A stretch of DNA of 64,000 nucleotides from positions 1 through 64,000 of the forward strand of contig JAIESC010000253.1 of NCBI GenBank assembly GCA_019746355.1, written 5' to 3'. Of this stretch, positions 1 to 64,000 are shown in pieces. Under the pieces are notes generated by a model. It was not told the DNA's origin and searched no databases. It was given only the letters and a program-made list of their open reading frames with translations. Both the position numbers and the translations under genes were made by a program. Origin of the DNA: Xanthobacteraceae bacterium. Lineage in GTDB: Bacteria > Pseudomonadota > Alphaproteobacteria > Rhizobiales > Xanthobacteraceae. How positions within the stretch are numbered: position 1 is the first letter of the stretch; the number at the start of each line of letters is the position of its first letter.

Positions 1-171
1 GAGGCCGTGCTCGGCGAACGCGATTGTGTTTCGATTCCGCCGGGTGTGTACCGCGGCGAGATCAACGTCGGCGAAGAAGAGGCGATCATGATGGTGATGA
101 TCGGATCGCCCAGGCCGATCACGCCGACCTACCCGCCGGATCATCCTTTGTCCAAGGTGAAACGAGGGTGA
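1..171 (+). CDS. Cupin-like protein, C-terminal fragment (cut by window edge)
   Basis: The first 56 codons run open from the window edge to TGA. The visible part, including IPPGVYRGEINVGEEEA followed by a hydrophobic MMVMIG strand, resembles the last strands of a small cupin barrel. The upstream half, with any metal-binding histidines, lies outside the window, so function cannot be assigned. It ends 66 bases before the VOC gene on the same strand and was probably co-transcribed with the aromatic-type genes that follow. The cupin reading is tentative because only one or two strands are visible. Confidence 0.55.
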   Translation, partial: EAVLGERDCVSIPPGVYRGEINVGEEEAIMMVMIGSPRPITPTYPPDHPLSKVKRG

Positions 172-237
172 TTGGCTTCGGGCGTGCCGCGGCTGCGCGG
201 TGCGCCCGCTTGGCAGAAGAGCAGGAGATCGTTCGAC

Positions 238-1188
238 ATGGCGTTGTGCGGAATCGATGCTGTCATTTTCGGGGTAACCGACATGGCGGAGGCCAAGCGG
301 TTTCTGGACGACTGGGGAGTCGCCCCGGCATCGGCAACCGCGGATCGGCTGGTTTATCAGACCCGCGACGGGGCCGAGGTCATCGTGCGTCCGCGCGATG
401 CTGCCGATCTGCCGCCGGCCATCGAAGACGGAAACACCGTTCGCGAGGTGATTTGGGGTGCGGCCAATGAAGCGCAATTGCAGCAGACGCTGGCGACGCT
501 GGGCTCCGTCGACAATTTCCGCACCGGCGCGGACGGTCTGCCGCGGGTGACCGACCCCAACGGGCTGAGCCTGGCGTTTCGCGTGAGCCGGCGAAAACCC
601 GTCAGCGTGACGCCCACGCCCCCGAACGCGCCGGGATCGCATCAGCGCGTGAACCAGCGCTCGCCGATCCACGACCGGGCGCGTCCGATCAATATCGGGC
701 ATATCGTCCTGTTCGCGGCGGATTTCGCGGCGATGCGCGCCTTCTACACCGAGAAGCTCGGATTCGTGATCAGTGATGAATATCCGGGCCACGGCGTCTT
801 CACCCGTTGCCAGACGGTCGGCGCTCACCACAACCTTTTCATGCTCAACCGGCCCGGCCGGCCCGGCATCAATCATGTCGCCTTCACCGTGAGCGACATT
901 CACGAGGTCATCGGCGGTGGAATCGCCATGAGCAGGAAGGGCTGGAAGACCGAGATTGGGCCGGGCCGCCATCCGATCTCGTCGGCCTATTTCTGGTATT
1001 TCGAAAACCCGCTCTCGGCGCCGCTCGAATATTACGCCGACGAGGACTATTGCACGGAAGATTGGCAGCCGGGCGCATTCCAGCGCAAGCCCGAGCTGTT
1101 CGCGGAGTGGGCCATCGTCGGGGGCATCGATGCGACGACGCGGCGCCAGGTGGCGTCGCGGGACCAGAGCGGCAGAGGTCACGCTTGA
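238..1188 (+). CDS. VOC-family protein, two-domain extradiol dioxygenase-like
   Basis: A 316-residue protein with two glyoxalase/dioxygenase (VOC) modules. The C-terminal module carries an apparent extradiol metal triad: His155 in INIGHIVLF, His213 in INHVAF and Glu264 in APLEYY. The N-terminal module starts with GIDAVIFGV and lacks the first histidine, as in the non-catalytic domain of two-domain ring-cleavage dioxygenases. Known members cleave catechol-type rings using Fe(II). The ATG at 238 is preferred over an upstream TTG because AGGAG lies 10 bases before it. With the flavin hydroxylase and aldehyde dehydrogenase downstream, it fits hydroxylation then ring cleavage of an aromatic acid. 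The substrate is unknown, and a non-dioxygenase VOC role is possible. Confidence 0.8.
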   Translation: MALCGIDAVIFGVTDMAEAKRFLDDWGVAPASATADRLVYQTRDGAEVIVRPRDAADLPPAIEDGNTVREVIWGAANEAQLQQTLATLGSVDNFRTGADGLPRVTDPNGLSLAFRVSRRKPVSVTPTPPNAPGSHQRVNQRSPIHDRARPINIGHIVLFAADFAAMRAFYTEKLGFVISDEYPGHGVFTRCQTVGAHHNLFMLNRPGRPGINHVAFTVSDIHEVIGGGIAMSRKGWKTEIGPGRHPISSAYFWYFENPLSAPLEYYADEDYCTEDWQPGAFQRKPELFAEWAIVGGIDATTRRQVASRDQSGRGHA

Positions 1189-1239
1189 CGGACCGCGCGT
1201 GAACCGCATCGCGGGCAATCAGCGCGATAGGGCGCAGAG

Positions 1240-2394
1240 ATGGCAAAGCTGAAGATCGGAATTTGCGGAGGCGGCGTCGGCGGGCTTTGCGCGGCCATTG
1301 CGCTCCGCCGCGCCGGCCACGATGTGCAGGTGTTCGAGCAGGCGCCATCGTTCAAGCGGGTCGGCGCCGATATCAATCTGACGCCCAACGTGGTGCGGGC
1401 GCTCCAGGGGCTCGGCGCAGTGCCTGCGCTCATGGAAACTGCCGCGCGCCCCACCCATCGCATCAGCCGCATGTGGGACACCGGCGAGGAAACCTCCCGG
1501 CTGGAGATGGCGGATACTGCCGAACGCAAGTACGGCGCGCCGCAGCTCACCATTCATCGTGCCGACCTGCTCGACGCCCTGCGCGGGCAGTTGCCCGCGA
1601 AAATCATCCAGCTCGGGCGCAAGGTCGAGACGGTGGAGCCGGGCGAGGGCTCTGCCACCGTGACCTTCGCTGGCGGAGCGCGTTGCGTGGTCGATGTGCT
1701 GATCGGCGCCGACGGCATTCACTCGCCCACGCGCACCGCCCTGTTCGGTCCGGAGAACCCGCAGTTCACCGGGCTTGTGTCCTACCGCAGCGTGTTCGAC
1801 AGCGCCCGCGTCGCAATTCCGAACATGGACGCCTTTACGAAATGGTGGGGGCCGACGCCTGACCTTCAGATCGTAACCTTCCCACTGAACCGCGGGCGCG
1901 AAACCTTTGTCTTCGCCACCACCTCGCAATCCGACTGGCTGCATGAATCGTGGACCATGCCGGGCGACGTCACCGAGTTGCGGCGCGCCTACCAGGCGTT
2001 TCACCACGAGGCGCGCACGCTTCTCGATGCGTGCAGCGAGGTGACCAAATCGGCACTGTACATACGCGATCCGCTGCCCGCCTGGTCGAAGGGCTGCGTC
2101 ACCCTCTTGGGAGATGCCTGTCACCCGATGGTGCCCTTCATGGCGCAGGGTGCGGCCATGGCCATCGAGGACGCGGTCGTGCTGGGGCGGGCGCTGGCCG
2201 GCGTCGAGCGCAATGGCGTCACCGGAGCGCTGCGCGTGTACGAGGACGCACGCAAAGACCGGACGGCACGTGTGCAGCATGGCTCACGTGGCAACGAGTG
2301 GCTCAAGATTGGCGGCAACGCGGACTGGGTCTACGGCTATGACGCTTGGTCTGCGGAGGTGGCGAAGACTGCCGAGGTCAAGGCCGCATCTTGA
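1240..2394 (+). CDS. FAD-dependent aromatic monooxygenase (salicylate/6-hydroxynicotinate hydroxylase type)
   Basis: A 384-residue single-component flavoprotein hydroxylase. It has the N-terminal dinucleotide fold GICGGGVGGLCAA, the DG motif in IGADGIHSPTR and the GD motif in TLLGDACHPMVPF. Enzymes of this family use NAD(P)H and O2 to hydroxylate, sometimes decarboxylatively, a phenolic ring. It starts 51 bases after the VOC gene. A close relative is encoded on the opposite strand at 6118-7248; the two share INLTPN near the N-terminus, the KWWGPTP block and the GD-motif region. The exact substrate cannot be read from the sequence. Confidence 0.88.
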   Translation: MAKLKIGICGGGVGGLCAAIALRRAGHDVQVFEQAPSFKRVGADINLTPNVVRALQGLGAVPALMETAARPTHRISRMWDTGEETSRLEMADTAERKYGAPQLTIHRADLLDALRGQLPAKIIQLGRKVETVEPGEGSATVTFAGGARCVVDVLIGADGIHSPTRTALFGPENPQFTGLVSYRSVFDSARVAIPNMDAFTKWWGPTPDLQIVTFPLNRGRETFVFATTSQSDWLHESWTMPGDVTELRRAYQAFHHEARTLLDACSEVTKSALYIRDPLPAWSKGCVTLLGDACHPMVPFMAQGAAMAIEDAVVLGRALAGVERNGVTGALRVYEDARKDRTARVQHGSRGNEWLKIGGNADWVYGYDAWSAEVAKTAEVKAAS

Positions 2395-2493
2395 CTTGAA
2401 TGCTGCCCGGACCAAGTCGAAGGTGTCTTGCTCTCGCGTTCTGAAATCTCTGCGTAGGCCGATCTCCGATATGTCTTGTGATGTGGATGCGTC

Positions 2494-3990
2494 ATGAACA
2501 AAGCTATGGCTGTCAGTGACAAGATTTTCATCGGCGGCGAATGGCGTGTTGGACGCGGCGCGGCGATCGAATCCCGTTTTCCTGCCGATGGTTCGCTGAA
2601 TGCAGTGCTCCAAGGCGCCTCGCTCGAAGATGTCGATCTTGCCGTCGAACGCGCACAGGACGCGGCGCACGATCGCGCATGGCGCAATTTGCTTCCGCAC
2701 GAACGCGCCAAGTACCTCTATCGCATTGCCGACGGAATCGAACGCAATGCCGATCGCATTTCGCATGTGCAGTCGCGCGATACTGGCAAAACCCTCCGCG
2801 AGACCCGCGCGCTGGCGCTCAGCGCCGCTGGTACATTTCGTTTTATGGCTGCGGCGCTCGAAACGCTGGAAGATTCGCTGACGCCATCACGCGGCGACTA
2901 TCTCACCATGTCCGTCTATGAACCGCTGGGCGTCACGGCAGGCATCACGCCTTGGAATTCGCCCATCGCTTCCGACGCGCAGAAGGTCGCGCCCGCCCTT
3001 GCGGCCGGCAACGCGATCGTGATCAAGCCATCGTCCTGGAGCCCGATGGTCAGTCTGGAGCTGGCGCGAGTAATCGAGGAGGCTGGGCTGCCGCGTGGCC
3101 TGTTCTCGACGCTGCCCGGCGCGGGTGCGGTGGTCGGCGACCGTCTGACGACCCACCCTGCCATCCGCAGGGTGTCATTCACCGGCGGTACGGAGACGGG
3201 CCGTCACATCGCGAGGCAAGCGGCAACAAAGCTGATGCCGGTCTCGCTCGAGCTGGGCGGCAAGTCGCCGGCGATCGTATTCGAGGATGCGGACCCCGCC
3301 GTGGCCTGCGCTGGCGTGCTTTTCGGCATCTTCTCTTCGACGGGGCAATCCTGCATCGCCGGATCGCGCCTCTTCGTCCAGCGCAGCATCTATGACGGCT
3401 TTCTGAAAAGACTCGTCGAAGCGACGGAGCGGTTGCGCGTTGGCCATCCGTTCGATCCCGCTACGCAGGTTGCGCCGCTGATCCGCCCCCGTCACCGCGA
3501 TGAGGTGGAGGGGCACGTGCGGCGCGCGCGCGAGGATGGTGGCGTGGTCCTCGCGGGCGGCGGACGGCCCGTAGGCGCGGATTACGACGCCGGCACATAT
3601 TATCGGCCGACTATCGTCGGCTCACTCGATAACAAGGCCCGGCTCTGTCGCGATGAGGTGTTCGGCCCAGTACTCGCCGTTCTGCCCTTCGACGACGAAG
3701 ACGATGTGATTGAGCAAAGCAACGACAGCGAATACGGCCTGGCGTGCGGCATCTACACCGCTGATTACCGGCGGGCGTGGCGCGTGGCGAAGGCGATCGA
3801 AGCCGGCACGGTGTGGATCAACACTTACAAGCAGTTCTCGATTTCGACGCCATTCGGAGGAATCAAGGACAGCGGCCTCGGCCGGGAGAAGGGCCGCGAT
3901 GGAATCCGCGCCTGGATGACACAAAAGGCGCTTTACTGGGACCTTGATGGTCAGCCACATCCGTGGAGCTTGCCTGCTATGGAAGCCTAG
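2494..3990 (+). CDS. Aldehyde dehydrogenase, NAD(P)-dependent
   Basis: A 498-residue member of the classical ALDH superfamily. Visible features are the coenzyme-binding IVIKPSSWSP, the FTGGTETG turn, the general base Glu253 in LELGGKSP and the catalytic Cys287 in TGQSCIAGSR. It oxidises an aldehyde to the acid, probably a semialdehyde released after ring cleavage given the genes around it. An in-frame ATG at 2506 is an alternative start. It belongs to the plus-strand run 1-6104, separated from the hydroxylase by 99 bases. The aldehyde substrate is inferred only from context. Confidence 0.92.
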   Translation: MNKAMAVSDKIFIGGEWRVGRGAAIESRFPADGSLNAVLQGASLEDVDLAVERAQDAAHDRAWRNLLPHERAKYLYRIADGIERNADRISHVQSRDTGKTLRETRALALSAAGTFRFMAAALETLEDSLTPSRGDYLTMSVYEPLGVTAGITPWNSPIASDAQKVAPALAAGNAIVIKPSSWSPMVSLELARVIEEAGLPRGLFSTLPGAGAVVGDRLTTHPAIRRVSFTGGTETGRHIARQAATKLMPVSLELGGKSPAIVFEDADPAVACAGVLFGIFSSTGQSCIAGSRLFVQRSIYDGFLKRLVEATERLRVGHPFDPATQVAPLIRPRHRDEVEGHVRRAREDGGVVLAGGGRPVGADYDAGTYYRPTIVGSLDNKARLCRDEVFGPVLAVLPFDDEDDVIEQSNDSEYGLACGIYTADYRRAWRVAKAIEAGTVWINTYKQFSISTPFGGIKDSGLGREKGRDGIRAWMTQKALYWDLDGQPHPWSLPAMEA

Positions 3991-4051
3991 GCTTTGCGTC
4001 GGTGCACGTGCAGGACCGCAGGATCAACAATTCTAAAAGGATCGTGACATC

Positions 4052-5038
4052 GTGACGCTCATCACCCGTCGCCACACGCTGGCTGGGCTCATGGCCCCGC
4101 TGCTCTGCGTTCCATGGGCCGCGCATGGTCAGACTGTGTCGGCTGCGTTCCCGGGCCAGCCCATGACGCTCGTCGTGCCGTTTACGCCGGGTGGCCCGGT
4201 CGATGTTCTCGGGCGGATCCTGGCGCAGGAGTTCCAGCACCGCTCGGGTCAGCCGGCGACCGTGGATAACAGGACCGGCGGCGCCGGCAATATCGGCATC
4301 GAGGCGGTTCGCAAGTCGAAACCCGATGGCACGACGCTGCTGCTGATCCCCGCTGGCAACCTCACCATCAATCCAACCCTGATGAAGAATTTGGCTTTCG
4401 ACGTGGAGCGGGACTTCGCGCCGATCGCGCTGCTCGCCACCGCGCCAAACATCATCGTCGCCTCGCGCCAGTTCGGCGCGGCAACAATGTCGGACGTCGT
4501 GACAAGAGCCAGGACGGGCCGCGTGACCTATGGGTCACCCGGCGTCGGCAGCCAGCTTCATCTGACAATGGAACTGGTCAAGGCGTCCAGCGGCGCGGAT
4601 CTTGTCCACGTGCCCTACCGCGGTTCTTCGCAGGCGCTTAACGACCTGGTGGGCGGCCATGTCGATCTGCTGGCCACGAATTTGACCGCCACGCTCGGCG
4701 CGATCAAAGGCGGCAGTGTTACGCCGATTGCCGTAACGACGGCCGCGCGCAGCGTTCTCGTTCCGGGTGTTCCGACGCTGGCCGAGGCGGGTTTTGCCGG
4801 AATCGACGTCGCGTCCTGGTATGGCCTCCTGGCTCCGCGGGCAATTTCCGACCCCACGCGCGATGCAATTTTCGCGGTCACCCGCGATGTCCTGATGACA
4901 CCTGCGATTCGTCAACAACTGGAAGCTCAGGGGCTCACCGTGTCGATCGAGGAGCCCATGACGCTTGCTGCGCGAATCCGACGCGAGACCGAGCTCTGGG
5001 CGGACGTGATGAAGAAGAACAACATCAGCTCTCAGTAG
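4052..5038 (+). CDS. Tripartite tricarboxylate transporter (Bug-type) substrate-binding protein
   Basis: A 328-residue periplasmic binding protein with the Bug signature: VVPFTPGGPVDVLGRI near the N-terminus, the RTGGAGNIG loop, and VPYRGSSQALNDL in the middle. The leader TRRHTLAGLMAP contains paired arginines and may be a Tat signal. The start is GTG. Bug proteins usually bind carboxylates. No membrane partners (TctA/TctB) are present here, so it may feed a transporter elsewhere or act as a sensor. Its position among aromatic-degradation genes suggests an aromatic acid ligand, which is inference. Confidence 0.88.
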   Translation: MTLITRRHTLAGLMAPLLCVPWAAHGQTVSAAFPGQPMTLVVPFTPGGPVDVLGRILAQEFQHRSGQPATVDNRTGGAGNIGIEAVRKSKPDGTTLLLIPAGNLTINPTLMKNLAFDVERDFAPIALLATAPNIIVASRQFGAATMSDVVTRARTGRVTYGSPGVGSQLHLTMELVKASSGADLVHVPYRGSSQALNDLVGGHVDLLATNLTATLGAIKGGSVTPIAVTTAARSVLVPGVPTLAEAGFAGIDVASWYGLLAPRAISDPTRDAIFAVTRDVLMTPAIRQQLEAQGLTVSIEEPMTLAARIRRETELWADVMKKNNISSQ

Positions 5039-5111
5039 CAATCGGCAGCGCACGGTCCGGCTTCCCTCCCGGACGACGCAGCCGCAAAGCGAAAACCCAT
5101 AGCGAAGATCC

Positions 5112-6104
5112 ATGTCGAAGCTGAAGCTGTCATTCTGCACCGGCCCCTATGATCGGATGTCCGCGATATTCGACGGCACGATCGCCATCGATGGCGTCGA
5201 GCTTGACGCGCGCCCCGTGCAGCAGCCGATGGAGATTTTTTCGCGGATGCTGCGCAACGACGAGTTCGACGTCTGCGAAATGTCGCTCGCCCATTGCTTC
5301 TTCCTTCGGCAACGCGGGCTGGCGCGGTTTGTCAGCGTTCCGGTATTTCCATCGAAGATGTTCCGGCATTCGTTTATTTTCGTCAACCGGAACGCCGTGG
5401 CGACGCCCGCCGACCTGAGAGGCCGGCGGATTGGCGTGCAGGGCTTCCAGATGACCGCGGCCGTTTGGATCAGGGGGCTGCTGCGCGAAGACTACGGTGT
5501 TTCGCTCGATGACGTGCAATGGATTGAAGGTGGCGTTAACGAGAGGGGCGTTGCGGGTGGTGATGCCACGAGCTTCCATCCGCACGGCTTGGCCATCAAA
5601 TCGGCAGGCACCGACAAGACGCTGAGCGACATGCTGGCGCGGGGCGAGATCGACGCCTTGATCGGCGCGATTACTCCCGCCTCGCTCTATACCAGCCCGG
5701 ATGTCGTGCGCCTTTTTCCCGACTATCACGAGGTCGAGCGGGCCTATTTCGAAAAGACCGGCGTATTCCCGATCATGCATGGCCTCGTTATCCGCGAGCA
5801 GCTTTACAAGGATCATCGCTGGATCGCCGACAATGTGTACAAGGCCTGCGAGGCGGCAAAACGGATCGCGCTCGACAAAATGAGGTTTTCCGGTTCGCTC
5901 CAGTTCATGCTGCCTTGGCTTGGCGAACACCTCGAGGAAATACAGACGGTGTTCGGTGGCGATCCGTGGGCCTACGGGATTGCAGCCAATCGCAAGGCCC
6001 TCGAAAACTTCAGCCGTTACCTGGTGGCTGACGGCCTGTTGAAGGCCCCGATGGCGCCCGAGGAGGTGTTTGTCCCGATCGACGGGGTTTCAGCGGTCGG
6101 TTGA
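5112..6104 (+). CDS. 4,5-dihydroxyphthalate decarboxylase-like / substrate-binding-fold protein
   Basis: A 330-residue protein without a signal peptide. It resembles the family named after 4,5-dihydroxyphthalate decarboxylase (Pht5), which has a periplasmic-binding-protein fold: LSFCTGPYDR at the start, SLAHCFFLRQRG, and LRGRRIGVQGFQMTAA. Members decarboxylate dihydroxylated aromatic acids, though many annotated members are uncharacterised. The lack of a leader argues for a cytoplasmic enzyme rather than a transporter component. It ends 13 bases from the convergent second hydroxylase. The combination with hydroxylases and a ring-cleavage-like protein supports an aromatic route. Confidence 0.75.
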   Translation: MSKLKLSFCTGPYDRMSAIFDGTIAIDGVELDARPVQQPMEIFSRMLRNDEFDVCEMSLAHCFFLRQRGLARFVSVPVFPSKMFRHSFIFVNRNAVATPADLRGRRIGVQGFQMTAAVWIRGLLREDYGVSLDDVQWIEGGVNERGVAGGDATSFHPHGLAIKSAGTDKTLSDMLARGEIDALIGAITPASLYTSPDVVRLFPDYHEVERAYFEKTGVFPIMHGLVIREQLYKDHRWIADNVYKACEAAKRIALDKMRFSGSLQFMLPWLGEHLEEIQTVFGGDPWAYGIAANRKALENFSRYLVADGLLKAPMAPEEVFVPIDGVSAVG

Positions 6105-6117
6105 GCAGCCGGCGGGA

Positions 6118-7248
6118 TCAGACGCTGCTTTCGAGTGGTGCGCTCCAGGCGTCGTAGCCGTAAACCCAATCGGCGTTCGAGCCGGTGCGCAGCCAGTCGT
6201 TGTCACTCGATACCTTCTGGATCCGGCTGCTCCGTGGCAGGCGGGTCGCCTCATACGCGCGGAATGCGCTGCGCACATCGGCACTCCCCGCGACGCAGCG
6301 CGAAAGAACTGCGGCGTCTTCCAGAGCCATGGCGCCCCCTTGCGCCATGAACGGCACCATCGGATGGCATGCGTCGCCAAGCAAGGTGATCCGGCCCGCG
6401 CTCCATGAAGCAAGCGGCTCGCGGATATACAACGCCGTCTTGAACGGCGAATCGCAGGACGCCAGGACGCGTTGCGCCTCCGGGTGATAATCGGAAAACG
6501 CGGCCCGCAGGCCATCGATGTCGCACTCGGCCGACCATGATTCCCTTGACGATTCCGGCTCGGCCTTGGTGGCGAACACGAACATCTCCCGGCCGCCGTT
6601 GATGGCCGACGTCACGAGTTGGCTGCTCGGGGTCGGGCCCCACCACTTCACGAACGATTCAATCTCATAGTCTTGAATTCGATCAGCCGGGAAGATCGCG
6701 CGGTACGCGGCCATGCCCGTGTAAATCGGCTTGTCCTCGCCGAACAGGCTGTGGCGCACCGTGGAATGGATGCCGTCCGCGCCGACGACCGCATCGAACC
6801 GGCGTTGCATTCCGTCCCGGAAGGTCAATTCGACGCCATCCTCATCCTGGGTGATGGCCACCAGCCGTTCGCCAACCCGAAGCGAATGCCGCGGTAAAGC
6901 AGCCAGCATCGCCGAGAGAAGATCGGCGCGATGAACGATCAATTGCGGTGAGCCGTACTTTCGCTCGGCCGCGGCCCCCATTTCGATACGGGAGGTTTCC
7001 GCGCCGCTGTCCCATGTTCGGCTGACGCGATAGGTCGGACTGAATGATCTGTCGCGTAACGATGGACCCGGCCCCAGCTCGTCGAGGACCCTGACCGCGT
7101 TCGGCGTCAGATTGATGGCTGCGCCGACGCGGCGTAGCTGCGGCGCCTGCTCGAAGATGCAGACCTCGATGCCGCTTCGGGCCAGAGCGGTCGCGGTGGC
7201 CATGCCGCCTATTCCCGCGCCGACAATCGCTATCTTGACCGACGCCAC
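6118..7248 (-). CDS. FAD-dependent aromatic monooxygenase, second copy
   Basis: A 376-residue flavoprotein hydroxylase with AIVGAGIGGMATA at the N-terminus, VGADGIHSTVR (DG motif) and TLLGDACHPMVPF (GD motif). The start is GTG at 7248, preceded by GGGAGAGG. It is clearly related to the enzyme at 1240-2394; both end with a WLR/WLK..NADWVYGYDAWSA tail. It is divergent from a marR-type gene, with a 115-base shared control region holding an inverted repeat, so it is the likely target of that regulator. Two related hydroxylases in one cluster may act on successive or alternative substrates. Confidence 0.88.
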   Translation of the reverse strand: MASVKIAIVGAGIGGMATATALARSGIEVCIFEQAPQLRRVGAAINLTPNAVRVLDELGPGPSLRDRSFSPTYRVSRTWDSGAETSRIEMGAAAERKYGSPQLIVHRADLLSAMLAALPRHSLRVGERLVAITQDEDGVELTFRDGMQRRFDAVVGADGIHSTVRHSLFGEDKPIYTGMAAYRAIFPADRIQDYEIESFVKWWGPTPSSQLVTSAINGGREMFVFATKAEPESSRESWSAECDIDGLRAAFSDYHPEAQRVLASCDSPFKTALYIREPLASWSAGRITLLGDACHPMVPFMAQGGAMALEDAAVLSRCVAGSADVRSAFRAYEATRLPRSSRIQKVSSDNDWLRTGSNADWVYGYDAWSAPLESSV

Positions 7249-7291
7249 GCGACCTCTCCCTTGTGCGCAGGTGCATGCTAGTTAACAAAGT

Positions 7292-7304
7292 CAACAAGCT
7301 GTTG
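7292..7304. promoter_or_regulatory. Inverted repeat between hydroxylase and marR genes (candidate operator)
   Basis: CAACA-AGC-TGTTG is a 5-bp-arm inverted repeat inside an AT-richer tract (GTTAACAAAG just before it, TAAAG after it) between two divergent genes. MarR proteins commonly bind such short palindromes in the shared promoter of their target. Binding by the neighbouring regulator is inference. Confidence 0.4.
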
Positions 7305-7363
7305 TAAAGTCGAGGTCGCTTGATCGGCGCCGCCGCACAGCGGCAAATTCTGACGGGGGAACG

Positions 7364-7894
7364 ATGGCGGCCAATACGAAGCGCAATCCGGGACGCGGCA
7401 GGACGCCGGAACGTCCAGCCGCCCGCGCGGCCGACATCTCGCTCGGTGCAAAACTGATGACGCTGTCGAACCTGATGCGGCGCATCATGGCCATGCGGTT
7501 CCAGCGCCTGTTTCAACTTTCGCTGGTCGAGGGATGGATCGTCTCGCACATCGGTGCCGGCGGGCCGATGTCGCTGGACGAGCTGGCCTATCGCTGCGGC
7601 TTGAACAAGAGCCAGATGAGCCGTGGGGTGACGACCATGGTGAAACGTGCCCTGGTGGACCGCAGGCGCAATCCGGACAATCCGAACGGCGTGATCCTGA
7701 CGCTCACACCGAATGGCCGAAAGGTTTATCGCGAGATCAGGGGGCTGTGGCCGCGGTACAACCGCTTGCTCATGGCCGGTTTGAACGAACGGGAGGTCGC
7801 TGCCTTCGCAACGCACGTGGCTGCGCTGATTGAGAACTCCAGGGGCAACCTGATGCGCGAGCGCAGACTTGGCGCCGCGGACGAGAGCGGTTGA
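7364..7894 (+). CDS. MarR-family transcriptional regulator
   Basis: A 176-residue winged-helix protein. The recognition region MSLDELAYRCGLNKSQMSRGVTTM and the wing DRRRNPDNPNGVILTLTPNG are typical of MarR dimers, which usually repress divergent catabolic genes and release DNA on binding an aromatic ligand. The first 25 residues are basic and probably disordered. It is divergent from the second flavin hydroxylase. The likely role is control of the hydroxylase and possibly of the plus-strand cluster; the ligand is unknown. Confidence 0.88.
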   Translation: MAANTKRNPGRGRTPERPAARAADISLGAKLMTLSNLMRRIMAMRFQRLFQLSLVEGWIVSHIGAGGPMSLDELAYRCGLNKSQMSRGVTTMVKRALVDRRRNPDNPNGVILTLTPNGRKVYREIRGLWPRYNRLLMAGLNEREVAAFATHVAALIENSRGNLMRERRLGAADESG

Positions 7895-8225
7895 GGTCGA
7901 ACGCTGAAGGGCGGTTGGGGAGCGATCCCGGCAACCGCCACGCGGGCCGTCCGATGGTGCCGGCGGAATGGTCCGGGCGGTGCGGCGGGACGCGCGACAG
8001 GCCGCCATGGCCGGGCGATTTCGCTCCGGAAAGGTCCCGTTAACCACAAATCTTTAATCCTCATTAACCACCGGCCGCTGCCGGGGCCGCGTCGCGCATA
8101 GCCGTCCGAAGGCCGGCGTCGCTGCGCTCGCCTATGGCGACGGGGAGCCCCGCGCGGCCGGCCGCCGGCTTTCGTTCGCTCCTGGCCAGCCGCCAGCGGG
8201 CGCGCGAGCGCTGGCGCGACGCGTT
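7895..8225. other. Intergenic stretch, no gene seen
   Basis: This 331-base gap separates marR from the beta-barrel gene. The only structure I see is an AT-rich island at 8040-8071 with TTAACCAC twice, likely part of the promoter of the downstream gene. The rest is GC-rich with no convincing reading frame. Confidence 0.5.
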
Positions 8226-9830
8226 GTGCAATGGAGACCGCCTCTGCCGCGCCGCTGTCACCAGCGTCTGATCTTCGCGCTTGCTGCGCCGGCGTTGGCG
8301 TTTGCACACTTCACTGGCGCGCACGCACAGTCTCCGACCACGACGCCGTTCCAGCCCTCGGTCACCGATCCGCGCAACGCCAATCGCTTCAGCGCGCCGC
8401 TGATCAGGACGCGCGAGGCGATCGCGCGCGAGGCCGCGCCGGCGATTCCCACCGGCGCAGGCGAAACCGGCTTCGACACCACCGGCGCGATTGCCAAAAA
8501 GAAGAAGAACAAGCCCAATTCAACGCCCAAGCCCGGCGCGCCGCGCCTGCCGCCACCGCCGCCGCCGAAACCGCCGGGTCCGCCCCAGGCCGCGGCCGGT
8601 CACACGCTCGCGCAGCAGATCCCGGCGCGCGAGCCCTATTCCAATGCCTACCGCCCGCCGGACGCGCCGCCGCGCCGCAAGCTCGTGCCGATCGGCGATC
8701 CTTACGAGCCGCTCGGCATCCGCGCCGGGACCTTCCTGCTCCGGCCGTCGATCGATGTGACGCGCGCCTACGACACCAATCCCGGACGCACCTCGACCGG
8801 CCAGCCCTCGTGGTACACCGTCGTCGAGCCGGCGCTGAAGGCCCGCTCGCAGTGGTCGGTGCACGAGGCGGGCGCGGACATTCGCGGCACGTATTCGTGG
8901 TTCGATACCCAGCCGTCGCTGAACCGGCCGATGCTCGACGCCAAGGCGTTTGCGCGCTTCGACGCGTCGCGCGACTTAGCCTTCAACATCGAGGGCCGCT
9001 ATTTCCTGTCGACCGACTATCCGGGCAGCCCGAACGTCCCGGCCGATGTGGCCAAGCTGCCGATCTTCCACACCTACGGCACGACCCTCGGCCTGACCCG
9101 GCGCTTCAACCGTTTCGAAATTGCCGCCAAGGCCACGGTCGACCGCACCGAGTACCAGGACTCGCAGCTCACCGACGGCACGACGTCGAGCAACCGCGAC
9201 CGCGACTTCAACGCCTATGGCGGCACGCTGCGCGGCAGCTACGAGGTGTTCCCCGGCGTCAGGCCGTTCGTCGAGGTCGGCGCCGACACCCGCAAGCACG
9301 ATCTGCAATTCGACCGCAATGGCTTCCAGCGCGACTCGAACGCGTTGACGCCCAGGGCCGGCACAACGTTCGAGATCAGCAGGATCCTCACCGGCGAAAT
9401 CTCCGCCGGCTATCTGGTCCGCAAGTACGAGGACCCCAACCTCGAGCAGCTCCGCGGCGTGGTGTTCGACGCCTCGCTGGTCTACGCCATGAGCGGGCTC
9501 ACCACGGTCACGCTCACCGGCAGCTCCCGGGCCGACGAGATCGTCGTCGCCGGCACCTCGGGCGTGCTGCGGCGCGACGTCGGAGTGCAGGTCGACCACG
9601 CATTCCGCCGCTGGCTGATCGGCACCCTCAGGGTCGGCTACGGCTTCGACGACTACATCGGCTCGATCCGCGCCGACAGCCGCATGTCGCTCGGCACGGC
9701 GATCACCTACAAGCTCAGCCGCGAGGTCGCGCTCAAGGGCGAGTACCGCTACGACCAGCTTCGGTCGAACATCGAGGGCGTCGACTACAGCGCCAACGTG
9801 TTCCTGGTCGGGTTGAAGCTGCAGCGGTGA
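8226..9830 (+). CDS. Outer-membrane beta-barrel protein with proline-rich N-terminal region
   Basis: A protein of up to 534 residues with a signal peptide (FALAAPALAFAHFTGAHAQ), a lysine tract KKKKNKP, and the proline run RLPPPPPPKPPGPP near residues 100-115. A long C-terminal part has alternating hydrophobic and polar residues typical of beta strands and ends VFLVGLKLQR. Phrases such as GTYSWFDTQPSLNRP and YRYDQLRSN resemble porin-type barrels with periodic aromatic girdles. The GTG start is uncertain. It is probably surface located, either structural or a channel; no ligand is evident. The proline stretch may cross the periplasm or bind peptidoglycan, which is inference. Confidence 0.75.
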   Translation: MQWRPPLPRRCHQRLIFALAAPALAFAHFTGAHAQSPTTTPFQPSVTDPRNANRFSAPLIRTREAIAREAAPAIPTGAGETGFDTTGAIAKKKKNKPNSTPKPGAPRLPPPPPPKPPGPPQAAAGHTLAQQIPAREPYSNAYRPPDAPPRRKLVPIGDPYEPLGIRAGTFLLRPSIDVTRAYDTNPGRTSTGQPSWYTVVEPALKARSQWSVHEAGADIRGTYSWFDTQPSLNRPMLDAKAFARFDASRDLAFNIEGRYFLSTDYPGSPNVPADVAKLPIFHTYGTTLGLTRRFNRFEIAAKATVDRTEYQDSQLTDGTTSSNRDRDFNAYGGTLRGSYEVFPGVRPFVEVGADTRKHDLQFDRNGFQRDSNALTPRAGTTFEISRILTGEISAGYLVRKYEDPNLEQLRGVVFDASLVYAMSGLTTVTLTGSSRADEIVVAGTSGVLRRDVGVQVDHAFRRWLIGTLRVGYGFDDYIGSIRADSRMSLGTAITYKLSREVALKGEYRYDQLRSNIEGVDYSANVFLVGLKLQR

Positions 9831-9863
9831 AAATCGTGGCGCGTGCGACGGGACGCGGGCGCG

Positions 9864-10283
9864 TCACATGGAGATGTCCGCGTCCTTCACCACCGGACCC
9901 CACTTCCGCAGCTCGGAACCGATGAAGGCCTTCAGGTCGGCCGGCGAGCCGCCGGCTGCGTGCATGCTCAGCTTGACGAGCGCGTCCTGCCCCTTCGAAC
10001 TCTTCAGAAATTTGTTGGTGGCGGCGTTGAGCTTGTCGATGATCTCGTTGGGCGTGCCCGCCGGTGCCGCGAGCGCAAACCAGGCCGTGGCCTCGAAGCC
10101 CCGGAAGCCGGGTTCCTGCACGGTCGGCACGTCCGGCAGATCGTTCGCGCGCTGGCTGGTCGTGACGGCCAGCCCACGGATCTTGCCCTTGCGCACCTGC
10201 GGCACATAGGTCGGCATGAAGTCCATCGCGAGGTCGACCTGGCCGCCGAGCAGGTCGTTGAGCGCCAGCGCCGAGCGGCGCAT
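9864..10283 (-). pseudogene. Truncated Bug-type substrate-binding protein (C-terminal half)
   Basis: The minus strand encodes about 135 residues matching the C-terminal half of Bug proteins: ALNDLLGGQVDLAMD, LAVTTSQRANDLPDVPTV and APAGTPNEIIDKLN. The N-terminal lobe and signal peptide are missing. The similarity stops at about 10280, exactly where the promoter region of the divergent boxR gene begins, as if a rearrangement joined the two. It is very unlikely to make a functional binding protein. It may be a relic of benzoate-linked uptake. Confidence 0.8.
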
Positions 10284-10308
10284 CGGCCGAGGACTCTGCC
10301 CAACGCCC

Positions 10309-10341
10309 TTGCATGCACTATGGATCATGAATTATAATGCA
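10309..10341 (+). promoter_or_regulatory. boxR promoter with overlapping TGCA operator motifs
   Basis: TTGCAT at 10309-10314 and TATAAT at 10333-10338 are separated by 18 bases, a near-consensus sigma-70 promoter. TGCA occurs at 10310-10313, 10314-10317 and 10338-10341, overlapping both hexamers. The benzoyl-CoA-responsive regulators BzdR and BoxR are known to bind TGCA-containing operators, so this looks like an autoregulated boxR promoter. Direct binding here is inference. Confidence 0.6.
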
Positions 10342-10374
10342 TCTTACCGCTTTGGCGCGCTGCCCGGGACGAGC

Positions 10375-11271
10375 ATGGCCAACACCTTGGAAAGTCACGA
10401 AATACCCGACGCCGCCGACGAGGCCTTTGCCGCCGAGATCGGCCGCATGATCCGCCTCGGCCGCGCCCGGCGCGGCATGTCGCGCCGCCAGCTCGCCCAG
10501 GAGTCCGGCACCTCCGAGCGCTATCTGGCGCAGATCGAGGGCGGCACCGGCAACCCGTCCGTGCTGGTGCTGCGCGCCATCGCCGACGCGCTGGAGATGC
10601 CGATGTTCGAGCTCCTGCCGCAGACTGGCGGGGTCGCCGCGCCCTACGCGCGGATCATCGATCTCATTGGCCGCGCGCCGCCGAGCGATCTCGCCTCGAT
10701 CGCCGAGCTGATCGAGCGCCAGCTCGCGCACGCCGCGGCGACCGATCGCGCCCGCCGCATCGGCCTCGTCGGCCTGCGCGGCGCGGGCAAGTCCACGCTC
10801 GGCAGGATGCTGGCGGAAAAGCTCGGCGTGCCGTTCGTCGAGCTCGACCGCATGGTCGAGCAGCAATACGGCGCAAGCATCCCGCTGCTGATCGAGATGT
10901 CGGGCGTCGCGACCTTCCGCCGCCACGAGCGCGCGTGCCTCGAGCGCGTGATCGCCGAGAATGCCGCAGCGGTGATCGCCACCGCCGGCGGCATCGTCTC
11001 CAACCCGGAGACCTACGGTCTTCTGCTGCGCCGCACCCACACGGTGTGGATCAGCGCGCAGCCGGAGGAGCACATGAGCCGGGTGATGAAGCAGGGCGAC
11101 TTCCGGCCGATGGCGAAGAACCGCGAGGCGATGGCCGACCTGCACGCCATTCTCGAATCGCGCCGCGCCGACTACGCGCGCGCCGAAACCGCCCTCGATA
11201 CGTCGGGCGCCACCGTGCAGCAGAGCTTCGTGAAGCTGACGAAGCTCGTCGCGCCTTGGATGAAGGGCTGA
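10375..11271 (+). CDS. boxR: BoxR-type benzoyl-CoA-responsive regulator (HTH-XRE plus shikimate kinase-like domain)
   Basis: A 298-residue protein in two parts. Residues about 20-80 are an XRE helix-turn-helix (MSRRQLAQESGTSERYLAQI). Residues about 125-298 are a shikimate-kinase-like module with the P-loop GLRGAGKSTLG. This fusion is diagnostic of BzdR/BoxR repressors, in which the kinase-like domain senses benzoyl-CoA. The ATG at 10375 gives the family length and leaves the TATAAT promoter upstream. It lies 5 bases before boxC and probably heads the box operon. It should repress the operon until benzoyl-CoA accumulates; that is known for the family, not shown here. Confidence 0.92.
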   Translation: MANTLESHEIPDAADEAFAAEIGRMIRLGRARRGMSRRQLAQESGTSERYLAQIEGGTGNPSVLVLRAIADALEMPMFELLPQTGGVAAPYARIIDLIGRAPPSDLASIAELIERQLAHAAATDRARRIGLVGLRGAGKSTLGRMLAEKLGVPFVELDRMVEQQYGASIPLLIEMSGVATFRRHERACLERVIAENAAAVIATAGGIVSNPETYGLLLRRTHTVWISAQPEEHMSRVMKQGDFRPMAKNREAMADLHAILESRRADYARAETALDTSGATVQQSFVKLTKLVAPWMKG

Positions 11272-11276
11272 CCATC

Positions 11277-12965
11277 ATGGCTGACGCCGATCGCAAATTG
11301 TCCAACGGAAGCCGCATCGATTTTGCCACCGAGCCGGCGCGTTACCGGCACTGGAAGCTCGCGACCGAAGGCGAGGTCGCGACCCTGACCATGGACGTCG
11401 ACGAGAACGCGCCGCTGTTTGAAGGTTATCAGCTCAAGCTCAACTCCTACGATCTCGGCGTCGACATCGAGCTCGCCGATGCGCTGGAGCGGCTGCGCTT
11501 CGAGCATCCCGAGGTGAGGGTGGTGCTGCTGCGCTCGGGCAAGCCGCGGGTGTTCTGCGCCGGCGCCAACATCCGCATGCTGGCGGGGGCGACCCACGCC
11601 CACAAGGTCAACTTCTGCAAGTTCACCAACGAGACCCGCAACGCCATCGAGGACGCGAGCGAGTTCTCCGGGCAGAAAACCATCTGCGTCGTCGCCGGCT
11701 CCTGCGCCGGCGGCGGCTACGAGCTGGCGCTCGCCGCCGACCACATCATCCTGACCGACGACGGCTCCTCGACCGTATCGCTGCCGGAGCTGCCGCTGCT
11801 TGCGGTGCTGCCCGGCACCGGCGGGCTCACCCGCGTCACCGACAAGCGCAAGGTGCGCCGCGACCATGCCGACGTGTTCTGCACCACGGAGGAGGGCGTC
11901 AAGGGCAAGCGCGCGGTCGAGTGGCGGCTGGTCGACGAGGCGGTGCCGAACTCGAAGCTCGAGGACGCCGTGCAGGCGCGGGTGCGCGAGTTCGCCGCCA
12001 GGTCCGACCGCCCGGCGGACGGCAAGGGCATTGCGCTTGAGCCGCTCAAGCGCACGCGCTCGGCCGACGGCGTCGAATACAGCGCCGTGTCGGTGGAGCT
12101 CTCGCGCGCCGAGCGGCTTGCGACCATCACGGTGCGCGGCCCGGACGCCCCGCCGCCCGCCACGGCCGACGAGATGCTGGCGCAGGGCGCGAATTTCTGG
12201 CCGCTGCGGCTCGCCCGCGAGCTGGACGATGCGATCCTCGACATCCGCATCAACGAGCTGGAAACCGCGGTGATCGTCTTCAAGTCGGAAGGCGATCCGA
12301 AGCGCGTGCTCGAATACGACGCGTTTCTTGCGAAAAACGCCAGCCACTGGCTCGCCCGCGAGGTCGCGCTGAAATGGAAGCGCGTGCTCAAGCGCGTCGA
12401 TCTCACCTCGCGCTCGCTGGTGACGATGATCGAGCCGGGCTCCTGCTTCGCCGGCACCCTGGCCGAGTTCGTGTTCGCCGCCGACCGCGCCTACATGCTG
12501 ATCGGCCGTCTGGAAGGCGACAACCGCCCGCCGGCGGCGCTCATTCTCGGCGAGGCCAATTTCGCCGGCGGCCTGCCGATGAGCAACGGGCTCTCTCGGC
12601 TCGCGACGCGCTTTCTCGGCGAGCCGCAATCGCTCGAAGCCGCGAAGAAGGCGATCGGCCGGGAGCTCGACGCCGAGGCCGCAGAGGAACTCGGCCTCGT
12701 CACCTTCGCGCTCGACGACATCGACTGGGAGGACGAGATACGCGTGTTCTTCGAGGAGCGCGCGAGCTTCTCGCCCGACGGCCTCACCGGTATGGAAGCC
12801 AACCTCCGCTTTGGCGGGCCGGAGACGATGGAAACGAAAATCTTTGCCCGCCTCACCGCGTGGCAGAACTGGATCTTCCAGCGCCCCAACGCCGTCGGCG
12901 AGGACGGCGCGCTGCGCCGCTACGGCACCGGCCAGAAGGCCGTGTTCGATATGAAACGGGTTTAA
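11277..12965 (+). CDS. boxC: Benzoyl-CoA-dihydrodiol lyase BoxC
   Basis: A 562-residue crotonase-superfamily enzyme of the size usual for BoxC. It contains an enoyl-CoA-hydratase-like core (VFCAGANIRMLAGATH, and the oxyanion region SCAGGGYELALAADH) and a second, degenerate crotonase half with EPGSCFAGTLAEFVF. In the aerobic benzoyl-CoA pathway, BoxC hydrolytically opens the 2,3-epoxide ring to 3,4-dehydroadipyl-CoA semialdehyde and formate. It starts 5 bases after boxR and precedes boxB, the usual functional partner. Only a weak AAGGG precedes the start, consistent with translational coupling to boxR. Confidence 0.93.
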   Translation: MADADRKLSNGSRIDFATEPARYRHWKLATEGEVATLTMDVDENAPLFEGYQLKLNSYDLGVDIELADALERLRFEHPEVRVVLLRSGKPRVFCAGANIRMLAGATHAHKVNFCKFTNETRNAIEDASEFSGQKTICVVAGSCAGGGYELALAADHIILTDDGSSTVSLPELPLLAVLPGTGGLTRVTDKRKVRRDHADVFCTTEEGVKGKRAVEWRLVDEAVPNSKLEDAVQARVREFAARSDRPADGKGIALEPLKRTRSADGVEYSAVSVELSRAERLATITVRGPDAPPPATADEMLAQGANFWPLRLARELDDAILDIRINELETAVIVFKSEGDPKRVLEYDAFLAKNASHWLAREVALKWKRVLKRVDLTSRSLVTMIEPGSCFAGTLAEFVFAADRAYMLIGRLEGDNRPPAALILGEANFAGGLPMSNGLSRLATRFLGEPQSLEAAKKAIGRELDAEAAEELGLVTFALDDIDWEDEIRVFFEERASFSPDGLTGMEANLRFGGPETMETKIFARLTAWQNWIFQRPNAVGEDGALRRYGTGQKAVFDMKRV

Positions 12966-12973
12966 CAACACGC

Positions 12974-13076
12974 CGTCATCACCGGGCCGGCGCGAAGCGC
13001 CGAGACCCGGTGATCTCGATCAGGCGGGCACCATGCCAGCCGAATCGAGATGGCCGGGACAAGCCCGGCCATGACA
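12974..13076. repeat. Dispersed palindromic repeat, GTCATcaCCGGG type
   Basis: An imperfect inverted-repeat unit between boxC and boxB. It begins CGTCATCACCGGGCC and ends GGCCATGAC, with an inner GGTGATCTCGATCAGGCGGGCA. Related copies are at 33457-33558, 44325-44427, 50422-50510 and 51659-51747. It could form a strong RNA hairpin separating boxC and boxB translation. Confidence 0.85.
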
Positions 13077-13097
13077 GCCGAGCAAGAGGAGCGTGCG

Positions 13098-14549
13098 ATG
13101 ACCGCTGACATCATCAACGTCGACTACCGCGAAAAAATTCCGAACAACGTCAACCTCACCGAGGATCGCCGCGTGCTGAAGGCGCTCGAAGGCTGGCATC
13201 CGGGCTATATCGACTGGTGGCAGAACATGGGGCCGGAGGGCTTCCAGGAGTCGCTGGTGTACCTTCGCACCGCGGTGTCGGTCGACCCCAAGGGCTGGGC
13301 CAAGTTCGACTATGTGAAGATGCCGGAATACCGCTGGGGCATTCTCCTTGCTCCCCATGAAGAAGGCCGCAAGGTGCCGTTCGGCGCGCATCGGGGCGAG
13401 GACGCCTGGCAGGATGTGCCGGGCGAATACCGCGCCATGCTGCGCCGCCTCGTCGTCATCCAGGGCGACACCGAGCCCGCCTCCGTCGAGCAGCAGCGCC
13501 ATCTCGGCAAGACCGCGCCGTCGCTCTACGACATGCGCAACCTGTTCCAGATCAACGTCGAGGAGGGCCGCCACCTCTGGGCGATGGTCTATCTCCTGCA
13601 CAAGTATTTCGGCCGCGACGGCCGCGACGAGGCCGACGACATGCTGCGCCGCCGCTCGGGCAGCGCCGACGCGCCGCGTATGCTCGGCGCCTTCAACGAG
13701 GCGACGCCGGACTGGCTGTCGCTGTTCATGTTCACCTTCTTCACCGACCGCGATGGCAAGATGCAGCTCGAGTCGCTCGCCCAGTCGGGCTTCGATCCGC
13801 TGTCGCGCACCTGCCGCTTCATGCTGACCGAAGAGGCGCACCACATGTTCGTCGGCGAGACCGGCATCGGCCGCACCGTGCAGCGCACCTGCGAGGCGAT
13901 GAAGGCCGCCGGCATCGAGGATCCGAACGATATCGAGAAGGTCCGCAAGCTCGGCGTGATCGATCTGCCGACGGTCCAGAAGAAGCTGAACCTGCACTAC
14001 ACGCTGTCGCTCGATCTGTTCGGCTCGGAGGTCTCGACCAACGCGGCCAATGCGTTCAACGCAGGCCTCAAGGGCCGCTTCCGCGAGACCGCGATCGAGG
14101 ACGACCACAAGCTCAAGAACGACGTCTATCCGGTGCTGAAGCTCGTCAACGGCGAGATCAAGCTCATCGACGAGCCGGCTTTGACCGCGCTCAACATGCG
14201 GCTTCGCGACGACTACACCAACGATTGCGCCAAGGGCGTCGAGCGCTTCAACAAGATCATCGAGAAAACCGGGGTGAACTTCCGGCTCGCGCTGCCGCAC
14301 GTCGCGTTCCATCGCGACATCGGCGAGTTCAAGGACGTGCATGCGACGCCGTCGGGCGTGCTGATCGACGAGGCCACCTGGAAGCGGCAGAAGGATCAGT
14401 GGCTGCCGTCCGCATCGGATGGCGATTTCATCGCCTCGCTGATGCAGCCGGTCGCCGAGCCCGGCAAGTTCGCGTCATGGATCGCGCCGCCCAAGGTGGG
14501 CATCGACAACCGCCCGGGCGACTTCGAATACGTGAAGATCGCGGCGTAG
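13098..14549 (+). CDS. boxB: Benzoyl-CoA 2,3-epoxidase oxygenase subunit BoxB
   Basis: A 483-residue diiron protein matching BoxB along its length. Two carboxylate/histidine motifs typical of the class are visible: NVEEGRHLWAM and LTEEAHHMFVGETGIG. BoxB epoxidises benzoyl-CoA with O2 using electrons from the reductase BoxA, which is not in the window. The ATG at 13098 is chosen because AGAGGA precedes it by 7 bases. It is separated from boxC by 132 bases holding a palindromic repeat. It is followed by another repeat and a convergent unrelated gene, so the operon ends here. Confidence 0.94.
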   Translation: MTADIINVDYREKIPNNVNLTEDRRVLKALEGWHPGYIDWWQNMGPEGFQESLVYLRTAVSVDPKGWAKFDYVKMPEYRWGILLAPHEEGRKVPFGAHRGEDAWQDVPGEYRAMLRRLVVIQGDTEPASVEQQRHLGKTAPSLYDMRNLFQINVEEGRHLWAMVYLLHKYFGRDGRDEADDMLRRRSGSADAPRMLGAFNEATPDWLSLFMFTFFTDRDGKMQLESLAQSGFDPLSRTCRFMLTEEAHHMFVGETGIGRTVQRTCEAMKAAGIEDPNDIEKVRKLGVIDLPTVQKKLNLHYTLSLDLFGSEVSTNAANAFNAGLKGRFRETAIEDDHKLKNDVYPVLKLVNGEIKLIDEPALTALNMRLRDDYTNDCAKGVERFNKIIEKTGVNFRLALPHVAFHRDIGEFKDVHATPSGVLIDEATWKRQKDQWLPSASDGDFIASLMQPVAEPGKFASWIAPPKVGIDNRPGDFEYVKIAA

Positions 14550-14574
14550 CAGGTTGCTGAAAAACTCTCCCCCG

Positions 14575-14711
14575 GTCATTCCGGGACGCCGCGAAGCGGC
14601 GGGCCCGGAATCCAGAACGTCGGGATTCCCTGTTCGTATGGATTCCGGGCCCGCGCCCATAGCGCGTCGAAGACGCGCGTGAACGCGCTGGCGGGCGCGC
14701 CCGGAATGACG
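14575..14711. repeat. Dispersed palindromic repeat, GTCATTCCGGG type
   Basis: A 137-base inverted-repeat unit starting GTCATTCCGGGACGC and ending GCGCCCGGAATGAC, located between the convergent boxB and beta-barrel genes. A sister copy lies at 42729-42832. Both contain the inner pair GGAATCCAG and GGATTCCGGG. It may act as a bidirectional terminator here. Confidence 0.85.
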
Positions 14712-14734
14712 GCTCGGACCTTTGCGTAGCCCGC

Positions 14735-15940
14735 TCAGCGCTGCGCCGTCATCCACGGCGGCGGCAGCGTCGGATCGAACCGCCAGATCACTGACGCCGT
14801 CACGACGTGGTCGGTGAAGCTCTTGGTCTGGTCGTTCGAGTGATCGTAGATGTAGCGGTAGTCGAGCCGCAGCCCGGTCTGGCTGGCGAACAGGTTCGGA
14901 AAGGTGAGCGACGCGCCCGGGCTCACGATCAGGTCGCTGCGCTTGTCGCCCGAGACGATATCGATGTCGTTGCGGTAGTCGCGCTGGCTGACCGCGACAT
15001 TGACGCCGAACGCCATCCAGTCGGTCAGGCCCTTGATCAGGTCGACCCGGCCGCCGTACTCGAGATAGGCGCCCGGCTGCAACTCGGTGATGATCGGCGT
15101 GATGACCGGCGCGTTGCCGCCGATATCGCTCCACACCACCCAGGGCGACACGATGGCGATCACGCCGCTGCTGAGCAGGTTCGGCAGCGCCAGCCGGCCG
15201 CGCGCCTCGACGTAGAAGCCGTGCGAGGACGGGAAGAAGTCGTCATAGGACCGATACGCGCCGCGCACGGTCACCGCGCGGAACATGTTGTCGGCGCTGC
15301 TCTCCCAGGTGCCGCTCGCCGCCACCTCGCTGTAGTAGAAGCGTTGGTCGAAGTACGAAACATTGCCGCCGATCGCCGGACGGAACGACCAACCCGGCCA
15401 GGCGTCGAGCACCGGTCCGATATCGAGGCCGGCGATGCCGTAGTTCAGATCGCTTTCGCGTCCGTGGACGATGCCGCCGACCAGCGCATTGGTGCGCCAG
15501 CGCGTGCCGTTGATGTTGCGCTCGTCGAGCAGCGAGGCGGAGCCGATGGCCTGAAGCTCGGGAGTGCGCGGGCCAATATAGTAGGTCGGATTGGATTCGT
15601 ACTGCGTGCCGAGCTGCACCGTCACCAGCGTGGTGTTGGGCTGCAAGGCGCGCCGAATGCGCGTGAGCCCCTTCAGCACTTCGGGATTGTTCGGATCGAG
15701 CAGGATCATCCGTTCGTAGGAGGCGAGCGCCCAGCGCAGGTATCCGCTGCGCTCGGCGAGCAGCGCGAACCGCAGGTTCAATTCGAGATTGCTCGGCTGC
15801 AGCAGGATCTGCTGGTGCAGACGATCGAGCTCATTGGCGCTCGCGCGCGGTGCGAACGCTGCCACAAGCACGCCGGCAGCCAGCAGGTAACAGGTTACCG
15901 CAAGCGCGCGGCGAATATGATAATACCAACGCCCCGACAT
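14735..15940 (-). CDS. Outer-membrane protein with N-terminal TPR-like region and beta-barrel
   Basis: About 401 residues from the preferred ATG at 15940, which places the signal sequence ALAVTCYLLAAGVLVAAFAPRASA at the N-terminus. Residues about 40-105 look helical and TPR-like (LQPSNLELNLRFALLAERSG, LLDPNNPEVLKGL). The rest consists of amphipathic strands with many aromatic residues, ending FDPTLPPPWMTAQR. The architecture resembles surface lipoprotein assembly modifier-like or export-linked barrels. It is divergent from a FecR-domain protein, a pairing that recurs in surface-exported protein clusters. The cargo or ligand is unknown. Confidence 0.75.
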   Translation of the reverse strand: MSGRWYYHIRRALAVTCYLLAAGVLVAAFAPRASANELDRLHQQILLQPSNLELNLRFALLAERSGYLRWALASYERMILLDPNNPEVLKGLTRIRRALQPNTTLVTVQLGTQYESNPTYYIGPRTPELQAIGSASLLDERNINGTRWRTNALVGGIVHGRESDLNYGIAGLDIGPVLDAWPGWSFRPAIGGNVSYFDQRFYYSEVAASGTWESSADNMFRAVTVRGAYRSYDDFFPSSHGFYVEARGRLALPNLLSSGVIAIVSPWVVWSDIGGNAPVITPIITELQPGAYLEYGGRVDLIKGLTDWMAFGVNVAVSQRDYRNDIDIVSGDKRSDLIVSPGASLTFPNLFASQTGLRLDYRYIYDHSNDQTKSFTDHVVTASVIWRFDPTLPPPWMTAQR

Positions 15941-16114
15941 CAAATAATTCCGTCCACAATCTCCACCGCGACATAAAGCAAATCCGCGGCGCCCCGGCAT
16001 CGGAAATCCGATCACCATCAACATGCCCGGAATTCATTTGCGAGTCAGTGCGGCAAATGTGTAACGGTCCTGGCGCGCGATCCGTATTATGGTGTCGCAA
16101 CACAGGAACGAATT

Positions 16115-16888
16115 ATGAAAATGCATTTTATCAGTCGTACGATCGGAGGATGTCTCGCCGCGCTTTGGCTCGTTGCGGGCGCGCAGGCGGCGCCCAAGGT
16201 CGGCGTTGCCGCCGCGGTGAAGAACAACGTCCAGCGCGTCACCGGATCGGGCGCGCAGCAGCTCAACGTGGGCGCGGACCTCTACACCAGCGAGCGCATC
16301 CGCACCGGCGAGGACAGCATCGCGCAGATTCTGCTGCTCGACAAAACCACGCTGACGGTCGGCCCGCGCGCCGAGATGACGCTCGACAACTTCGTCTACA
16401 ATCCGTCGCAGGGCGGTGCGGGCCGCGTGGTGCTCAACGCCGTGCAGGGCACGTTCCGCTTCATCAGCGGCTCGCAGAAGCCGAGCAGCTACACGATCAA
16501 GACGCCGGTCGGAAACCTCGGTGTCCGCGGCACCATCGTCGATCTCATCGTGCAGAATGGGCAGGTCACCGTCATCCTGGTGGAAGGCGCGCTGACGATG
16601 ACCGTCAACGGCCGGACCTACACGCTGAGCAAGCCGGGCACCGCTTACACCTTCACGGCCGGCGGCGGCGTGCAGGGTCCGTTCGCGTGGGACGGCACCA
16701 TCCTCAACACCAGCGCGCAGGTGTCCTTCCCGCTGTACGGCTGGCACTTCCAGGGCGAGCCGCTCAACAACGGGCTGCCGAACGTCAACATGGGCAACAT
16801 CGATCAGTTGAACGGCATCATCCAGCGCGGGCTGACGCCTCCGCCTGTTACGCCCCCGCCGAGTAGCGGTTGCGGCTACTGCAACTGA
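16115..16888 (+). CDS. FecR-domain secreted protein
   Basis: A 257-residue protein with a signal peptide ending near GAQAAPKVG. A FecR-like beta-helical core follows: LYTSERIRTGEDSIAQILL, TTLTVGPRAEMTLDNFVYNP, and PVGNLGVRGT. The C-terminus is short and proline-rich (TPPPVTPPPSS) and ends with Cys-Gly-Tyr-Cys. The stand-alone FecR domain here has no TM anchor or sigma factor nearby, so it is not a classical ECF anti-sigma factor. AGGAACGA precedes the start. It is divergent from the TPR/barrel gene across 174 bases and may form a surface or exported complex with it, which is inference. Confidence 0.82.
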   Translation: MKMHFISRTIGGCLAALWLVAGAQAAPKVGVAAAVKNNVQRVTGSGAQQLNVGADLYTSERIRTGEDSIAQILLLDKTTLTVGPRAEMTLDNFVYNPSQGGAGRVVLNAVQGTFRFISGSQKPSSYTIKTPVGNLGVRGTIVDLIVQNGQVTVILVEGALTMTVNGRTYTLSKPGTAYTFTAGGGVQGPFAWDGTILNTSAQVSFPLYGWHFQGEPLNNGLPNVNMGNIDQLNGIIQRGLTPPPVTPPPSSGCGYCN

Positions 16889-16895
16889 CGCAGCA

Positions 16896-19226
16896 CTACT
16901 TCGTGAATCGGGCGTTCTGAATTGCCTGCCACACGCGATACGGCGTGCACGGCGTATCGACGTGGCGGATGCCGTAGACCGACAGCGCATCGACGATGGC
17001 GTTGACGCCGGCCGACAGCGAGCCGACGGTGCCGGCTTCGCCCGCGCCCTTGACGCCGAGCGGGTTGGTCGGTGTCGGCACCGGATTGTCCTCGATCGTC
17101 ACCGGGCAGAAGTCCTCGGCGCGCGGCATGGCGTAGTCCATGAACGAGCCCGACAGCACCTGGCCGCTCTGCGGATCGTAGGCCTTGTCCTCCATCAGCA
17201 CCTGTCCCATGCCCTGGGCGATGCCGCCCATGATCTGGCCCTTCACCAGCATCGGGTTGATCACCGTGCCGCAGTCGTCCACCACCCAGTAGCCGACGAC
17301 CTTGGTGACGCCGGTGTCCGGATCGATCTCGACCTCGCAGACATGCGAGCCGTTCGGAAAGTTGCCGCTGCTGGCGCGGTAGGTCGCGGTCTCGTAGAGG
17401 CCGGGCTCCATGCCCTTGGGCAGCTTGCCCAGGTCGAAGGCCGCTTTTGCCACGTCGTGAATGCCGATGCCGCGGTCTGTGCCGGCAATGGCGAAGCGGC
17501 CGTCCTTGAATTCCATGTCGGTCTCGGAGGCCTCCAGCATGTGCGCGGCGAGCTTCTTGCCTTTGGCGATCACCTTGTCGGCGACCATGACGATGGCGCC
17601 GCCGCTCATGGTGGTCGAGCGCGAGCCGCCGGTGCCCATGCCGAACGCGACCGCTTCGGTGTCGCCCTGGACGAACCTGATCTTCTCCGGATCGACGCCG
17701 AGGCGATCGACGAGGATCTGCGTCTGGATCGTCGCATGGCCCTGGCCGTGCGAGATCGAGCCGGTGACGAAGGTCATTCCCCCCAACGGATCAAACCGGA
17801 TTTCCGCGGTTTCGATGGTCGGGTCGGCCGCCTGCTCGATGGTGCAGGAGAGGCCCAGGCCGCGCAGCATGCCGCGCGTCGCCGCCTCCTTGCGCCGCGC
17901 CGGAAAGCCCTGCCAGTCGGCGAGCTTCATGGTGCGGCTCATGTTCTCCTCGAAGCGGCCGCTGTCGTAGGTGAAGGTGAGCGGCGTCTTGTAGGGCATC
18001 GCCTGTGGCGGAATGGTGTTGCGCCGGCGCAGCTCCGCCGGATCGATCTTTATCTCGTCTGAGGCGATGTCGATCAGCCGCTCGATCATGTAGGACGCCT
18101 CCGGCCGGCCCGCGCCGCGATAGGGCGAGGTGCAGTGCGTGTTGGTGAGCATGCCCGAGATCGCCACGTGCAGCGCCGGCGTGGTGTAGACGCCGACCAC
18201 CGTGCCGATGTTGACCACCGGCGGCATCGCGCCGCGGAACGACACGAACGCGCCAAGGTTGCCGAAGCTCCGGATCCGCACCGCGAGGAATTTGCCGTCC
18301 TTGTCGAGCGCGAGCGCGGCGTCGACGATGTTGTCGCGGGCGTCGTCGTCGCTGACATGCGCCTCGTTGCGGGTGGCGAGCCACTTCACCGGCCTGCCGA
18401 CGCGCTTTGCCGCCCAGAGCATCAGGATGATCTCGGGATAGATCGAGCCGCGCAGCCCGTAGGAGCCGCCGATGTCCCCTGTCATGAGCCGGAGCTGGCT
18501 TTCAGGAATCCTGAACGTGGTCTCGGCGATGGCGTTGCGGAACAGCCACGGCCGCTGGAAGCCGCATTGCAGGGTGTAGCGTCCGGTGCCGGCGTCGTAT
18601 TCGCCGGTGACGCCGCGCGGCTCGAGCGTGTTGGCGGTGACGCGGTTGATGACGAGGCGCTGCTCGACCACATGCGCGGCGCGGGCAAAGGCCTCGTCCA
18701 CCGCGGCCTTGTTGCCGGCCTGGTAGAAATAGGCCTCGTTGTTGGGGCAGTCCGGGTAGAGCTGCGGCGCGCCGGGCTTGGAGGCCTCCTCGGCGTTCAC
18801 CACGGCGGGACGCGGCGCATAGTCGATCTCGACCCGCTCGGCGGCGTCGCGGGCGAGATCGAGCGTGTCCGCGACCACCACCGCGACTGGATAGCCGACA
18901 TGCATGGCGCGGCCGATGGCGATCGCGGGCCGGTGCGGCAGGTACATCGCGCTGCCGTCGCGCCGCTTGTAGGGCGCCATCGACGACATGGTACCAAGCC
19001 CGTCGGCCTCGTAGTCCTTCCCGGTCAGCACCGCATGCACGCCGGGCATCTGCAGCGCGGCGCGGGCATCGATGCCGCGAATGTCGGCGTGGGCGTGCGG
19101 CGAGCGCACGATCGCGGCATAGAGCTGGTCCGCGAGCTTGAGATCGTCGTAGAAGCGTCCGCGTCCCGTCAGCAGACGCGGGTCTTCGCGCCGCCGCACC
19201 GATTGACCGATCGAGAATTGGCCCAT
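16896..19226 (-). CDS. Xanthine/CO dehydrogenase-family molybdopterin-binding subunit (orphan large subunit)
   Basis: A 776-residue molybdenum hydroxylase large subunit. It starts GQFSIGQSVRRREDPRLLTG and carries TSPYRGAGRPEA, the variant active-site loop of form II CO dehydrogenase-like proteins rather than the form I CODH loop. TGSISHGQGHATIQTQ and GVKGAGEAGTVG near the C-terminus are molybdopterin contacts. The ATG at 19226 follows GGAG; a TTG two codons upstream is less likely. The usual FAD and 2Fe-2S subunits are not adjacent, so partners must come from elsewhere. The substrate is unknown; many homologues act on heterocycles or aldehydes rather than CO. Confidence 0.9.
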   Translation of the reverse strand: MGQFSIGQSVRRREDPRLLTGRGRFYDDLKLADQLYAAIVRSPHAHADIRGIDARAALQMPGVHAVLTGKDYEADGLGTMSSMAPYKRRDGSAMYLPHRPAIAIGRAMHVGYPVAVVVADTLDLARDAAERVEIDYAPRPAVVNAEEASKPGAPQLYPDCPNNEAYFYQAGNKAAVDEAFARAAHVVEQRLVINRVTANTLEPRGVTGEYDAGTGRYTLQCGFQRPWLFRNAIAETTFRIPESQLRLMTGDIGGSYGLRGSIYPEIILMLWAAKRVGRPVKWLATRNEAHVSDDDARDNIVDAALALDKDGKFLAVRIRSFGNLGAFVSFRGAMPPVVNIGTVVGVYTTPALHVAISGMLTNTHCTSPYRGAGRPEASYMIERLIDIASDEIKIDPAELRRRNTIPPQAMPYKTPLTFTYDSGRFEENMSRTMKLADWQGFPARRKEAATRGMLRGLGLSCTIEQAADPTIETAEIRFDPLGGMTFVTGSISHGQGHATIQTQILVDRLGVDPEKIRFVQGDTEAVAFGMGTGGSRSTTMSGGAIVMVADKVIAKGKKLAAHMLEASETDMEFKDGRFAIAGTDRGIGIHDVAKAAFDLGKLPKGMEPGLYETATYRASSGNFPNGSHVCEVEIDPDTGVTKVVGYWVVDDCGTVINPMLVKGQIMGGIAQGMGQVLMEDKAYDPQSGQVLSGSFMDYAMPRAEDFCPVTIEDNPVPTPTNPLGVKGAGEAGTVGSLSAGVNAIVDALSVYGIRHVDTPCTPYRVWQAIQNARFTK

Positions 19227-19382
19227 GAACAACTCCGGCAGGAAAGTCTCAGTCTAGACGGCCAATCGTCGATCCGTCATCCCGGGCATGCCGCCGCGCT
19301 TTATCCGCCCGCGGCCATCGCATAACATTGCCAGGCGCGGCGAACGACTGAAGACAACAGCCGCATCAGGGGATGGAACGCC

Positions 19383-20363
19383 ATGCGGAAGGCCGCGCTT
19401 GCCTTGCTGTTGGGTTTGGGACTCGTCGCCGCGGGCGCGGACCGTGCGCGCGCGCAGGCTGACGATTATCCGAGCCGGACCGTCACGTTCCTTTGCCCGT
19501 TTCCGGCCGGCGGCGGCACCGATATTTTGACACGGCTTCTGGCCCAGGAGCTGCAGGACAAGCTTGGCAAGCCGGTGATCGTCGACAACCGCGTGGGGGC
19601 GGGCACGCAGATCGCCGCCAATGCCACGGCGAAGAGCGCCCCCGATGGCTATACGATCTTCCTCGCGCCGGTCACGACGCTGGCGATCGGGCCGAGCATA
19701 TTCAAGACGCTGCCCTACGACACCGTGAAGGACTTTGCGCCGATCGGGCTGGTCGGCTCGGCGCAGTTCGCGCTCATTGCCAATCCGAACCTCAACGCGC
19801 CGACGCTTCCCGACCTGATCAAGCTCGTCAAGAGCAAGGACGGCCAGATGAGCTATGCCACGTCGGGCGCGTCGACACCGCATCACCTGTTCATGGAGAT
19901 GTTCCTCAAGGCGATCGACGCCAAGGCGCAGCACATCCCCTATCGCGGCAGCGCGCCGGCCATGGTGGACATCGTCTCCGGGCAGGTTCCGTTCATGATG
20001 ATCGATCTCGCCGTGGCCATGGGCGCGATCAGGGAGGGCAGGCTCAAGGTTTACGGCGTCACGTCATCCACCCGGATCAAGGCGATGCCCGACGTTCCGA
20101 CCATCGCCGAGGCGGGCCTGCCGGGCTTCGCGGCGACGGGATGGTTCTCGGTGGTGGCGCGGGCCGGCACACCGCGGCCGATCATCGACAAGCTCAACGG
20201 CGTGCTGATGCCTTTCATCAAGCGCCCGGACATTCAGGACCGGCTCAACACGCTCGCCATCACGCCGCTCACCAGCACGCCGGATGAGCTGGAAAAGTTC
20301 ATTCCGGCCGAGATCGCCAAGTGGGCGAAGGTGGTGAAGGACGCGGGGATCGAGCCGCAGTAG
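19383..20363 (+). CDS. Bug-type substrate-binding protein
   Basis: A 326-residue periplasmic binding protein with a cleavable leader (LALLLGLGLVAAGADRARAQ). Bug landmarks are CPFPAGGGTDILTRLLA, DNRVGAGTQIAANA, SYATSGASTPHHLFME and IPYRGSAPAMVDI. It is divergent from the orphan molybdenum enzyme and convergent with the four-gene Bug array, separated by a perfect palindrome at 20377-20456. No transporter membrane subunits are nearby. The ligand is probably a carboxylate, based on the family. Confidence 0.9.
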   Translation: MRKAALALLLGLGLVAAGADRARAQADDYPSRTVTFLCPFPAGGGTDILTRLLAQELQDKLGKPVIVDNRVGAGTQIAANATAKSAPDGYTIFLAPVTTLAIGPSIFKTLPYDTVKDFAPIGLVGSAQFALIANPNLNAPTLPDLIKLVKSKDGQMSYATSGASTPHHLFMEMFLKAIDAKAQHIPYRGSAPAMVDIVSGQVPFMMIDLAVAMGAIREGRLKVYGVTSSTRIKAMPDVPTIAEAGLPGFAATGWFSVVARAGTPRPIIDKLNGVLMPFIKRPDIQDRLNTLAITPLTSTPDELEKFIPAEIAKWAKVVKDAGIEPQ

Positions 20364-20376
20364 CGTCTGCGTCACT

Positions 20377-20456
20377 GGGTCCCCGCTTCCGCGGGGACGA
20401 ACGGCTGATAGTTCGACGAACGCTCTCCGCGTTCGTCCCCGCGGAAGCGGGGACCC
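20377..20456. terminator. Long perfect inverted repeat between convergent genes, probable bidirectional terminator
   Basis: The arms at 20377-20403 and 20430-20456 are perfect 27-base complements. Each arm also folds on itself (CCCCGCTTCCGCGGGG). It sits between two convergent Bug genes. The right arm recurs with one mismatch at 44763-44789 inside the E2 coding sequence, so it is a dispersed element reused as a terminator-like structure. There is no T-run, so termination would be hairpin-assisted rather than canonical. Confidence 0.7.
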
Positions 20457-20495
20457 GGGGCTGCATGGTTCGACTCCGCGATATAGAAGCGGGCT

Positions 20496-21467
20496 CTAAT
20501 CCAGCTTCGGAATCTTCGCGTCCTCGACCACCTTGGCGAAGCGCGCGATGTCGGCCTTGAACGTCGCGGCAAACGCCTCGGGCGTATCGCCGACCGGCTC
20601 CTGACCGGTCTGGATCAGCACCTCCCGCACCTTGGGATCGGCCAGCGTCTTGGCCAGCGCCTGCTGGATCGTGTTGACGATGGCCGGCGGCGTGCCGGCC
20701 GGCACGAACATCGCGTTCCAGCTTCCGACCTCGAGACCCTTGAAGCCCTGTTCCAGCGCGGTGGGCACGTTCGGCAGCGCGCCCATTCGCTTCGTGCCGG
20801 TCACGCCGAGGCCGCGGATCAGGTTGCTCTGCACGTTGGCGATGCCGTTGGCCTGCGGCAGGAAGGCGAGTTGGATGTCGCCGCCGATCAACGCGGTGAC
20901 CATCGGCGCATCGCCGCGATAGGGGATGTGCACCATCTTCACGCCGGCGATGCTGTTGAACATCTCGGCAAAGATATGCAGCGACGAGCCGGGTCCGCTT
21001 GAGCCGAAGTTCAGCGCGCCGGGCTTGTCCTTGGCGAGCGTGGCAAGCTCGCGCAGGTCTGCGGCGGCGGTCTTCGGCGAGCCTGCGATCACGAACTGGG
21101 TCGAAATCACCATCGACACCGGTACGAAGTCTTTCACCGGGTCGAACGGCAGCTTGCCGTAGAGCGAGGACGCGCTCGACATCGCGCTGGTGTGCAGCAG
21201 GATGGTGTAGCCGTCGGGCGGCGACTTCGCGACGAGATCGGCGCCGAGATTGCCGCCCGCGCCGGGGCGGTTGTCGATGACGATCGGCTGCTTCAGGATC
21301 TCGCTCATCTTGTTGCCAACGATCTGGCCGAGGATGCTCACGCCGCCGCCGGGCGCGTAGGGCACAACCATGCGGATCGGCCGGTTCGGGTAGTCCTGCG
21401 CCCGCACGCCTGCAACGCTTGCGCAGAGCGCCAGCATCGCGCCGATCGTCAAACTCAGTCTTCGCAT
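20496..21467 (-). CDS. Bug-type substrate-binding protein, array member 1
   Basis: A 323-residue protein with leader LTIGAMLALCASVAGVRAQ and family motifs VVPYAPGGGVSILGQIV, DNRPGAGGNLGADLVA, FGSSGPGSSLHIFAEM and IPYRGDAPMVTALIGGD. It is the last gene of the minus-strand array, 18 bases after member 2. Its C-terminus KVVEDAKIPKLD closely matches the C-termini of members 3 and 4, pointing to recent duplication. Confidence 0.9.
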   Translation of the reverse strand: MRRLSLTIGAMLALCASVAGVRAQDYPNRPIRMVVPYAPGGGVSILGQIVGNKMSEILKQPIVIDNRPGAGGNLGADLVAKSPPDGYTILLHTSAMSSASSLYGKLPFDPVKDFVPVSMVISTQFVIAGSPKTAAADLRELATLAKDKPGALNFGSSGPGSSLHIFAEMFNSIAGVKMVHIPYRGDAPMVTALIGGDIQLAFLPQANGIANVQSNLIRGLGVTGTKRMGALPNVPTALEQGFKGLEVGSWNAMFVPAGTPPAIVNTIQQALAKTLADPKVREVLIQTGQEPVGDTPEAFAATFKADIARFAKVVEDAKIPKLD

Positions 21468-21485
21468 CGCCGTTTCTGTCCTTCG

Positions 21486-22466
21486 CTATTGTTTGGCGAT
21501 CTTCGCATCCGCGATGATCTTTGTGAACTTGACCACTTCCGCCTGGAAGTAGGCGCCGAAATCGGCCGGCGTGCTCGCCAGCGGCTCATAAGCCATGGCT
21601 CTGAGCCGTTCGTTGATCTCCGGCAAGGCGACCGCCTTGGCGACCTCGTTGCGGATGCGTTCGACCACGGGCGCGGGCGTCGCGGCCGGCATGAACCAGC
21701 CTTGCCATCCGGCGGAGGCGAAGCCCGGAAGGCTCGCGGCTTCGGCCACTGTCGGCACATCCGCGACCGGCTGCGAACGCTTCGGGCCGGTCACCGCCAG
21801 CGCCTTGAGGCGGCCCTCCTGAATGAGCGGCACGGCGGCGGACAGCGGGATCACCGCGACCTCGACTTCGCCTGCGATCAGCGCGGCATGGATCTGCCCG
21901 TCGCCGCGGAACGGCACCGCGACGATGTCGACGCCGGCGGCATGCTTGAGCATCTCCATCGTCAGATGCAGCGGGTTGCCGGGGCCGCTGGAGCCATAGT
22001 TGAGCTTGCCCGGATTGGCGCGGGCGCGAGTGAGCAGGTCCTTCACCGACTCGATTCCGGACTTCGGGCCCGCCACCAAGACCAGGTTCGACGCCACGAT
22101 CTGCGTCACCGGCGCGAAGTCCTTCACGCCGTCGAACGGCAGGGTGCGGTAGAGCGCGGGCGCGATCGCCGCGCCGTTGGTGTTGTGCAGGATGGTGTAG
22201 CCATCGGGCGGCGACTTCGCCGCGGCGTCCGCGCCGAGCGTGCCGCCCGCGCCGGGGCGGTTCTCGACGATGAGCGGCTGGCCGATCTGCTCGGCGACCT
22301 TGTTGCCGATGAGCCGCGCCAGGATGTCGGCCGCGCCGCCCGGTGGAAAAGGCACGATCAGCCGGATCGGACGGTTGGGGTAGCTCTGCGCTGTAGCGTC
22401 ACCGGCCCACGCCGCTGCCAGCATCAGCGCGAGCAGAGCGTACCGAAGCAGCAACGCCGGTCGCAT
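21486..22466 (-). CDS. Bug-type substrate-binding protein, array member 2
   Basis: A 326-residue protein with a leader (LALMLAAAWAGDATAQ) and the motifs IVPFPPGGAADILARLI, ENRPGAGGTLGADAA, YGSSGPGNPLHLTMEML and VPFRGDGQIHAALIAGE. It starts 4 bases after the stop of member 3 (TGA-GGCG-ATG), so the two are translationally coupled. Its central region resembles member 4 (LHLTMEML against LSLTMEML, GEVEVAVIPL against GEIQLGVMPM) more than its direct neighbours. The ligand is unknown. Confidence 0.9.
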   Translation of the reverse strand: MRPALLLRYALLALMLAAAWAGDATAQSYPNRPIRLIVPFPPGGAADILARLIGNKVAEQIGQPLIVENRPGAGGTLGADAAAKSPPDGYTILHNTNGAAIAPALYRTLPFDGVKDFAPVTQIVASNLVLVAGPKSGIESVKDLLTRARANPGKLNYGSSGPGNPLHLTMEMLKHAAGVDIVAVPFRGDGQIHAALIAGEVEVAVIPLSAAVPLIQEGRLKALAVTGPKRSQPVADVPTVAEAASLPGFASAGWQGWFMPAATPAPVVERIRNEVAKAVALPEINERLRAMAYEPLASTPADFGAYFQAEVVKFTKIIADAKIAKQ

Positions 22467-22470
22467 CGCC

Positions 22471-23436
22471 TCAATCCAGCTTGGGAATCTGCGCCGCCTC
22501 GATCACGCGGGCAAAGCGCGCAACCTCGGACTTGAAGAAGGCCTGGAACTCCGCTGTCGGGCTGCCGACCGGCTCCTGGCCGGTCGAGCGGATACGCCCG
22601 CTGACGTCGGGATCGGCGAGTGTCTTGGTCATCGCCTGCTGCAGCGTCTGCACGATCTGGGGCGACGTGCCTGCAGGAACGAACAAGCCGTACCAGCTCC
22701 CGTCGTCCATGCCGTTGAGGCCGGACTCCAACATCGTCGGGACGTCGGGGATCGACGGCCAGCGCTTACGGCCGGTGACGCCGAGCCCTCTAAGCTGCCC
22801 GGACGACACCTGATGCGGCCCGGTGCTCTGCGGCATAAAGGCGATGTGGACGTCGCCGGAGAGCAGCGCGGTCAGCATCGGTGCGTCGCCACGATAGGGA
22901 ATGTGCATGATCTGAAGCCCGCCTGCGGCATGCTTGAAGATCTCCGCCTGCAGGTGCAGCGGCGCGCCGACCCCGCTCGAACCGTAATTGAGGGTGCCAG
23001 GCTTGGCGCGGGCCAGGGCGATCACCTCCTGGACGGTCTTGGCCTCGAGCTTAGGCGAGCCGGTCAGCAGGAATTGCGTCGCCGCAACCTGCGTGACGCC
23101 GATCAGGTCCGTGAGCGGGTCGAACGACAGCTTGCGGTAGAGCGACGGGCTGATGGCAATGCCGTTGACGTTGAGCAGCATGGTGTAGCCGTCGGGCGGG
23201 GACTTGGCGACGAAGTCGGACCCGACATTGCCGCCGGCGCCCGGCTTGTGTTCGACCAGCACCGGCTGCTTGAGCACGTCCGTGAGCTTGTTGGCCAGGA
23301 TACGCGCCATGGTGTCGACGCCGCCGCCGGCCGGGAACGGCACAATGAGGCGAACCGGCCGGTCGGGATAGCCTTGCGCCAGAGCGCTCGACACCGACAG
23401 CAACGCCAACGTGATCGCAAGTAACCAGCGAAACAT
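22471..23436 (-). CDS. Bug-type substrate-binding protein, array member 3
   Basis: A 321-residue protein from the ATG at 23436, chosen because a GGAGGGG site precedes it and the signal peptide FRWLLAITLALLSVSSALAQ follows directly. Motifs are IVPFPAGGGVDTMARIL, EHKPGAGGNVGSDFVA, YGSSGVGAPLHLQAEIF and IPYRGDAPMLTALLSGD. It resembles member 1 in the C-terminal lobe. Its upstream region (23500-23612) is a copy of the region upstream of member 4, including a remnant of the aminotransferase 3' end. Confidence 0.9.
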   Translation of the reverse strand: MFRWLLAITLALLSVSSALAQGYPDRPVRLIVPFPAGGGVDTMARILANKLTDVLKQPVLVEHKPGAGGNVGSDFVAKSPPDGYTMLLNVNGIAISPSLYRKLSFDPLTDLIGVTQVAATQFLLTGSPKLEAKTVQEVIALARAKPGTLNYGSSGVGAPLHLQAEIFKHAAGGLQIMHIPYRGDAPMLTALLSGDVHIAFMPQSTGPHQVSSGQLRGLGVTGRKRWPSIPDVPTMLESGLNGMDDGSWYGLFVPAGTSPQIVQTLQQAMTKTLADPDVSGRIRSTGQEPVGSPTAEFQAFFKSEVARFARVIEAAQIPKLD

Positions 23437-23570
23437 CGAAGCCCCTCCCGTCGCGCCCGGCCATTCCCAGGCATCCGTTCTTACTGTTGCAGGTAGCAAA
23501 ACAGACGCGAATGGCCGGTACAAGCTTGCGCTTGGCCCGGCCGTTGCGACAGATCGACGGTCTGGCGGCC

Positions 23571-23612
23571 TTATTCGGCCGCGGGGCGGCTCAAGCCCGG
23601 ATGTGCGGACAC
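23571..23612 (-). pseudogene. Remnant of aminotransferase gene 3' end (duplication scar)
   Basis: Read on the minus strand, this stretch encodes VSAHPGLSRPAAE followed by a stop. The intact aminotransferase at 24750-25958 ends VSAHSGSSRAAAE. Ten of thirteen residues agree. The adjoining 23508-23542 (CAAGCTTGCGCTTGG-type sequence flanked by GGCC) also matches 24690-24722, downstream of the real gene. It is best explained as the edge of a tandem duplication that copied a Bug gene together with the tail of its upstream neighbour. Confidence 0.85.
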
Positions 23613-23646
23613 GTGTTGGGGTGAGAGCAGCGCGGGTCCGATCGCG

Positions 23647-24612
23647 TCAGTCCAGCTTGGGGATCTTCGCGTCGGCGATGATCTTGGCGAACTTGACGAT
23701 GTCGGCGCGGAATACGCGGTCGAACTCCTCGGGCGTCGAGCCCACACCCTCGTTGCCGCCGGCGCGCAGCCGCTCGATCACGTCGGGATGTTTCAGCGCC
23801 TTTGCGGTCTCCTGCTGCAGACGCACGACGATGTCGCGCGGCGTCGCGGCCGGCACGAAATAGCCTTGCCAGCTCGTCGACTCGAATCCGGGAATGGTCT
23901 CGGCCACGGTGGGCACGTCGGGCATCGCCGGCGAGCGCGCGGCACCGCCGATCGCCAGCGCCTTGAGCTGGCCGCCTTGCACCAGCGGCAGCGTGGTCGC
24001 CATCGGCATCACGCCCAATTGGATCTCGCCGGCGATCAGCGCGGCGTTGGCCGGCGCGTCGCCGCGATAGGTCACCGCCTGGATGTCCAGGCCGGCCGCG
24101 CTCTTGAGCATCTCCATCGTCAGGCTCAGCGGATTGCCGACGCCGGTCGAGCCGTAGTTGAGCGCGCCGGGCTTGGCCTTGGCGAGCTTGATCAGCTCGG
24201 CGACGTTGTTGGCTTCGAGCTTGGGATTGGCGACGAGAATGAGCTGCGACCGCACGAGCTGGGTGACGGCGGTGAAGTCCTTCTGCGAGTCGAACGGCAG
24301 AGTCTTGTAGAGCGACGGGCTGATGGCGATGCCGTTGACGGTCTGCAGCACGGTGTAGCCGTCGGGCGTGGACTTCGTGAGCACCTCGGAAGCCAGATTG
24401 CCGCCGGCGCCCGGCCGGTTCTCGATGATCACCGGCTGGCCGATGCTCTCCGACAGCTTCTGCCCGACGATGCGCGCCAGCGTGTCCACCGCGCCGCCCG
24501 CCGCGAACGGCACCAGCACGCGGATCGGCCGGTTGGGATAGGACTGCGCGAGAGCGGACCCCGTGGCCAGCGCCAGCAGCAAGGCAGCAGAGGTCAGCAG
24601 GCGAATTGTCAT
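23647..24612 (-). CDS. Bug-type substrate-binding protein, array member 4
   Basis: A 321-residue protein from the ATG at 24612 (GGGAGGACGACGCT just upstream), with leader LLTSAALLLALATGSALAQ. Motifs are LVPFAAGGAVDTLARIV, ENRPGAGGNLASEVL, YGSTGVGNPLSLTMEML and VTYRGDAPANAALIAGE. It is the first Bug gene after the aminotransferase (137 bases downstream), so the whole array may be read from the aminotransferase promoter. The ligand is unknown; a C2-C4 carboxylate would fit the glyoxylate neighbourhood, which is inference. Confidence 0.9.
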   Translation of the reverse strand: MTIRLLTSAALLLALATGSALAQSYPNRPIRVLVPFAAGGAVDTLARIVGQKLSESIGQPVIIENRPGAGGNLASEVLTKSTPDGYTVLQTVNGIAISPSLYKTLPFDSQKDFTAVTQLVRSQLILVANPKLEANNVAELIKLAKAKPGALNYGSTGVGNPLSLTMEMLKSAAGLDIQAVTYRGDAPANAALIAGEIQLGVMPMATTLPLVQGGQLKALAIGGAARSPAMPDVPTVAETIPGFESTSWQGYFVPAATPRDIVVRLQQETAKALKHPDVIERLRAGGNEGVGSTPEEFDRVFRADIVKFAKIIADAKIPKLD

Positions 24613-24749
24613 AGCGTCGTCCTCCCACGTGCCCGCATCGCGGTGCATGCAAAGTGTTGTGATTGTGTCTCAGCAAAACAAAAGAAAACGGCCGGCACAA
24701 GCTTGCACTTGGGCCGGCCGATTGACTTGCGTCGCTTCAGATCGTCCCG

Positions 24750-25958
24750 CTACTCGGCCGCGGCGCGGCTCGAGCCGGAATGCGCCGACACGAGATAGTC
24801 GATCGCCGCCTGCACGCCGCCCTTCTTGTGCGGGACGCCGGCGAGCGCCAGCGCCATCTCGGTGATGCCGAGCGCGCCAATGAGCGTGCCGTCGTTGATG
24901 TCGCCGAGGTGGCCGATGCGAAAGTACTTTCCGGCGTACGGCCCGAAGCTCGCCCCATAGGCGATGTTGAAGGTCTCGAGCGCCTGGCCGCGGAAGTTGT
25001 CGGCGTTGTGGCCCTCAGGCAGCAGGATCGCGGTGATCGTCGGCGAATAGTACTTCGCGTCCTTGCACAGGATCTCGAGGCCCCAGGCGCGCACCGCGCG
25101 GCGGGTCGCCTCGGCGAGGCGGTCATGGCGCGCGAACACGTTGTCGAGGCCTTCCTCGTGCAGCATGTCGATGCCGACGGTGAGGCCATAGAGCATCTGC
25201 GTCGCGGGCGTGTAGGGGAAGAAGCCCTGCTTGTTCATCGTCAGCATGTCGTCCCACGACCAGAACGACTTGGTGAGCTTCGAGGTCTTCGACGCCGCCA
25301 GCGCCTTGTCGCTGACCGCGTTGAACGACATGCCGGGCGGCAGCATCAGGCCCTTCTGCGCGCCGCCGATGGTCACGTCGACGCCCCACTCGTCGTGGCG
25401 GTAGTCCGCCGAGGCGAGCGACGAGATGGTGTCGACCATGAACAGCGCCGGGTGGCCGGCGGCGTTGATCGCCTTGCGGATCTCGCTGATCGGCGACAGG
25501 CAGCCGGTCGAGGTCTCGTTGTGCAGGACGCAGACCGCCTTGATTTCCTTCTTGGTGTCCTTGCGCAGATGGTCTTCGACCGCGCTCGGATCGGCGCCGA
25601 TGCGCCAGTCGGTCTTGATGAACTCGGGCTTCAGCCCGAGGTTCTCGGCCATCTTCTTCCACAGCGTCGCGAACTGGCCGGTCTCCACCATCAGCACGCG
25701 GTCGCCGGGCGACAGCGTGTTGACGAGGGCGGCTTCCCAGGCGCCGGTGCCGGTCGCGGTGTAGATGATCACCGGGTTGGTGGTTTTGAAGATGGTCTTG
25801 ATGCCGTCGAGACACTTGCGGGCGAGCTTGGCGAACTCCGGGCCGCGGTGGTCGATGATCGGGCTGTCCATGGCGCGCATGACCCGGTCGGGCAGCGGGG
25901 TCGGCCCCGGAATCTGCAGGAAATGGCGTCCCGGATTGCGCGCGGAATTCTGGGCCAT
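24750..25958 (-). CDS. Alanine/serine-glyoxylate aminotransferase family enzyme
   Basis: A 402-residue class V PLP-dependent aminotransferase. The PLP lysine is Lys202 in DVTIGGAQKGLML, with the preceding aspartate region FMVDTISSLAS and the N-terminal FLQIPGPTPLPDRV typical of serine-glyoxylate aminotransferases. It converts glyoxylate to glycine using serine or alanine as amino donor. GAGGAG precedes the ATG. It is divergent from the fused glycolate/hydroxyacid dehydrogenase, which could supply glyoxylate, and upstream of the Bug array. The amino donor cannot be told from the sequence. Confidence 0.92.
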   Translation of the reverse strand: MAQNSARNPGRHFLQIPGPTPLPDRVMRAMDSPIIDHRGPEFAKLARKCLDGIKTIFKTTNPVIIYTATGTGAWEAALVNTLSPGDRVLMVETGQFATLWKKMAENLGLKPEFIKTDWRIGADPSAVEDHLRKDTKKEIKAVCVLHNETSTGCLSPISEIRKAINAAGHPALFMVDTISSLASADYRHDEWGVDVTIGGAQKGLMLPPGMSFNAVSDKALAASKTSKLTKSFWSWDDMLTMNKQGFFPYTPATQMLYGLTVGIDMLHEEGLDNVFARHDRLAEATRRAVRAWGLEILCKDAKYYSPTITAILLPEGHNADNFRGQALETFNIAYGASFGPYAGKYFRIGHLGDINDGTLIGALGITEMALALAGVPHKKGGVQAAIDYLVSAHSGSSRAAAE

Positions 25959-26118
25959 GAAAGGCTCCTCTGACGGCTGTTTTTCTGGGCTTTTGAGGGC
26001 CCCGGCTGGGGCGTTGAACTAGAATGTCCCAGCGCGGTCAAGCCAATTCCGGTGATGCTCACCTATTGTCAGGGTGATCGAAACCGGGGCATCCAATGGC
26101 TGAATTGGGAGACGTCCG

Positions 26119-29097
26119 GTGGTCGAACGGCTGATGCCCGGTTTGGAACGGAAGCTGCGCGCTGAGGTGTCGGGCGGCGTCGATTTCGGCCGTTTTGCCC
26201 GCGGGCGCTATGCGACCGACGCGTCGCACTACCAGATCATGCCGATCGGCGTGGTGGTTCCGCGCACGATAGAAGAAGCTGAACGGGCGATAGAAATTTG
26301 CAGGGTTGAGGGCGTGCCGGTGACGCCGCGCGGCGGCGGCTCCTCGCAGGCCGGGCAGACGGTGAACCATTCCGTCATCGTCGATTGCTCGAAGCACCTC
26401 AACAAGATCCTCGATCTCGACGTGGCCGGCCGCCGCGCCCGCGTCGAGCCCGGCATCGTGCTCGACGATTTGAACCGCCAGCTTAAGGGCCACGGCCTGT
26501 GGTTTCCGGTCGATGTCTCGACCGCCTCGCGCGCCACCATCGGCGGCATGACCGCGAACAACTCCTGCGGCGGGCGTTCGCTGCGTTACGGCAACACGCG
26601 CGAGAACGTGATCGCCATCGACGCGTTGCTCGCCGGCGGCGGCAAGGCGCATTTCGGGCCGGTGGCCGCAGACCTTTCCGATGTGCCGGACGCCTCTCCG
26701 CTCAAGCCTTTGGCCCGCGACCTGTTCGCACTGGGTGCGCGCGAGGCCGATGAGATTGCCGCCCGCTTCCCGAAGGTGCAGCGGCGGGTGGGCGGTTACA
26801 ACATCGACGCGCTGGTGCCGGGCCGGAACGACGTCAACCTCGCGCACATCCTGGTGGGCTCCGAGGGCACGCTCGCGTTCTCGACCGCGATCGAGATCAG
26901 GCTGTCGCCGGTTCTGGGCAAGCGCGCGGTCGGCGCCTGCCACTTCGGCAGCTTCCACGAGGCGATGGCGGCGGCGCAGCACATCGTCAAGCTCGCGCCG
27001 ATCGCCGTCGAGCTGGTCGACGCGACGATGATCGCGCTCGCCCGTGACATCGCCATGTTCCGGCCGACGCTCGAGGCCTTCGTGCAGGGCCGCCCCGCGG
27101 CGCTGCTGCTGGTGGAGTTCGCCGAAGACCCCGACGAGAACGAGCGGCGCCTGAAGCGGCTGCACGCGCTGATGGGCGATCTCGGCTTTGATTGGCGCAA
27201 CGGCGGCGCGAAGTGGGGCGGCGTGGTCGACGTGCACGACGCCAAGCTTCAGGCCGCGATCACCGAGCTTCGCACCGCCGGCCTCAACATCATGATGTCG
27301 ATGAAGGATGCGGGAAAGCCGATCTCCTTCGTCGAGGACTGCGCGGTGCCGCTCGAGCATCTCGCCGACTACACGGCGCGCCTCACCGAGGTGTTCGAGA
27401 AGAACGGCACCAGCGGCACCTGGTACGCTCATGCCTCGGTCGGCTGCCTGCACGTGCGGCCGATCCTGAATTTGCGACTCGACAAGGACGTAAGGGCGAT
27501 GCGCGCCATCGCCGAGCAGGCGTTCGCGTTCGTGCGCGAGTACAAGGGTTCGCATTCCGGCGAGCACGGCGACGGCATCGTCCGCTCGGAGTTCCATGAG
27601 TTCATGTTCGGCAGCCGCCTGGTGCGTGCGTTCGAAGAGGTCAAGGACCGTTTCGATCCGGACGGCGTCTACAACCCGAACAAGATCGTGCGTGCGCCGA
27701 AGTTCGATGACCGGACGAGCTTCCGCTACGCGCCGGGCTATGCCGCGCAGGAGATGACGACGGCGCTCGACTGGTCGGCCTATCCAGGAAAAGGCGGCGG
27801 GTTCCAGGGCGCGGTCGAGATGTGCAACAACAACGGCGCCTGCCGCTCGCTCGCCGGCGGCGTGATGTGCCCGAGCTACCGGGTGACGCGCGAGGAGCGC
27901 GACGTGACGCGCGGGCGCGCCAACTCGCTGCGGCTTGCGATCACCGGCCAGCTTGGGCCGGACGCCTTTGCCTCCGACGAGATGGCCGAGACGCTGAAGC
28001 TCTGCGTGTCGTGCAAGGGCTGCCGCCGGGAATGCCCAACCGGCGTCGACATGGCGCGGATGAAGATCGAGGTGCAGGCGGCGCGCGCGGCGAAACACAG
28101 CCTGTCGCTGCACGACCGGCTGGTGGGCTACCTGCCGCGCTACGCGCCTTATGCGGCGAGGCTCGCATGGCTGATGAATTTGCGCGACGTGCTGCCGGGC
28201 GCGGCGAAGCTGTCGGAGGCCGTTGCGGGGTTCAGCGCGCGGCGTTCGCTGCCGAAATGGCGTTCCGATATATTCACCGACGGCGCGGCGGGTGACTCCC
28301 TCCCCCGCTCGCGGGGGAGGGGTGGGGAGGGGGCCGCCACGGACGGAGAGAGCCGGGCTCGCGAAGTCGTACTATTTGCTGACACGTTCAACCGCTATTT
28401 CGAGTGCGAGAATTTAGACGCGGCGGTGGCAGTGCTGCAGGCGGGCGGCTACCGCGTTCATCTGGTGAAGTCCGCCGACGGCTCGTCGCGCCCGCTCTGC
28501 TGTGGCCGTACCTTCCTGTCCATTGGCAAGGTCGACGAAGCACGCAAGGAGGCCGAGCGCACGCTTGCGGCGCTCGAACCGTATGTGTCCCGCGGCGTTC
28601 CGGTCGTCGGCCTCGAACCGAGTTGCCTCTTGAGCTTCCGCGACGAAGTGCCGGCGATGGTCAAGGGCGACGGCGCAAGGTGCCTCTCGGAAAACGCTTT
28701 CACCTTTGAAGAATTTCTATCGCGCGAGGCCGCTGCGGGCCGGCTCAATCTGCCGCTGAAAAAGGTCGCCGACCGCGCGCTGGTGCACGGCCACTGCCAC
28801 CAGAAGGCATTCGACGCCTTCAGCCCGGTCGAGACCGTGTTGAAGCTGGTGCCCGGCCTGAAGGTCGAGCCGATCGAGTCGAGCTGCTGCGGCATGGCCG
28901 GCAGCTTCGGCTACAGTGCCGAGACCATCGACGTGTCGCTGGCGATGGGTGAGCTGTCGCTCCTGCCCGCCGTCCGCAAGGCGGATGCTGCCACGCTGAT
29001 CGTCGCCGACGGCACCTCGTGCCGCCATCAGATCCACGACGGCGCAGGCCGCGAAGCTTTGCATGTTGCGCGCGTGCTGGCGATGAGTCTCCAATGA
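26119..29097 (+). CDS. FAD/Fe-S hydroxyacid dehydrogenase (GlcD-GlcF-type fusion)
   Basis: A 992-residue protein. Residues about 40-200 are an FAD-binding domain (VPVTPRGGGSSQAGQ), about 210-500 an FAD-oxidase C-terminal domain (HSGEHGDGIVRSEF). Iron-sulfur binding cysteines follow (CNNNGAC; CVSCKGCRRECP), and a CCG domain (SSCCGMAGSFG) lies near the C-terminus. Such fusions oxidise glycolate, D-lactate or D-2-hydroxyglutarate to the 2-oxoacid. The GTG start is supported by GGGAG 7 bases upstream. Residues about 727-745, between the Fe-S and CCG parts, are encoded by an inserted palindromic repeat (28296-28333). It is divergent from the glyoxylate aminotransferase, which favours glycolate as substrate, though this is inference. 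Confidence 0.9.
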   Translation: MVERLMPGLERKLRAEVSGGVDFGRFARGRYATDASHYQIMPIGVVVPRTIEEAERAIEICRVEGVPVTPRGGGSSQAGQTVNHSVIVDCSKHLNKILDLDVAGRRARVEPGIVLDDLNRQLKGHGLWFPVDVSTASRATIGGMTANNSCGGRSLRYGNTRENVIAIDALLAGGGKAHFGPVAADLSDVPDASPLKPLARDLFALGAREADEIAARFPKVQRRVGGYNIDALVPGRNDVNLAHILVGSEGTLAFSTAIEIRLSPVLGKRAVGACHFGSFHEAMAAAQHIVKLAPIAVELVDATMIALARDIAMFRPTLEAFVQGRPAALLLVEFAEDPDENERRLKRLHALMGDLGFDWRNGGAKWGGVVDVHDAKLQAAITELRTAGLNIMMSMKDAGKPISFVEDCAVPLEHLADYTARLTEVFEKNGTSGTWYAHASVGCLHVRPILNLRLDKDVRAMRAIAEQAFAFVREYKGSHSGEHGDGIVRSEFHEFMFGSRLVRAFEEVKDRFDPDGVYNPNKIVRAPKFDDRTSFRYAPGYAAQEMTTALDWSAYPGKGGGFQGAVEMCNNNGACRSLAGGVMCPSYRVTREERDVTRGRANSLRLAITGQLGPDAFASDEMAETLKLCVSCKGCRRECPTGVDMARMKIEVQAARAAKHSLSLHDRLVGYLPRYAPYAARLAWLMNLRDVLPGAAKLSEAVAGFSARRSLPKWRSDIFTDGAAGDSLPRSRGRGGEGAATDGESRAREVVLFADTFNRYFECENLDAAVAVLQAGGYRVHLVKSADGSSRPLCCGRTFLSIGKVDEARKEAERTLAALEPYVSRGVPVVGLEPSCLLSFRDEVPAMVKGDGARCLSENAFTFEEFLSREAAAGRLNLPLKKVADRALVHGHCHQKAFDAFSPVETVLKLVPGLKVEPIESSCCGMAGSFGYSAETIDVSLAMGELSLLPAVRKADAATLIVADGTSCRHQIHDGAGREALHVARVLAMSLQ
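28296..28333. repeat. CTCCCTCCC palindromic repeat inserted in a coding sequence
   Basis: CTCCCTCCCCCG-CTCG-CGGGGGAGGGG followed by TGGGGAGGGGG. Intergenic relatives are at 54403-54439 and 57735-57770. Here it stays in frame within the hydroxyacid dehydrogenase gene and encodes the low-complexity linker SLPRSRGRGGEGA between two folded domains. Confidence 0.85.
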
Positions 29098-29137
29098 GCG
29101 GGCCGCGCTGAACAAAACACACAGTGGGAGGATGCCG

Positions 29138-30172
29138 ATGCCCCTGCCGTTTCTACCGACCTCGCTGGTCGGCTCCTACGCCCAGCCGGAATGGCTGATC
29201 GACCGCAAGAAGCTCGCCGGCCGCTTTCCGCCGCGGGTGCGTGCGAAGGAGCTGTGGCGCATCCCGCCGGAGTTTCTCGCGCAGGCGCAGGATGACGCAA
29301 CGCTGCTCGCGATCCGCGACCAGGAGCGTGCCGGCCTCGACATCATCACCGACGGCGAGATGCGGCGGGAAAGCTATTCCAACCGGTTCGCCACCGCGCT
29401 CGAAGGCGTCGATATCGACAATCCCGGCACCGCGCTCGATCGCTCCGGCCATCCCAATCCGGTGCCGCGGGTCGCCGGCAAGGTGCGGCGCAAGCACCCG
29501 GTCGAGGTCGACGACGTGAAGTTTCTGCGCGCCAACACCGACCGCACCATCAAGATCACGGTGCCCGGCCCATTCACCATGTCGCAGCAGGCGCAGAACG
29601 ACTTCTACAAGGACGAGGCGGAAATGGCGCTCGACTATGCCTTAGCCGTCAACGCCGAGATCAAGGACCTGTTCGCGGCCGGCGCCGACATCGTGCAGAT
29701 CGACGAGCCCTACATGCAGGCCCGCCCGGAGAAGGCGCGGCAATACGGGCTGAAGTCGCTCAACGCCGCGCTCGACGGCGTGAACGGCACGACCGCGGTG
29801 CACATCTGCTTCGGATACGCCGCCATCATCCACGTCCGGCCGGAGGGCTATTCGTTCCTGCCGGAGTTCGCCAACTCGCCCGTGCAGCAGGTGTCGGTCG
29901 AGACCGCGCAGTCGGGCCTCGACTGCGCGGTGCTGGAGAAATTGCCCGGCAAGACCATCATTCTCGGCGTGCTCGACCTCTCCGACATGACGGTCGAGAC
30001 GCCGGAGACGGTGGCGAAGCGCATCCACCGCGCACTGCCGCACGTGCCGGCGGAGCGGATCGTCGTCGCGCCGGATTGCGGGCTGAAGTATCTGCCGCGC
30101 GAGGTGGCGTTCGGCAAGATGTGTGCGATGGTCGAGGGCACGAAGATCGTGCGCAAGGAGCTGACAGCTTAG
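29138..30172 (+). CDS. MetE-like cobalamin-independent methionine synthase family protein
   Basis: A 344-residue protein corresponding to the C-terminal catalytic domain of MetE. Zinc-ligand regions are visible: VHICFGYA (His and Cys) and APDCGLKYLPREVA (Cys). The start LPTSLVGSYAQPEW is typical of the archaeal/short MetE family. GGGAGG lies 6 bases before the ATG at 29138, which is therefore preferred to the ATG at 29132. Short MetE homologues transfer methyl groups to thiols from methylcobalamin or methyl-folate-type donors; many take part in demethylation of unusual substrates. It follows the hydroxyacid dehydrogenase by 40 bases, suggesting an operon. The methyl donor is unknown. Confidence 0.88.
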   Translation: MPLPFLPTSLVGSYAQPEWLIDRKKLAGRFPPRVRAKELWRIPPEFLAQAQDDATLLAIRDQERAGLDIITDGEMRRESYSNRFATALEGVDIDNPGTALDRSGHPNPVPRVAGKVRRKHPVEVDDVKFLRANTDRTIKITVPGPFTMSQQAQNDFYKDEAEMALDYALAVNAEIKDLFAAGADIVQIDEPYMQARPEKARQYGLKSLNAALDGVNGTTAVHICFGYAAIIHVRPEGYSFLPEFANSPVQQVSVETAQSGLDCAVLEKLPGKTIILGVLDLSDMTVETPETVAKRIHRALPHVPAERIVVAPDCGLKYLPREVAFGKMCAMVEGTKIVRKELTA

Positions 30173-30179
30173 GTAATCT

Positions 30180-30312
30180 CTGGTCCCGGGCGCAGCGCAG
30201 CACAAGCGAAGCGCAGTGATGCGATGCAGACCCGGGACCGTTCCACATTCGGAATTTGGTACGGTCCCGGACCAGCGGTGCACCACTTCGTGCTGCACCG
30301 CATCTGGGACAC
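30180..30312. repeat. Palindromic repeat pair GGTCCCGGG...CCCGGGACC
   Basis: Between convergent genes, GGTCCCGGGCGCAGCGCAGC pairs with GCAGACCCGGGACC (30180-30240). A second dyad, GGTGCACCACTTCGTGCTGCACC, follows at about 30276-30300. It could form stable hairpins and serve as a terminator for both genes. Confidence 0.7.
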
Positions 30313-30320
30313 GAGAGCCG

Positions 30321-32009
30321 TTATTTTCCAGCCAGGAAATCGAAATCGCAGCCCTGCTCGGCCTGCGTCACCGCGTCGACCCACAGCCGCTGATAGCCGC
30401 GCTCGGGCTTTGCCGGTGGCTTCCACTGCGTCTTGCGCTTCGCAAGCTCGGCGTCGTCCACCTTGAGGTTGAGCGTCCGTCCCTTGGTGTCGAGCTCGAT
30501 GCGGTCTCCGTCTTCCACGAGCGCCAGCGGCCCACCGGCCGCCGCTTCCGGCGAGACGTGCAGGATCACCGTGCCGAACGCGGTGCCGCTCATGCGCGCG
30601 TCGGAGAGCCGGACCATGTCCTTCAGCCCCTTCGAGCCGAGCTTTTTCGGGATCGGCAGCGCGCCGGCCTCGGGCATGCCGGGCGCGCCGATCGGGCCGG
30701 CGTTGCGCAGCACCATCACGGTCTGCGGCGTGACGTTGAGAGCCGGATCGTCGATCCGCTTTTCCAGGTCATCGAGCGAATCGAACACCAGCGCCGGGCC
30801 CTCGTGCTGGAACAGCTCCGGCGTCGCCGCCGCGAGCTTGATGGCTGCGCCGTTCGGCGCGAGGTTGCCGGTGAGGATCGCGATCGCCTCGTTCTTCACC
30901 AGCGGATTGTCGAGCGGACGGATGATCTTGTCGTCGACGTACGGAGGCCAGCGCTTGATCACGTCGCCGATGGTCTCGCCGTTGACGAGCTTGGCATTCA
31001 GATCGAGATGATTCTTGAGGCGCCGCCACAGCGCGGGGAGGCTGCCGCCGGCGTGGAAGTCCTCCATGAAATTGCCGCCGGCGGGCTTGAGATCGAGCAG
31101 CACCGGCACGTCGCGGCCGACGCGATCGAGCTCCTGCAGGTCGTAGGTGATGCCGGCGCGCCCGGCGATCGCGGCAAGATGCACGATGGCGTTGGTCGAT
31201 CCCGAGATCGCCTGCAGCACGACCGAAGCGTTCTTCAGCGCTGATTTTGTCAGCAGCTCGCTCGGCTTCGGCCCGCCGGCCATCGCCATCTCGGCGGCGC
31301 GCTTGCCGGTCGCTTCGGCAAAGCGCCAGCGATCGGACGACACCGCGGGCGCGGTTGCGGTGCCCGGCAGCATGAAGCCCAGCGTCTCGGCCATGCAGGC
31401 CATGGTCGAGGCGGTGCCCATCACCATGCAGGTGCCCGATGTCGGCATGAGCTGGTCGTGCGCGCGGTTGAGGTCGTCGCCCTCGAGCGAGCCGGCGCGG
31501 TAGGCCGCCCACAATCTCCGGCAGTCGGTGCAGGCGCCGAGCCGCGCGCCCTCGTGCTTGCCGGCGAGCATCGAGCCGACATTGACGACGATCGCCGGCA
31601 TGTCGGCCGAGATCGCGCCCATCAGCTCGGCCGGAATGGTCTTGTCGCAGCCGCCGATCAGCACCACCGCGTCGAGCGGCAGCGCCTTGATCATCTCCTC
31701 GACGTCCATCGCCATGAGGTTGCGCAACAGCATCGAGGTCGGGAACGAGAACGCCTCGTGCAGCGACACGGTCGGGAACACGAACGGCAGGGCGCCCGCC
31801 ATGCGGACGCCGCGCGAGATCGCCTCAGCCACCTGGGGGGCGGTCTTGTGGCACGGGTTGAAATCAGAAGCGGTGGACAGAATGCCGATGATCGGCCGGT
31901 CGAGCGCGTCGTCGGTGAAGCCCGCACCTTTGAGGAAGCCGCGCCGCAGGAACAGCGCGAACTCCTCGTCGCCATACTGGGCAAGCCGTGACCGCAGACC
32001 TTTTTTCAT
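30321..32009 (-). CDS. IlvD/Edd-family sugar-acid dehydratase
   Basis: A 562-residue dehydratase from the ATG at 32009. Cysteines in IGGCDKTIPAELMGA and LGACTDCRRLW are the likely 2Fe-2S ligands; the CTDCRRLW form is typical of L-arabinonate/D-xylonate-type dehydratases rather than dihydroxyacid dehydratase. The C-terminal domain contains RMSGTAFGTVILHVSPEAA. It removes water from an aldonic acid to give a 2-keto-3-deoxy acid. It is alone on its strand and convergent with the MetE-like gene. A role in branched-chain amino acid synthesis is less likely. The exact sugar acid is unknown. Confidence 0.88.
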   Translation of the reverse strand: MKKGLRSRLAQYGDEEFALFLRRGFLKGAGFTDDALDRPIIGILSTASDFNPCHKTAPQVAEAISRGVRMAGALPFVFPTVSLHEAFSFPTSMLLRNLMAMDVEEMIKALPLDAVVLIGGCDKTIPAELMGAISADMPAIVVNVGSMLAGKHEGARLGACTDCRRLWAAYRAGSLEGDDLNRAHDQLMPTSGTCMVMGTASTMACMAETLGFMLPGTATAPAVSSDRWRFAEATGKRAAEMAMAGGPKPSELLTKSALKNASVVLQAISGSTNAIVHLAAIAGRAGITYDLQELDRVGRDVPVLLDLKPAGGNFMEDFHAGGSLPALWRRLKNHLDLNAKLVNGETIGDVIKRWPPYVDDKIIRPLDNPLVKNEAIAILTGNLAPNGAAIKLAAATPELFQHEGPALVFDSLDDLEKRIDDPALNVTPQTVMVLRNAGPIGAPGMPEAGALPIPKKLGSKGLKDMVRLSDARMSGTAFGTVILHVSPEAAAGGPLALVEDGDRIELDTKGRTLNLKVDDAELAKRKTQWKPPAKPERGYQRLWVDAVTQAEQGCDFDFLAGK

Positions 32010-32444
32010 TCCATTCCCCGGACTTGGACGCTTCCAGTGCGCGAAGCGCATTGCTCCGGCTTGCGGCCGGGCAAGTCAAGGCACGGGACACCCCAAGGGA
32101 GCGTGACAAAAGAAAAGGGGTGGCCCGCCCGGAGGGGGACGAGGGCCGGGCGGGCCGATCGGATCGGCGCGGGGGAAGGGGGACTTCGCGACGCCGACCG
32201 TCAGGGTGGCGGTGATGGTGAGAGCCGCCATATGCCCGTTGGTCGCGGCCGGTTAAGAAAAGGTTCAATGCTTTATTTCGGGAATTTTCGTCCGGTTTTC
32301 GCGACCAATCGGCCGGTTTTCGGGCGAACGCGCCGCCTCTTGAGTGGGCAAAATCACGCATCCCCAGGCCGAAGCTTCGCGCCTCGCCAATCCAGGACGC
32401 CTCTCGTATTGTCCGCCGACCCATACACAAGGGGAGCTGGGCTG
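32010..32444. other. Intergenic control region with a strong dyad
   Basis: 435 bases between the divergent dehydratase and ABC binding-protein genes. A perfect 11-bp inverted repeat, GGCCCGCCCGG (32122-32132) and CCGGGCGGGCC (32146-32156), could form a hairpin or an operator. AT-richer sequence around 32255-32300 probably holds the promoter of the downstream ABC operon. No gene was seen. Confidence 0.5.
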
Positions 32445-33449
32445 ATGTTGGCAGGTCTTTCGCGGGCTTTGGTCTTGGCTTTGGCGATCGCGCCCGCGAC
32501 AGCCCAGGCGGAGCCGCTCGAGAAGGTTACCTTCGCGACCAACTGGGTGGCTCAGGCCGAGCATGGCGGCTTCTACCAGGCGCTCGCCGACGGCACATAC
32601 CGCAAGGCCGGCCTCGACGTGACCATTCTGCCGGGCGGGCCGAACGTCAACCACCGCCTGCAGCTGCTCGCCGGCAAGATCCAGTTCTACATGAGCGCCA
32701 ACACGCTGCAGGCGTTCGACGCGGCCGGCCAGAATGTGCCGACGCTGGTCGTCGCGTCGATGTTCCAGAAGGACCCGCAGGTGCTGCTGGCGCATCCGGA
32801 TCAGGGCATCGACAAGTTCGAGGACCTGAAGAAGCTGACGCTGTTCATCTCCAAGGAGGGCATAGCCTCCTATTTCCAATGGATGAAGCGGGACTTCGGC
32901 TTCGACGAGCGGCAGGTGAAGCCCTACACCTTCAATCCGCAGCCGTTTCTCGCCGACAAGAAGAGCGCGATGCAGGGCTACGTGACGTCGGAGCCGTATG
33001 CGGTCGAAAAGCAGGGCAGGTTCAAGCCGAAGGTCTTCCTGCTCGCGGACTTGGGCTTCGGCAGCTATTCGACGCTGATCGAGACCCGCCGCGACATGGT
33101 CGAGAAGAAGCCTGACGTGGTGCAGCGCTTCGTCAACGCCTCGATCACCGGCTGGTACAATTACATCTACGGCGACAGCTCGGCGGCGAACGCGCGCATC
33201 AAGCGCGACAATCCGGAGATGAGCGACGGGCTGATCGCCTATTCGATCGCCACGATGAAGCAATACGGCATCGTCGATTCCGGCGACTCGCTCAAGCTCG
33301 GCGTCGGCGCGATGACCGACGAGCGAATGAAGAGCTTCTTCGACAAGATGGTCGCGGCGGGCGTGGTCAAGGGCAGCATCGACTACAAGAAGTCGTACAC
33401 GCTGCGATTCGTGAACAAGGGCGTCGGCACAGAGTTGCGCCCGAAGTAA
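32445..33449 (+). CDS. ABC transporter substrate-binding protein, NMT1/THI5 type
   Basis: 334 residues with signal peptide LVLALAIAPATAQA. The core KVTFATNWVAQAEHGGFYQALADG is typical of the NMT1/THI5-like family, which binds pyrimidine (thiamine precursor), riboflavin, nitrate or sulfonate ligands. GGGGAG precedes the ATG at 32445. The ATPase (34542) and permease (35318) further along make a plausible importer with it, though a Bug gene lies in between. A pyrimidine-type ligand is likeliest by resemblance to ThiY, but I cannot confirm it. Confidence 0.88.
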   Translation: MLAGLSRALVLALAIAPATAQAEPLEKVTFATNWVAQAEHGGFYQALADGTYRKAGLDVTILPGGPNVNHRLQLLAGKIQFYMSANTLQAFDAAGQNVPTLVVASMFQKDPQVLLAHPDQGIDKFEDLKKLTLFISKEGIASYFQWMKRDFGFDERQVKPYTFNPQPFLADKKSAMQGYVTSEPYAVEKQGRFKPKVFLLADLGFGSYSTLIETRRDMVEKKPDVVQRFVNASITGWYNYIYGDSSAANARIKRDNPEMSDGLIAYSIATMKQYGIVDSGDSLKLGVGAMTDERMKSFFDKMVAAGVVKGSIDYKKSYTLRFVNKGVGTELRPK

Positions 33450-33456
33450 TGTTAGA

Positions 33457-33558
33457 CGTCATTACCGGGCCGCCGCGAAGCGGCGCGACCCGGTGATCTC
33501 GATCAGGCGGGCACAGTGCCCTCCTAAGCGAGATGGCCGGGTCAAGCCCGGCCATGAC
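33457..33558. repeat. Dispersed palindromic repeat, GTCATcaCCGGG type
   Basis: Copy between the NMT1-type gene and the following Bug gene. It begins CGTCATTACCGGGCC and ends GGCCATGAC, and shares GGTGATCTCGATCAGGCGGGCA with the copy at 12974-13076. Confidence 0.85.
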
Positions 33559-33579
33559 AACGGTGTCAGGGGAGAGGCA

Positions 33580-34539
33580 ATGCGCACTCTGTTGGGTTTG
33601 ATTTTGTCTGTCACGTTGTCGGCATCGGCCTTCGCGGCCGATCCGTATCCGTCGCGGCCGATCAAGCTGCTGATTCCGTTCCCGCCGGCGGGCATCACCG
33701 ATCTGTCCGGCCGGATCGTCGCCGAGGGGCTGCGCGACAAGCTCAAGCAGACGATCGTCATCGAGAACAAGCCCGGCGCCAACGGCATCGTCGGCCTGAA
33801 GGAGCTGCTCAAGGCCGAATCCGACGGCTACACGCTGATGGTCGGCAATGTCGGCTCGCTGGTGCTGAACTACGCGATGGACACCAAGGCGCCGTTCGAT
33901 CCGATGAAGGACGTGGTGCCGATCGCCGGCACCGCCGAATACGCCACCACCATGGTGGTCCACAAAGGCCTGCCGGTGAACTCGGTGCAGGAGTTCATCG
34001 CCTATGCCAAGGCACGGCAGGGCCAGCTGACCTATGGTTCGACCGGCGAGGGCTCGCTCGCCAACCTCGCGACGCAGCTCTTCATGCAGAAGACCGGGGT
34101 GAAGATGGTGCACGCGCCCTACAAGGGCGGGCCGCTGGCGCTGAACGACCTGATGGCCGGCCACATCCAGCTCATCATCGAGGTGTCGCCGGTGGTGAAC
34201 GAGCAGGTGAAGAGCGGCACCATCAAGGGCTTCGCGGTGACGAGCCCGTACCGGCAGCCGATGCTGCCGGACGTGCCGACCTTTGCGGAAGCCGGCGTGC
34301 CGGGCGTCGTCGTCACCGGCTGGCTCGGCATCTACGGCCCGCCCGGGCTGCCGAACGACGTGCGCGACAAGCTCGGAGCCGCCATCGTCGAGGTGGTGAA
34401 GGACCCGGAGATCCAAAAGAAGCTCCGCGCCATCGGCTTCGAGCCGACCGGGCAGGGCACGGCCGAATTCACCGCGCATCATGCCGCGGAGGTGAAGCGC
34501 TGGATCGCGTTCTACGGCGAAGTGGGCTTGCGGAAATAG
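33580..34539 (+). CDS. Bug-type substrate-binding protein inside an ABC importer operon
   Basis: 319 residues with leader LLGLILSVTLSASAFAA and motifs IPFPPAGITDLSGRIVA, ENKPGANGIVGLKELL, YGSTGEGSLANLATQLF and APYKGGPLALNDLMAGH. Its start at 33580 follows GGGGAGAGGC. It ends 2 bases before the ABC ATPase start, so it is translationally linked to the ABC genes although Bug proteins normally serve TctAB-type secondary transporters. It may be a recent insertion or a second binding protein of the system. Confidence 0.88.
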   Translation: MRTLLGLILSVTLSASAFAADPYPSRPIKLLIPFPPAGITDLSGRIVAEGLRDKLKQTIVIENKPGANGIVGLKELLKAESDGYTLMVGNVGSLVLNYAMDTKAPFDPMKDVVPIAGTAEYATTMVVHKGLPVNSVQEFIAYAKARQGQLTYGSTGEGSLANLATQLFMQKTGVKMVHAPYKGGPLALNDLMAGHIQLIIEVSPVVNEQVKSGTIKGFAVTSPYRQPMLPDVPTFAEAGVPGVVVTGWLGIYGPPGLPNDVRDKLGAAIVEVVKDPEIQKKLRAIGFEPTGQGTAEFTAHHAAEVKRWIAFYGEVGLRK

Positions 34540-34541
34540 CG

Positions 34542-35321
34542 ATGGCGGGGTCGCCTTCCGCTCCGCTCGTCACGCTGCGCGGGGTCGGCAAGACGTTCGG
34601 ATCGGGGACGGTGGCGCTCGCCGGCCTCGATCTCGATATCCGCGGCGGCGAATTCCTGTCGCTGCTCGGGCCGTCCGGCTGCGGCAAGTCCACGGCCTTG
34701 CGCATCGTTGCGGGCTTGAGCGAACCGACCAGCGGCACCGTCACCTGGCGCGATCCGGACGCGCGCAAGGGCTTAGGCTTCGTGTTCCAGGAGCCGACGC
34801 TGATGCCCTGGGCCACGGTGTTCAACAACGTGTACCTGCCGCTGAAGCTTGCCGGCGAAAGCCGCACCGCCGTTCAGGCGCGGGTGACGGGAACGCTGTC
34901 GCGGGTCGGCCTCGCCGATTTTGCCGACGCCTATCCGCGCGAGCTCTCCGGCGGCATGCGGATGCGGGTGTCGATCGCCCGCGCGCTGGTCACCGCGCCG
35001 CGCATTCTCCTGATGGACGAGCCGTTCGCGGCGCTCGACGAGATCACCCGCTTCAAGCTCAACGACGATCTCGTCGCGCTCTGGCGCGAGCTGAAGATGA
35101 CGGTGGTGTTCGTCACTCATTCGGTGTTCGAGTCGGTCTATCTCTCCAACCGCATCGTCGTGATGACCGGCCGCCCCGGCCGGGTGTCGAGCGAGCTTAT
35201 AATCGACGCGCCGGGCCGTGACGCGCAATTCCGCACCTCGGCGGAGTATGCCGCCTATTGCCGTGTTGCTTCCGAGGCGCTGGCGAAGGCGATGCAGCCG
35301 CGCGCGGGAGCCGCGGCATGA
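34542..35321 (+). CDS. ABC transporter ATP-binding protein (nitrate/sulfonate/pyrimidine type)
   Basis: 259 residues with the Walker A motif GPSGCGKST, signature LSGGMRMRVSIARAL, Walker B RILLMDEPFAALD and the switch histidine in VVFVTHSVFES. It is the SsuB/TauB/ThiZ type. It overlaps the permease gene by 4 bases (ATGA), confirming an operon. It powers import with the NMT1/THI5-type binding protein at 32445, and perhaps with the intervening Bug protein. Confidence 0.93.
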   Translation: MAGSPSAPLVTLRGVGKTFGSGTVALAGLDLDIRGGEFLSLLGPSGCGKSTALRIVAGLSEPTSGTVTWRDPDARKGLGFVFQEPTLMPWATVFNNVYLPLKLAGESRTAVQARVTGTLSRVGLADFADAYPRELSGGMRMRVSIARALVTAPRILLMDEPFAALDEITRFKLNDDLVALWRELKMTVVFVTHSVFESVYLSNRIVVMTGRPGRVSSELIIDAPGRDAQFRTSAEYAAYCRVASEALAKAMQPRAGAAA

Positions 35322-36100
35322 ACGAGCGCGCGCTTCGCTTTCTCGCCCCGGCCGGCGTGCTCGTGCTGCTGCTGCTCGTCTGGGACCTGATCGTCCGCAT
35401 CAACGCCATCCCGCCCTATATCCTGCCGGGGCCGGGACTGGTGCTGTCGACGCTCGTTTCGGACTGGGCAATCCTCTGGTCGTCGCTGCTCGCGACGCTC
35501 GGAACCACGGTGGAGGGTTTCGCGCTCGCCGCGGTCGGCGGTGTGGGGCTTGCGATCCTGTTCAACCAGTCACGGCTGATCGAGCACTCGCTTTATCCCT
35601 ACGCGGTGATCCTGCAGGTGACGCCGGTGGTGGCGATCGCGCCGCTCTTGCTGATCTATCTGCCGCAGCAGGCCGCGGTGCTGGCCTGCGCCTGGATCGT
35701 CGCGTTCTTCCCGGTGCTCGCCAACACCACGCTCGGGCTGAACTCGGTCGACCACAACCTTGCCGACCTGTTCCGCATGTATGGCGCCTCGCGCCGGCAG
35801 GTGCTGTGGGAGCTGAAGCTGCCGGCCGCGCTGCCGCATATGCTGGCGGGCCTGAAGATCGCCGGCGGGCTTGCGCTGATCGGCGCGGTGGTGGCCGAGA
35901 TCGCCGCGGGCTCGGCCGGCGCCGGCTCGGGGCTCGCCTATCGCATCGCCGAATCCGGCTACCGGCTCAACATCCCGCGGATGTTTGCCGCGTTGCTGCT
36001 GCTTTCGCTCGCCGGCATTGCAATCTTCGCGCTGCTGTCGGCGCTGACACATCTCGCGCTGCGCCGCTGGCACGAGAGCGCCATCACCCGCGAGAGCTGA
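35318..36100 (+). CDS. ABC transporter permease (nitrate/sulfonate/pyrimidine type)
   Basis: 260 residues with about six membrane spans. The first is APAGVLVLLLLVWDLI, and the EAA-like ATPase contact loop is YGASRRQVLWELKLPAALP. It belongs to the SsuC/TauC/ThiX family. It starts inside the stop of the ATPase gene (ATGA). Only one permease gene is present, so it should act as a homodimer. It ends 12 bases from a convergent small membrane-protein gene. Confidence 0.92.
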   Translation: MNERALRFLAPAGVLVLLLLVWDLIVRINAIPPYILPGPGLVLSTLVSDWAILWSSLLATLGTTVEGFALAAVGGVGLAILFNQSRLIEHSLYPYAVILQVTPVVAIAPLLLIYLPQQAAVLACAWIVAFFPVLANTTLGLNSVDHNLADLFRMYGASRRQVLWELKLPAALPHMLAGLKIAGGLALIGAVVAEIAAGSAGAGSGLAYRIAESGYRLNIPRMFAALLLLSLAGIAIFALLSALTHLALRRWHESAITRES

Positions 36101-36112
36101 CGACGACGGAGC

Positions 36113-36307
36113 TCAGGTCGTCAGCTTCATCGATTCCGCGATTTTCACCGCAAGCACCCAGGCGATCGCCAGCGTGGCGAAATAGCATGCCAGGAAGACC
36201 GGCAGGCTGATCGGATCGCCCCACATGTTCGAGACCACGGCCCCGATGCCGACGTCGATCACGTCGCCGATGATCATCAAGACGACATAGATGGCCAGGA
36301 CCCACAT
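36113..36307 (-). CDS. Small two-span membrane protein, unknown
   Basis: 64 residues with two hydrophobic segments, MWVLAIYVVLMIIGDVIDVG and LPVFLACYFATLAIAWVLAV, and a short charged tail. GGAGGG lies upstream of the ATG. It is not a shadow of the neighbours because it has its own ribosome site and membrane-protein composition. The function is unknown; it resembles small inner-membrane proteins common in rhizobia. Confidence 0.7.
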   Translation of the reverse strand: MWVLAIYVVLMIIGDVIDVGIGAVVSNMWGDPISLPVFLACYFATLAIAWVLAVKIAESMKLTT

Positions 36308-36479
36308 GGTCGCCCTCCGTTGTGTCGTCGCCCTGCGTCATCCTTGGCATGGCGCCCGGCATGCGGCAATCCGCCACACAGGGCGCCAGGCCCCTGAACG
36401 CGATTAAGTTTTCGTAATGCTTGGGAGCCCAAGGCAACCAATGAGGCAACTTATAAGCCAGCCGAATGAGCCAGCAAAA

Positions 36480-37820
36480 TCAGCCGGCCAGCAGCCGCAC
36501 CGCGATCCCGAGCGCGGCCATCACGGCGACCACCTCGATCAGCCCGCGGTGAAACCGGAACGCCAGCACGCCGGCAATCACCGCCAGCGCCAGCGTTTTC
36601 AGGTCGATGCCGAGCGGATCGAAGGCATACCAGCGCAGGAAGCCGGTGTGGCGCTCGGTCACCTGTCCGAACAGGACGTGGAGCGCGAACCAGACCGTGA
36701 GATTGAGGATGACGCCGACCACGGCGGCGGTGATCGCCGCGAGCGCGCCCGACAGCAGCCGGTTGGCCCGCAGCTGCTCGACGAACGGCGCGCCGACGAA
36801 CACCCAGAGCATCGACGGGGTGAACGTGACCCAGGTCGTCATCGCCGCGGCGATGATCCCGGCGATCACCGGCGAGAACGGCGCGGCGTCGCGGAAGCCC
36901 GCGAGGAAGCCGACGAATTGCGTGACGAGAATGAGCGGCCCCGGCGTGGTCTCGGCGAGGCCCAGCCCGTCCACCATCTCCGGCGCGGTCATCCAGTGAT
37001 GCGTCTCGACCGCCTGCTGCGCCATATAGGCGAGCAGCGCATAGGCCCCGCCGAAGCTGACCACCGCAAGCTTCGAGAAGAACAGGCCGACGCTGACCAG
37101 CACGTGATGGGAGCCCAGCACGGCGATCGCCAGGGCAACCGGTGCCCACCAGGCAGCGAGCCCGATGACCGCGGCCGTTCCGGCCCGCCGCCAGCGGTCG
37201 GGCACCGGCGGCGCGAGTGTGCCGACGTCGTCCTTGAGGCCCATCTGCGCCGGTGACGATCGTGCCACAAGGAAGCCCGTCAGCGCCGCGGCGATGACGA
37301 TGATCGGGAATGGCAGGGCGAAGAAGAAGATGCCGACGAACGCCGCGCCTGCGATGCCGAGCAGCACCGATGTCTTCAATGCGCGCTTGCCGATGCGGAT
37401 CAGCGCCTCGACGACGATCACCAGCACCGCCGCCTTGATGCCGAACAGCGCGCCGTCAATGAGCGGGATGCCGCGGCCGAGCGCGTAGAGCAGGCTCAGG
37501 CCGAGCATGACGAGCGCGCCGGGCAGCACGAACAAGATGCCGGCCGTGAGCCCGCCGCGGACGCCGTGCAGCAGCCAGCCGATATAGGTCGCGAGCTTCT
37601 GCGCCTCCGGCCCCGGCGTCAGCATGCTGAAGTTGAGCGCATGCAGGAAGCGCGGCTCGTCGATCCACTTCTTCTCGTCGACCAGCACGCGATGCATCAT
37701 CGCGATCTGTCCGGCCGGCCCGCCGAACGACAGGCAGCCGATCTTGAACCAGACCTTGAAGGCCTCGCCGAAGGTTGGCGATGCGGTCCCGGCCGGTGCG
37801 CTTTGCTCGACTGTCGTCAT
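36480..37820 (-). CDS. chrA: ChrA-type chromate transporter
   Basis: A 446-residue long-chain CHR protein from the ATG at 37820. It has two homologous halves, each with a CHR signature: KIGCLSFGGPAGQIAMMHR in the first and LAVVSFGGAYALLAYMAQQ in the second. GLGLAETTPGPLILVTQFVGF is the typical second-half motif. Such proteins export chromate using the proton gradient, and some homologues transport sulfate. It neighbours a TauE/SafE permease on the same strand; both could handle oxyanions. It is preceded by a dispersed repeat (37857-37940). Confidence 0.9.
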   Translation of the reverse strand: MTTVEQSAPAGTASPTFGEAFKVWFKIGCLSFGGPAGQIAMMHRVLVDEKKWIDEPRFLHALNFSMLTPGPEAQKLATYIGWLLHGVRGGLTAGILFVLPGALVMLGLSLLYALGRGIPLIDGALFGIKAAVLVIVVEALIRIGKRALKTSVLLGIAGAAFVGIFFFALPFPIIVIAAALTGFLVARSSPAQMGLKDDVGTLAPPVPDRWRRAGTAAVIGLAAWWAPVALAIAVLGSHHVLVSVGLFFSKLAVVSFGGAYALLAYMAQQAVETHHWMTAPEMVDGLGLAETTPGPLILVTQFVGFLAGFRDAAPFSPVIAGIIAAAMTTWVTFTPSMLWVFVGAPFVEQLRANRLLSGALAAITAAVVGVILNLTVWFALHVLFGQVTERHTGFLRWYAFDPLGIDLKTLALAVIAGVLAFRFHRGLIEVVAVMAALGIAVRLLAG

Positions 37821-37856
37821 CTGAAGGTGCCAGAAGACAGTATGGGAGACAGCATG

Positions 37857-37940
37857 GGTCCCCTCCGCTGACGAAGGAGACGGTGCTTGGGCTCGCAAGC
37901 CTTGGAAGGAGCGGGGCGACCGCCGCAGGCCCCGCTTGAC
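37857..37940. repeat. 84-bp direct repeat, copy A
   Basis: Starts GGTCCCCTCCG and continues GACGGTGCTTGGGCTCGCAA to the end. Copy B at 38796-38878 is nearly identical. The two copies, in the same orientation, bracket the TauE/SafE gene exactly, upstream of chrA and upstream of TauE/SafE. Confidence 0.9.
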
Positions 37941-37950
37941 GAATGCTAGT

Positions 37951-38682
37951 TCAACGTATCGGCACGATCAACGACAATCCCGCGATCAGCAGCAACGACA
38001 GCACGATCTTGCGGAACGCCGCGTCGTTGAGCTTTCCATAGAGTTTGAGCCCGACCCAGATGCCGGCAGCGAGCGCGGGCAGCGCGAACGCGTATAGCTT
38101 GAGTGTCTCGCTGCTGTAGGCGCCGGCCACGGCGAGCCAGACCGCGCTCATCAGGAAGGTCGAGAACATCACCGGCTGAAACACCGCGCGCTGTGCGTCC
38201 TTGGCGCCGCCGCGCACCTGGCTCCAGACCGTCACCGCGATGCCGCCGAGGCCGGTCAGCCCGCCGATCAGGCCGTTGGCCACGCCGACCCCGAACTCGC
38301 GCGCAACGCCGCCCTCAACCACCTTCAACGCCGGCCGGATCAGGCCGTAGAGGCTGAAGGCCACCAGCAGAATTCCGATGGCGAGGCGAAGCGTGTTCTG
38401 GTCCACCGTCTTGAGCATGGCGGTGCCGGCCGGAACGCCGAGCGCGCTGCCGATGATGAACGGCGTCACCGCCTTCCAGTCGATGGACTTGCGCACCCGC
38501 CAGATGCCGGAGCCCTGCGTGACGAGACCACACAGCACGATGAGCAGGGCGTTCTGATCGGGCGCGATGATGTGCAGCCAGACGCCGGACACCACCAGGC
38601 CCATGGCAAAGCCCGACAGGCCCGACGTCAGCCCGCCGAGAAAGGCCGCCAGAAGAAAAAGTGAGAGACTCAACGAATCCAT
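37951..38682 (-). CDS. TauE/SafE-family (TSUP) membrane permease
   Basis: A 243-residue protein from the ATG at 38682, with about eight hydrophobic spans (LFLLAAFLGGLTSGLSGFAM at the start). Two related halves each have a glycine-rich helix, including ANGLIGGLTGLGGIAVTVW. The TSUP family exports sulfite, sulfoacetate or other organosulfur anions, and some members import. It is bracketed by 84-bp direct repeats. The neighbouring ChrA suggests oxyanion handling; the substrate is unknown. Confidence 0.88.
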   Translation of the reverse strand: MDSLSLSLFLLAAFLGGLTSGLSGFAMGLVVSGVWLHIIAPDQNALLIVLCGLVTQGSGIWRVRKSIDWKAVTPFIIGSALGVPAGTAMLKTVDQNTLRLAIGILLVAFSLYGLIRPALKVVEGGVAREFGVGVANGLIGGLTGLGGIAVTVWSQVRGGAKDAQRAVFQPVMFSTFLMSAVWLAVAGAYSSETLKLYAFALPALAAGIWVGLKLYGKLNDAAFRKIVLSLLLIAGLSLIVPIR

Positions 38683-38795
38683 AGCGATCGCTCCCAAAGC
38701 GAAAGGGCGCAGCGCTTGGATGAATGGCATCTGACGGGGAGGCGGCATGATCCCCGGAATTGCGAAGGCTTCAGATATAGCCCGTAAACGTCATC

Positions 38796-38878
38796 GGTCC
38801 CCTCCGCGTACGAAGGAGACGGTGCTTGGGCTCGCAAGCCTTGGGAGAGCGGGGCGACCGCCACAGGCCCCGCATGAC
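38796..38878. repeat. 84-bp direct repeat, copy B
   Basis: Starts GGTCCCCTCCG and continues through GACGGTGCTTGGGCTCGCAA to the end, matching copy A at 37857-37940 with few differences. It lies between the divergent TauE/SafE and SDR genes. Confidence 0.9.
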
Positions 38879-38955
38879 CAAACCTGTATCACATGCCGCA
38901 GGCAACGGGAATAGACGCTCGCCAGCGCTCCGCCGCTCCAGTAATTTGGGTTCCG

Positions 38956-39711
38956 ATGGCCAACCAGATTGACCTGACAGGAAGGACCGCGGTGGTGACC
39001 GGCGGCGCGCAAGGCATCGGCCGCGCGATCGTCGACCGGTTGCTCGATTCCGGTGCGGCGGTCGCCATCTGGGACCGTGACGCGACGCTTGCGGCGAAAA
39101 CCGCCGCCGAACTGCGGCGCAACCGGCGTGTCGAAGCCCATCCGGTGGACGTGACGGCGCCCGCCGAGATCGAACGCGCCCGCGACGCGACGGTGACATC
39201 GTTCGGCCGCATCGACATCCTGGTCAACAACGCCGGCATCTCCGGGCCGAACGCTCCGGTCGCCGAATATCCGCCGGAGGCCTGGTCGCAGGTGATGCGC
39301 GTCAATCTCGACGGGCCGTTCCTGTGCTGCCGCGCGGTCGTGCCGCTGATGATCGCGCAGAACTACGGCCGCATCGTCAACATCGCCTCGATCGCCGGCA
39401 AGGAGGGCAATCCGAACGCCGCCGCCTATTCGGCGTCGAAGGCGGGCGTCATCGCGCTGACCAAATCGCTCGGCAAGGAGCTCGCCGGCTACGACGTCGC
39501 GGTGAACTGCATCACGCCGGCCGCGGCCAGGACCGCGATCTTCGGCCAGATGACCGAGCAACACATCAATTACATGCTGTCCAAGATCCCCCGCGCGCGC
39601 TTCGTCGAGGTCGAGGAGATCGCCTCGCTCGCCGCGTTCTGCGCCTCCGCCGAATGCTCGTTCTCGACCGGCGCGGTGTTCGACATCTCCGGCGGGCGGG
39701 CGACGTATTGA
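38956..39711 (+). CDS. Short-chain dehydrogenase/reductase (SDR)
   Basis: A 251-residue classical SDR from the ATG at 38956. It has TGGAQGIGRA (nucleotide binding), NNAG, the catalytic YSASK and a C-terminal FDISGGRATY. The acidic residue after the second strand (IWDRD) suggests NAD(H) preference. It probably oxidises or reduces a 3-hydroxyacyl or alcohol substrate. It overlaps the EamA transporter gene (TTGA), so the two are coupled. The substrate is unknown. Confidence 0.9.
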   Translation: MANQIDLTGRTAVVTGGAQGIGRAIVDRLLDSGAAVAIWDRDATLAAKTAAELRRNRRVEAHPVDVTAPAEIERARDATVTSFGRIDILVNNAGISGPNAPVAEYPPEAWSQVMRVNLDGPFLCCRAVVPLMIAQNYGRIVNIASIAGKEGNPNAAAYSASKAGVIALTKSLGKELAGYDVAVNCITPAAARTAIFGQMTEQHINYMLSKIPRARFVEVEEIASLAAFCASAECSFSTGAVFDISGGRATY

Positions 39712-40598
39712 CCGATCCCGCCCACGAGCAGCGCCGCCAGCGGCTGATCGGTATCGGCCTGATGTGCGGCGCGGTCGCCGACTTTGCCGTGCTCGACGCC
39801 ATGGCGAAGTATCTCGGCACCCACATGGACACCCTGCAGGTGGTCGCCGTGCGCTACGCCTCGGCGTTCCTGCTGACGTTCCTGGTCTCCAATCCGATCA
39901 TCCGCCCCGGTCTCCTGCGCACCGGCAAGCCGCTGCTTCAGGTCGGCCGCTCGGCGCTGCTGCTCGGCTCCACCGTGTTTAACTTCATGGCGTTCCGCTA
40001 CTTGCAGCTCGACGAGGCGCTGGCGATCCTGTTCTCGACGCCGTTCATGGTGGCGATCCTCGCCGGCCCCATGCTCGGCGAGTGGGTCGGCTTAAGGCGC
40101 TGGCTCGCCATCGGCGTGGGCTTTCTTGGCGTGCTGGTGGTGGTGCGGCCGGGGCTGGGGGGCTTGCAATGGGCGGCGCTGCTGTCGTTCGGCAGCGCGG
40201 TCTGCTACGCCTTCTACAGCATCACCACGCGGATGCTGGCGCGCACCGACTCCAGTGAAACCACCTTGTTCTATTCCAACATGCTCGGGGCGGCGATCAT
40301 GCTGCCGATCCTGCCGTTCGTCTGGACCCCGCCGCGCTCGATCCTCGACGGCATCCTGATGGTGGCGCTCGGCGTGTTCGGCGCCTTCGGCCACTTCCTG
40401 CTGATCTCGGCCCACCGCCATGCGCCGGCGTCGGTGCTGTCGCCCTTCATGTACACCCAGCTCGTGTGGGCCACGACCGCCGGCTTCCTGGTGTTCGGCG
40501 ACGTGCCGAGCCGCTGGACGCTCGCCGGCGCCGCCATCGTCGTCGGCTCCGGGCTTTATCTCCTGCACCGCGAGCGCAAGGTGCACGGTAAGCTGTAA
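39708..40598 (+). CDS. EamA/DMT-family transporter
   Basis: 296 residues if translation starts at the TTG overlapping the SDR stop; an ATG at 39762 is an alternative. About ten membrane spans in two EamA halves are visible (GIGLMCGAVADFAVLDAMAK at the start; GVFGAFGHFLLISAHRHAPA in the second half, ending YLLHRERKVHG). DMT proteins export metabolites such as amino acids. Coupling to the SDR suggests export of that enzyme's substrate or product, which is inference. Confidence 0.85.
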   Translation: MTDPAHEQRRQRLIGIGLMCGAVADFAVLDAMAKYLGTHMDTLQVVAVRYASAFLLTFLVSNPIIRPGLLRTGKPLLQVGRSALLLGSTVFNFMAFRYLQLDEALAILFSTPFMVAILAGPMLGEWVGLRRWLAIGVGFLGVLVVVRPGLGGLQWAALLSFGSAVCYAFYSITTRMLARTDSSETTLFYSNMLGAAIMLPILPFVWTPPRSILDGILMVALGVFGAFGHFLLISAHRHAPASVLSPFMYTQLVWATTAGFLVFGDVPSRWTLAGAAIVVGSGLYLLHRERKVHGKL

Positions 40599-40662
40599 GC
40601 CACCGTTGCCGGGAACGAGCCCGGTTGACAAAATAGCCCCGCCCCGCCTGATACCGGCCAAA

Positions 40663-40714
40663 CCTTGGGTTTCCCAAGGAACGCACCAAGGAATACCAAG
40701 GAACATCCGAGGAA
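40663..40714 (+). promoter_or_regulatory. Hairpin and CCAAGGAA tandem motif upstream of E1-alpha
   Basis: CCTTGGG-TTT-CCCAAGG (40663-40679) is a perfect 7-bp hairpin. CCAAGGAA then occurs at 40674, 40686 and 40696, with a variant CGAGGAA at 40708, all in the leader just before the ATG at 40722. It may be a regulatory leader or several ribosome-binding-like sites. Confidence 0.5.
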
Positions 40715-40721
40715 CCGCTCA

Positions 40722-41753
40722 ATGCTGGACAAAGCCCAAAATAAAGGTCCGGACAAAACCGCCGTCAACGACGACATTGGCGAAGAGACCCGGCTCAAGC
40801 TGTTCGAGACCCAGGTCGTCATCCGCGAGGCCGAGCAGCGCGCCTATGACCTCTTTCTGCAGAACCTGGTGAAGGGCACGAGCCACCTGTCGCTCGGCCA
40901 GGAGGCGGTGGCCGCGGGCTTCGCCGTCGCCATGCAGAAGGGCGATCTGACCTTCTGCACCTACCGAGGCCATGCCCACACCTTGGCCCGCGGCGTGCCG
41001 GTGGAGCAGGTGCTGGGCGAGCTGATGCAGCGCGACAACGGGCTGATGCGCGGCAAGGGCGGCTCGATGCATCTGACCTCCGAGGAGCACGGCGTGATGG
41101 GCTCCTACGCCATCATCGGCGCACACCTGCCGATCGCCTGCGGCGCGGCCTGGCGGGCGCAGTACAAGGGCCACAAGGACGTGTCGGTCTGCTTCTTCGG
41201 CGACGGCACCACCAACATCGGCGCGTTCCACGAGGCGCTGAACTTCGCCGTGGTGTGGAAGCTGCCGGTGATCTTCGTGTGCGAGAACAACCTCTACATG
41301 GAGTACACGCCCATTGCTGACGTCACTGCCGTTCCGAGCCCGGCCGGTGACCGCGCCGCGGCTTATGGCCTGCCCAAGATCGTGATCGACGGCAACGACG
41401 CCGACGTGGTCTACCGCGAGGCGATCAAGGCGTTCGACAAGGCACGAAGTGGGGGAGGCCCGTCGCTGATCGAGTGCCTGACCTACCGCCACAGCGGCCA
41501 TTCGCGCGCCGACCCCGCCAAGTACCGCCCCGAGGGCGAGCTCGAGCGCTGGAAGGAGCGCGACCCGATCAAGATCTACAAGGAGCGGCTGAAGCAGTTC
41601 GGCATCGGCGACGCGCAGATCGACACGATCGTCACCGACGTGAAGAAGACCGTCGATGACGCGACCGAGAAGTGCAAAGCCGCGCCCAATCCGCCGATGG
41701 ATATCCTGACCACCGACGTCTACGCCGATGGAGGCTACGCATGGCGGAACTGA
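40722..41753 (+). CDS. Thiamine-dependent dehydrogenase E1 alpha subunit (pyruvate/acetoin dehydrogenase type)
   Basis: A 343-residue E1-alpha. The ThDP motif is visible as FGDGTTNIGAFHEALNFA followed by VCENN, along with RGHAHTLARGV and the phosphorylation-loop-like TYRHSGHSRADPAKYR. It decarboxylates a 2-oxoacid (or cleaves acetoin) with E1-beta. It overlaps E1-beta by 13 bases. The alpha/beta arrangement and sequence look closer to acetoin (AcoA) than to housekeeping PDH, but this is not certain. E2 follows after an aldehyde dehydrogenase; no E3 is in the window. Confidence 0.88.
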   Translation: MLDKAQNKGPDKTAVNDDIGEETRLKLFETQVVIREAEQRAYDLFLQNLVKGTSHLSLGQEAVAAGFAVAMQKGDLTFCTYRGHAHTLARGVPVEQVLGELMQRDNGLMRGKGGSMHLTSEEHGVMGSYAIIGAHLPIACGAAWRAQYKGHKDVSVCFFGDGTTNIGAFHEALNFAVVWKLPVIFVCENNLYMEYTPIADVTAVPSPAGDRAAAYGLPKIVIDGNDADVVYREAIKAFDKARSGGGPSLIECLTYRHSGHSRADPAKYRPEGELERWKERDPIKIYKERLKQFGIGDAQIDTIVTDVKKTVDDATEKCKAAPNPPMDILTTDVYADGGYAWRN

Positions 41754-42721
41754 CCTATCGCGATGCGGTGATCCGCGGCATCGCCCAGGAGATGAAACGC
41801 GACGAGGACGTCGTGTTCCTCGGCGAGGATATTGCGAAGGCGGGCGGCGTGTTCAAGGCGACCGTCGGCCTCTATGAGCAGTTCGGCCCGCTGCGCGTGC
41901 GCGACACGCCGATCTCCGAGCAGGCCATTCTCGGCGCGGCGATGGGCGCGGCGATGACCGGCTTGAAGCCGATCGCCGAGATCATGTTCTCGGACTTCTT
42001 CGCGGTGTGCTTCGACTACATCGCCAACGAATTCCCGAAGAGCCGCTATATGAGCAACGGGCAGACCAAGTGCCCGCTGGTGGTGCGCACCGGCAACGGC
42101 GCAGGCTCGCGCTTCGGCGCGCAGCACAGCCAGAGCGTCGAGAACTGGTGCATGATGATCCCGGGGCTCAAGGTCGTGGCGCCCTCGAGCCCGGTCGACG
42201 TGATCGGGCTGCTTGCGGCTTCGGTGCGCGATCCCGACCCGGTCATTTTCCTCGAGCACAAGTCGCTCTATGCGACCAAGGGCGAGGTGCCGGACGGCGA
42301 GATCGTCGACAAGCTCGGCACCGCGAAGATCCTGCGGCCCGGCAAGGACGCGACCATCCTCGCGCTCGCCTTGATGGTGCCGCGCGCGCTCGCCGCGGCC
42401 GAAAAGCTCGCCGCCGAGCACGGCATCGACTGCGAGGTGATCGACGTGCGCTCGCTCGTGCCGCTCGACACCCAGACCATCCTCGGCTCGGTCGCCAAGA
42501 CCCACCGTGCGTTCTCGGTCGAAGAGAACCCGCGGCTGTGCGGCTGGGGCGCCGAGATCATGTCGATCATCGCCGACGAGGCGTTCTACGATCTCGACGG
42601 CCCGCTGGTGCGGATCACCACGCCGCATTGCCCGCTGCCGGCCGCCGACATCCTGGAGGACGCGATCCTGCCGACGGTGGACCGCATCGTCGACCGGGTG
42701 CGCAAGACGTTGAACAGCTAG
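41741..42721 (+). CDS. Thiamine-dependent dehydrogenase E1 beta subunit
   Basis: A 326-residue transketolase-like subunit. Visible motifs are FLGEDIAKAGGVFKAT, RVRDTPISEQAILGAAMGAA and CEVIDVRSLVPLDTQTI. GGAGG precedes the ATG at 41741, inside the end of E1-alpha. Together with E1-alpha it forms the decarboxylating component of a 2-oxoacid or acetoin dehydrogenase. The downstream repeat at 42729-42832 separates it from the aldehyde dehydrogenase. Confidence 0.9.
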   Translation: MAELTYRDAVIRGIAQEMKRDEDVVFLGEDIAKAGGVFKATVGLYEQFGPLRVRDTPISEQAILGAAMGAAMTGLKPIAEIMFSDFFAVCFDYIANEFPKSRYMSNGQTKCPLVVRTGNGAGSRFGAQHSQSVENWCMMIPGLKVVAPSSPVDVIGLLAASVRDPDPVIFLEHKSLYATKGEVPDGEIVDKLGTAKILRPGKDATILALALMVPRALAAAEKLAAEHGIDCEVIDVRSLVPLDTQTILGSVAKTHRAFSVEENPRLCGWGAEIMSIIADEAFYDLDGPLVRITTPHCPLPAADILEDAILPTVDRIVDRVRKTLNS

Positions 42722-42728
42722 CCCCGCT

Positions 42729-42832
42729 GTCATTCCGGGGCGCGCCGCAGGCGCGAACCCGGAATCCAGCGGCAAAGACAATATGTATGTCTGGATTCCG
42801 GGTTCCGGCCTTCGGCCGGCCCCGGAATGACG
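42729..42832. repeat. Dispersed palindromic repeat, GTCATTCCGGG type
   Basis: Begins GTCATTCCGGGGCGC and ends CCCCGGAATGACGG, with an inner GGAATCCAG/CTGGATTCCGGG pair. It is the sister of 14575-14711. Its last bases also provide part of the ribosome site of the next gene. Confidence 0.85.
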
Positions 42833-42844
42833 GAGGAGAGAACA

Positions 42845-44302
42845 ATGGCCGCCTACGACAATCTGCTCGCAAACGTCCCGACCGACCTCTGGATCGGCGG
42901 CAAATGGAAGAAATCGTCCGACAATTCCCGCTTCGACGTGATCGATCCCGCGACCGAGCAGAAGATCGCCTCGGTCGCCAGCGCCTCGACCGACGACGCC
43001 AAAGCCGCGCTCGACGCGGCGCAGGCCGCGTTTCCCGCCTGGGCCGCGAAGAAGCCGCGTGAGCGGAGCGAAATCCTCCGCAAGGCCTACGAGCTGATCA
43101 TGCGCGACGCCGAACGGCTCGCCAAGCTCATCACCATCGAGAACGGCAAGGCGTTGTCGGACTCGCGCGGCGAGGTGGCCTACGCCGCCGAGTTCTTCCG
43201 CTGGTACGCGGAGGAGGGCGTGCGCAATCTCGGCCAGAACGGCATCGCGCCGGCCTCGGGCGCGCGCATCTTCGTGCACCACAAGCCGGCCGGCATCGCC
43301 GTCCTGGTGACGCCGTGGAATTTCCCGGCGGCGATGGCGACCCGCAAGATCGGCCCGGCGCTTGCCGCCGGCTGCCCGGTGGTGCTGAAGCCCGCCTCCG
43401 AGACGCCGCTCACCATGCTGGCGCTGATGCCCATTCTTGAAGAGGCCGGCGTCCCCGCCGGCGTTGTCAACGTCATCCCGTCGCGCCGTTCCGGCCCGGT
43501 GGTCGATGCCATGCTGCACGACCCGCGCGTGCGTGTCGTCTCGTTCACCGGCTCGACCGAAGTCGGCCGCAAGCTCCTGCACAGCGCCGCCGATCAGGTG
43601 CTCAAGACCGCGATGGAATTGGGCGGCAACGCGCCGTTCATCGTGTTCGAGGACGCCGACATCGACGCCGCGATCGACGGGGCGATGATCGCCAAGATGC
43701 GCAACATGGGCGAGGCCTGCACCGCGGCCAACCGCTTCTACGTGCATGAGAAGGTGTCCGAGGAGTTCTCGAAAAAGCTCACCGCCAAGATGGGCTCGCT
43801 GAAGATGGGCAACGGCCTCGACGACGGCGTCGCCTTGGGACCGCTGGTCAACGCCGAGGGCCGCGACAAGGTCGTCGAGCTCGTCGACGACGCGGTCAGC
43901 AAGGGCGCGAAAATTCTCGTCGGCGGCAAGCAGCCCGAGGGCACCGGCTACTTCTACCCGGCGACCGTTCTCTCCAACGTGCCGGACGGCGCCAAGATGC
44001 TGAACGAGGAGATCTTCGGCCCGGTCGCCTCGCTGCAGACCTTCAAGGACGAAGCGGAGGTGATCCGTCGCGCCAACGACACCGAATACGGCCTGGTCGC
44101 CTACCTCTATACCAAGGACCTCGGCCGCGGCATGCGCGTCTCCGAGAAGCTCGACTTCGGCATGATCGGCCTCAACCGCGGCCTCGTCTCCGACCCGGCC
44201 GCGCCGTTCGGCGGCATGAAGCAGTCCGGTGTCGGCCGCGAGGGCGCGCATGAGGGGCTGATGGAGTTCCTGGAGACGCAGTACATCTCGGTGAGCTGGT
44301 AA
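42845..44302 (+). CDS. Aldehyde dehydrogenase, succinate-semialdehyde dehydrogenase type
   Basis: A 485-residue ALDH most like NAD(P)-dependent succinate-semialdehyde dehydrogenases. Motifs are TPWNFPAAM, FTGSTEVGRKLL, Glu258 in MELGGNAPF and Cys292 in GEACTAANRF. The ATG at 42845 follows GGAGGAG. It sits between E1-beta and E2, so it may oxidise an aldehyde made by that complex (acetaldehyde in acetoin cleavage) rather than succinate semialdehyde. That role is inference from position. Confidence 0.9.
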   Translation: MAAYDNLLANVPTDLWIGGKWKKSSDNSRFDVIDPATEQKIASVASASTDDAKAALDAAQAAFPAWAAKKPRERSEILRKAYELIMRDAERLAKLITIENGKALSDSRGEVAYAAEFFRWYAEEGVRNLGQNGIAPASGARIFVHHKPAGIAVLVTPWNFPAAMATRKIGPALAAGCPVVLKPASETPLTMLALMPILEEAGVPAGVVNVIPSRRSGPVVDAMLHDPRVRVVSFTGSTEVGRKLLHSAADQVLKTAMELGGNAPFIVFEDADIDAAIDGAMIAKMRNMGEACTAANRFYVHEKVSEEFSKKLTAKMGSLKMGNGLDDGVALGPLVNAEGRDKVVELVDDAVSKGAKILVGGKQPEGTGYFYPATVLSNVPDGAKMLNEEIFGPVASLQTFKDEAEVIRRANDTEYGLVAYLYTKDLGRGMRVSEKLDFGMIGLNRGLVSDPAAPFGGMKQSGVGREGAHEGLMEFLETQYISVSW

Positions 44303-44324
44303 CCGGGCCGCAACATACACCGCT

Positions 44325-44427
44325 GTCATCGCCGGGCTTGACCCGGCGATCCCGATAAGGCGGGCAGCGGTGTGCCAATGGAATCGAGATCACCGGGACT
44401 CGCGCTACGCGCGGCCCGGTGATGACG
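44325..44427. repeat. Dispersed palindromic repeat, GTCATcaCCGGG type
   Basis: Located between the aldehyde dehydrogenase and E2 genes. It begins TGTCATCGCCGGGC, contains GATAAGGCGGGCA and ATCGAGATCACCGGG, and ends GGTGATGAC. Confidence 0.8.
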
Positions 44428-44443
44428 GTGGAGAGGGAAGAGA

Positions 44444-45805
44444 GTGGACGTATTGATGCCGCAGCTCGGCGAGACCGTCGCCGAGGGCAAGATCACCAAG
44501 TGGTTCGTCACGCCTGGGGCGGCCGTCAAGCCGGGCGACAACCTGTTCGAGATCGAGACCGACAAGGTGTCGATGGAGGTGCCGTCGATCACCGCCGGCA
44601 CGCTCGCCGAGATCCGGGTGCAGGCCGGTGACGTCGCGCCGGTCGGCGCGGTGGTCGCGATCATCGCCGGTGAGGGCGGCGCGGCCGCAAGCGCACCGGC
44701 TGCGAAACCCGCGGCGTCCGCTCCGCCACCAGCTGCCTCCAAGCCAGCACCGGCTGCTCCATCGTTCGTCCCCGCGAAAGCGGGGACCCAGGGCCCCGCA
44801 CCGGGTTCTGCGGCTCGCGCCAATTTCGCCTACGACAACCTCGACCCCTTCTTCGAGGTCCGCACGCCCTCGCGCAACTTCGGTCCGGGCCGGACCTCCG
44901 GCGGCACGCACGTCACGCCGCTCGCGCGTCGTCTCGCCGGCGAGAACGGCATCGATCTCTCCCGCATTTCCGGCTCCGGCCCGCGCGGCCGCATCGTCGC
45001 AGCCGACGTCGAGAAGGCGATCGGCAGCGGCGCGGGACGCGCCGCACCCGCCATCGCCGCCGGTATGTCCGCCGATCAGGTCAAGTCGCTCTACCAGGGC
45101 GTCGAGTTCGAGGAAGTCCCACTCGACGGCATGCGCCGCACCATCGCCACGCGCCTGGTCGAGGCCAAGCAGACCATCCCGCACTTCTATCTCACCGCCG
45201 ACGTGACCATGGACGCGCTCATGCGGCTCCGCGAGGAAGCCAATGCCGGCGCGCCGAAGGCGGGCGAGGCCGCGTCCTACAAGCTCTCGGTCAACGACTT
45301 CGTCATCAAGGCGCTGGCGCTCGCGCTGCAGCGCGTGCCCGCGGCCAATGCGGTGTGGGCCGGCGACCGCATCCTGCGCTTCAGGAGCTCCGACGTCGGC
45401 GTCGCCGTGGCGCTCGACGGCGGCCTGCTCACGCCGGTGATCCGCAACGCCGAGGCGAAATCCCTGTCGGCGATCTCCAACGAGATGAAGGAGCTCGCCG
45501 GCCGCGCCAAGGACAAGAAGCTGAAGCCCGCCGAATACCAGGGCGGCGCCGCGGCGATCTCCAATCTCGGCATGTACGGCGTCCGCGAGTTCGCCGCGAT
45601 CATCAACCCGCCGCACGCGACGATCCTCGCGGTCGGCGCCTCGCAGCGCCGGCCGGTCGAGGCCGACGACGGCTCGGTGAAGTTCGTCAGCCAGATGACG
45701 GTGACGCTGTCCTGCGACCATCGCGTCGTCGACGGCGCGCTCGGCGCCGAATTGCTCGCGGCGTTCAAGGCGCTGATCGAGAACCCGGTGATGATGCTCG
45801 TCTAG
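44444..45805 (+). CDS. Dihydrolipoamide acyltransferase (E2) of a 2-oxoacid/acetoin dehydrogenase
   Basis: A 453-residue E2. The lipoyl domain has Lys41 in ETDKVSMEVPS, followed by an Ala/Pro-rich linker (AKPAASAPPPAA), a peripheral-subunit-binding domain (TPLARRLAGENGIDLSRISG) and a catalytic domain ending with His426-Asp430 in CDHRVVDGALG. The start is GTG. Residues about 107-118 of the linker (SFVPAKAGTQGP) are encoded by an inserted palindromic repeat, tolerated because the linker is unstructured. It works with the E1 genes upstream; E3 is not nearby. Confidence 0.9.
   Translation: MDVLMPQLGETVAEGKITKWFVTPGAAVKPGDNLFEIETDKVSMEVPSITAGTLAEIRVQAGDVAPVGAVVAIIAGEGGAAASAPAAKPAASAPPPAASKPAPAAPSFVPAKAGTQGPAPGSAARANFAYDNLDPFFEVRTPSRNFGPGRTSGGTHVTPLARRLAGENGIDLSRISGSGPRGRIVAADVEKAIGSGAGRAAPAIAAGMSADQVKSLYQGVEFEEVPLDGMRRTIATRLVEAKQTIPHFYLTADVTMDALMRLREEANAGAPKAGEAASYKLSVNDFVIKALALALQRVPAANAVWAGDRILRFRSSDVGVAVALDGGLLTPVIRNAEAKSLSAISNEMKELAGRAKDKKLKPAEYQGGAAAISNLGMYGVREFAAIINPPHATILAVGASQRRPVEADDGSVKFVSQMTVTLSCDHRVVDGALGAELLAAFKALIENPVMMLV
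44763..44797. repeat. Palindromic repeat inserted in the E2 coding sequence
   Basis: CGTTCGTCCCCGCGAAAGCG and the following bases match the right arm of the repeat at 20430-20456 with one mismatch. It stays in frame in the E2 linker. Another relative lies at 47506-47585. Confidence 0.85.
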
Positions 45806-46025
45806 CCCGGGCGTCGGGCAGGCTGCCGAAAAAGCCTCGGGCGTTCCGGCCGGCGCCGTGGGCACGTCCACGCGTGTCCTTGACGCAACATGAGCGCAGT
45901 TCCTGAACCAGGAACGCAGGAAATCCCCGATGTTATCTGGATTCTCGGCCGGCCAACCTGTAGGCGTGCCGGGTACTATCGTATTGTGGAGGTTCGAGCG
46001 GGGCCATGATCAGAGGGGGCCGGGT

Positions 46026-46460
46026 ATGAAAATGCGTTTTGCGATGATGAGCGCGGCTGCTGCGGCCGTTTCGTCGGTTGCGTTGCTGTCCGTGGCCTTC
46101 ACGCTGGCCCATGCCCAGCCGGCGAAGAAGGTGAACACGAGCGTGGGGGCGAGGACCGCTGCCTGCAAAAAGGATTGCAGCTCCGGCAACCTCCACGGAA
46201 TATACCGGGCCTACGGCGCACACGACCCGCAGCTCAAATCCCCCGAGTCGCGGAAGCTCTACAACGAATGTGTCCGATTGTGCCTTGACCCGTTGCCGAC
46301 CACTTATGTCCAGAGGTCCATCATCGAGTCCGGCGGTTCGTGGTTTGGACAGACCAAGGCGGACTGCCTGGGTTGCCACGCCTCAGGTAAGCCGAAAAGA
46401 AATTGGCCCGGCATCAATACGGTTCCGGATGCTCTCAAGCGGGAGAACATCACGAACTGA
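46026..46460 (+). CDS. Small secreted protein with CXXCH and paired CX3C motifs
   Basis: A 144-residue protein from the ATG at 46026 with a signal peptide (AAAVSSVALLSVAFTLAHAQ). After the leader there are two CX3C pairs (ACKKDCSS; NECVRLCLD) and near the C-terminus a CLGCH, fitting the covalent haem-c motif CXXCH. It may be a small periplasmic c-type cytochrome. No clear axial methionine is obvious. It is unrelated to the E2 operon upstream by sequence; its function is unknown. Confidence 0.7.
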   Translation: MKMRFAMMSAAAAAVSSVALLSVAFTLAHAQPAKKVNTSVGARTAACKKDCSSGNLHGIYRAYGAHDPQLKSPESRKLYNECVRLCLDPLPTTYVQRSIIESGGSWFGQTKADCLGCHASGKPKRNWPGINTVPDALKRENITN

Positions 46461-46564
46461 CGACAGGGCATTGTTTGACGCTCAAAAGCCGGCAAAGGCG
46501 TTGCGCGGCCGCCGAACGTCAGCATTGACGCTCCGTTAAGCAAATTGCTTGCATTGTCGCGGCC

Positions 46565-47371
46565 ATGAGTGGTCGCGTGCGTTTGTATCTTGTCGGCGTG
46601 GTCATGCTCTTGGCCTTGGGTGCCTGTGTGCACACCGAGGGCAACAACATCGCCTTGCAGGATCAATCCGCAACGTCATCGCCGAGGCTCGCCGGCGTTG
46701 CCACGCCGCCGGTCGAGGTGCGCGATCTCGACAGCTACGCCGCCATGGACAACGAGCCGACCGGCTCGATCGCTCCGGCTGCGCGCATCCCCGAGGTGCC
46801 CGCGCCGTTCCGCAAGGCCCACAAGCACATCTATCTCTTGCTCGGCGGACTTCAGGGCCGGGACGGCTGGGTGACGAGCGCCGGCATGTACGGGCTGCGC
46901 GCGTCGCTCGCCGGGCTGCCCGACGTGACGATCACCACCTACGACTGGCCCTCCTACAAGCGGGTGGCCGCGGACATCGCGAAGCTGCCGAAGGACGACA
47001 TCGTGATCGTCGTCGGCTATTCCGGCGGCGGCGCGAAGGCGACCTGGCTCGCCAACATGCCGTCGAAGCCGCAGATCGATCTGATGATCATGTACGATCC
47101 GAGCCCGCCCTGGGGCATGATGGTCATCGGCCCGAACGTCAAGCGGGCGATCTGCTACTGCAACATGACGCCTGCGTTCTTCGGCCTGGGCGGCGGCATG
47201 CTGCGCGGCCGCGACACCCACGTCGAGATCGTCAAGATTTATGAGCAGCACATGCTGGTTCAGGTCAACCAGACGCTGCACGCGCGCACGATCGACGAAG
47301 TGAGGAAGGTCACCAAGGACGGCGGTCCGGTGGATCTTCCGCGCGCCGCGGAAGCGCGAACGCCCGGTTAG
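46565..47371 (+). CDS. Lipoprotein with alpha/beta hydrolase-like fold
   Basis: 268 residues starting with a lipoprotein signal (VGVVMLLALGAC) whose Cys is the probable lipid anchor. After a variable stretch, IYLLLGGLQGRDGWVT and VIVVGYSGGGAKATWLA give a hydrolase-like nucleophile elbow (GYSGGG). The remaining catalytic residues are not evident, and the family is uncharacterised. It is probably anchored in the outer or inner membrane facing the periplasm. It may be a lipase-like or a non-enzymatic protein. Confidence 0.65.
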   Translation: MSGRVRLYLVGVVMLLALGACVHTEGNNIALQDQSATSSPRLAGVATPPVEVRDLDSYAAMDNEPTGSIAPAARIPEVPAPFRKAHKHIYLLLGGLQGRDGWVTSAGMYGLRASLAGLPDVTITTYDWPSYKRVAADIAKLPKDDIVIVVGYSGGGAKATWLANMPSKPQIDLMIMYDPSPPWGMMVIGPNVKRAICYCNMTPAFFGLGGGMLRGRDTHVEIVKIYEQHMLVQVNQTLHARTIDEVRKVTKDGGPVDLPRAAEARTPG

Positions 47372-47733
47372 CTTCACCCGCGTCGCGGCCGGCGCGCGCT
47401 TCGGCTGAAAGCAAGGCAAACTTAATCCGCTGTTGCAGTTCGCGCATGGCGCACGGGTGGTGCGCTGAGCAGCGAAGACCGGTTGGCTGGGATCGATGCT
47501 CTCTCCGTTCGTCCCCGCGCGGGAGCCGGGGCCGGAGACCAAGTGCTTGCATGGGGCCCGGATTCCAGCTCGCGGGAATGAACGGATCGAATTCCGTCTG
47601 TTCTACGCAATGAAAAGCCGGGTGGTTCACGGATGCAGCAGTTTATCGAGGATCGGATTCATCATTTCTTAAAATGCGCCATACTAATCTGTTATGCGGG
47701 ACTTCCTCATTTGCGCGTTAAAAAGGCCGACCC
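47372..47733. other. Intergenic stretch with a palindromic repeat
   Basis: The 362 bases contain a repeat at 47506-47585 (CGTTCGTCCCCGCGCGGGAG and following, closing with CGCGGGAATGAACGG). It is the family of 20377-20456 and 44763-44797. AT-richer sequence at 47650-47725 is probably the promoter of the PilZ gene. Confidence 0.6.
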
Positions 47734-48390
47734 ATGCGGCAGTTGGTGTCTGGTGTGCCCGCCGATGTCCTGTTCGCCGAGGCCCAGGCCGCGCGGCGCC
47801 ATGACGCGGCGTCTGTCCTCAGCATCACCGGGCGCTACTCGTTCAAGAACTGGTACGACCAGCAGGGCAAGCTCCGCGAATTTTCCTGCCGCCTGACCGG
47901 AATTACACCGCATGAGATGGCGCTGATCGTCCCCGTGATGGGGCGAACAGGCGCGGACATCACGGTGGCATGCGAGGAGTTCGGGCAGTTGGAGGGAACC
48001 GTCGGCCGTCCCACCGGCATGGGCTTCGCGATGAAGATCAAGGCGACCGACGAGGAGCGCGCCAGACTCGCGGATAAGATCGCCTGGCACGAGAAGTTTC
48101 AGAAGAAAGAGACGGTCGACAACCGCAAGCACAAGCGCATCGTGCCGGCCAATCCGCTGTCCAGCCTCATTCTCGCCGATGGCAGCCGGCTGCGATGCTT
48201 TGTCATCGACATGTCGGCTTCGGGGGTTGCGGTGTCCGCCGACATCATGCCCGAGCTCCGGATGCCGCTTGCGGTCGGCAAGGTCGTGGGCCGCATCGTG
48301 CGCCACCTGCCCGGCGGCTTTGCGGTCGAGTTTGTCGAAAAGCAGGACATGCGCGCGCTCGAGCGGATGATCATTCAACCGACTCTTTAG
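47734..48390 (+). CDS. PilZ-domain protein (c-di-GMP binding)
   Basis: A 218-residue protein. The C-terminal half has the PilZ signature: NRKHKRIVP (basic loop) and IDMSASGVAVSAD (DXSXXG-type). The N-terminal half (residues about 20-110) looks like a second, degenerate PilZ-like barrel, starting ITGRYSFKNWYDQQGKLREF, and lacks the basic loop. It should bind cyclic di-GMP and modulate motility or envelope functions. There is no neighbouring partner gene. An AAAGG ribosome site is visible upstream. Confidence 0.85.
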   Translation: MRQLVSGVPADVLFAEAQAARRHDAASVLSITGRYSFKNWYDQQGKLREFSCRLTGITPHEMALIVPVMGRTGADITVACEEFGQLEGTVGRPTGMGFAMKIKATDEERARLADKIAWHEKFQKKETVDNRKHKRIVPANPLSSLILADGSRLRCFVIDMSASGVAVSADIMPELRMPLAVGKVVGRIVRHLPGGFAVEFVEKQDMRALERMIIQPTL

Positions 48391-48452
48391 AGCGGCGAAC
48401 GGCCGGGGTGGGCACCAGCTTTCCGAAAAGGACTGCGCTCCAGCTTAGGAGT

Positions 48453-48578
48453 GTAGGGCGGGCCAAGGCGCGCAGCAGCGCGTTCACGCGCGTCTTCGAG
48501 GCGCTATGGCCGGGCCCACGCTTTCTTGCTCGACGCGAGAGCGTGGGCACGCCGCTTTCGCGGTTTTGCCCACCCGCG
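48453..48578. repeat. GTAGGG(C/T)GGGC...GCCCACCC dispersed palindrome
   Basis: GTAGGGCGGGCCAAGGCGCG and TTCGCGGTTTTGCCCACCC bracket an inner dyad around CCCACGCTTTCTTGCTCG / CGAGAGCGTGGGC. It lies between the convergent PilZ and TRAP genes. Related copies are at 54058-54372, 53145-53270, 56180-56263 and about 63436-63474. Confidence 0.75.
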
Positions 48579-48584
48579 CGCTCG

Positions 48585-49886
48585 CTAATAGAGCACGCGC
48601 GGCAGCCACAGCGCCAGCGACGGCACGAAGATCAAGAGCGCCACCAGCACGAAATCCGCCGCCAGGAACGGCAGCGTGCCGAGGTAGATCCGCATCACCG
48701 GAATCTCCGGATGCTGCGCCTGGATCACGAACACGGTCATGCCGGTCGGCGGGCTGATCAGGCCGATCGTGCACATGACGGTCACGAAAATGCCGAACCA
48801 GATGCCGTCGTAGCCGATGCTGTTGATCAGCGGCAGGGTGACCGGCACGGTGATGAGAATGGTGCTCACCTCGTCGAGGAAGGTGCCGAGCACCACGTAA
48901 AGCGCCATCACCGCCATGATGATCCAGAACGGCGTGAGCCCGGCGACTTGCGTCCACTTCGTCAACTCGTTCGGAAACTGGGTGAGCACGATGAAGCGCG
49001 AAAACACGAAGGCGCCCACGACGATGAAGAAGATCGCGGCGGTGGTGTAGACCGTCTCGAGCAGGCATTCGAGGAGGCCGCGCCACCCCATCGCGCCGGT
49101 GGCAAACGCGATCACGATCGCCGCGAACGCCGCCATCGCCGCCGCCTCCGTCGGCGAGAACCAGCCGAGATAGATGCCGAACACCGCAAAGAAGAACAGC
49201 ACGCCGAGCTTCCACATGCCGAGCGAGGCGGAGAGCCGCACGCGAAGCGGCATCGGCTCCACCTTCGGGATCCAGTGCGGCCGGATGGCAGCTACGATCC
49301 ACACCGCCGCGACATAGAGGCCGGCGAGCACAAAGCCCGGGATGAACGCCGCCGCGTAGAGCTTGATCAGCGACTGCTCGGCGACGATCGCATAGATCGC
49401 GATCAGCACCGAGGGCGGGATCAGCACGTCGAGCGTGCCGGCCGAGGCCACCGCGCCCGCCGCGAATGCCGGGTTGTAGCCGTGCCGCTGCATCTCCGGG
49501 ATCGCCACCCGCGAGAACGTCGCCGCCGTCGCGATCGAGGAGCCGCAGATCGCGCCGAACAGCGCGCAGGCGCCGATCGTGGCGTTGGCGAGCGCGCCGC
49601 GGATGCCGGAGAACACCGCGTTGCAGGCCTGGAACAGCTCGGTCGCCATGTTGCCGCGCGCGGCGACCGCGCCCATCAGGATGAACAGCGGAATGACCGA
49701 CAGCGAATAGGCGCTGGCAAGCGTATACGGCACCGAGCCGAACATGGTCAGCGCCCGTGGCCAGCCGTCGATCGCGGCGTAGCCGATCAGGCCGGACGTG
49801 GCCAGCGCAACCGCAATGGGCACGCGCAGGAAAATGAGCACCAGCAGCAGGGCGACGCCGAGCCCGCCGATCGCGGCGACGCTCAT
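48585..49886 (-). CDS. dctM: TRAP transporter large permease (DctM)
   Basis: A 433-residue, about 12-span TRAP large subunit. Typical motifs are visible: VPIAVALATSGLIGY, SIATAATFSRVAIPEMQRHGYNP (cut to the core) and LDVLIPPSVLIAIYAIVAEQS. It forms the ion-coupled channel with the small permease DctQ. Its start overlaps the stop of dctQ (ATGA at 49883-49886). The operon order is dctP, dctQ, dctM on the minus strand. The substrate is set by DctP. Confidence 0.92.
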   Translation of the reverse strand: MSVAAIGGLGVALLLVLIFLRVPIAVALATSGLIGYAAIDGWPRALTMFGSVPYTLASAYSLSVIPLFILMGAVAARGNMATELFQACNAVFSGIRGALANATIGACALFGAICGSSIATAATFSRVAIPEMQRHGYNPAFAAGAVASAGTLDVLIPPSVLIAIYAIVAEQSLIKLYAAAFIPGFVLAGLYVAAVWIVAAIRPHWIPKVEPMPLRVRLSASLGMWKLGVLFFFAVFGIYLGWFSPTEAAAMAAFAAIVIAFATGAMGWRGLLECLLETVYTTAAIFFIVVGAFVFSRFIVLTQFPNELTKWTQVAGLTPFWIIMAVMALYVVLGTFLDEVSTILITVPVTLPLINSIGYDGIWFGIFVTVMCTIGLISPPTGMTVFVIQAQHPEIPVMRIYLGTLPFLAADFVLVALLIFVPSLALWLPRVLY

Positions 49887-50350
49887 CGCGCGTCCTCGCG
49901 CGCGAGCGCCATGACGAGCGCTGCGATGGCAGACGCGATCACGCCGAAGAGGAGCGCAAGCCAGTGCCAGAACCGCGGCAGCGCCAGGTCCGCGGTGACG
50001 TCGTTGAATTCGAGGCTGTCGCGCGCCGCGATCAGGCCTTGCCAGGCCATCACCGCGAGCACGACGACGGCCAGCACCGCCGCGGCGCGCTTGAGCGGGG
50101 GCACGAGCCGCGGCGCAACGTCGTCGATGGCGTTGACCAGGATGTTCTCGTCGCGCAGGAACACGCACGGCAACGCCAGAAAGAACGTTGCCGCAAGCAG
50201 AAGCTCGACCACCTCGTAGACCCCGCGAATCGGCCAGTTCACCACGGCGCGCAGCGTGACGTCGGCCACCGTGATCAGCAGCATTGCGCTCAGGAACGCC
50301 GCAGCCATCGCGCCGCAGATGAGCGAGCAGCGGTCGCGCCAGCGCTTCAC
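49883..50350 (-). CDS. dctQ: TRAP transporter small permease (DctQ)
   Basis: About 155 residues from the GTG at 50350, with four membrane spans (AAAFLSAMLLITVADVTLRA; the family-typical VNWPIRGVYEVVELLLA). An in-frame ATG upstream at 50527 would add residues encoded entirely by a palindromic repeat (GLVPGIPLGRAQCQPKRDG), so it is rejected. DctQ links DctM to substrate delivery. It lies between dctP and dctM and overlaps dctM by 4 bases. Confidence 0.85.
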   Translation of the reverse strand: MKRWRDRCSLICGAMAAAFLSAMLLITVADVTLRAVVNWPIRGVYEVVELLLAATFFLALPCVFLRDENILVNAIDDVAPRLVPPLKRAAAVLAVVVLAVMAWQGLIAARDSLEFNDVTADLALPRFWHWLALLFGVIASAIAALVMALAREDAR

Positions 50351-50421
50351 GGCTTCTGTGTCCCCGGCGTCATCGCAGCAAGCTTCCGGCGCGTTTTTTC
50401 CACTCGCACTGAACCATCCGT

Positions 50422-50510
50422 CGTCATGGTCGGGCTTGTCCCGGCCATCTCGCTTGGGTTGGCACTGTGCTCTCCCAAGCGGGATGCCCGGCACAAGGCC
50501 GGGCATGACG
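50422..50510. repeat. Dispersed palindromic repeat, GTCATGGTCGGG type
   Basis: Starts CGTCATGGTCGGGCTTGTCC and ends AAGGCCGGGCATGACG. It lies between dctP and dctQ; its closest relative is 51659-51747, just upstream of dctP. Confidence 0.85.
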
Positions 50511-50544
50511 TGGATGGGCTGGCGCAAGCCAACTGGAGACCGCT

Positions 50545-51600
50545 CTAGTTCCAGAAATTCTTCGACGTCGTCGCGTGCTTTTCCGCCAGCGCCTTCATGC
50601 TGTTGTAGATCGTGCGTGCCGGCATGCCCTTGCCCTCGAGCTCCTTGAGGTGCTTCTCGGCGACCTCCGCGCCGATCCTGCGGAACTTGGCGTTCTCCTC
50701 AGGCGAGAGCTTGATCGCCTCGGCGCCGCCGTCGACCAGGAGCTTCTTGCCGACCACGTCGAGCCCGTCCCAGGCCTCGCCGACCTCCTTCTCCACGCCG
50801 GTCATCGACCTGGTCACCAGCGCCTGCAGGTCGGGCGGCAGCTTGTTCCAGAAGTCCTGGTTCATCACCACGGCGAAGCTCGAGATGTAGGAGTACATCT
50901 CGGTCGAATACTTCAGGAGGCCGCCCATCTTGAATGCGATGCCGGCGCCGCCGTAATCGATGAACGTGCCGTCGATCGAGCCCTTCTGCAGTTGCTCGAC
51001 CTGCTCGGTCGCCACCACGCCGACCGGCGTGCCGCCGAGGGCTGCGACGAATTCGCGGATCGTCGGCGAGGCAAACCGCAGCCGCGTGCCCTTCATGTCG
51101 TCGGTGGTGCGGATCGGCTTCCTGGTGGTGTGCACGTTGCCGGGCTGGTGCGTCAGCAGCAGCAGCACCTTCACGCCGCGGTGCTCGGCATCGAGATGCT
51201 TCGCGCGCAGCTCCGGGTCGTTGAGCGTCTTGGTGCCGATCTCGGCGCTGCCGACGAGGTAGGGCAGGTGCGAAATCTCCGTGAGCGGGAAGCGCCCCGG
51301 CGTCGCTCCGTGCAGGAACCAGGACACGTCGGCCTGGCCGGTGCGCGCGAAGTCGTAGTGCTGCTGCATCGGCCCCATCTGCGCGCCCGGGAAGCGCTTG
51401 ACCACGATGCGGCCGCCGGAATCCTTTTCCAGGCCGTTCGCCCATTTGATCAGCCATTGCGACATCGCGTGCTGATCGCCGACGAAATAGGCGAGCTTCA
51501 GCTCGATCGGCTGCGCCGATACGGTGCTGGCGTTGAAAGCCGCTGCGACCGTCAGCCCGACGGTCAGCAAAAGCGATTTCACGGTCACTCTGCATTTCAT
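50545..51600 (-). CDS. dctP: TRAP transporter substrate-binding protein (DctP)
   Basis: 351 residues from the ATG at 51600 with leader LLLTVGLTVAAAFNASTVSAQ. The core includes LRFASPTIREFVAALGGTPV and VVATEQVEQLQKGSIDGTFI, where the conserved arginine that binds carboxylates usually sits. It delivers a carboxylate to DctQM. The neighbouring TauD-type dioxygenase and acetoacetate decarboxylase hint at a specialised substrate, which is inference. Confidence 0.9.
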   Translation of the reverse strand: MKCRVTVKSLLLTVGLTVAAAFNASTVSAQPIELKLAYFVGDQHAMSQWLIKWANGLEKDSGGRIVVKRFPGAQMGPMQQHYDFARTGQADVSWFLHGATPGRFPLTEISHLPYLVGSAEIGTKTLNDPELRAKHLDAEHRGVKVLLLLTHQPGNVHTTRKPIRTTDDMKGTRLRFASPTIREFVAALGGTPVGVVATEQVEQLQKGSIDGTFIDYGGAGIAFKMGGLLKYSTEMYSYISSFAVVMNQDFWNKLPPDLQALVTRSMTGVEKEVGEAWDGLDVVGKKLLVDGGAEAIKLSPEENAKFRRIGAEVAEKHLKELEGKGMPARTIYNSMKALAEKHATTSKNFWN

Positions 51601-51658
51601 GGCTGGTCCTCCCCAGGACACGAGAGCGATTTTCAGCAAGCTTGCACGAGTCTATCCA

Positions 51659-51747
51659 CGTCATGGCCGGGCTTGTCCCGGCCATCTCGATTCGGTTGGC
51701 ACAGTGCCTCCCTGAGCGGGATGCGCGGGACAAGCCCGCGCATGACG
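51659..51747. repeat. Dispersed palindromic repeat, GTCATGGCCGGG type
   Basis: Starts CGTCATGGCCGGGCTTGTCC and ends GACAAGCCCGCGCATGACG. It lies between divergent dctP and the dioxygenase gene, so it sits in a shared promoter region. Confidence 0.85.
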
Positions 51748-51880
51748 GGAAGCGAGCGGGTCAAACCAACTGATTGGACGCCAAGCCTGCCAAAAAAGCC
51801 ATTGACCGGCAATGCGGTGGGCCGTTGCGCTGGCCCGTCCGGTGGGCCGATAATCGGGAAAAATCACGGGAGGCGGCGTC

Positions 51881-52858
51881 ATGAGCCAGCGGGTCAATCC
51901 CAGCGTTGCGAGGCCGGTTCGGTCGGAGCGTGCCGGCATCACCATCCGCCGCGTCGGCGTCAATCTCGGCGCCGAGATCTCCGGCGTGGATCTGCGCCAT
52001 CCGCTGCCGGATGCGCAGTTTGCCGCGATCGAGTCAGCGCTCACCGAGAACGAGCTGATCATCTTCCGCGACCAGGACATCACCTCGGACCAGTTGATGG
52101 CGTTCGGCCGGCGGTTTGGCGAGCTGACGGTGCATCCGTTCGCCCCGAACGAAGGCAGGAACGCGCCGGAGCTGATCAAGTTTCGGAACGACGAGACCAC
52201 GCCGCCGTTCGGCACCGACGTCTGGCATTCCGACGAGACGTTTCGCGCCGAGCCGCCGATGGCGACCATCCTGCGCGCCACCGACGAGCTGCCGGCGGTC
52301 GGCGGCGACACCATGTTTGCCAGCATGTCCGCGGCCTATGACGGCCTGAGCGACCGGATGCAGCAATACATTTCCGGGCTGCATGCCATTCACGACATGA
52401 AGCCGTTCCGGCCGCTGTTCGGGCAGAGCCTGGAGGACCGGAAGAAGCTGCAGCAGTTCGAGCTGATGTACCCGCCGCAGCTGCACCCGGTGGTGCGCAT
52501 CCATCCCGTGTCCGGGCGCAAGGTGCTGTTCGTCAATCCGCAGTTCACGCTCGCCATCGACGGCATGGAGGAGCGCGAGAGCCGCGCGCTGCTCGACACG
52601 CTGTTCCACCAGGCGCTGGTCCCCGAATACCAGTTCCGCCACCGCTGGGAGCCGCACACCATTGCGATGTGGGACAACCGCTCGACGCAGCACTACGCGG
52701 TGCACGACTACTACCCGCAGCGCCGCTACATGGAGCGCGTCACCATCAAGGGCGGGCCGGTCATCGGCGTTCCGCGCGCCGATCCTGCGAGCATCCGCCG
52801 CGCTAAGTATGTGGCGCCGGAAGGCGTCGACGTGCACGGCGGTCACAAGCCGCACTGA
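51881..52858 (+). CDS. TauD/TfdA-family 2-oxoglutarate-dependent dioxygenase
   Basis: A 325-residue Fe(II) dioxygenase. The metal facial triad is visible as HxD in DVWHSDETF and the distal His in STQHYAVHDYYPQ, with the 2-oxoglutarate arginine in RRYMERVTIKG. Members hydroxylate taurine, aryloxyacids or other sulfonates/carboxylates, releasing sulfite or alcohols. GGGAGG precedes the ATG. It is divergent from the TRAP operon, which might import its substrate. The specific substrate is unknown. Confidence 0.9.
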   Translation: MSQRVNPSVARPVRSERAGITIRRVGVNLGAEISGVDLRHPLPDAQFAAIESALTENELIIFRDQDITSDQLMAFGRRFGELTVHPFAPNEGRNAPELIKFRNDETTPPFGTDVWHSDETFRAEPPMATILRATDELPAVGGDTMFASMSAAYDGLSDRMQQYISGLHAIHDMKPFRPLFGQSLEDRKKLQQFELMYPPQLHPVVRIHPVSGRKVLFVNPQFTLAIDGMEERESRALLDTLFHQALVPEYQFRHRWEPHTIAMWDNRSTQHYAVHDYYPQRRYMERVTIKGGPVIGVPRADPASIRRAKYVAPEGVDVHGGHKPH

Positions 52859-52888
52859 TGGCGTTGCCCTTGAATCCTCAGGACGCTT

Positions 52889-53050
52889 TCACGCCGTCTT
52901 GTGCCCCATGATTGGCTCGATTTTGTCGAGCGTCTTGCCGAGCGCGCGCTTGGCGGTCTCCACGTCGTAGCGGTTCTGCAGGTTCAGCGAGAGCTGTGCG
53001 GACGTGCCGAGCGCCTTGCCGAGACGCAGCGCGGCATGTCCTACGTTGGT
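52889..53050 (-). pseudogene. Remnant of a HigA-type antitoxin
   Basis: The minus strand reads AALRLGKALGTSAQLSLNLQ then NRYDVETAKRALGKTLDKIE and a stop, which matches the C-terminal part of HigA antitoxins (normally following an XRE domain). The DNA-binding N-terminal part and any toxin are missing; upstream sequence turns into a palindromic repeat. It is a decayed toxin-antitoxin fragment. Confidence 0.75.
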
Positions 53051-53144
53051 GCTCAAAGGCGCGGGTGGGCTTGGGCGGCTCCCGGCAGATCGGCCCGTGC
53101 CACCAGTCTACAGTCCTGGCTGGCTTCGAACGGCTGAATCGTAC

Positions 53145-53270
53145 AGGGTGGGTCAGGCGCGACTTGTCCGCCGTAGCGCGCAGCGCGAAGGCGGAAGCGC
53201 CGTAACCCACCATCTGGATTCACGAAAAACGTAGCGGTGGGTTACGCGCCTTCGGCGCTAACCCACCCTG
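53145..53270. repeat. GGGTGGGT...AACCCACC dispersed palindrome
   Basis: Contains GGCGCGACTTGTCCGCCGTA, CGCCGTAACCCACCATCTGG and GCGGTGGGTTACGCGCCTTC, closing AACCCACCCT. The first part recurs at about 57555-57605 and the middle at 56180-56263. It fills most of the gap before the acetoacetate decarboxylase. Confidence 0.8.
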
Positions 53271-53292
53271 CGCGCTCAGGCCAAATCCTACC

Positions 53293-54030
53293 TCACGCCA
53301 GATAGTCGTGAACCACCTTGCCGAGCTCGAGCGTGAGGTCGGCGATGATGTGCGTGCCCGACACGATCTCGAGCACCGGCAGCTCGTTGAGCGGCGCGAG
53401 CGCGTGCGAGAACAGCGTGAGCTCGGCCGGCCCGGTCCACGCGCCCTTCAGGTCGACGTTGCTGAGATAATACTCGACCAGCTCGCAGATGCGCGCCGTG
53501 CCGTCGACATGCGGAATGATCTTGAGCAGATAGTTGGGCGCGAGCAGCGACGCCTTCACCGCGGCGAGGTCCGCCTCCCGGTGCTTGTAGCCCATCGTGC
53601 CGATGGCGATCGGCAGCGATCCGTAATGCAGCCTCCCGACCAGCGTGTCGATCTCCGCCTTCAGCACCGGCTCCGCGAGCTTCTTCGGGAAACCCCACAG
53701 CTCGCGCCCGCCGGCGATCGGCGGATGGTCGTTGAGGAACATGCAATGCGAGTAGCCGCCCTTCTTTCCCTTGAACGAGACCGGGATCACCTGTCCGCTC
53801 TCGGTGTAGTCGCCGAAGCCGGTCGAGTCCGGCATGCGGATGAACTCGAACTTGACCAGCGGCTCGTCGACCTCGAGCGGCTCGGGCACGAGCTCGCGCA
53901 GCTTTTGCGGATCCGTGCGGTAGGTGATGACGAGGAATTCGCGATGATAGAACCGGTAGGGCCCGACCGGATAAGCCGGACTGGTCAGCGGCATCGCGAA
54001 CGCCCGCTCGCGCACGTCTTGCTGTTTCAT
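53293..54030 (-). CDS. Acetoacetate decarboxylase-family protein
   Basis: A 245-residue ADC-fold protein. The catalytic Schiff-base lysine region is visible as GFPKKLAEP, with the family phrases [19 protein letters not shown] and [20 protein letters not shown]. True ADCs convert acetoacetate to acetone and CO2, but many homologues act on other oxoacids. It is monocistronic between repeat-rich gaps. The short N-terminal extension [14 protein letters not shown] is charged and not a signal. Confidence 0.85.
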
Positions 54031-54057
54031 TGGTCCGCTCCTGCTGATCGTCAGTTC

Positions 54058-54372
54058 GTAGGGTGGGCAAATTCTACTGCGTCAAAAACGCCGCCGTTGG
54101 TTGTTGCGCCCTCTCCTTGTGGGAGAGGGCTACACTAACTGTGCAGTACATTCGAATGGGTGAGGGGTTACGACCTATCGATGGACCGTCACCCCTCACC
54201 CTTTCTTTTCGCTGAGCGGTCGGTGTAGCCCTCTCCCACAAGGAGAGGGCACAACAACAAGCGCCTCGGCTCTTCTGACGCAGTAGAACAAAGCCGCGAA
54301 GCGGCGTGCCCACGTCGTCGCGCTGAACAAGTATGCGTGGGCCCGGCGCTCACGCGCCTTGGCCCACCCTAC
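54058..54372. repeat. Composite long inverted repeat
   Basis: Outer arms GTAGGGTGGGCAAATTCTAC and CCTTGGCCCACCCTAC enclose a second pair, GCCCTCTCCTTGTGGGAGAG (54108-54127) and CTCTCCCACAAGGAGAGGGC (54230-54249), plus TACTGCGTCA and TGACGCAGTA. It looks like one element inserted into another. It separates the ADC gene and the patatin gene. Confidence 0.8.
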
Positions 54373-54402
54373 GAACTCCAATGGCGCCACTCCGGCGGTG
54401 CG

Positions 54403-54439
54403 CTCCCTCCCCCTGAAAGGGGGAGGGTAGGGGTGGGGG
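54403..54439. repeat. CTCCCTCCCCC palindromic repeat
   Basis: CTCCCTCCCCC-TGAAA-GGGGGAGGG followed by TAGGGGTGGGGG, the same family as 28296-28333 (inside a gene) and 57735-57770. Confidence 0.85.
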
Positions 54440-54468
54440 TCCTGTTCACGGCGTGGGGGTCCGCTTCT

Positions 54469-55638
54469 TCACGGCGGCACCTTGCTGCTGAAATCAAACG
54501 TCCGAACGCCCACCAGCCGCTCCGGCGGCTCGAATATCTCCCCATGTCCGAGGCTCTGCGCGGCGTCGCGATATCCCGCGAGCCAGTGCTCCTCCATCGT
54601 CCGCCGCGAGAACTCGTAATCCTTGGCGCTGCCCTCGTAGGTCTTGGCGCGATAGATCAGGTGAACGATGTTGCACACCTTGTCGTTCGCCTCGGCCGCC
54701 AGCAGCTTCGTCTCGGGCAGGCCGCGCAACTCCTCGGGCAGCCGCTCGAGCAGCGTCGCAAACGCGGCGCGCAGCTTCTGGGCGTACTTGTACCGGTCGG
54801 TTTCCGCCCGCGTGCGGCTCGAGAAGCGGATCTCCTTCGCCCGCACGTCGGCATCGGCCAGATTGTGCGGCAGCTCGCCCTTGGCGCACCACAGATCGAT
54901 CTGGAACGCGAGCGTGTCGCGCCGTGGCCGGCCGTCGAGCACCCAGAGCAGCGGCGTGTTGGAAACGATGCCGCCGTCCCAGTAATACTCGCCGTCGATT
55001 TCGGTGGCCGGAAAACCAGGCGGCAGCGAGCCGCTGGCGATGATATGCGCCGGCGTGATCCGGTGGGTGGTGGTGTCGAAATAGGCGAAATTCCCGCTTC
55101 GCACGTTGACCGCGCCGACGCTGAGCCGCATGCCGCCCTCGTTGAGACGGTCGAAGTCGACGAGGCGCTCGAGCGTGGCCTTCAGCGGCGCGACGTCATA
55201 GAAGCTGACCGTGTCGGCGCGCTTGACGTCCCACGGCATCGGCATCGGCAACCGCGGCGTGAAGAACGACGGCGCGCCGAACAGCAGGATGTTGAGCGCC
55301 CGGATCTGGTTGAGCAGCGAGCGGGCGCGATCGTCCGGAATCGGGATCGATGAAAAATACGGCAGGCCGAGCGGTGACGTGCTGACCGCCTCCCAGAACT
55401 CCCGCAGCCGCTCGACCCGCCTTTCCGGCGGATTGCCGGCGATCAGCGCCGAATTGACCGCGCCGATCGAGATGCCGGCGACCCAGTCCGGATGCAGGTT
55501 CGCCTCGGCCAGCGCCTGGTAGACGCCGGCCTGATAGGAGCCGAGCGCACCGCCGCCCTGCAGCAGCAGAACGGTCTGCTCGAACCGCGCGTCGGCGCGA
55601 TGAAGGCGCTTCGGCAGCGTGTGCGATGATGCGTCCAT
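54469..55638 (-). CDS. Patatin-like phospholipase with C-terminal extension
   Basis: A 389-residue protein. The oxyanion glycine box is LLQGGGALGSYQAGVYQAL, the nucleophile is in GISIGAVNSALIAG (GXSXG) and the catalytic Asp is in YYWDGGIVSNTP. The C-terminal third (residues about 270-389) is the extension frequently found in proteobacterial patatins. It probably hydrolyses phospholipids or depolymerises lipid stores (PHB-type). There is no signal peptide, so it is cytoplasmic or injected. It is monocistronic. Confidence 0.88.
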   Translation of the reverse strand: MDASSHTLPKRLHRADARFEQTVLLLQGGGALGSYQAGVYQALAEANLHPDWVAGISIGAVNSALIAGNPPERRVERLREFWEAVSTSPLGLPYFSSIPIPDDRARSLLNQIRALNILLFGAPSFFTPRLPMPMPWDVKRADTVSFYDVAPLKATLERLVDFDRLNEGGMRLSVGAVNVRSGNFAYFDTTTHRITPAHIIASGSLPPGFPATEIDGEYYWDGGIVSNTPLLWVLDGRPRRDTLAFQIDLWCAKGELPHNLADADVRAKEIRFSSRTRAETDRYKYAQKLRAAFATLLERLPEELRGLPETKLLAAEANDKVCNIVHLIYRAKTYEGSAKDYEFSRRTMEEHWLAGYRDAAQSLGHGEIFEPPERLVGVRTFDFSSKVPP

Positions 55639-55908
55639 CGTCTCCCCAAGTCGGCCACGTGGAAGCCTGCCACGCGGCGGCGATTGAAGGTTGCCGCGAT
55701 CGCGGCCGAAGCATTGAATCGATTTGCGCCGGTTTGTTGGTCCCTGCGCTTTATTGCGGCAAATGTGTCAGCCGCGGACGCACCCAAAAGAACCGACCAA
55801 CACCTTGGAAAAACACCGATTTTTCAGGGTGTGACTTAGCGCACTTCAACATTGGCCCGGCAGCGGTATTGTTGCGAACGACTTCTTTAGTTCCTCCCCC
55901 ATCCCCTT

Positions 55909-55941
55909 AGCCGCTGCCCCCCGGGTGGCGGCTTTTTCTTT
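55909..55941 (+). terminator. Rho-independent terminator, possibly of a small RNA
   Basis: The arms AGCCGCTGCCC and GGGTGGCGGCT form an 11-bp stem (two G-U pairs) with a CCC loop, followed by TTTTTCTTT. No plus-strand protein gene lies upstream, and the C-rich TTCCTCCCCCATCCCC just before the stem resembles anti-Shine-Dalgarno loops of alphaproteobacterial small RNAs. A short non-coding RNA ending here is inferred. Confidence 0.55.
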
Positions 55942-56179
55942 GCGCTACGGTTTGCGAGGGGCGAAGACTTTCGTAAAATGCGCTGCCAATCGCGGACGCG
56001 CGGCAGCCACGGCCCGAAGCCCGTAGTAGCCCCGTAGGAGCCCGCAGTGCGGATGAGCGAAGCGTCATCCGCCACCCCTGATGCTGCGTGCTTGAATGGA
56101 AGCACATCCGCGCAACATGCACACCGTCACCGCCGGGCTTGGCCCGGCGGTCCATGCGATGCTGCCCTCGCCACAGCCC

Positions 56180-56263
56180 GTAGCGGTGAAGCGCCGTAAC
56201 CCACCATCTGGCCTCGCAAAAGCCTTGGCCGGTGGGTTGCGCGCCTTCGACGCTAACCCACCA
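56180..56263. repeat. GGTGGGTT/AACCCACC palindrome
   Basis: GTAGCGGTGAAGCGCCGTAA, CCCACCATCTGGC, then GGCCGGTGGGTTGCGCGCCT and ACGCTAACCCACC. It is related to the repeat at 53145-53270. Confidence 0.75.
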
Positions 56264-56571
56264 CGCAATCGAGTGGATGATCATCCAACCGCCTCGTTCA
56301 GCGGCCGCTTCGTTGAGTGCGTCTTGAAAGCGGCATTTGATCCTTTCGCTCTTGGCAAGCACGTAGCTCGTAAGCGGATGAGCGAAGCGCAATCCGCCAA
56401 CTCCGATGCAGCAGAACGGCGGGTTACGCCTTCGGCCAAACCCGCCTTAGGTGCTGCGTGCTGGACCGAGCGCATGGACATTGCTGTGCCTCGCCGCGAT
56501 GTCGCCGCGCCACATTGCTGTCGCGTTTCTGGGCGACCACCCGCGCATCCCGTCACCCAAGGAAGATGTTG

Positions 56572-57537
56572 ATGCGCCTCGCGCTGCTTTGCGCCTCGAT
56601 CGCCGTCGTGACCGCGCTGCTGCCCGCGACGGCGGAATGCTCGGCCGCCGGTACGGCCGAAGACCATCCTGCGGTCGAAAACTCCAAAGCGCCCGGCGTG
56701 GAACCGGCGCCTGATGCCGCCGCCGGTCGCGCGAGCCCCGCCGCGGCTCCTTCACCCAATCCGTCGCTGTCCCGTGCGGAACTCTGCGATCTCGCCACCG
56801 ACGTTGCCGCGGCGTACGACCTGCCGGCCGCGTTCTTCGCCAATCTCATTCACCAGGAGAGCGGCTTTCGGCCCCGTGCGGGGAGCCCCGCCGGTGCGCT
56901 CGGGATCGCCCAGTTCATGCCGGCCACGGCGTCGTCCCGCGGATTGCAGGATCCGTTCGAACCGGCTGCCGCGCTGAACGCGTCCGGGAAATTCCTGTCC
57001 GAGCTCTACGCGCAGTTCGGCAATTTCGGGCTCGCCGCTGCGGCCTACAACGCCGGCCCCAGGCGCGTTCAGGATTGGCTCGCCAAGCGCGGATCGCTGC
57101 CGGCCGAGACGCGCAACTACGTTCACCGGATCACCGGCCATCCTGCGGATGCGTGGACCGGATCCGGCAAGGCCGCGCCGCAGATCACGGCCGCGTGGCA
57201 TTCCGGTTGTCCCGCCGTCGGATCGCCGGCCGGGCCGCAGGTTGCCTCGCTTCAGCCGGGAAGGACCGAGGCCGCGTCGCCGCAAAAAGACAATCCGGGG
57301 CCGGAGCGGCTTGCGGTTCGCGCAAGGGAAGGCGGGAGCACGCCGCATCGCCGTGGCCTGCCGCGGCCGAGCGAGTTCATTGTCGGAAAGCCCGTGCCCG
57401 CCGCCGTCAAGGCGACCGAAGCTGCCGTGCTGGCCCGGCAAAAGACGAGGCCGGCGCGGGCTGACGAGGTCGGCAGGATACGAAGTCGTTTTGCGGAGCT
57501 CCACGGTCCGTCCGCCAGGCCACAGCGAAAAAGCTGA
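56572..57537 (+). CDS. Lytic transglycosylase (SLT domain)
   Basis: A 321-residue protein from the ATG at 56572 with a signal peptide (LALLCASIAVVTALLPATAE). Residues about 65-200 form an SLT domain: the catalytic Glu is in HQESGFRPRAGSPAGALGIA, followed by QFMPATA and LAAAAYNAGPRRVQDWL. It cleaves peptidoglycan glycan strands. The C-terminal 120 residues are basic, low-complexity and probably disordered. A start at 56566 (two codons earlier) is possible, but AAGGAAG spacing favours 56572. It is monocistronic. Confidence 0.88.
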   Translation: MRLALLCASIAVVTALLPATAECSAAGTAEDHPAVENSKAPGVEPAPDAAAGRASPAAAPSPNPSLSRAELCDLATDVAAAYDLPAAFFANLIHQESGFRPRAGSPAGALGIAQFMPATASSRGLQDPFEPAAALNASGKFLSELYAQFGNFGLAAAAYNAGPRRVQDWLAKRGSLPAETRNYVHRITGHPADAWTGSGKAAPQITAAWHSGCPAVGSPAGPQVASLQPGRTEAASPQKDNPGPERLAVRAREGGSTPHRRGLPRPSEFIVGKPVPAAVKATEAAVLARQKTRPARADEVGRIRSRFAELHGPSARPQRKS

Positions 57538-58185
57538 TCTGGAGCGTGGGTAGGCTAGGCGCGACTTGTCCGCCGTAGCGCGCAGCGCCGAGGCGGAAGC
57601 GCGCCGTGCCGTCGGGACTCGCGCGAACCTGGCCGCTGGTTGCGATCGCATGATCGCCACTCGGGCGGTGTGCTCCCTTTTCCTGAAAGGGGAAGGGCAA
57701 TCGCGTTTGATGATGCAAGGGGCACGACCTCTCGCTCCCTCCCGCTTGCGGGGGAGGGTTGGGAAGGGGGCTACGGCGAACTCCGGAATCGATGCGGCCC
57801 TCCCTGTCCCTCCCTGCAAGCGGGGGAAGGAATGCTGTGGCACCGCCGACCGCGATATCCGACACCGCGCCACGCGCCAAATGCGATGGCCCGTGCCCGG
57901 ATCTACGCCTGCCATCTGTAATTTATTGCGCGCGCGGTACCGGCGTAACGCCGCCTTTGCGACGACTCAGCTACGCATTTCACACCCTGGGGAGCGGCTT
58001 CAGGATCGTCACCCCATCCCCGCGAATTCTGGGGCCGCGACAAATTCGAAAAACGAGCGCGCATGCAGGGGCATCGGGCTCGTGGGCGGCTCCGGTCGTT
58101 ATCGCCGGCGACTGGAGTCGCCACAACGGCCAATGATTAGGAATGATTAGGAAAGTGCCTGCGCGACAACTGCGGAGGTGCGGCC
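57538..58185. other. Repeat-containing intergenic stretch
   Basis: 648 bases. GGCGCGACTTGTCCGCCGTA at about 57557 matches the 53145 repeat. CTCCCTCCCGCTTGCGGGGG at 57735-57770 is a palindromic repeat of the 28296 family. Just before the next gene, AATGATTAGG occurs twice in tandem (58132-58151). No gene was seen. Confidence 0.6.
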
Positions 58186-58419
58186 ATGCAGGAAGGACAG
58201 CCGGACTTTAGTTTGGCGGAAGCGGTCAGAACTCACATTTTGCAGACTTTGATCCATTGCAGGGGCAATCGGACGGAAGCCGCCAGGCGATTGGGCATCT
58301 CGATCCGGTGTCTTTGCGACAAGCTGCGGTGCTATGCAGCGGCCGGAATTGAAATTCCCGGAACTGCCGCGGCGGATGACGACACGGACACTCTTGCGAA
58401 TTTCGATGGGGCGCGCTGA
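58186..58419 (+). CDS. Small Fis-type helix-turn-helix protein
   Basis: 77 residues. LAEAVRTHILQTLIHCRGNR followed by TEAARRLGISIRCLCDKLR is the C-terminal DNA-binding domain of Fis/NtrC-family regulators. There is no ATPase or receiver domain, so it is a stand-alone DNA-binding module. GGAGG precedes the ATG by 7 bases. Its stop overlaps the next gene's start (TGATG). Targets are unknown. Confidence 0.8.
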   Translation: MQEGQPDFSLAEAVRTHILQTLIHCRGNRTEAARRLGISIRCLCDKLRCYAAAGIEIPGTAAADDDTDTLANFDGAR

Positions 58420-58685
58420 TGCGGGAAAGCACGCTCCTTGCGCACCTGAGCCTCACCGAGGACGCTTTGCGCAGCGAACGTATCCGGATCGCGGACCAGC
58501 TGGAATTCATCAGAAAGCTCAAATTGGAAGGTCGCAACCCGAGCACGGCAAGGGAACGGCTGCGGTCGATGAACGACAACCTGTGCTCGCTGGAGCGTCA
58601 TCGCGAACGGCTCATCGAACAGCTCGGCCTCGTCGCGCACCCGCCATCGCCCACGCATCTCGGGTGTCACACACGGCGCGACTGA
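58419..58685 (+). CDS. Small coiled-coil protein, unknown
   Basis: 88 residues, mostly charged heptad-like helix (LTEDALRSERIRIADQLEFI; SMNDNLCSLERHRERLIEQL). There is no membrane segment or known domain. It is translationally coupled to the Fis-type gene (TGATG), suggesting the two act together, perhaps as a partner that modulates DNA binding. The function is unknown. Confidence 0.7.
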   Translation: MRESTLLAHLSLTEDALRSERIRIADQLEFIRKLKLEGRNPSTARERLRSMNDNLCSLERHRERLIEQLGLVAHPPSPTHLGCHTRRD

Positions 58686-58815
58686 GACTGCAACACCGAC
58701 CCGACTGGATTCCGGGCTCGCACCCGTGATGGGTTTCGCTGCGCGCTCAATCCATCCTACGGCCCTGCCGTCGCGCGCCGGGCACCGCGGCGACAACGCG
58801 GCGCGGACGCAGGGC

Positions 58816-59241
58816 CTACGACCGGGGCGGGACGATCGTCGGGCCGTCCCAGTCCTTTGGAAGAATCTCAAAAAACAAAACCCTGAGCGGCTGCGCCGTT
58901 TTGTTCTCGGCGGTGTGGGCGAGATTTCCGGTTTCGAAAAAGTAATCGCCGGCCCGATAGATTGTCGTGTAACCGCCTTCCGTAAAGGCGAGCTCGCCGG
59001 AAAGAACAAAGCGAATTCCCGGGCCGACGTGATGATGTGCGCCCAAAAACGCGCCGGGCGCAAAGGTCACCTCGGTCGCCCGCATCTTGTATTTGCCGTT
59101 GAGCTCGGTCAGGTGGCCGTAGATCGTCTCTTCGAGCTTGACCGATGGCGTGAGGCCGCGCGCTTCAACGTGGTGCTGGGCCGTTGCACGATCGGCCAGG
59201 GCGGCCAGAACAATGACAATCAACAGCGTGAGACGCGTCAT
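58816..59241 (-). CDS. Secreted cupin-domain protein
   Basis: 141 residues with a signal peptide (TLLIVIVLAALADRATAQ). The cupin motif 1 region is visible as GAFLGAHHHVGPGIRFVLSG (HHH, then Glu in GELAF), and motif 2 as GDYFFETGNLAHTAENK. It is probably a metal-binding periplasmic protein of unknown activity. The ATG at 59241 follows GGAGGGA. It is the third gene of a minus-strand row: microprotein, Tat-leader peptide, cupin. A 3' scrap of similar sequence lies at 61936-61965. Confidence 0.82.
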   Translation of the reverse strand: MTRLTLLIVIVLAALADRATAQHHVEARGLTPSVKLEETIYGHLTELNGKYKMRATEVTFAPGAFLGAHHHVGPGIRFVLSGELAFTEGGYTTIYRAGDYFFETGNLAHTAENKTAQPLRVLFFEILPKDWDGPTIVPPRS

Positions 59242-59350
59242 CAATCCCTCCGTCGCAATGGCAGCCCGCCGTTCCTCAAGTGTGGCGAGCCGGCAGAAAT
59301 TCCAGAACGTCGCAAACGGGCGGCAGGCAGACACCGGCCCGGTCATTCGA

Positions 59351-59497
59351 TCACGCGGCCGGCGCGTCCGGCGTGCCGCTGTTGACGAACCCGGCGCTTG
59401 CAATGGCCGTTGCAGCGGCCTGCCGGGGCTGCGGCGCAAACGGCGAGGATGCGGCCATCACCGCAGCGCCGCCGACGAGAAATTCCCGCCGCCTCAT
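59351..59497 (-). CDS. Short Tat-leader peptide, unknown
   Basis: 48 residues from the ATG at 59497. It starts RRREFLVGGAAVMAASSPFA, a twin-arginine-type signal, but little mature sequence follows (SGFVNSGTPDAPAA-like tail). It may be a truncated Tat substrate or a real tiny secreted protein. It lies between the microprotein and the cupin gene on the same strand. Confidence 0.45.
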   Translation of the reverse strand: MRRREFLVGGAAVMAASSPFAPQPRQAAATAIASAGFVNSGTPDAPAA

Positions 59498-59595
59498 GGC
59501 CGCCTCCGGGCACAGCAGGCGGCATCGTACCGGGCCAGCCGGGGCGGGTGGCAGGGCCGGCGGGACGTCCGGTCCGGGTCGCGGGCGGGCATGGG

Positions 59596-59700
59596 TTACG
59601 GGAGCAGGCCGATCGCCGAGTAGATGCACAGCATCGCGACGATGCTCACCCAGATGAACAGGTAGAGATTCCGGTCGAGGAACGTGTTCTTGTTGTGCAT
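59596..59700 (-). CDS. Membrane microprotein, copy 1 (34 aa)
   Basis: Read from the ATG at 59700, the protein is 34 residues: a polar head MHNKNTFLDRNLYL, then FIWVSIVAMLCIYSAIGLLP and a stop. The second part is one membrane span. Copy 2 at 63481-63579 encodes exactly the same 20-residue span with a different head. GGAG lies 7-8 bases upstream of both starts, and about 60 bases of upstream sequence are also related. Two paralogs with an unchanged core, but diverged heads, indicate a selected coding sequence. The function is unknown; a small accessory subunit or regulator of a membrane complex is one possibility. Confidence 0.75.
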   Translation of the reverse strand: MHNKNTFLDRNLYLFIWVSIVAMLCIYSAIGLLP

Positions 59701-60261
59701 GGGCTACTCCAGACAGCACGTCGCGCCGGAACGAAGCCGCCTGGGAGAGGCGGTGCGGCCAGAAGCCGTGCGCCATTGAACCGCGCGCGGAGCCGCGGCG
59801 GTATTATCTCTTGATGTCGCCGCACTACCTTTTGATATAGACCGCCGATACCAAGCTCCAGGTCAGGCCAACCGACCTTCACGCGCGCAACTCGTCTGAG
59901 GCCGGCGCGTGCGCCGACCGCACCGCGCCGACTGCACCGCGCCGATCTCATCGCGCCAATCTCATCGCGCCGACCTGTCAGGTGACCGACCGCGCATCCG
60001 CGTCGAAGGGAACGACGACATCCGCGCGCGGGTCGCGGCAAAGGCGGCGCGGCGGTGATGTGCCTGAGCGAAGGGATGCCGAGGTGATGAACGCGTTGCG
60101 CGACGGCGGCAGCGGCAACTGCGCGTTGCAGACTCTGTCGGTGCATGAGCCACGTGCCGAAATGCAACAACGTCCACAAGAGGTGGGAAAAATCTCCGAC
60201 GGCGATTGATATCGGTTTTCGATTTCAACTAGTGTCCGTTCCGGAAATGCAGGGGGAATTT
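59701..60261. other. Intergenic stretch with 14-bp tandem repeat
   Basis: 561 bases between the divergent microprotein and beta-barrel genes. At 59911-59977 a 14-base unit of type GCGCCGAyyGCAcC occurs four times plus a partial copy. The first 75 bases resemble the region upstream of microprotein copy 2 (63580-63655). No protein gene is convincing. Confidence 0.6.
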
Positions 60262-61329
60262 GTGCGTCGCATTGCATTGCTTGGACTTGCTGCCGTTGTC
60301 TCGTTCACCGCCCATCCGGTCCGCGCGCAGTCGGTGACCGCCGCGCAGGTCGCGAGCGACAGCCACCAGGGCGCTTACATCTGGGTCGATGGCGTCTACG
60401 AGCGGGTGGGGCTTCCGACCTATGGTCTCACCGGTTACCGCAGTCTCACCTCCGCGGGCTTCGACGCCGGCCCATCCCAGAGCTTCAACCCGCGCCTTGA
60501 TGCGGGCGGCGTGCGCGGCGCAATCGGCACGGCCGTTCCGCACAGCAACGTCCGGATCGAGCTTGGCGGCTCATACATGGACGGCGGCAGCACCAACTCC
60601 ACAGCGCTGGGTCCCTCGCAATCCATTGCCGGAATTCTCATGGACGGCACCATCCTGTCCGGCATGATGCTGCCCTGCATTCCCGGCTCGCTCGATTGCT
60701 CGAAGTCGGCGACGCTGCGGACCGAATACCGCGCGTGGTCGTTGAATGCGAAAGCGGCGGCGGACTTCCGGTTGGGTTCGGCCGTCGTCACACCGTCGGT
60801 CGCGGTGTTCGGCGGCATCACCCGCGCGGACCAGACGCTGTCCGAGGCCGTTGCGCAGCAAAGCTTCGCCTCGGGAACCTATGCCGCAAGCACGAGCCTG
60901 CAATGGCGCGACATCGGCGTTCGCGGCGGGCTGCAGCTCCGCTCATTCGTGACGCCGAGCTTCATCGTCGGATGGAGCGGCTCGGTCGGCGTGGCCGCGC
61001 GGAAAATCGAGTTTTCCGGCAGCGACGTCGCAACGTCGAGTAACCCCGCGTTCCTGCTCGCCGGAGCCAGCACCTTGACGCTGCAGGACAGCCGGACCGC
61101 GCTGCTCGCCAATGCCGAGGCCAACGTCACCTGGCACCTGACGCAGGCCATAACCCTCAAAGGCTTTGCCGGCCTCAACTACGACCGCGATGTGCCGGGG
61201 ATTGCCGGCGCGTTCTCGACCGGGACGACGGCCGGCCCGACGCAGCCCGCCTCGCTGTTCTTTGACAGCCGGACCAACCTCTACGCCGGCGGCGGCGTGA
61301 CCGTGAAGTTTGCCGCCGCGCGGCCGTAG
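60262..61329 (+). CDS. Outer-membrane beta-barrel protein
   Basis: About 355 residues from GTG at 60262 (AGGGGGA 4 bases upstream; an ATG at 60247 is the alternative). The signal peptide is RRIALLGLAAVVSFTAHPVRAQ. The mature part has repeated amphipathic strands (YRAWSLNAKAAADFRLGSAV; LQWRDIGVRGGLQLRS) and ends FAAARP, resembling autotransporter-like barrels without a passenger. There is a Cys pair at PCIPGSLDCSK. It is probably an outer-membrane channel or adhesin; the ligand is unknown. Confidence 0.8.
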   Translation: MRRIALLGLAAVVSFTAHPVRAQSVTAAQVASDSHQGAYIWVDGVYERVGLPTYGLTGYRSLTSAGFDAGPSQSFNPRLDAGGVRGAIGTAVPHSNVRIELGGSYMDGGSTNSTALGPSQSIAGILMDGTILSGMMLPCIPGSLDCSKSATLRTEYRAWSLNAKAAADFRLGSAVVTPSVAVFGGITRADQTLSEAVAQQSFASGTYAASTSLQWRDIGVRGGLQLRSFVTPSFIVGWSGSVGVAARKIEFSGSDVATSSNPAFLLAGASTLTLQDSRTALLANAEANVTWHLTQAITLKGFAGLNYDRDVPGIAGAFSTGTTAGPTQPASLFFDSRTNLYAGGGVTVKFAAARP

Positions 61330-61492
61330 CCGCGATCGCCTGAGCGCGACGGCCTGCCGGCGCAAGGACGCGGTCGCACCGTGCCGCTCGCCGCGCCGGC
61401 CTCTGACGTGACCAGCCGAGCAGGCCGGCACGCGCGGTGCCCGCCACAACCGCCTCATGCATGCCGCATCGTTCCGGCAGGCGTCGTGTCGG

Positions 61493-61705
61493 CTATTGAT
61501 ATCGCGTGTCACGCCGGTTGCGACGCCGGTTGCGCCGGTTCACGCCGGCAACGCTCGCCGCCGTGCCTGGCTGGCCGACGCGGGCCTCGGCGTCCGTGGC
61601 GGTCATCACCGCCGCCGGTGCCGCGAGGCCCGACACGACCGCGAGCGCTGCAAGGGCAAAAGCCTTGCGACGCGAAATCGCTTCCGTTTTGAACTTGTCA
61701 CTCAT
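61493..61705 (-). CDS. Small secreted protein with twin-arginine-like leader and basic tail
   Basis: 70 residues from the ATG at 61705 (AGGAGAGG just upstream). The leader SDKFKTEAISRRKAFALAAL is typical of small exported proteins in rhizobia, followed by ATDAEARVG (cleavage after AEA). The mature tail is short and arginine-rich (NRRNRRRNRRDTRYQ). The function is unknown. Confidence 0.75.
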   Translation of the reverse strand: MSDKFKTEAISRRKAFALAALAVVSGLAAPAAVMTATDAEARVGQPGTAASVAGVNRRNRRRNRRDTRYQ

Positions 61706-62151
61706 GACACCTCTCCTGATGTCGAAGCCCGGTCCCAAGGGGACCGCGGCGACCTGTGCATCACTGCACACGCATTTCCGTGGACGAGGGCCGTTGACCG
61801 CATGGGCATACGCGGTCGGCAAGCCGCTCGATACTATGCGTAGGTGTAGGTCAGGTTGTCTGTCACGTGTGTTGCGGCCGCTGGCTATGACCCCCGCGAA
61901 GATGATGGGTTTCGCTTTTCGCTCAACCCGCCGAACCTGCGACCGCGGCGGGACGATCGTCGGGCTCCGGCGCGGCAAGGCGCTGAACATCAGCCGAGTC
62001 CGTAGGATGGGTTCCATCACGGTAGCTGTCCGAGCGATGGCATCTTCTTTCGCCTATGGTCACCGCGAAGATACGGGCGCTGCCGTGCGAGGCAGCGCCC
62101 GCTGTTCAAACGCATGCGGTCGTCTGGTTCGACCCTGACCCAAACAAGCGG
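61706..62151. other. Intergenic stretch with cupin-gene scrap
   Basis: 446 bases. 61936-61965 differs at only about two positions from the 3' end of the cupin gene (58815-58843); GGCGGGACGATCGTCGGGC is shared exactly. GATGGGTTTCGCT at 61904 also matches 58728. On the minus strand the scrap reads SPTIVPPRS, as in the cupin C-terminus, but the stop codon is lost. No gene was seen. Confidence 0.6.
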
Positions 62152-63087
62152 TCAGTAATCCCAGACGGCCGGTATCCAACGAAAGACGTCGCCGTCGACC
62201 GCCACATGTCCGACGGACGGGAACGGCAGGTGAGTGGCGACCAGCAGCTCGCCGCTCGCCGCCAGCTCCTGCAACAGACGGACGCGAACGCGGGCCGCCT
62301 CCGCGGGGTCGTGCTCGAAGCCGTTGTGCCAGTCGGGGTTCTCGAACCCGACCGTGAACACGGCGTCGCCGGCGAAGGTCAGCCGGTCGCCGCCGGACGA
62401 AAGGCGGACCACGCTGTGGCCGGGGGTGTGGCCGCCGGTGCGAACGACGACCACCCCTGGCGCCACCTCGTGCTTCTCCTCGAACAGCCGGAGCTGGCTG
62501 CGGTACTCGCTCAAGAACCGCTGGGCGGTCGCCCGAAGCGCGTCCGGGAATCCATCCGGCATGGAGGTGCGGGAGAAATCGGGCGACGCCCAGAACGCGG
62601 CCTCGGCGGCCGCCACGTGGATCCGCAGGTCCGGACGCAGCCGCTCCTTCACGCCGTCGACCAGGAGCCCGCCGATGTGGTCCATGTGCATGTGGGTCAG
62701 CACCACGTCGGTCACGGATGAAAGATCGATGCCGGCGGCCTCCAGTCGCCGGACCAACTGCCCGGCCCGCGGCAGGTTCGGGTTCACCCCGAGGCCGGCG
62801 TCGACGAGGATGGTCCGGCCGCCGCTGTACACCACGACCACGTTCAGCGGCCAATCGAGCATTTCCGGCGGCAGCAGCATGTCCTCCAGCCAGGCCGCCC
62901 GGACGGCCGGGTCGGTGTCGTGTGCCAGCATCCTGGTTGGCAGCGACAGCACCCCATCGCTGATCACCAGCACGTCGATCTCGCCGATCCGCAGCGCGTA
63001 GCGCGACGGAACCAGCTCGTCGTGCCGGCCGGGGTGCGGGATGGTGTCCAAGCTCACGTTCACGTTCATGTTCATGTTCATGCTCAT
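62152..63087 (-). CDS. Metallo-beta-lactamase-fold hydrolase
   Basis: A 311-residue MBL-fold protein from the ATG at 63087 (AGGAGG upstream). The zinc motif is LTHMHMDHIGG (His132, His134, Asp136, His137). Further ligands are probably the His in GGHTPGHSV and Asp in TFAGDAVF, and LVATHLPFPSVGH near the end. The N-terminus is an odd MSMNMNMNVNVS run. It resembles lactonase/quorum-quenching-type or arylsulfatase-like MBL enzymes; the substrate is unknown. It follows microprotein copy 2 by about 390 bases. Confidence 0.88.
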   Translation of the reverse strand: MSMNMNMNVNVSLDTIPHPGRHDELVPSRYALRIGEIDVLVISDGVLSLPTRMLAHDTDPAVRAAWLEDMLLPPEMLDWPLNVVVVYSGGRTILVDAGLGVNPNLPRAGQLVRRLEAAGIDLSSVTDVVLTHMHMDHIGGLLVDGVKERLRPDLRIHVAAAEAAFWASPDFSRTSMPDGFPDALRATAQRFLSEYRSQLRLFEEKHEVAPGVVVVRTGGHTPGHSVVRLSSGGDRLTFAGDAVFTVGFENPDWHNGFEHDPAEAARVRVRLLQELAASGELLVATHLPFPSVGHVAVDGDVFRWIPAVWDY

Positions 63088-63213
63088 GTTGGCCTCCTGC
63101 TGACCGTCCGTTTTGCGATGTGTTTCGCTACTCCCGTGTGCGATGGAGACGTAACCATCCGGTGGTCCAGGTCGCGTACATCCCGGGTATAGGATCGATG
63201 CGTCCGAAGCGCA

Positions 63214-63288
63214 TGCCAAGTGAAGCACTGCCAAGTGAAGCACTGCCAAGTGAAGCACTGCCAGGTGAAGCACTGCCAGGTGAAGCAC
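63214..63288. repeat. 15-bp tandem repeat, five copies
   Basis: TGCCAAGTGAAGCAC occurs three times in a row and TGCCAGGTGAAGCAC twice more, with no spacing. It lies 127 bases upstream of the MBL gene start. In the minus frame shared with that gene it would read (AVLHL)n, but the ribosome site at 63087 argues it is not translated. It is a likely site of copy-number variation. Confidence 0.9.
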
Positions 63289-63435
63289 TGCGAAGCCCTG
63301 CGGAGTTCGCGCCGGCGGTGCTGAGCCAGCAGTCACTCTGCCGGCACGCGTTCCGGTCAACGACATGGCCCGACGACAGGCTCCGCGGCGTGCCCCGCGG
63401 TATGCCCGCGGGCCGCATGTCGCGTCTTGCGAAAC

Positions 63436-63474
63436 GATCGCGTGGGCACGGCGCTTTCGCGCCTTTGCCCACCC
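63436..63474. repeat. GTGGGCA...GCCCACC dispersed palindrome
   Basis: CGTGGGCACGGCGCTTTCGC and GCCTTTGCCCACC, a member of the 48453-48578 and 54058-54372 families. It lies directly downstream of microprotein copy 2 and may terminate its transcript. Confidence 0.65.
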
Positions 63475-63480
63475 CGCGCG

Positions 63481-63579
63481 CTACGGCAACAGCCCGATCG
63501 CGGAGTAGATGCAGAGCATCGCGACGATGCTCACCCAAATGAACGGGTAGATGTCGAGGGACGTTTCTTTGTCGTTCAT
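63481..63579 (-). CDS. Membrane microprotein, copy 2 (32 aa)
   Basis: From the ATG at 63579 the protein is 32 residues: head MNDKETSLDIYP then FIWVSIVAMLCIYSAIGLLP and a TAG stop. The span is identical to copy 1 at 59596-59700, whereas codons differ (the genes are not simple DNA copies; for example CTG/CTC, GCG/GCC choices vary). GGAG precedes the start. It is followed by a palindrome and the MBL gene region, preceded by a low-complexity secreted protein gene on the same strand. Confidence 0.75.
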   Translation of the reverse strand: MNDKETSLDIYPFIWVSIVAMLCIYSAIGLLP

Positions 63580-63722
63580 GGGCACTCCGGACACCGTGTC
63601 GCGGCGGAAGGAAGACATGTGGGAGCGCCCGCGCGGCGCAACGGCCGCGCGCCTTTCGTGGTCTGCCCGTTGACGAAACCGGCTCGCGCTCGTTCAGCGG
63701 CGTCCGGTTTCAGCGGCCGGGG

Positions 63723-64000
63723 TTACTGGCACGACCGGTCGACCCGCGGGTCGCAGACCGGACCGAAGTAGCTCCCGGACAGGATGCCGCGCTTGTAGTA
63801 GGCGCGGGTGGGGTAGGCGTTGGTGTTGTAGTAGATGGCATCGCTGCCGTAGCCGGCGTTGGTATAGCCGGCGTTGGTGTCAGCCGCGTTGATGGCGCGG
63901 GCGTTGGCGGCGCGGGCGGCGCGAATGTTGGCGGCGCGGGCGGCGGCAACATTGCTGGTGGCGGCATCGGCGCTGCTATTCCAGGCTCCGAACCAGCCGC
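63723..64000 (-). CDS. Low-complexity Ala/Asn-rich protein, C-terminal part (cut by window edge)
   Basis: The minus strand is open for 91 codons from the window end to a TAA at 63723. It begins GWFGAWNSSADAATSNVAAA, continues with RAANIRAARAANARAINAAD, then TNAGYTNAGYGSDAIYYNTN and ends FGPVCDPRVDRSCQ. Alternating Ala-rich helix-like and Tyr/Asn-rich repeats and a terminal Cys pair suggest a secreted or surface protein. The N-terminus lies outside the window. The frame is preferred to a proline-rich alternative because it is continuous and has a balanced composition. The function is unknown. Confidence 0.6.
   Translation of the reverse strand, partial: GWFGAWNSSADAATSNVAAARAANIRAARAANARAINAADTNAGYTNAGYGSDAIYYNTNAYPTRAYYKRGILSGSYFGPVCDPRVDRSCQ

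Follow-up and report, generated by a model that had tools for sequence, protein, structure and literature searches.

Small single-span membrane proteins are a kind of protein rather than a homology family. CcoM, which belongs to an oxidase, and CydX are small accessory subunits of membrane complexes. The portions of the published reports that are drawn on here give CcoM as a 36-amino acid subunit (PMC10433244) and describe effects of the 27-amino acid YohP protein of E. coli on membrane composition, fluidity and potential (PMC12719787). In the sections used from a study of Sinorhizobium meliloti, the membrane SEPs SEP6 and SEP16 combine a predicted membrane helix with ribosome-profiling and Western support, and some of the short ORFs of that study are very narrowly conserved (PMC10117765).

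Two microprotein genes with an identical C-terminal span

An earlier note on the window (the whole stretch of DNA that was analyzed, 64,000 nucleotides) had claimed two minus-strand ORFs of 34 and 32 amino acids with an identical 20-residue span, each preceded by GGAG. Both observations were confirmed, with the following features.

59596..59700, minus strand: microprotein copy 1, 34 amino acids, reading MHNKNTFLDRNLYLFIWVSIVAMLCIYSAIGLLP up to its stop; the hydrophobic span is residues 15–34
63481..63579, minus strand: microprotein copy 2, 32 amino acids, reading MNDKETSLDIYPFIWVSIVAMLCIYSAIGLLP up to its stop; 20-residue span as in copy 1
59707..59710, minus strand: ribosome-binding-like GGAG, 6 nt upstream of the copy 1 ATG
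63585..63588, minus strand: ribosome-binding-like GGAG, 5 nt upstream of the copy 2 ATG

The shared C-terminal span, FIWVSIVAMLCIYSAIGLLP, is the longest run among the 51 repeated 12-residue strings in a six-frame translation of the window. The polar heads, described previously as different, do diverge, but not wholly, since they share aligned M, K, T, L, D and Y residues. A relation of the 5′ flanks, claimed over about 60 bases, was found over a slightly longer stretch (57 matches in 78 aligned columns, a score reached by none of 1000 shuffles); the 3′ flanks of the same pair displayed no convincing homology. An in-frame TAG between GGAG and ATG fixes the start of copy 1 and excludes a longer N-terminus, and copy 2 has a further in-frame ATG 13 codons upstream.

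A search for the conserved peptide elsewhere, as the earlier note had proposed, yielded a third copy, MKDKETSIDIYLFIWVSIAAMLCFYSAIGLMP, at locus L001 on contig JAIESI010000025.1 of a Xanthobacteraceae MAG (G001). Its span is intact and identical to that of the window copies at 17 of 20 residues, and an inner ATG preceded by GGAG is common to all three genes.

In the microprotein a short polar head is followed by a hydrophobic span that runs to the C-terminus, with Kyte-Doolittle maxima of 2.34, 2.34 and 2.12 in the three copies, and a single-sequence prediction for copy 1 places a helix at residues 3–30 (mean pLDDT 88). The initial description of membrane microproteins is thus in keeping with one hydrophobic span and a predicted helix; at under about 50 amino acids and with one hydrophobic helix (predicted for copy 1), they belong with the small single-span membrane proteins. 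Neither window copy matched any family among the Pfam and NCBIfam profiles at E up to 10, and the PHROGs and PADLOC profiles, at E up to 1, gave only a PHROG of unknown function for copy 1 (E 0.16). A profile of the three microprotein sequences matched no solved structure when compared by sequence, and the peptide and motif strings were absent from the literature searched.

Among the described systems, CcoM and CydX are alike in size and in their presumed single helix, but the microprotein has no recognized oxidase gene among its scanned neighbors and no profile match. In the portion of its report used here, YohP is similar as a very short membrane protein with no catalytic part, and offers a model for peptide action; its effects have been measured, whereas the microproteins are known from sequence alone and are likened to it by description (PMC12719787). 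The same holds for the Sinorhizobium meliloti SEPs as presented in the sections used: they too are unannotated alphaproteobacterial proteins with a predicted membrane helix, but the translation support is theirs, and the resemblance of our sequence-derived proteins to them is one of description (PMC10117765).

Protein-level selection on the hydrophobic span

Codon differences beneath an unchanged peptide had been taken to point to selection on the protein, and for the span this was supported. Its DNA differs between copies 1 and 2 at 6 of 60 nucleotides, located in five codons, and all six differences are silent, an outcome with P of 1.25e-4 in 200,000 trials of random substitutions on the span of copy 1 (kappa 2, GC target 0.66). 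The corresponding NG86 dN/dS is 0.022/0.469, a ratio of about 0.05 in which the dN is a product of NG86 paths through one two-step codon change, and comparisons of the window copies with the MAG copy give 0.080/0.427 and 0.067/0.377 (0.18–0.19). Protein-level selection on the 20-residue span is clear. The dN/dS test proposed in the earlier note therefore came out low on the span but only moderately low over the whole ORF, where the three pairs, after exclusion of two codons in the head of copy 1, give 0.115/0.360, 0.170/0.332 and 0.084/0.230 (0.32, 0.51 and 0.36); selection is weaker on the head.

All three copies have a coding-like GC content by codon position, with GC1/GC2/GC3 of 0.44/0.29/0.97, 0.41/0.34/0.91 and 0.38/0.34/0.88. 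A chance match of copies 1 and 2 is ruled out by this composition and by the pattern of silent substitutions. Recent gene conversion is not needed as a cause of the identical span, and would erase silent differences.

An upstream block shared with genes for secreted-looking proteins

Upstream of the microprotein genes we examined the following features.

59774..59861, minus strand: conserved, promoter-like upstream block of copy 1, containing TATATCAAAAGGT and TCAAGAGATAATACCGCCGCGGCTCC
63723..64000, minus strand: gene for a secreted-looking Tyr/Gly-rich protein, directly upstream of copy 2 and cut by the window end
61493..61705, minus strand: Tat-leader-like protein of 70 amino acids with an SVAGVNRR motif

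The block of copy 1 is 88% identical over 88 bp (BLAST) to a block before the MAG microprotein, and 84–88% identical over 80–83 bp to two blocks on G001 contig C258, which precede tandem secreted-looking Tyr/Gly-rich proteins of 241 and 150 amino acids with a SIAGVNRRVARR motif. When up to 3 mismatches were allowed, the block pattern was found at three places in G001, one preceding the microprotein and two preceding secreted-looking proteins, and at none in the other 295 family genomes, while a reversed control pattern gave no match in all 296. That the block is common to copy 1 and the MAG copy, and also precedes secreted-looking genes, is newly recognized here. It ends 73 nt before the start of copy 1 and 169 nt before that of the MAG microprotein; for the two C258 proteins the distances to the start codon are 34 and 37 nt.

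Alignment of the four blocks reveals two cores, TATATCWAAAGGT (in which W is variable) and the invariant TCAAGAGATAATACCGCCGCGGCTCC. GATAAT within the second core resembles a −10 box and is accompanied by no TTGACA at the usual distance; for that reason we infer that the block may be an activator-dependent promoter. TTGATATC, considered as a wider operator, occurs at 3 window sites where 0.57 would be expected (1 of 100 shuffles reached that count), but it was set aside, as one site falls within the end of a coding frame. Wide homology of the upstream DNA was rejected: at a cut-off of E 0.01, matches came from 44 of 296 genomes, but in 43 of these they had E of 1.9e-4 or worse and spanned 20–65 nt, with all listed rows but one at query positions 79–172 (the GC-rich end and beyond the block), and the stricter block pattern leaves G001 only.

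The N-terminal region of the C258 proteins (MRKLSILG...GKLSVSLD...IGRPWTATSIAGVNRRVARR) suggests, as we read it, that they are secreted. The protein encoded at 63723..64000 resembles the larger of them over its C-terminal 91 residues (51 of 94 positions, E 5e-28), and its gene lies 143 nt from copy 2 on the same strand. Here the link is one of adjacency alone, because any block would lie outside the window. Given the block before copy 1 and the MAG copy, and this relative adjoining copy 2, all three microprotein genes are linked genetically to the secreted-looking unit, by block or by adjacency.

The 70-amino acid protein at 61493..61705, which has a MAG relative on contig C167, is tied by its motif to a SIAGVNRR-type superfamily whose N-terminal profile finds matches in 3 of the 11 genus genomes. 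Nine loci were returned by that profile; with as many as 4 changes tolerated in a 17-base core, the block was present in just two of them, L056 and L059, which both derive from C258. Eight database relatives were listed, among them both proteins of L038 and one with a BA14K domain (P0010); upstream of another, P0008, a frame reads much like the same leader, judging from the translation only. P0010, one of the eight listed, has the BA14K-like domain (PF07886) together with a similar N-terminal region with SVAGVHRR, whereas the 241-amino acid MAG protein has no Pfam match. The L038 proteins are a tandem pair of secreted-looking Tyr/Gly-rich proteins (L038:3952-5739, minus strand).

More of the 5′ UTR of the secreted gene is retained in the MAG leader, and this part contains a GGAG as well as an ATG that shares the reading frame of the microprotein; the part is missing from copy 1. 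The arrangement looks as if the microprotein gene had been fused to the start of a secreted-looking gene. The frame upstream of the MAG copy is open (111 amino acids from stop to stop), so that a longer form of 77 amino acids would be possible; the longer frame had no match among 54 candidates from the protein database. This frame is kept open by repeats like CAGGCTCCCATG at L001:738-873, which separate the leader from the MAG microprotein. In the window, the DNA at 59952–60144, upstream of the copy 1 block, is 77% identical to L053:1440-1641, elsewhere on the MAG microprotein contig, and in part 81% identical to L001:6328-6412.

Proposed role and neighboring genes

The reading we favor, with somewhat less than an even chance for its parts taken jointly, is that the microproteins constitute a genuine, lineage-restricted family of 32–34 amino acids, new within a known kind, and that they are inner-membrane proteins that are co-regulated with a SIAGVNRR-type envelope protein and act on a partner in the membrane through helix packing. 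The N-terminus would lie in the cytoplasm and the helix in the inner membrane, and the block, as a promoter, would have the microprotein produced along with the SIAGVNRR-type envelope proteins. That the helix is nearly invariant while the head is looser suggests contacts inside the membrane; the helix might pack against a larger membrane protein (a sensor, a transporter or export machinery) and thereby tune that partner when the envelope protein is made. We consider it unlikely that the locus is an as yet undescribed envelope module of one Xanthobacteraceae genus, in which a strongly conserved activator-type promoter block would drive secreted Arg- and Tyr/Gly-rich SIAGVNRR proteins along with a microprotein that specifically serves them, for example as a membrane docking or export partner, and that was duplicated with the unit.

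The neighboring genes bear on a further possibility, that the microprotein is a small, condition-specific accessory subunit of a membrane complex whose link to the secreted-looking gene is a shared promoter only. The DNA between copy 1 and the frame below is homologous to the DNA after the MAG microprotein.

59351..59497, minus strand: Tat-leader-like frame after copy 1, 48 amino acids (TAT_signal E 0.015, below its cut-off)

The MAG microprotein is followed by an ABC_sub_bind gene that has its Tat-like leader in another frame and that we read as frame-broken; the 48-amino acid frame is possibly a remnant of such a gene. This substrate-binding gene would suit a subunit, as would the length, single predicted helix and near-invariant span of the peptide, but no oxidase or membrane-transporter gene was recognized by Pfam among the 9 window and 8 further proteins scanned, the peptide has no profile match, and the microprotein was not found in 10 of the 11 genus genomes. 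On balance an accessory subunit has only a modest chance of being correct.

Two of the neighbors named as context in the earlier note, the cupin and the MBL enzyme, proved less informative. The window MBL gene (ORF 62152-63366) has a counterpart with 84% identity on G001 contig C184, and this counterpart adjoins a cupin gene and an SDR-like gene (a label from reading) with no microprotein, so that MBL and cupin are not fixed partners. The block and the adjoining SIAGVNRR-type protein are the more telling context.

Should this link be functional, the family could serve as a compact model for studying how one-helix proteins work alongside the envelope proteins with which they are made. The locus in any case adds a selected microprotein family with no curated profile, for which the shared upstream block and the secreted-looking partner family provide a handle.

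Distribution of the microprotein

The MAG copy was the one confirmed relative among 26 pattern matches in a genome_contigs scan of 84,980 species with two peptide patterns, and a whole-genome search of G001 located it as a single copy on contig C291. Profile searches gave G001 as the sole convincing match among 296 family, 11 genus, 397 order and 367 class genomes; G001 belongs to each of the four sets, and those for family, order and class sample larger groups. Divergent copies lacking both patterns could exist outside the sampled genomes. The family is real but very narrow, with three intact copies in two genomes. The suggestion of an undescribed family thus stands as to Pfam and NCBIfam, but the family lacks breadth (one further genome in what was searched), and its rarity limits the generality of any lesson. 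The ORFs had also been held too short for most gene finders; the protein database search retrieved only copy 2 itself, on a single contig of 89,447 bases that we take to be the window's own, and this copy would thus seem to have been predicted already by a gene finder.

Candidates for a broader family were rejected. Besides G001, 4 of the 296 family genomes matched at E 0.026–0.092 and 4 of the 367 class genomes at E 0.001–0.008, inside long frames or, once, across a stop, and in numbers not above chance expectation. A plasmid or phage gene was likewise rejected: tblastn with copy 1 as query found nothing on plasmids and, for phages, only three Arthrobacter records at E 9, while 49 pattern-matching stretches in viral contigs included none encoding a relative, and an exact copy of the core block was likewise absent.

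An E1-beta-like protein of the window (labeled from reading) is 99% identical to its counterparts in G001 and G081; identity falls to 93–97% for the nine remaining genus genomes and does not exceed 92% for the other family genomes listed with a nearly full-length match. G001 is therefore probably of the window's own genus. Window segments at 48.6–52.9 kb and 54.4–58.7 kb match G001 contig C150 piecewise (82–94% identical, partly in different order), and C150 ends near the place of copy 1. Since the microprotein was found in 1 of the 11 genus genomes (their completeness is unstated), it is probably dispensable.

Such a distribution, with three copies known and little found elsewhere, would agree with a recently born or drifting gene, in which leader and hydrophobic ORF were duplicated together with weak or no function, as would heads that diverge by replacements and a whole-ORF dN/dS of 0.32–0.51. 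We nevertheless regard this as rather unlikely, as the span differences of the window pair are all silent and the span dN/dS is about 0.05 for that pair and 0.18–0.19 against the MAG copy.

RNA-based readings of the upstream region

Within the copy 1 block, the opposite strand carries an inverted repeat resembling a terminator (59795–59823; 1 found versus 0.5 expected), and part of the block conservation might, given this site, have another cause. The site would suit an antisense transcript restraining a membrane-active, type I toxin-like peptide, as would a very short hydrophobic peptide with two paralogues in one region and a sporadic distribution. A scan covering sigma-70 only found no consensus site near copy 1 or 2 and no antisense promoter-like site, however, and there was no Rfam match there at the gathering threshold. 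A structured leader RNA was rejected: of 25 predicted pairs, 2 are changed on both sides and 10 fail to pair in one or more of the four sequences, with a covariation term of +0.94. With the dense upstream conservation also common to other genes, a toxin is rather unlikely.

A regulatory leader (uORF or attenuator) for a downstream Tat-leader/ABC_sub_bind gene, with the peptide as a by-product, would fit the Tat-leader-like frames that follow copy 1 and the MAG copy across homologous DNA, but is highly improbable, since no such frame was seen after copy 2 and selection is visible on amino acids, not on RNA pairs.

Other features of the window

Between the two microproteins, an outer-membrane-protein-like ORF (labeled from reading; no Pfam match) occupies 60145–61329 on the plus strand, and a 15-bp tandem repeat with five copies in register lies at 63199–63295, between the MBL gene and copy 2. 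The sole gathering-level Rfam match in the window is a chrB-b cis-regulatory RNA at 38709–38756 (minus strand, 51.5 bits). At 20496–24648 (minus strand) are four tandem ORFs of 323–350 amino acids, presumably substrate-binding proteins from their sequences, which exhibit mutual DNA similarity at a spacing of about 1 kb.
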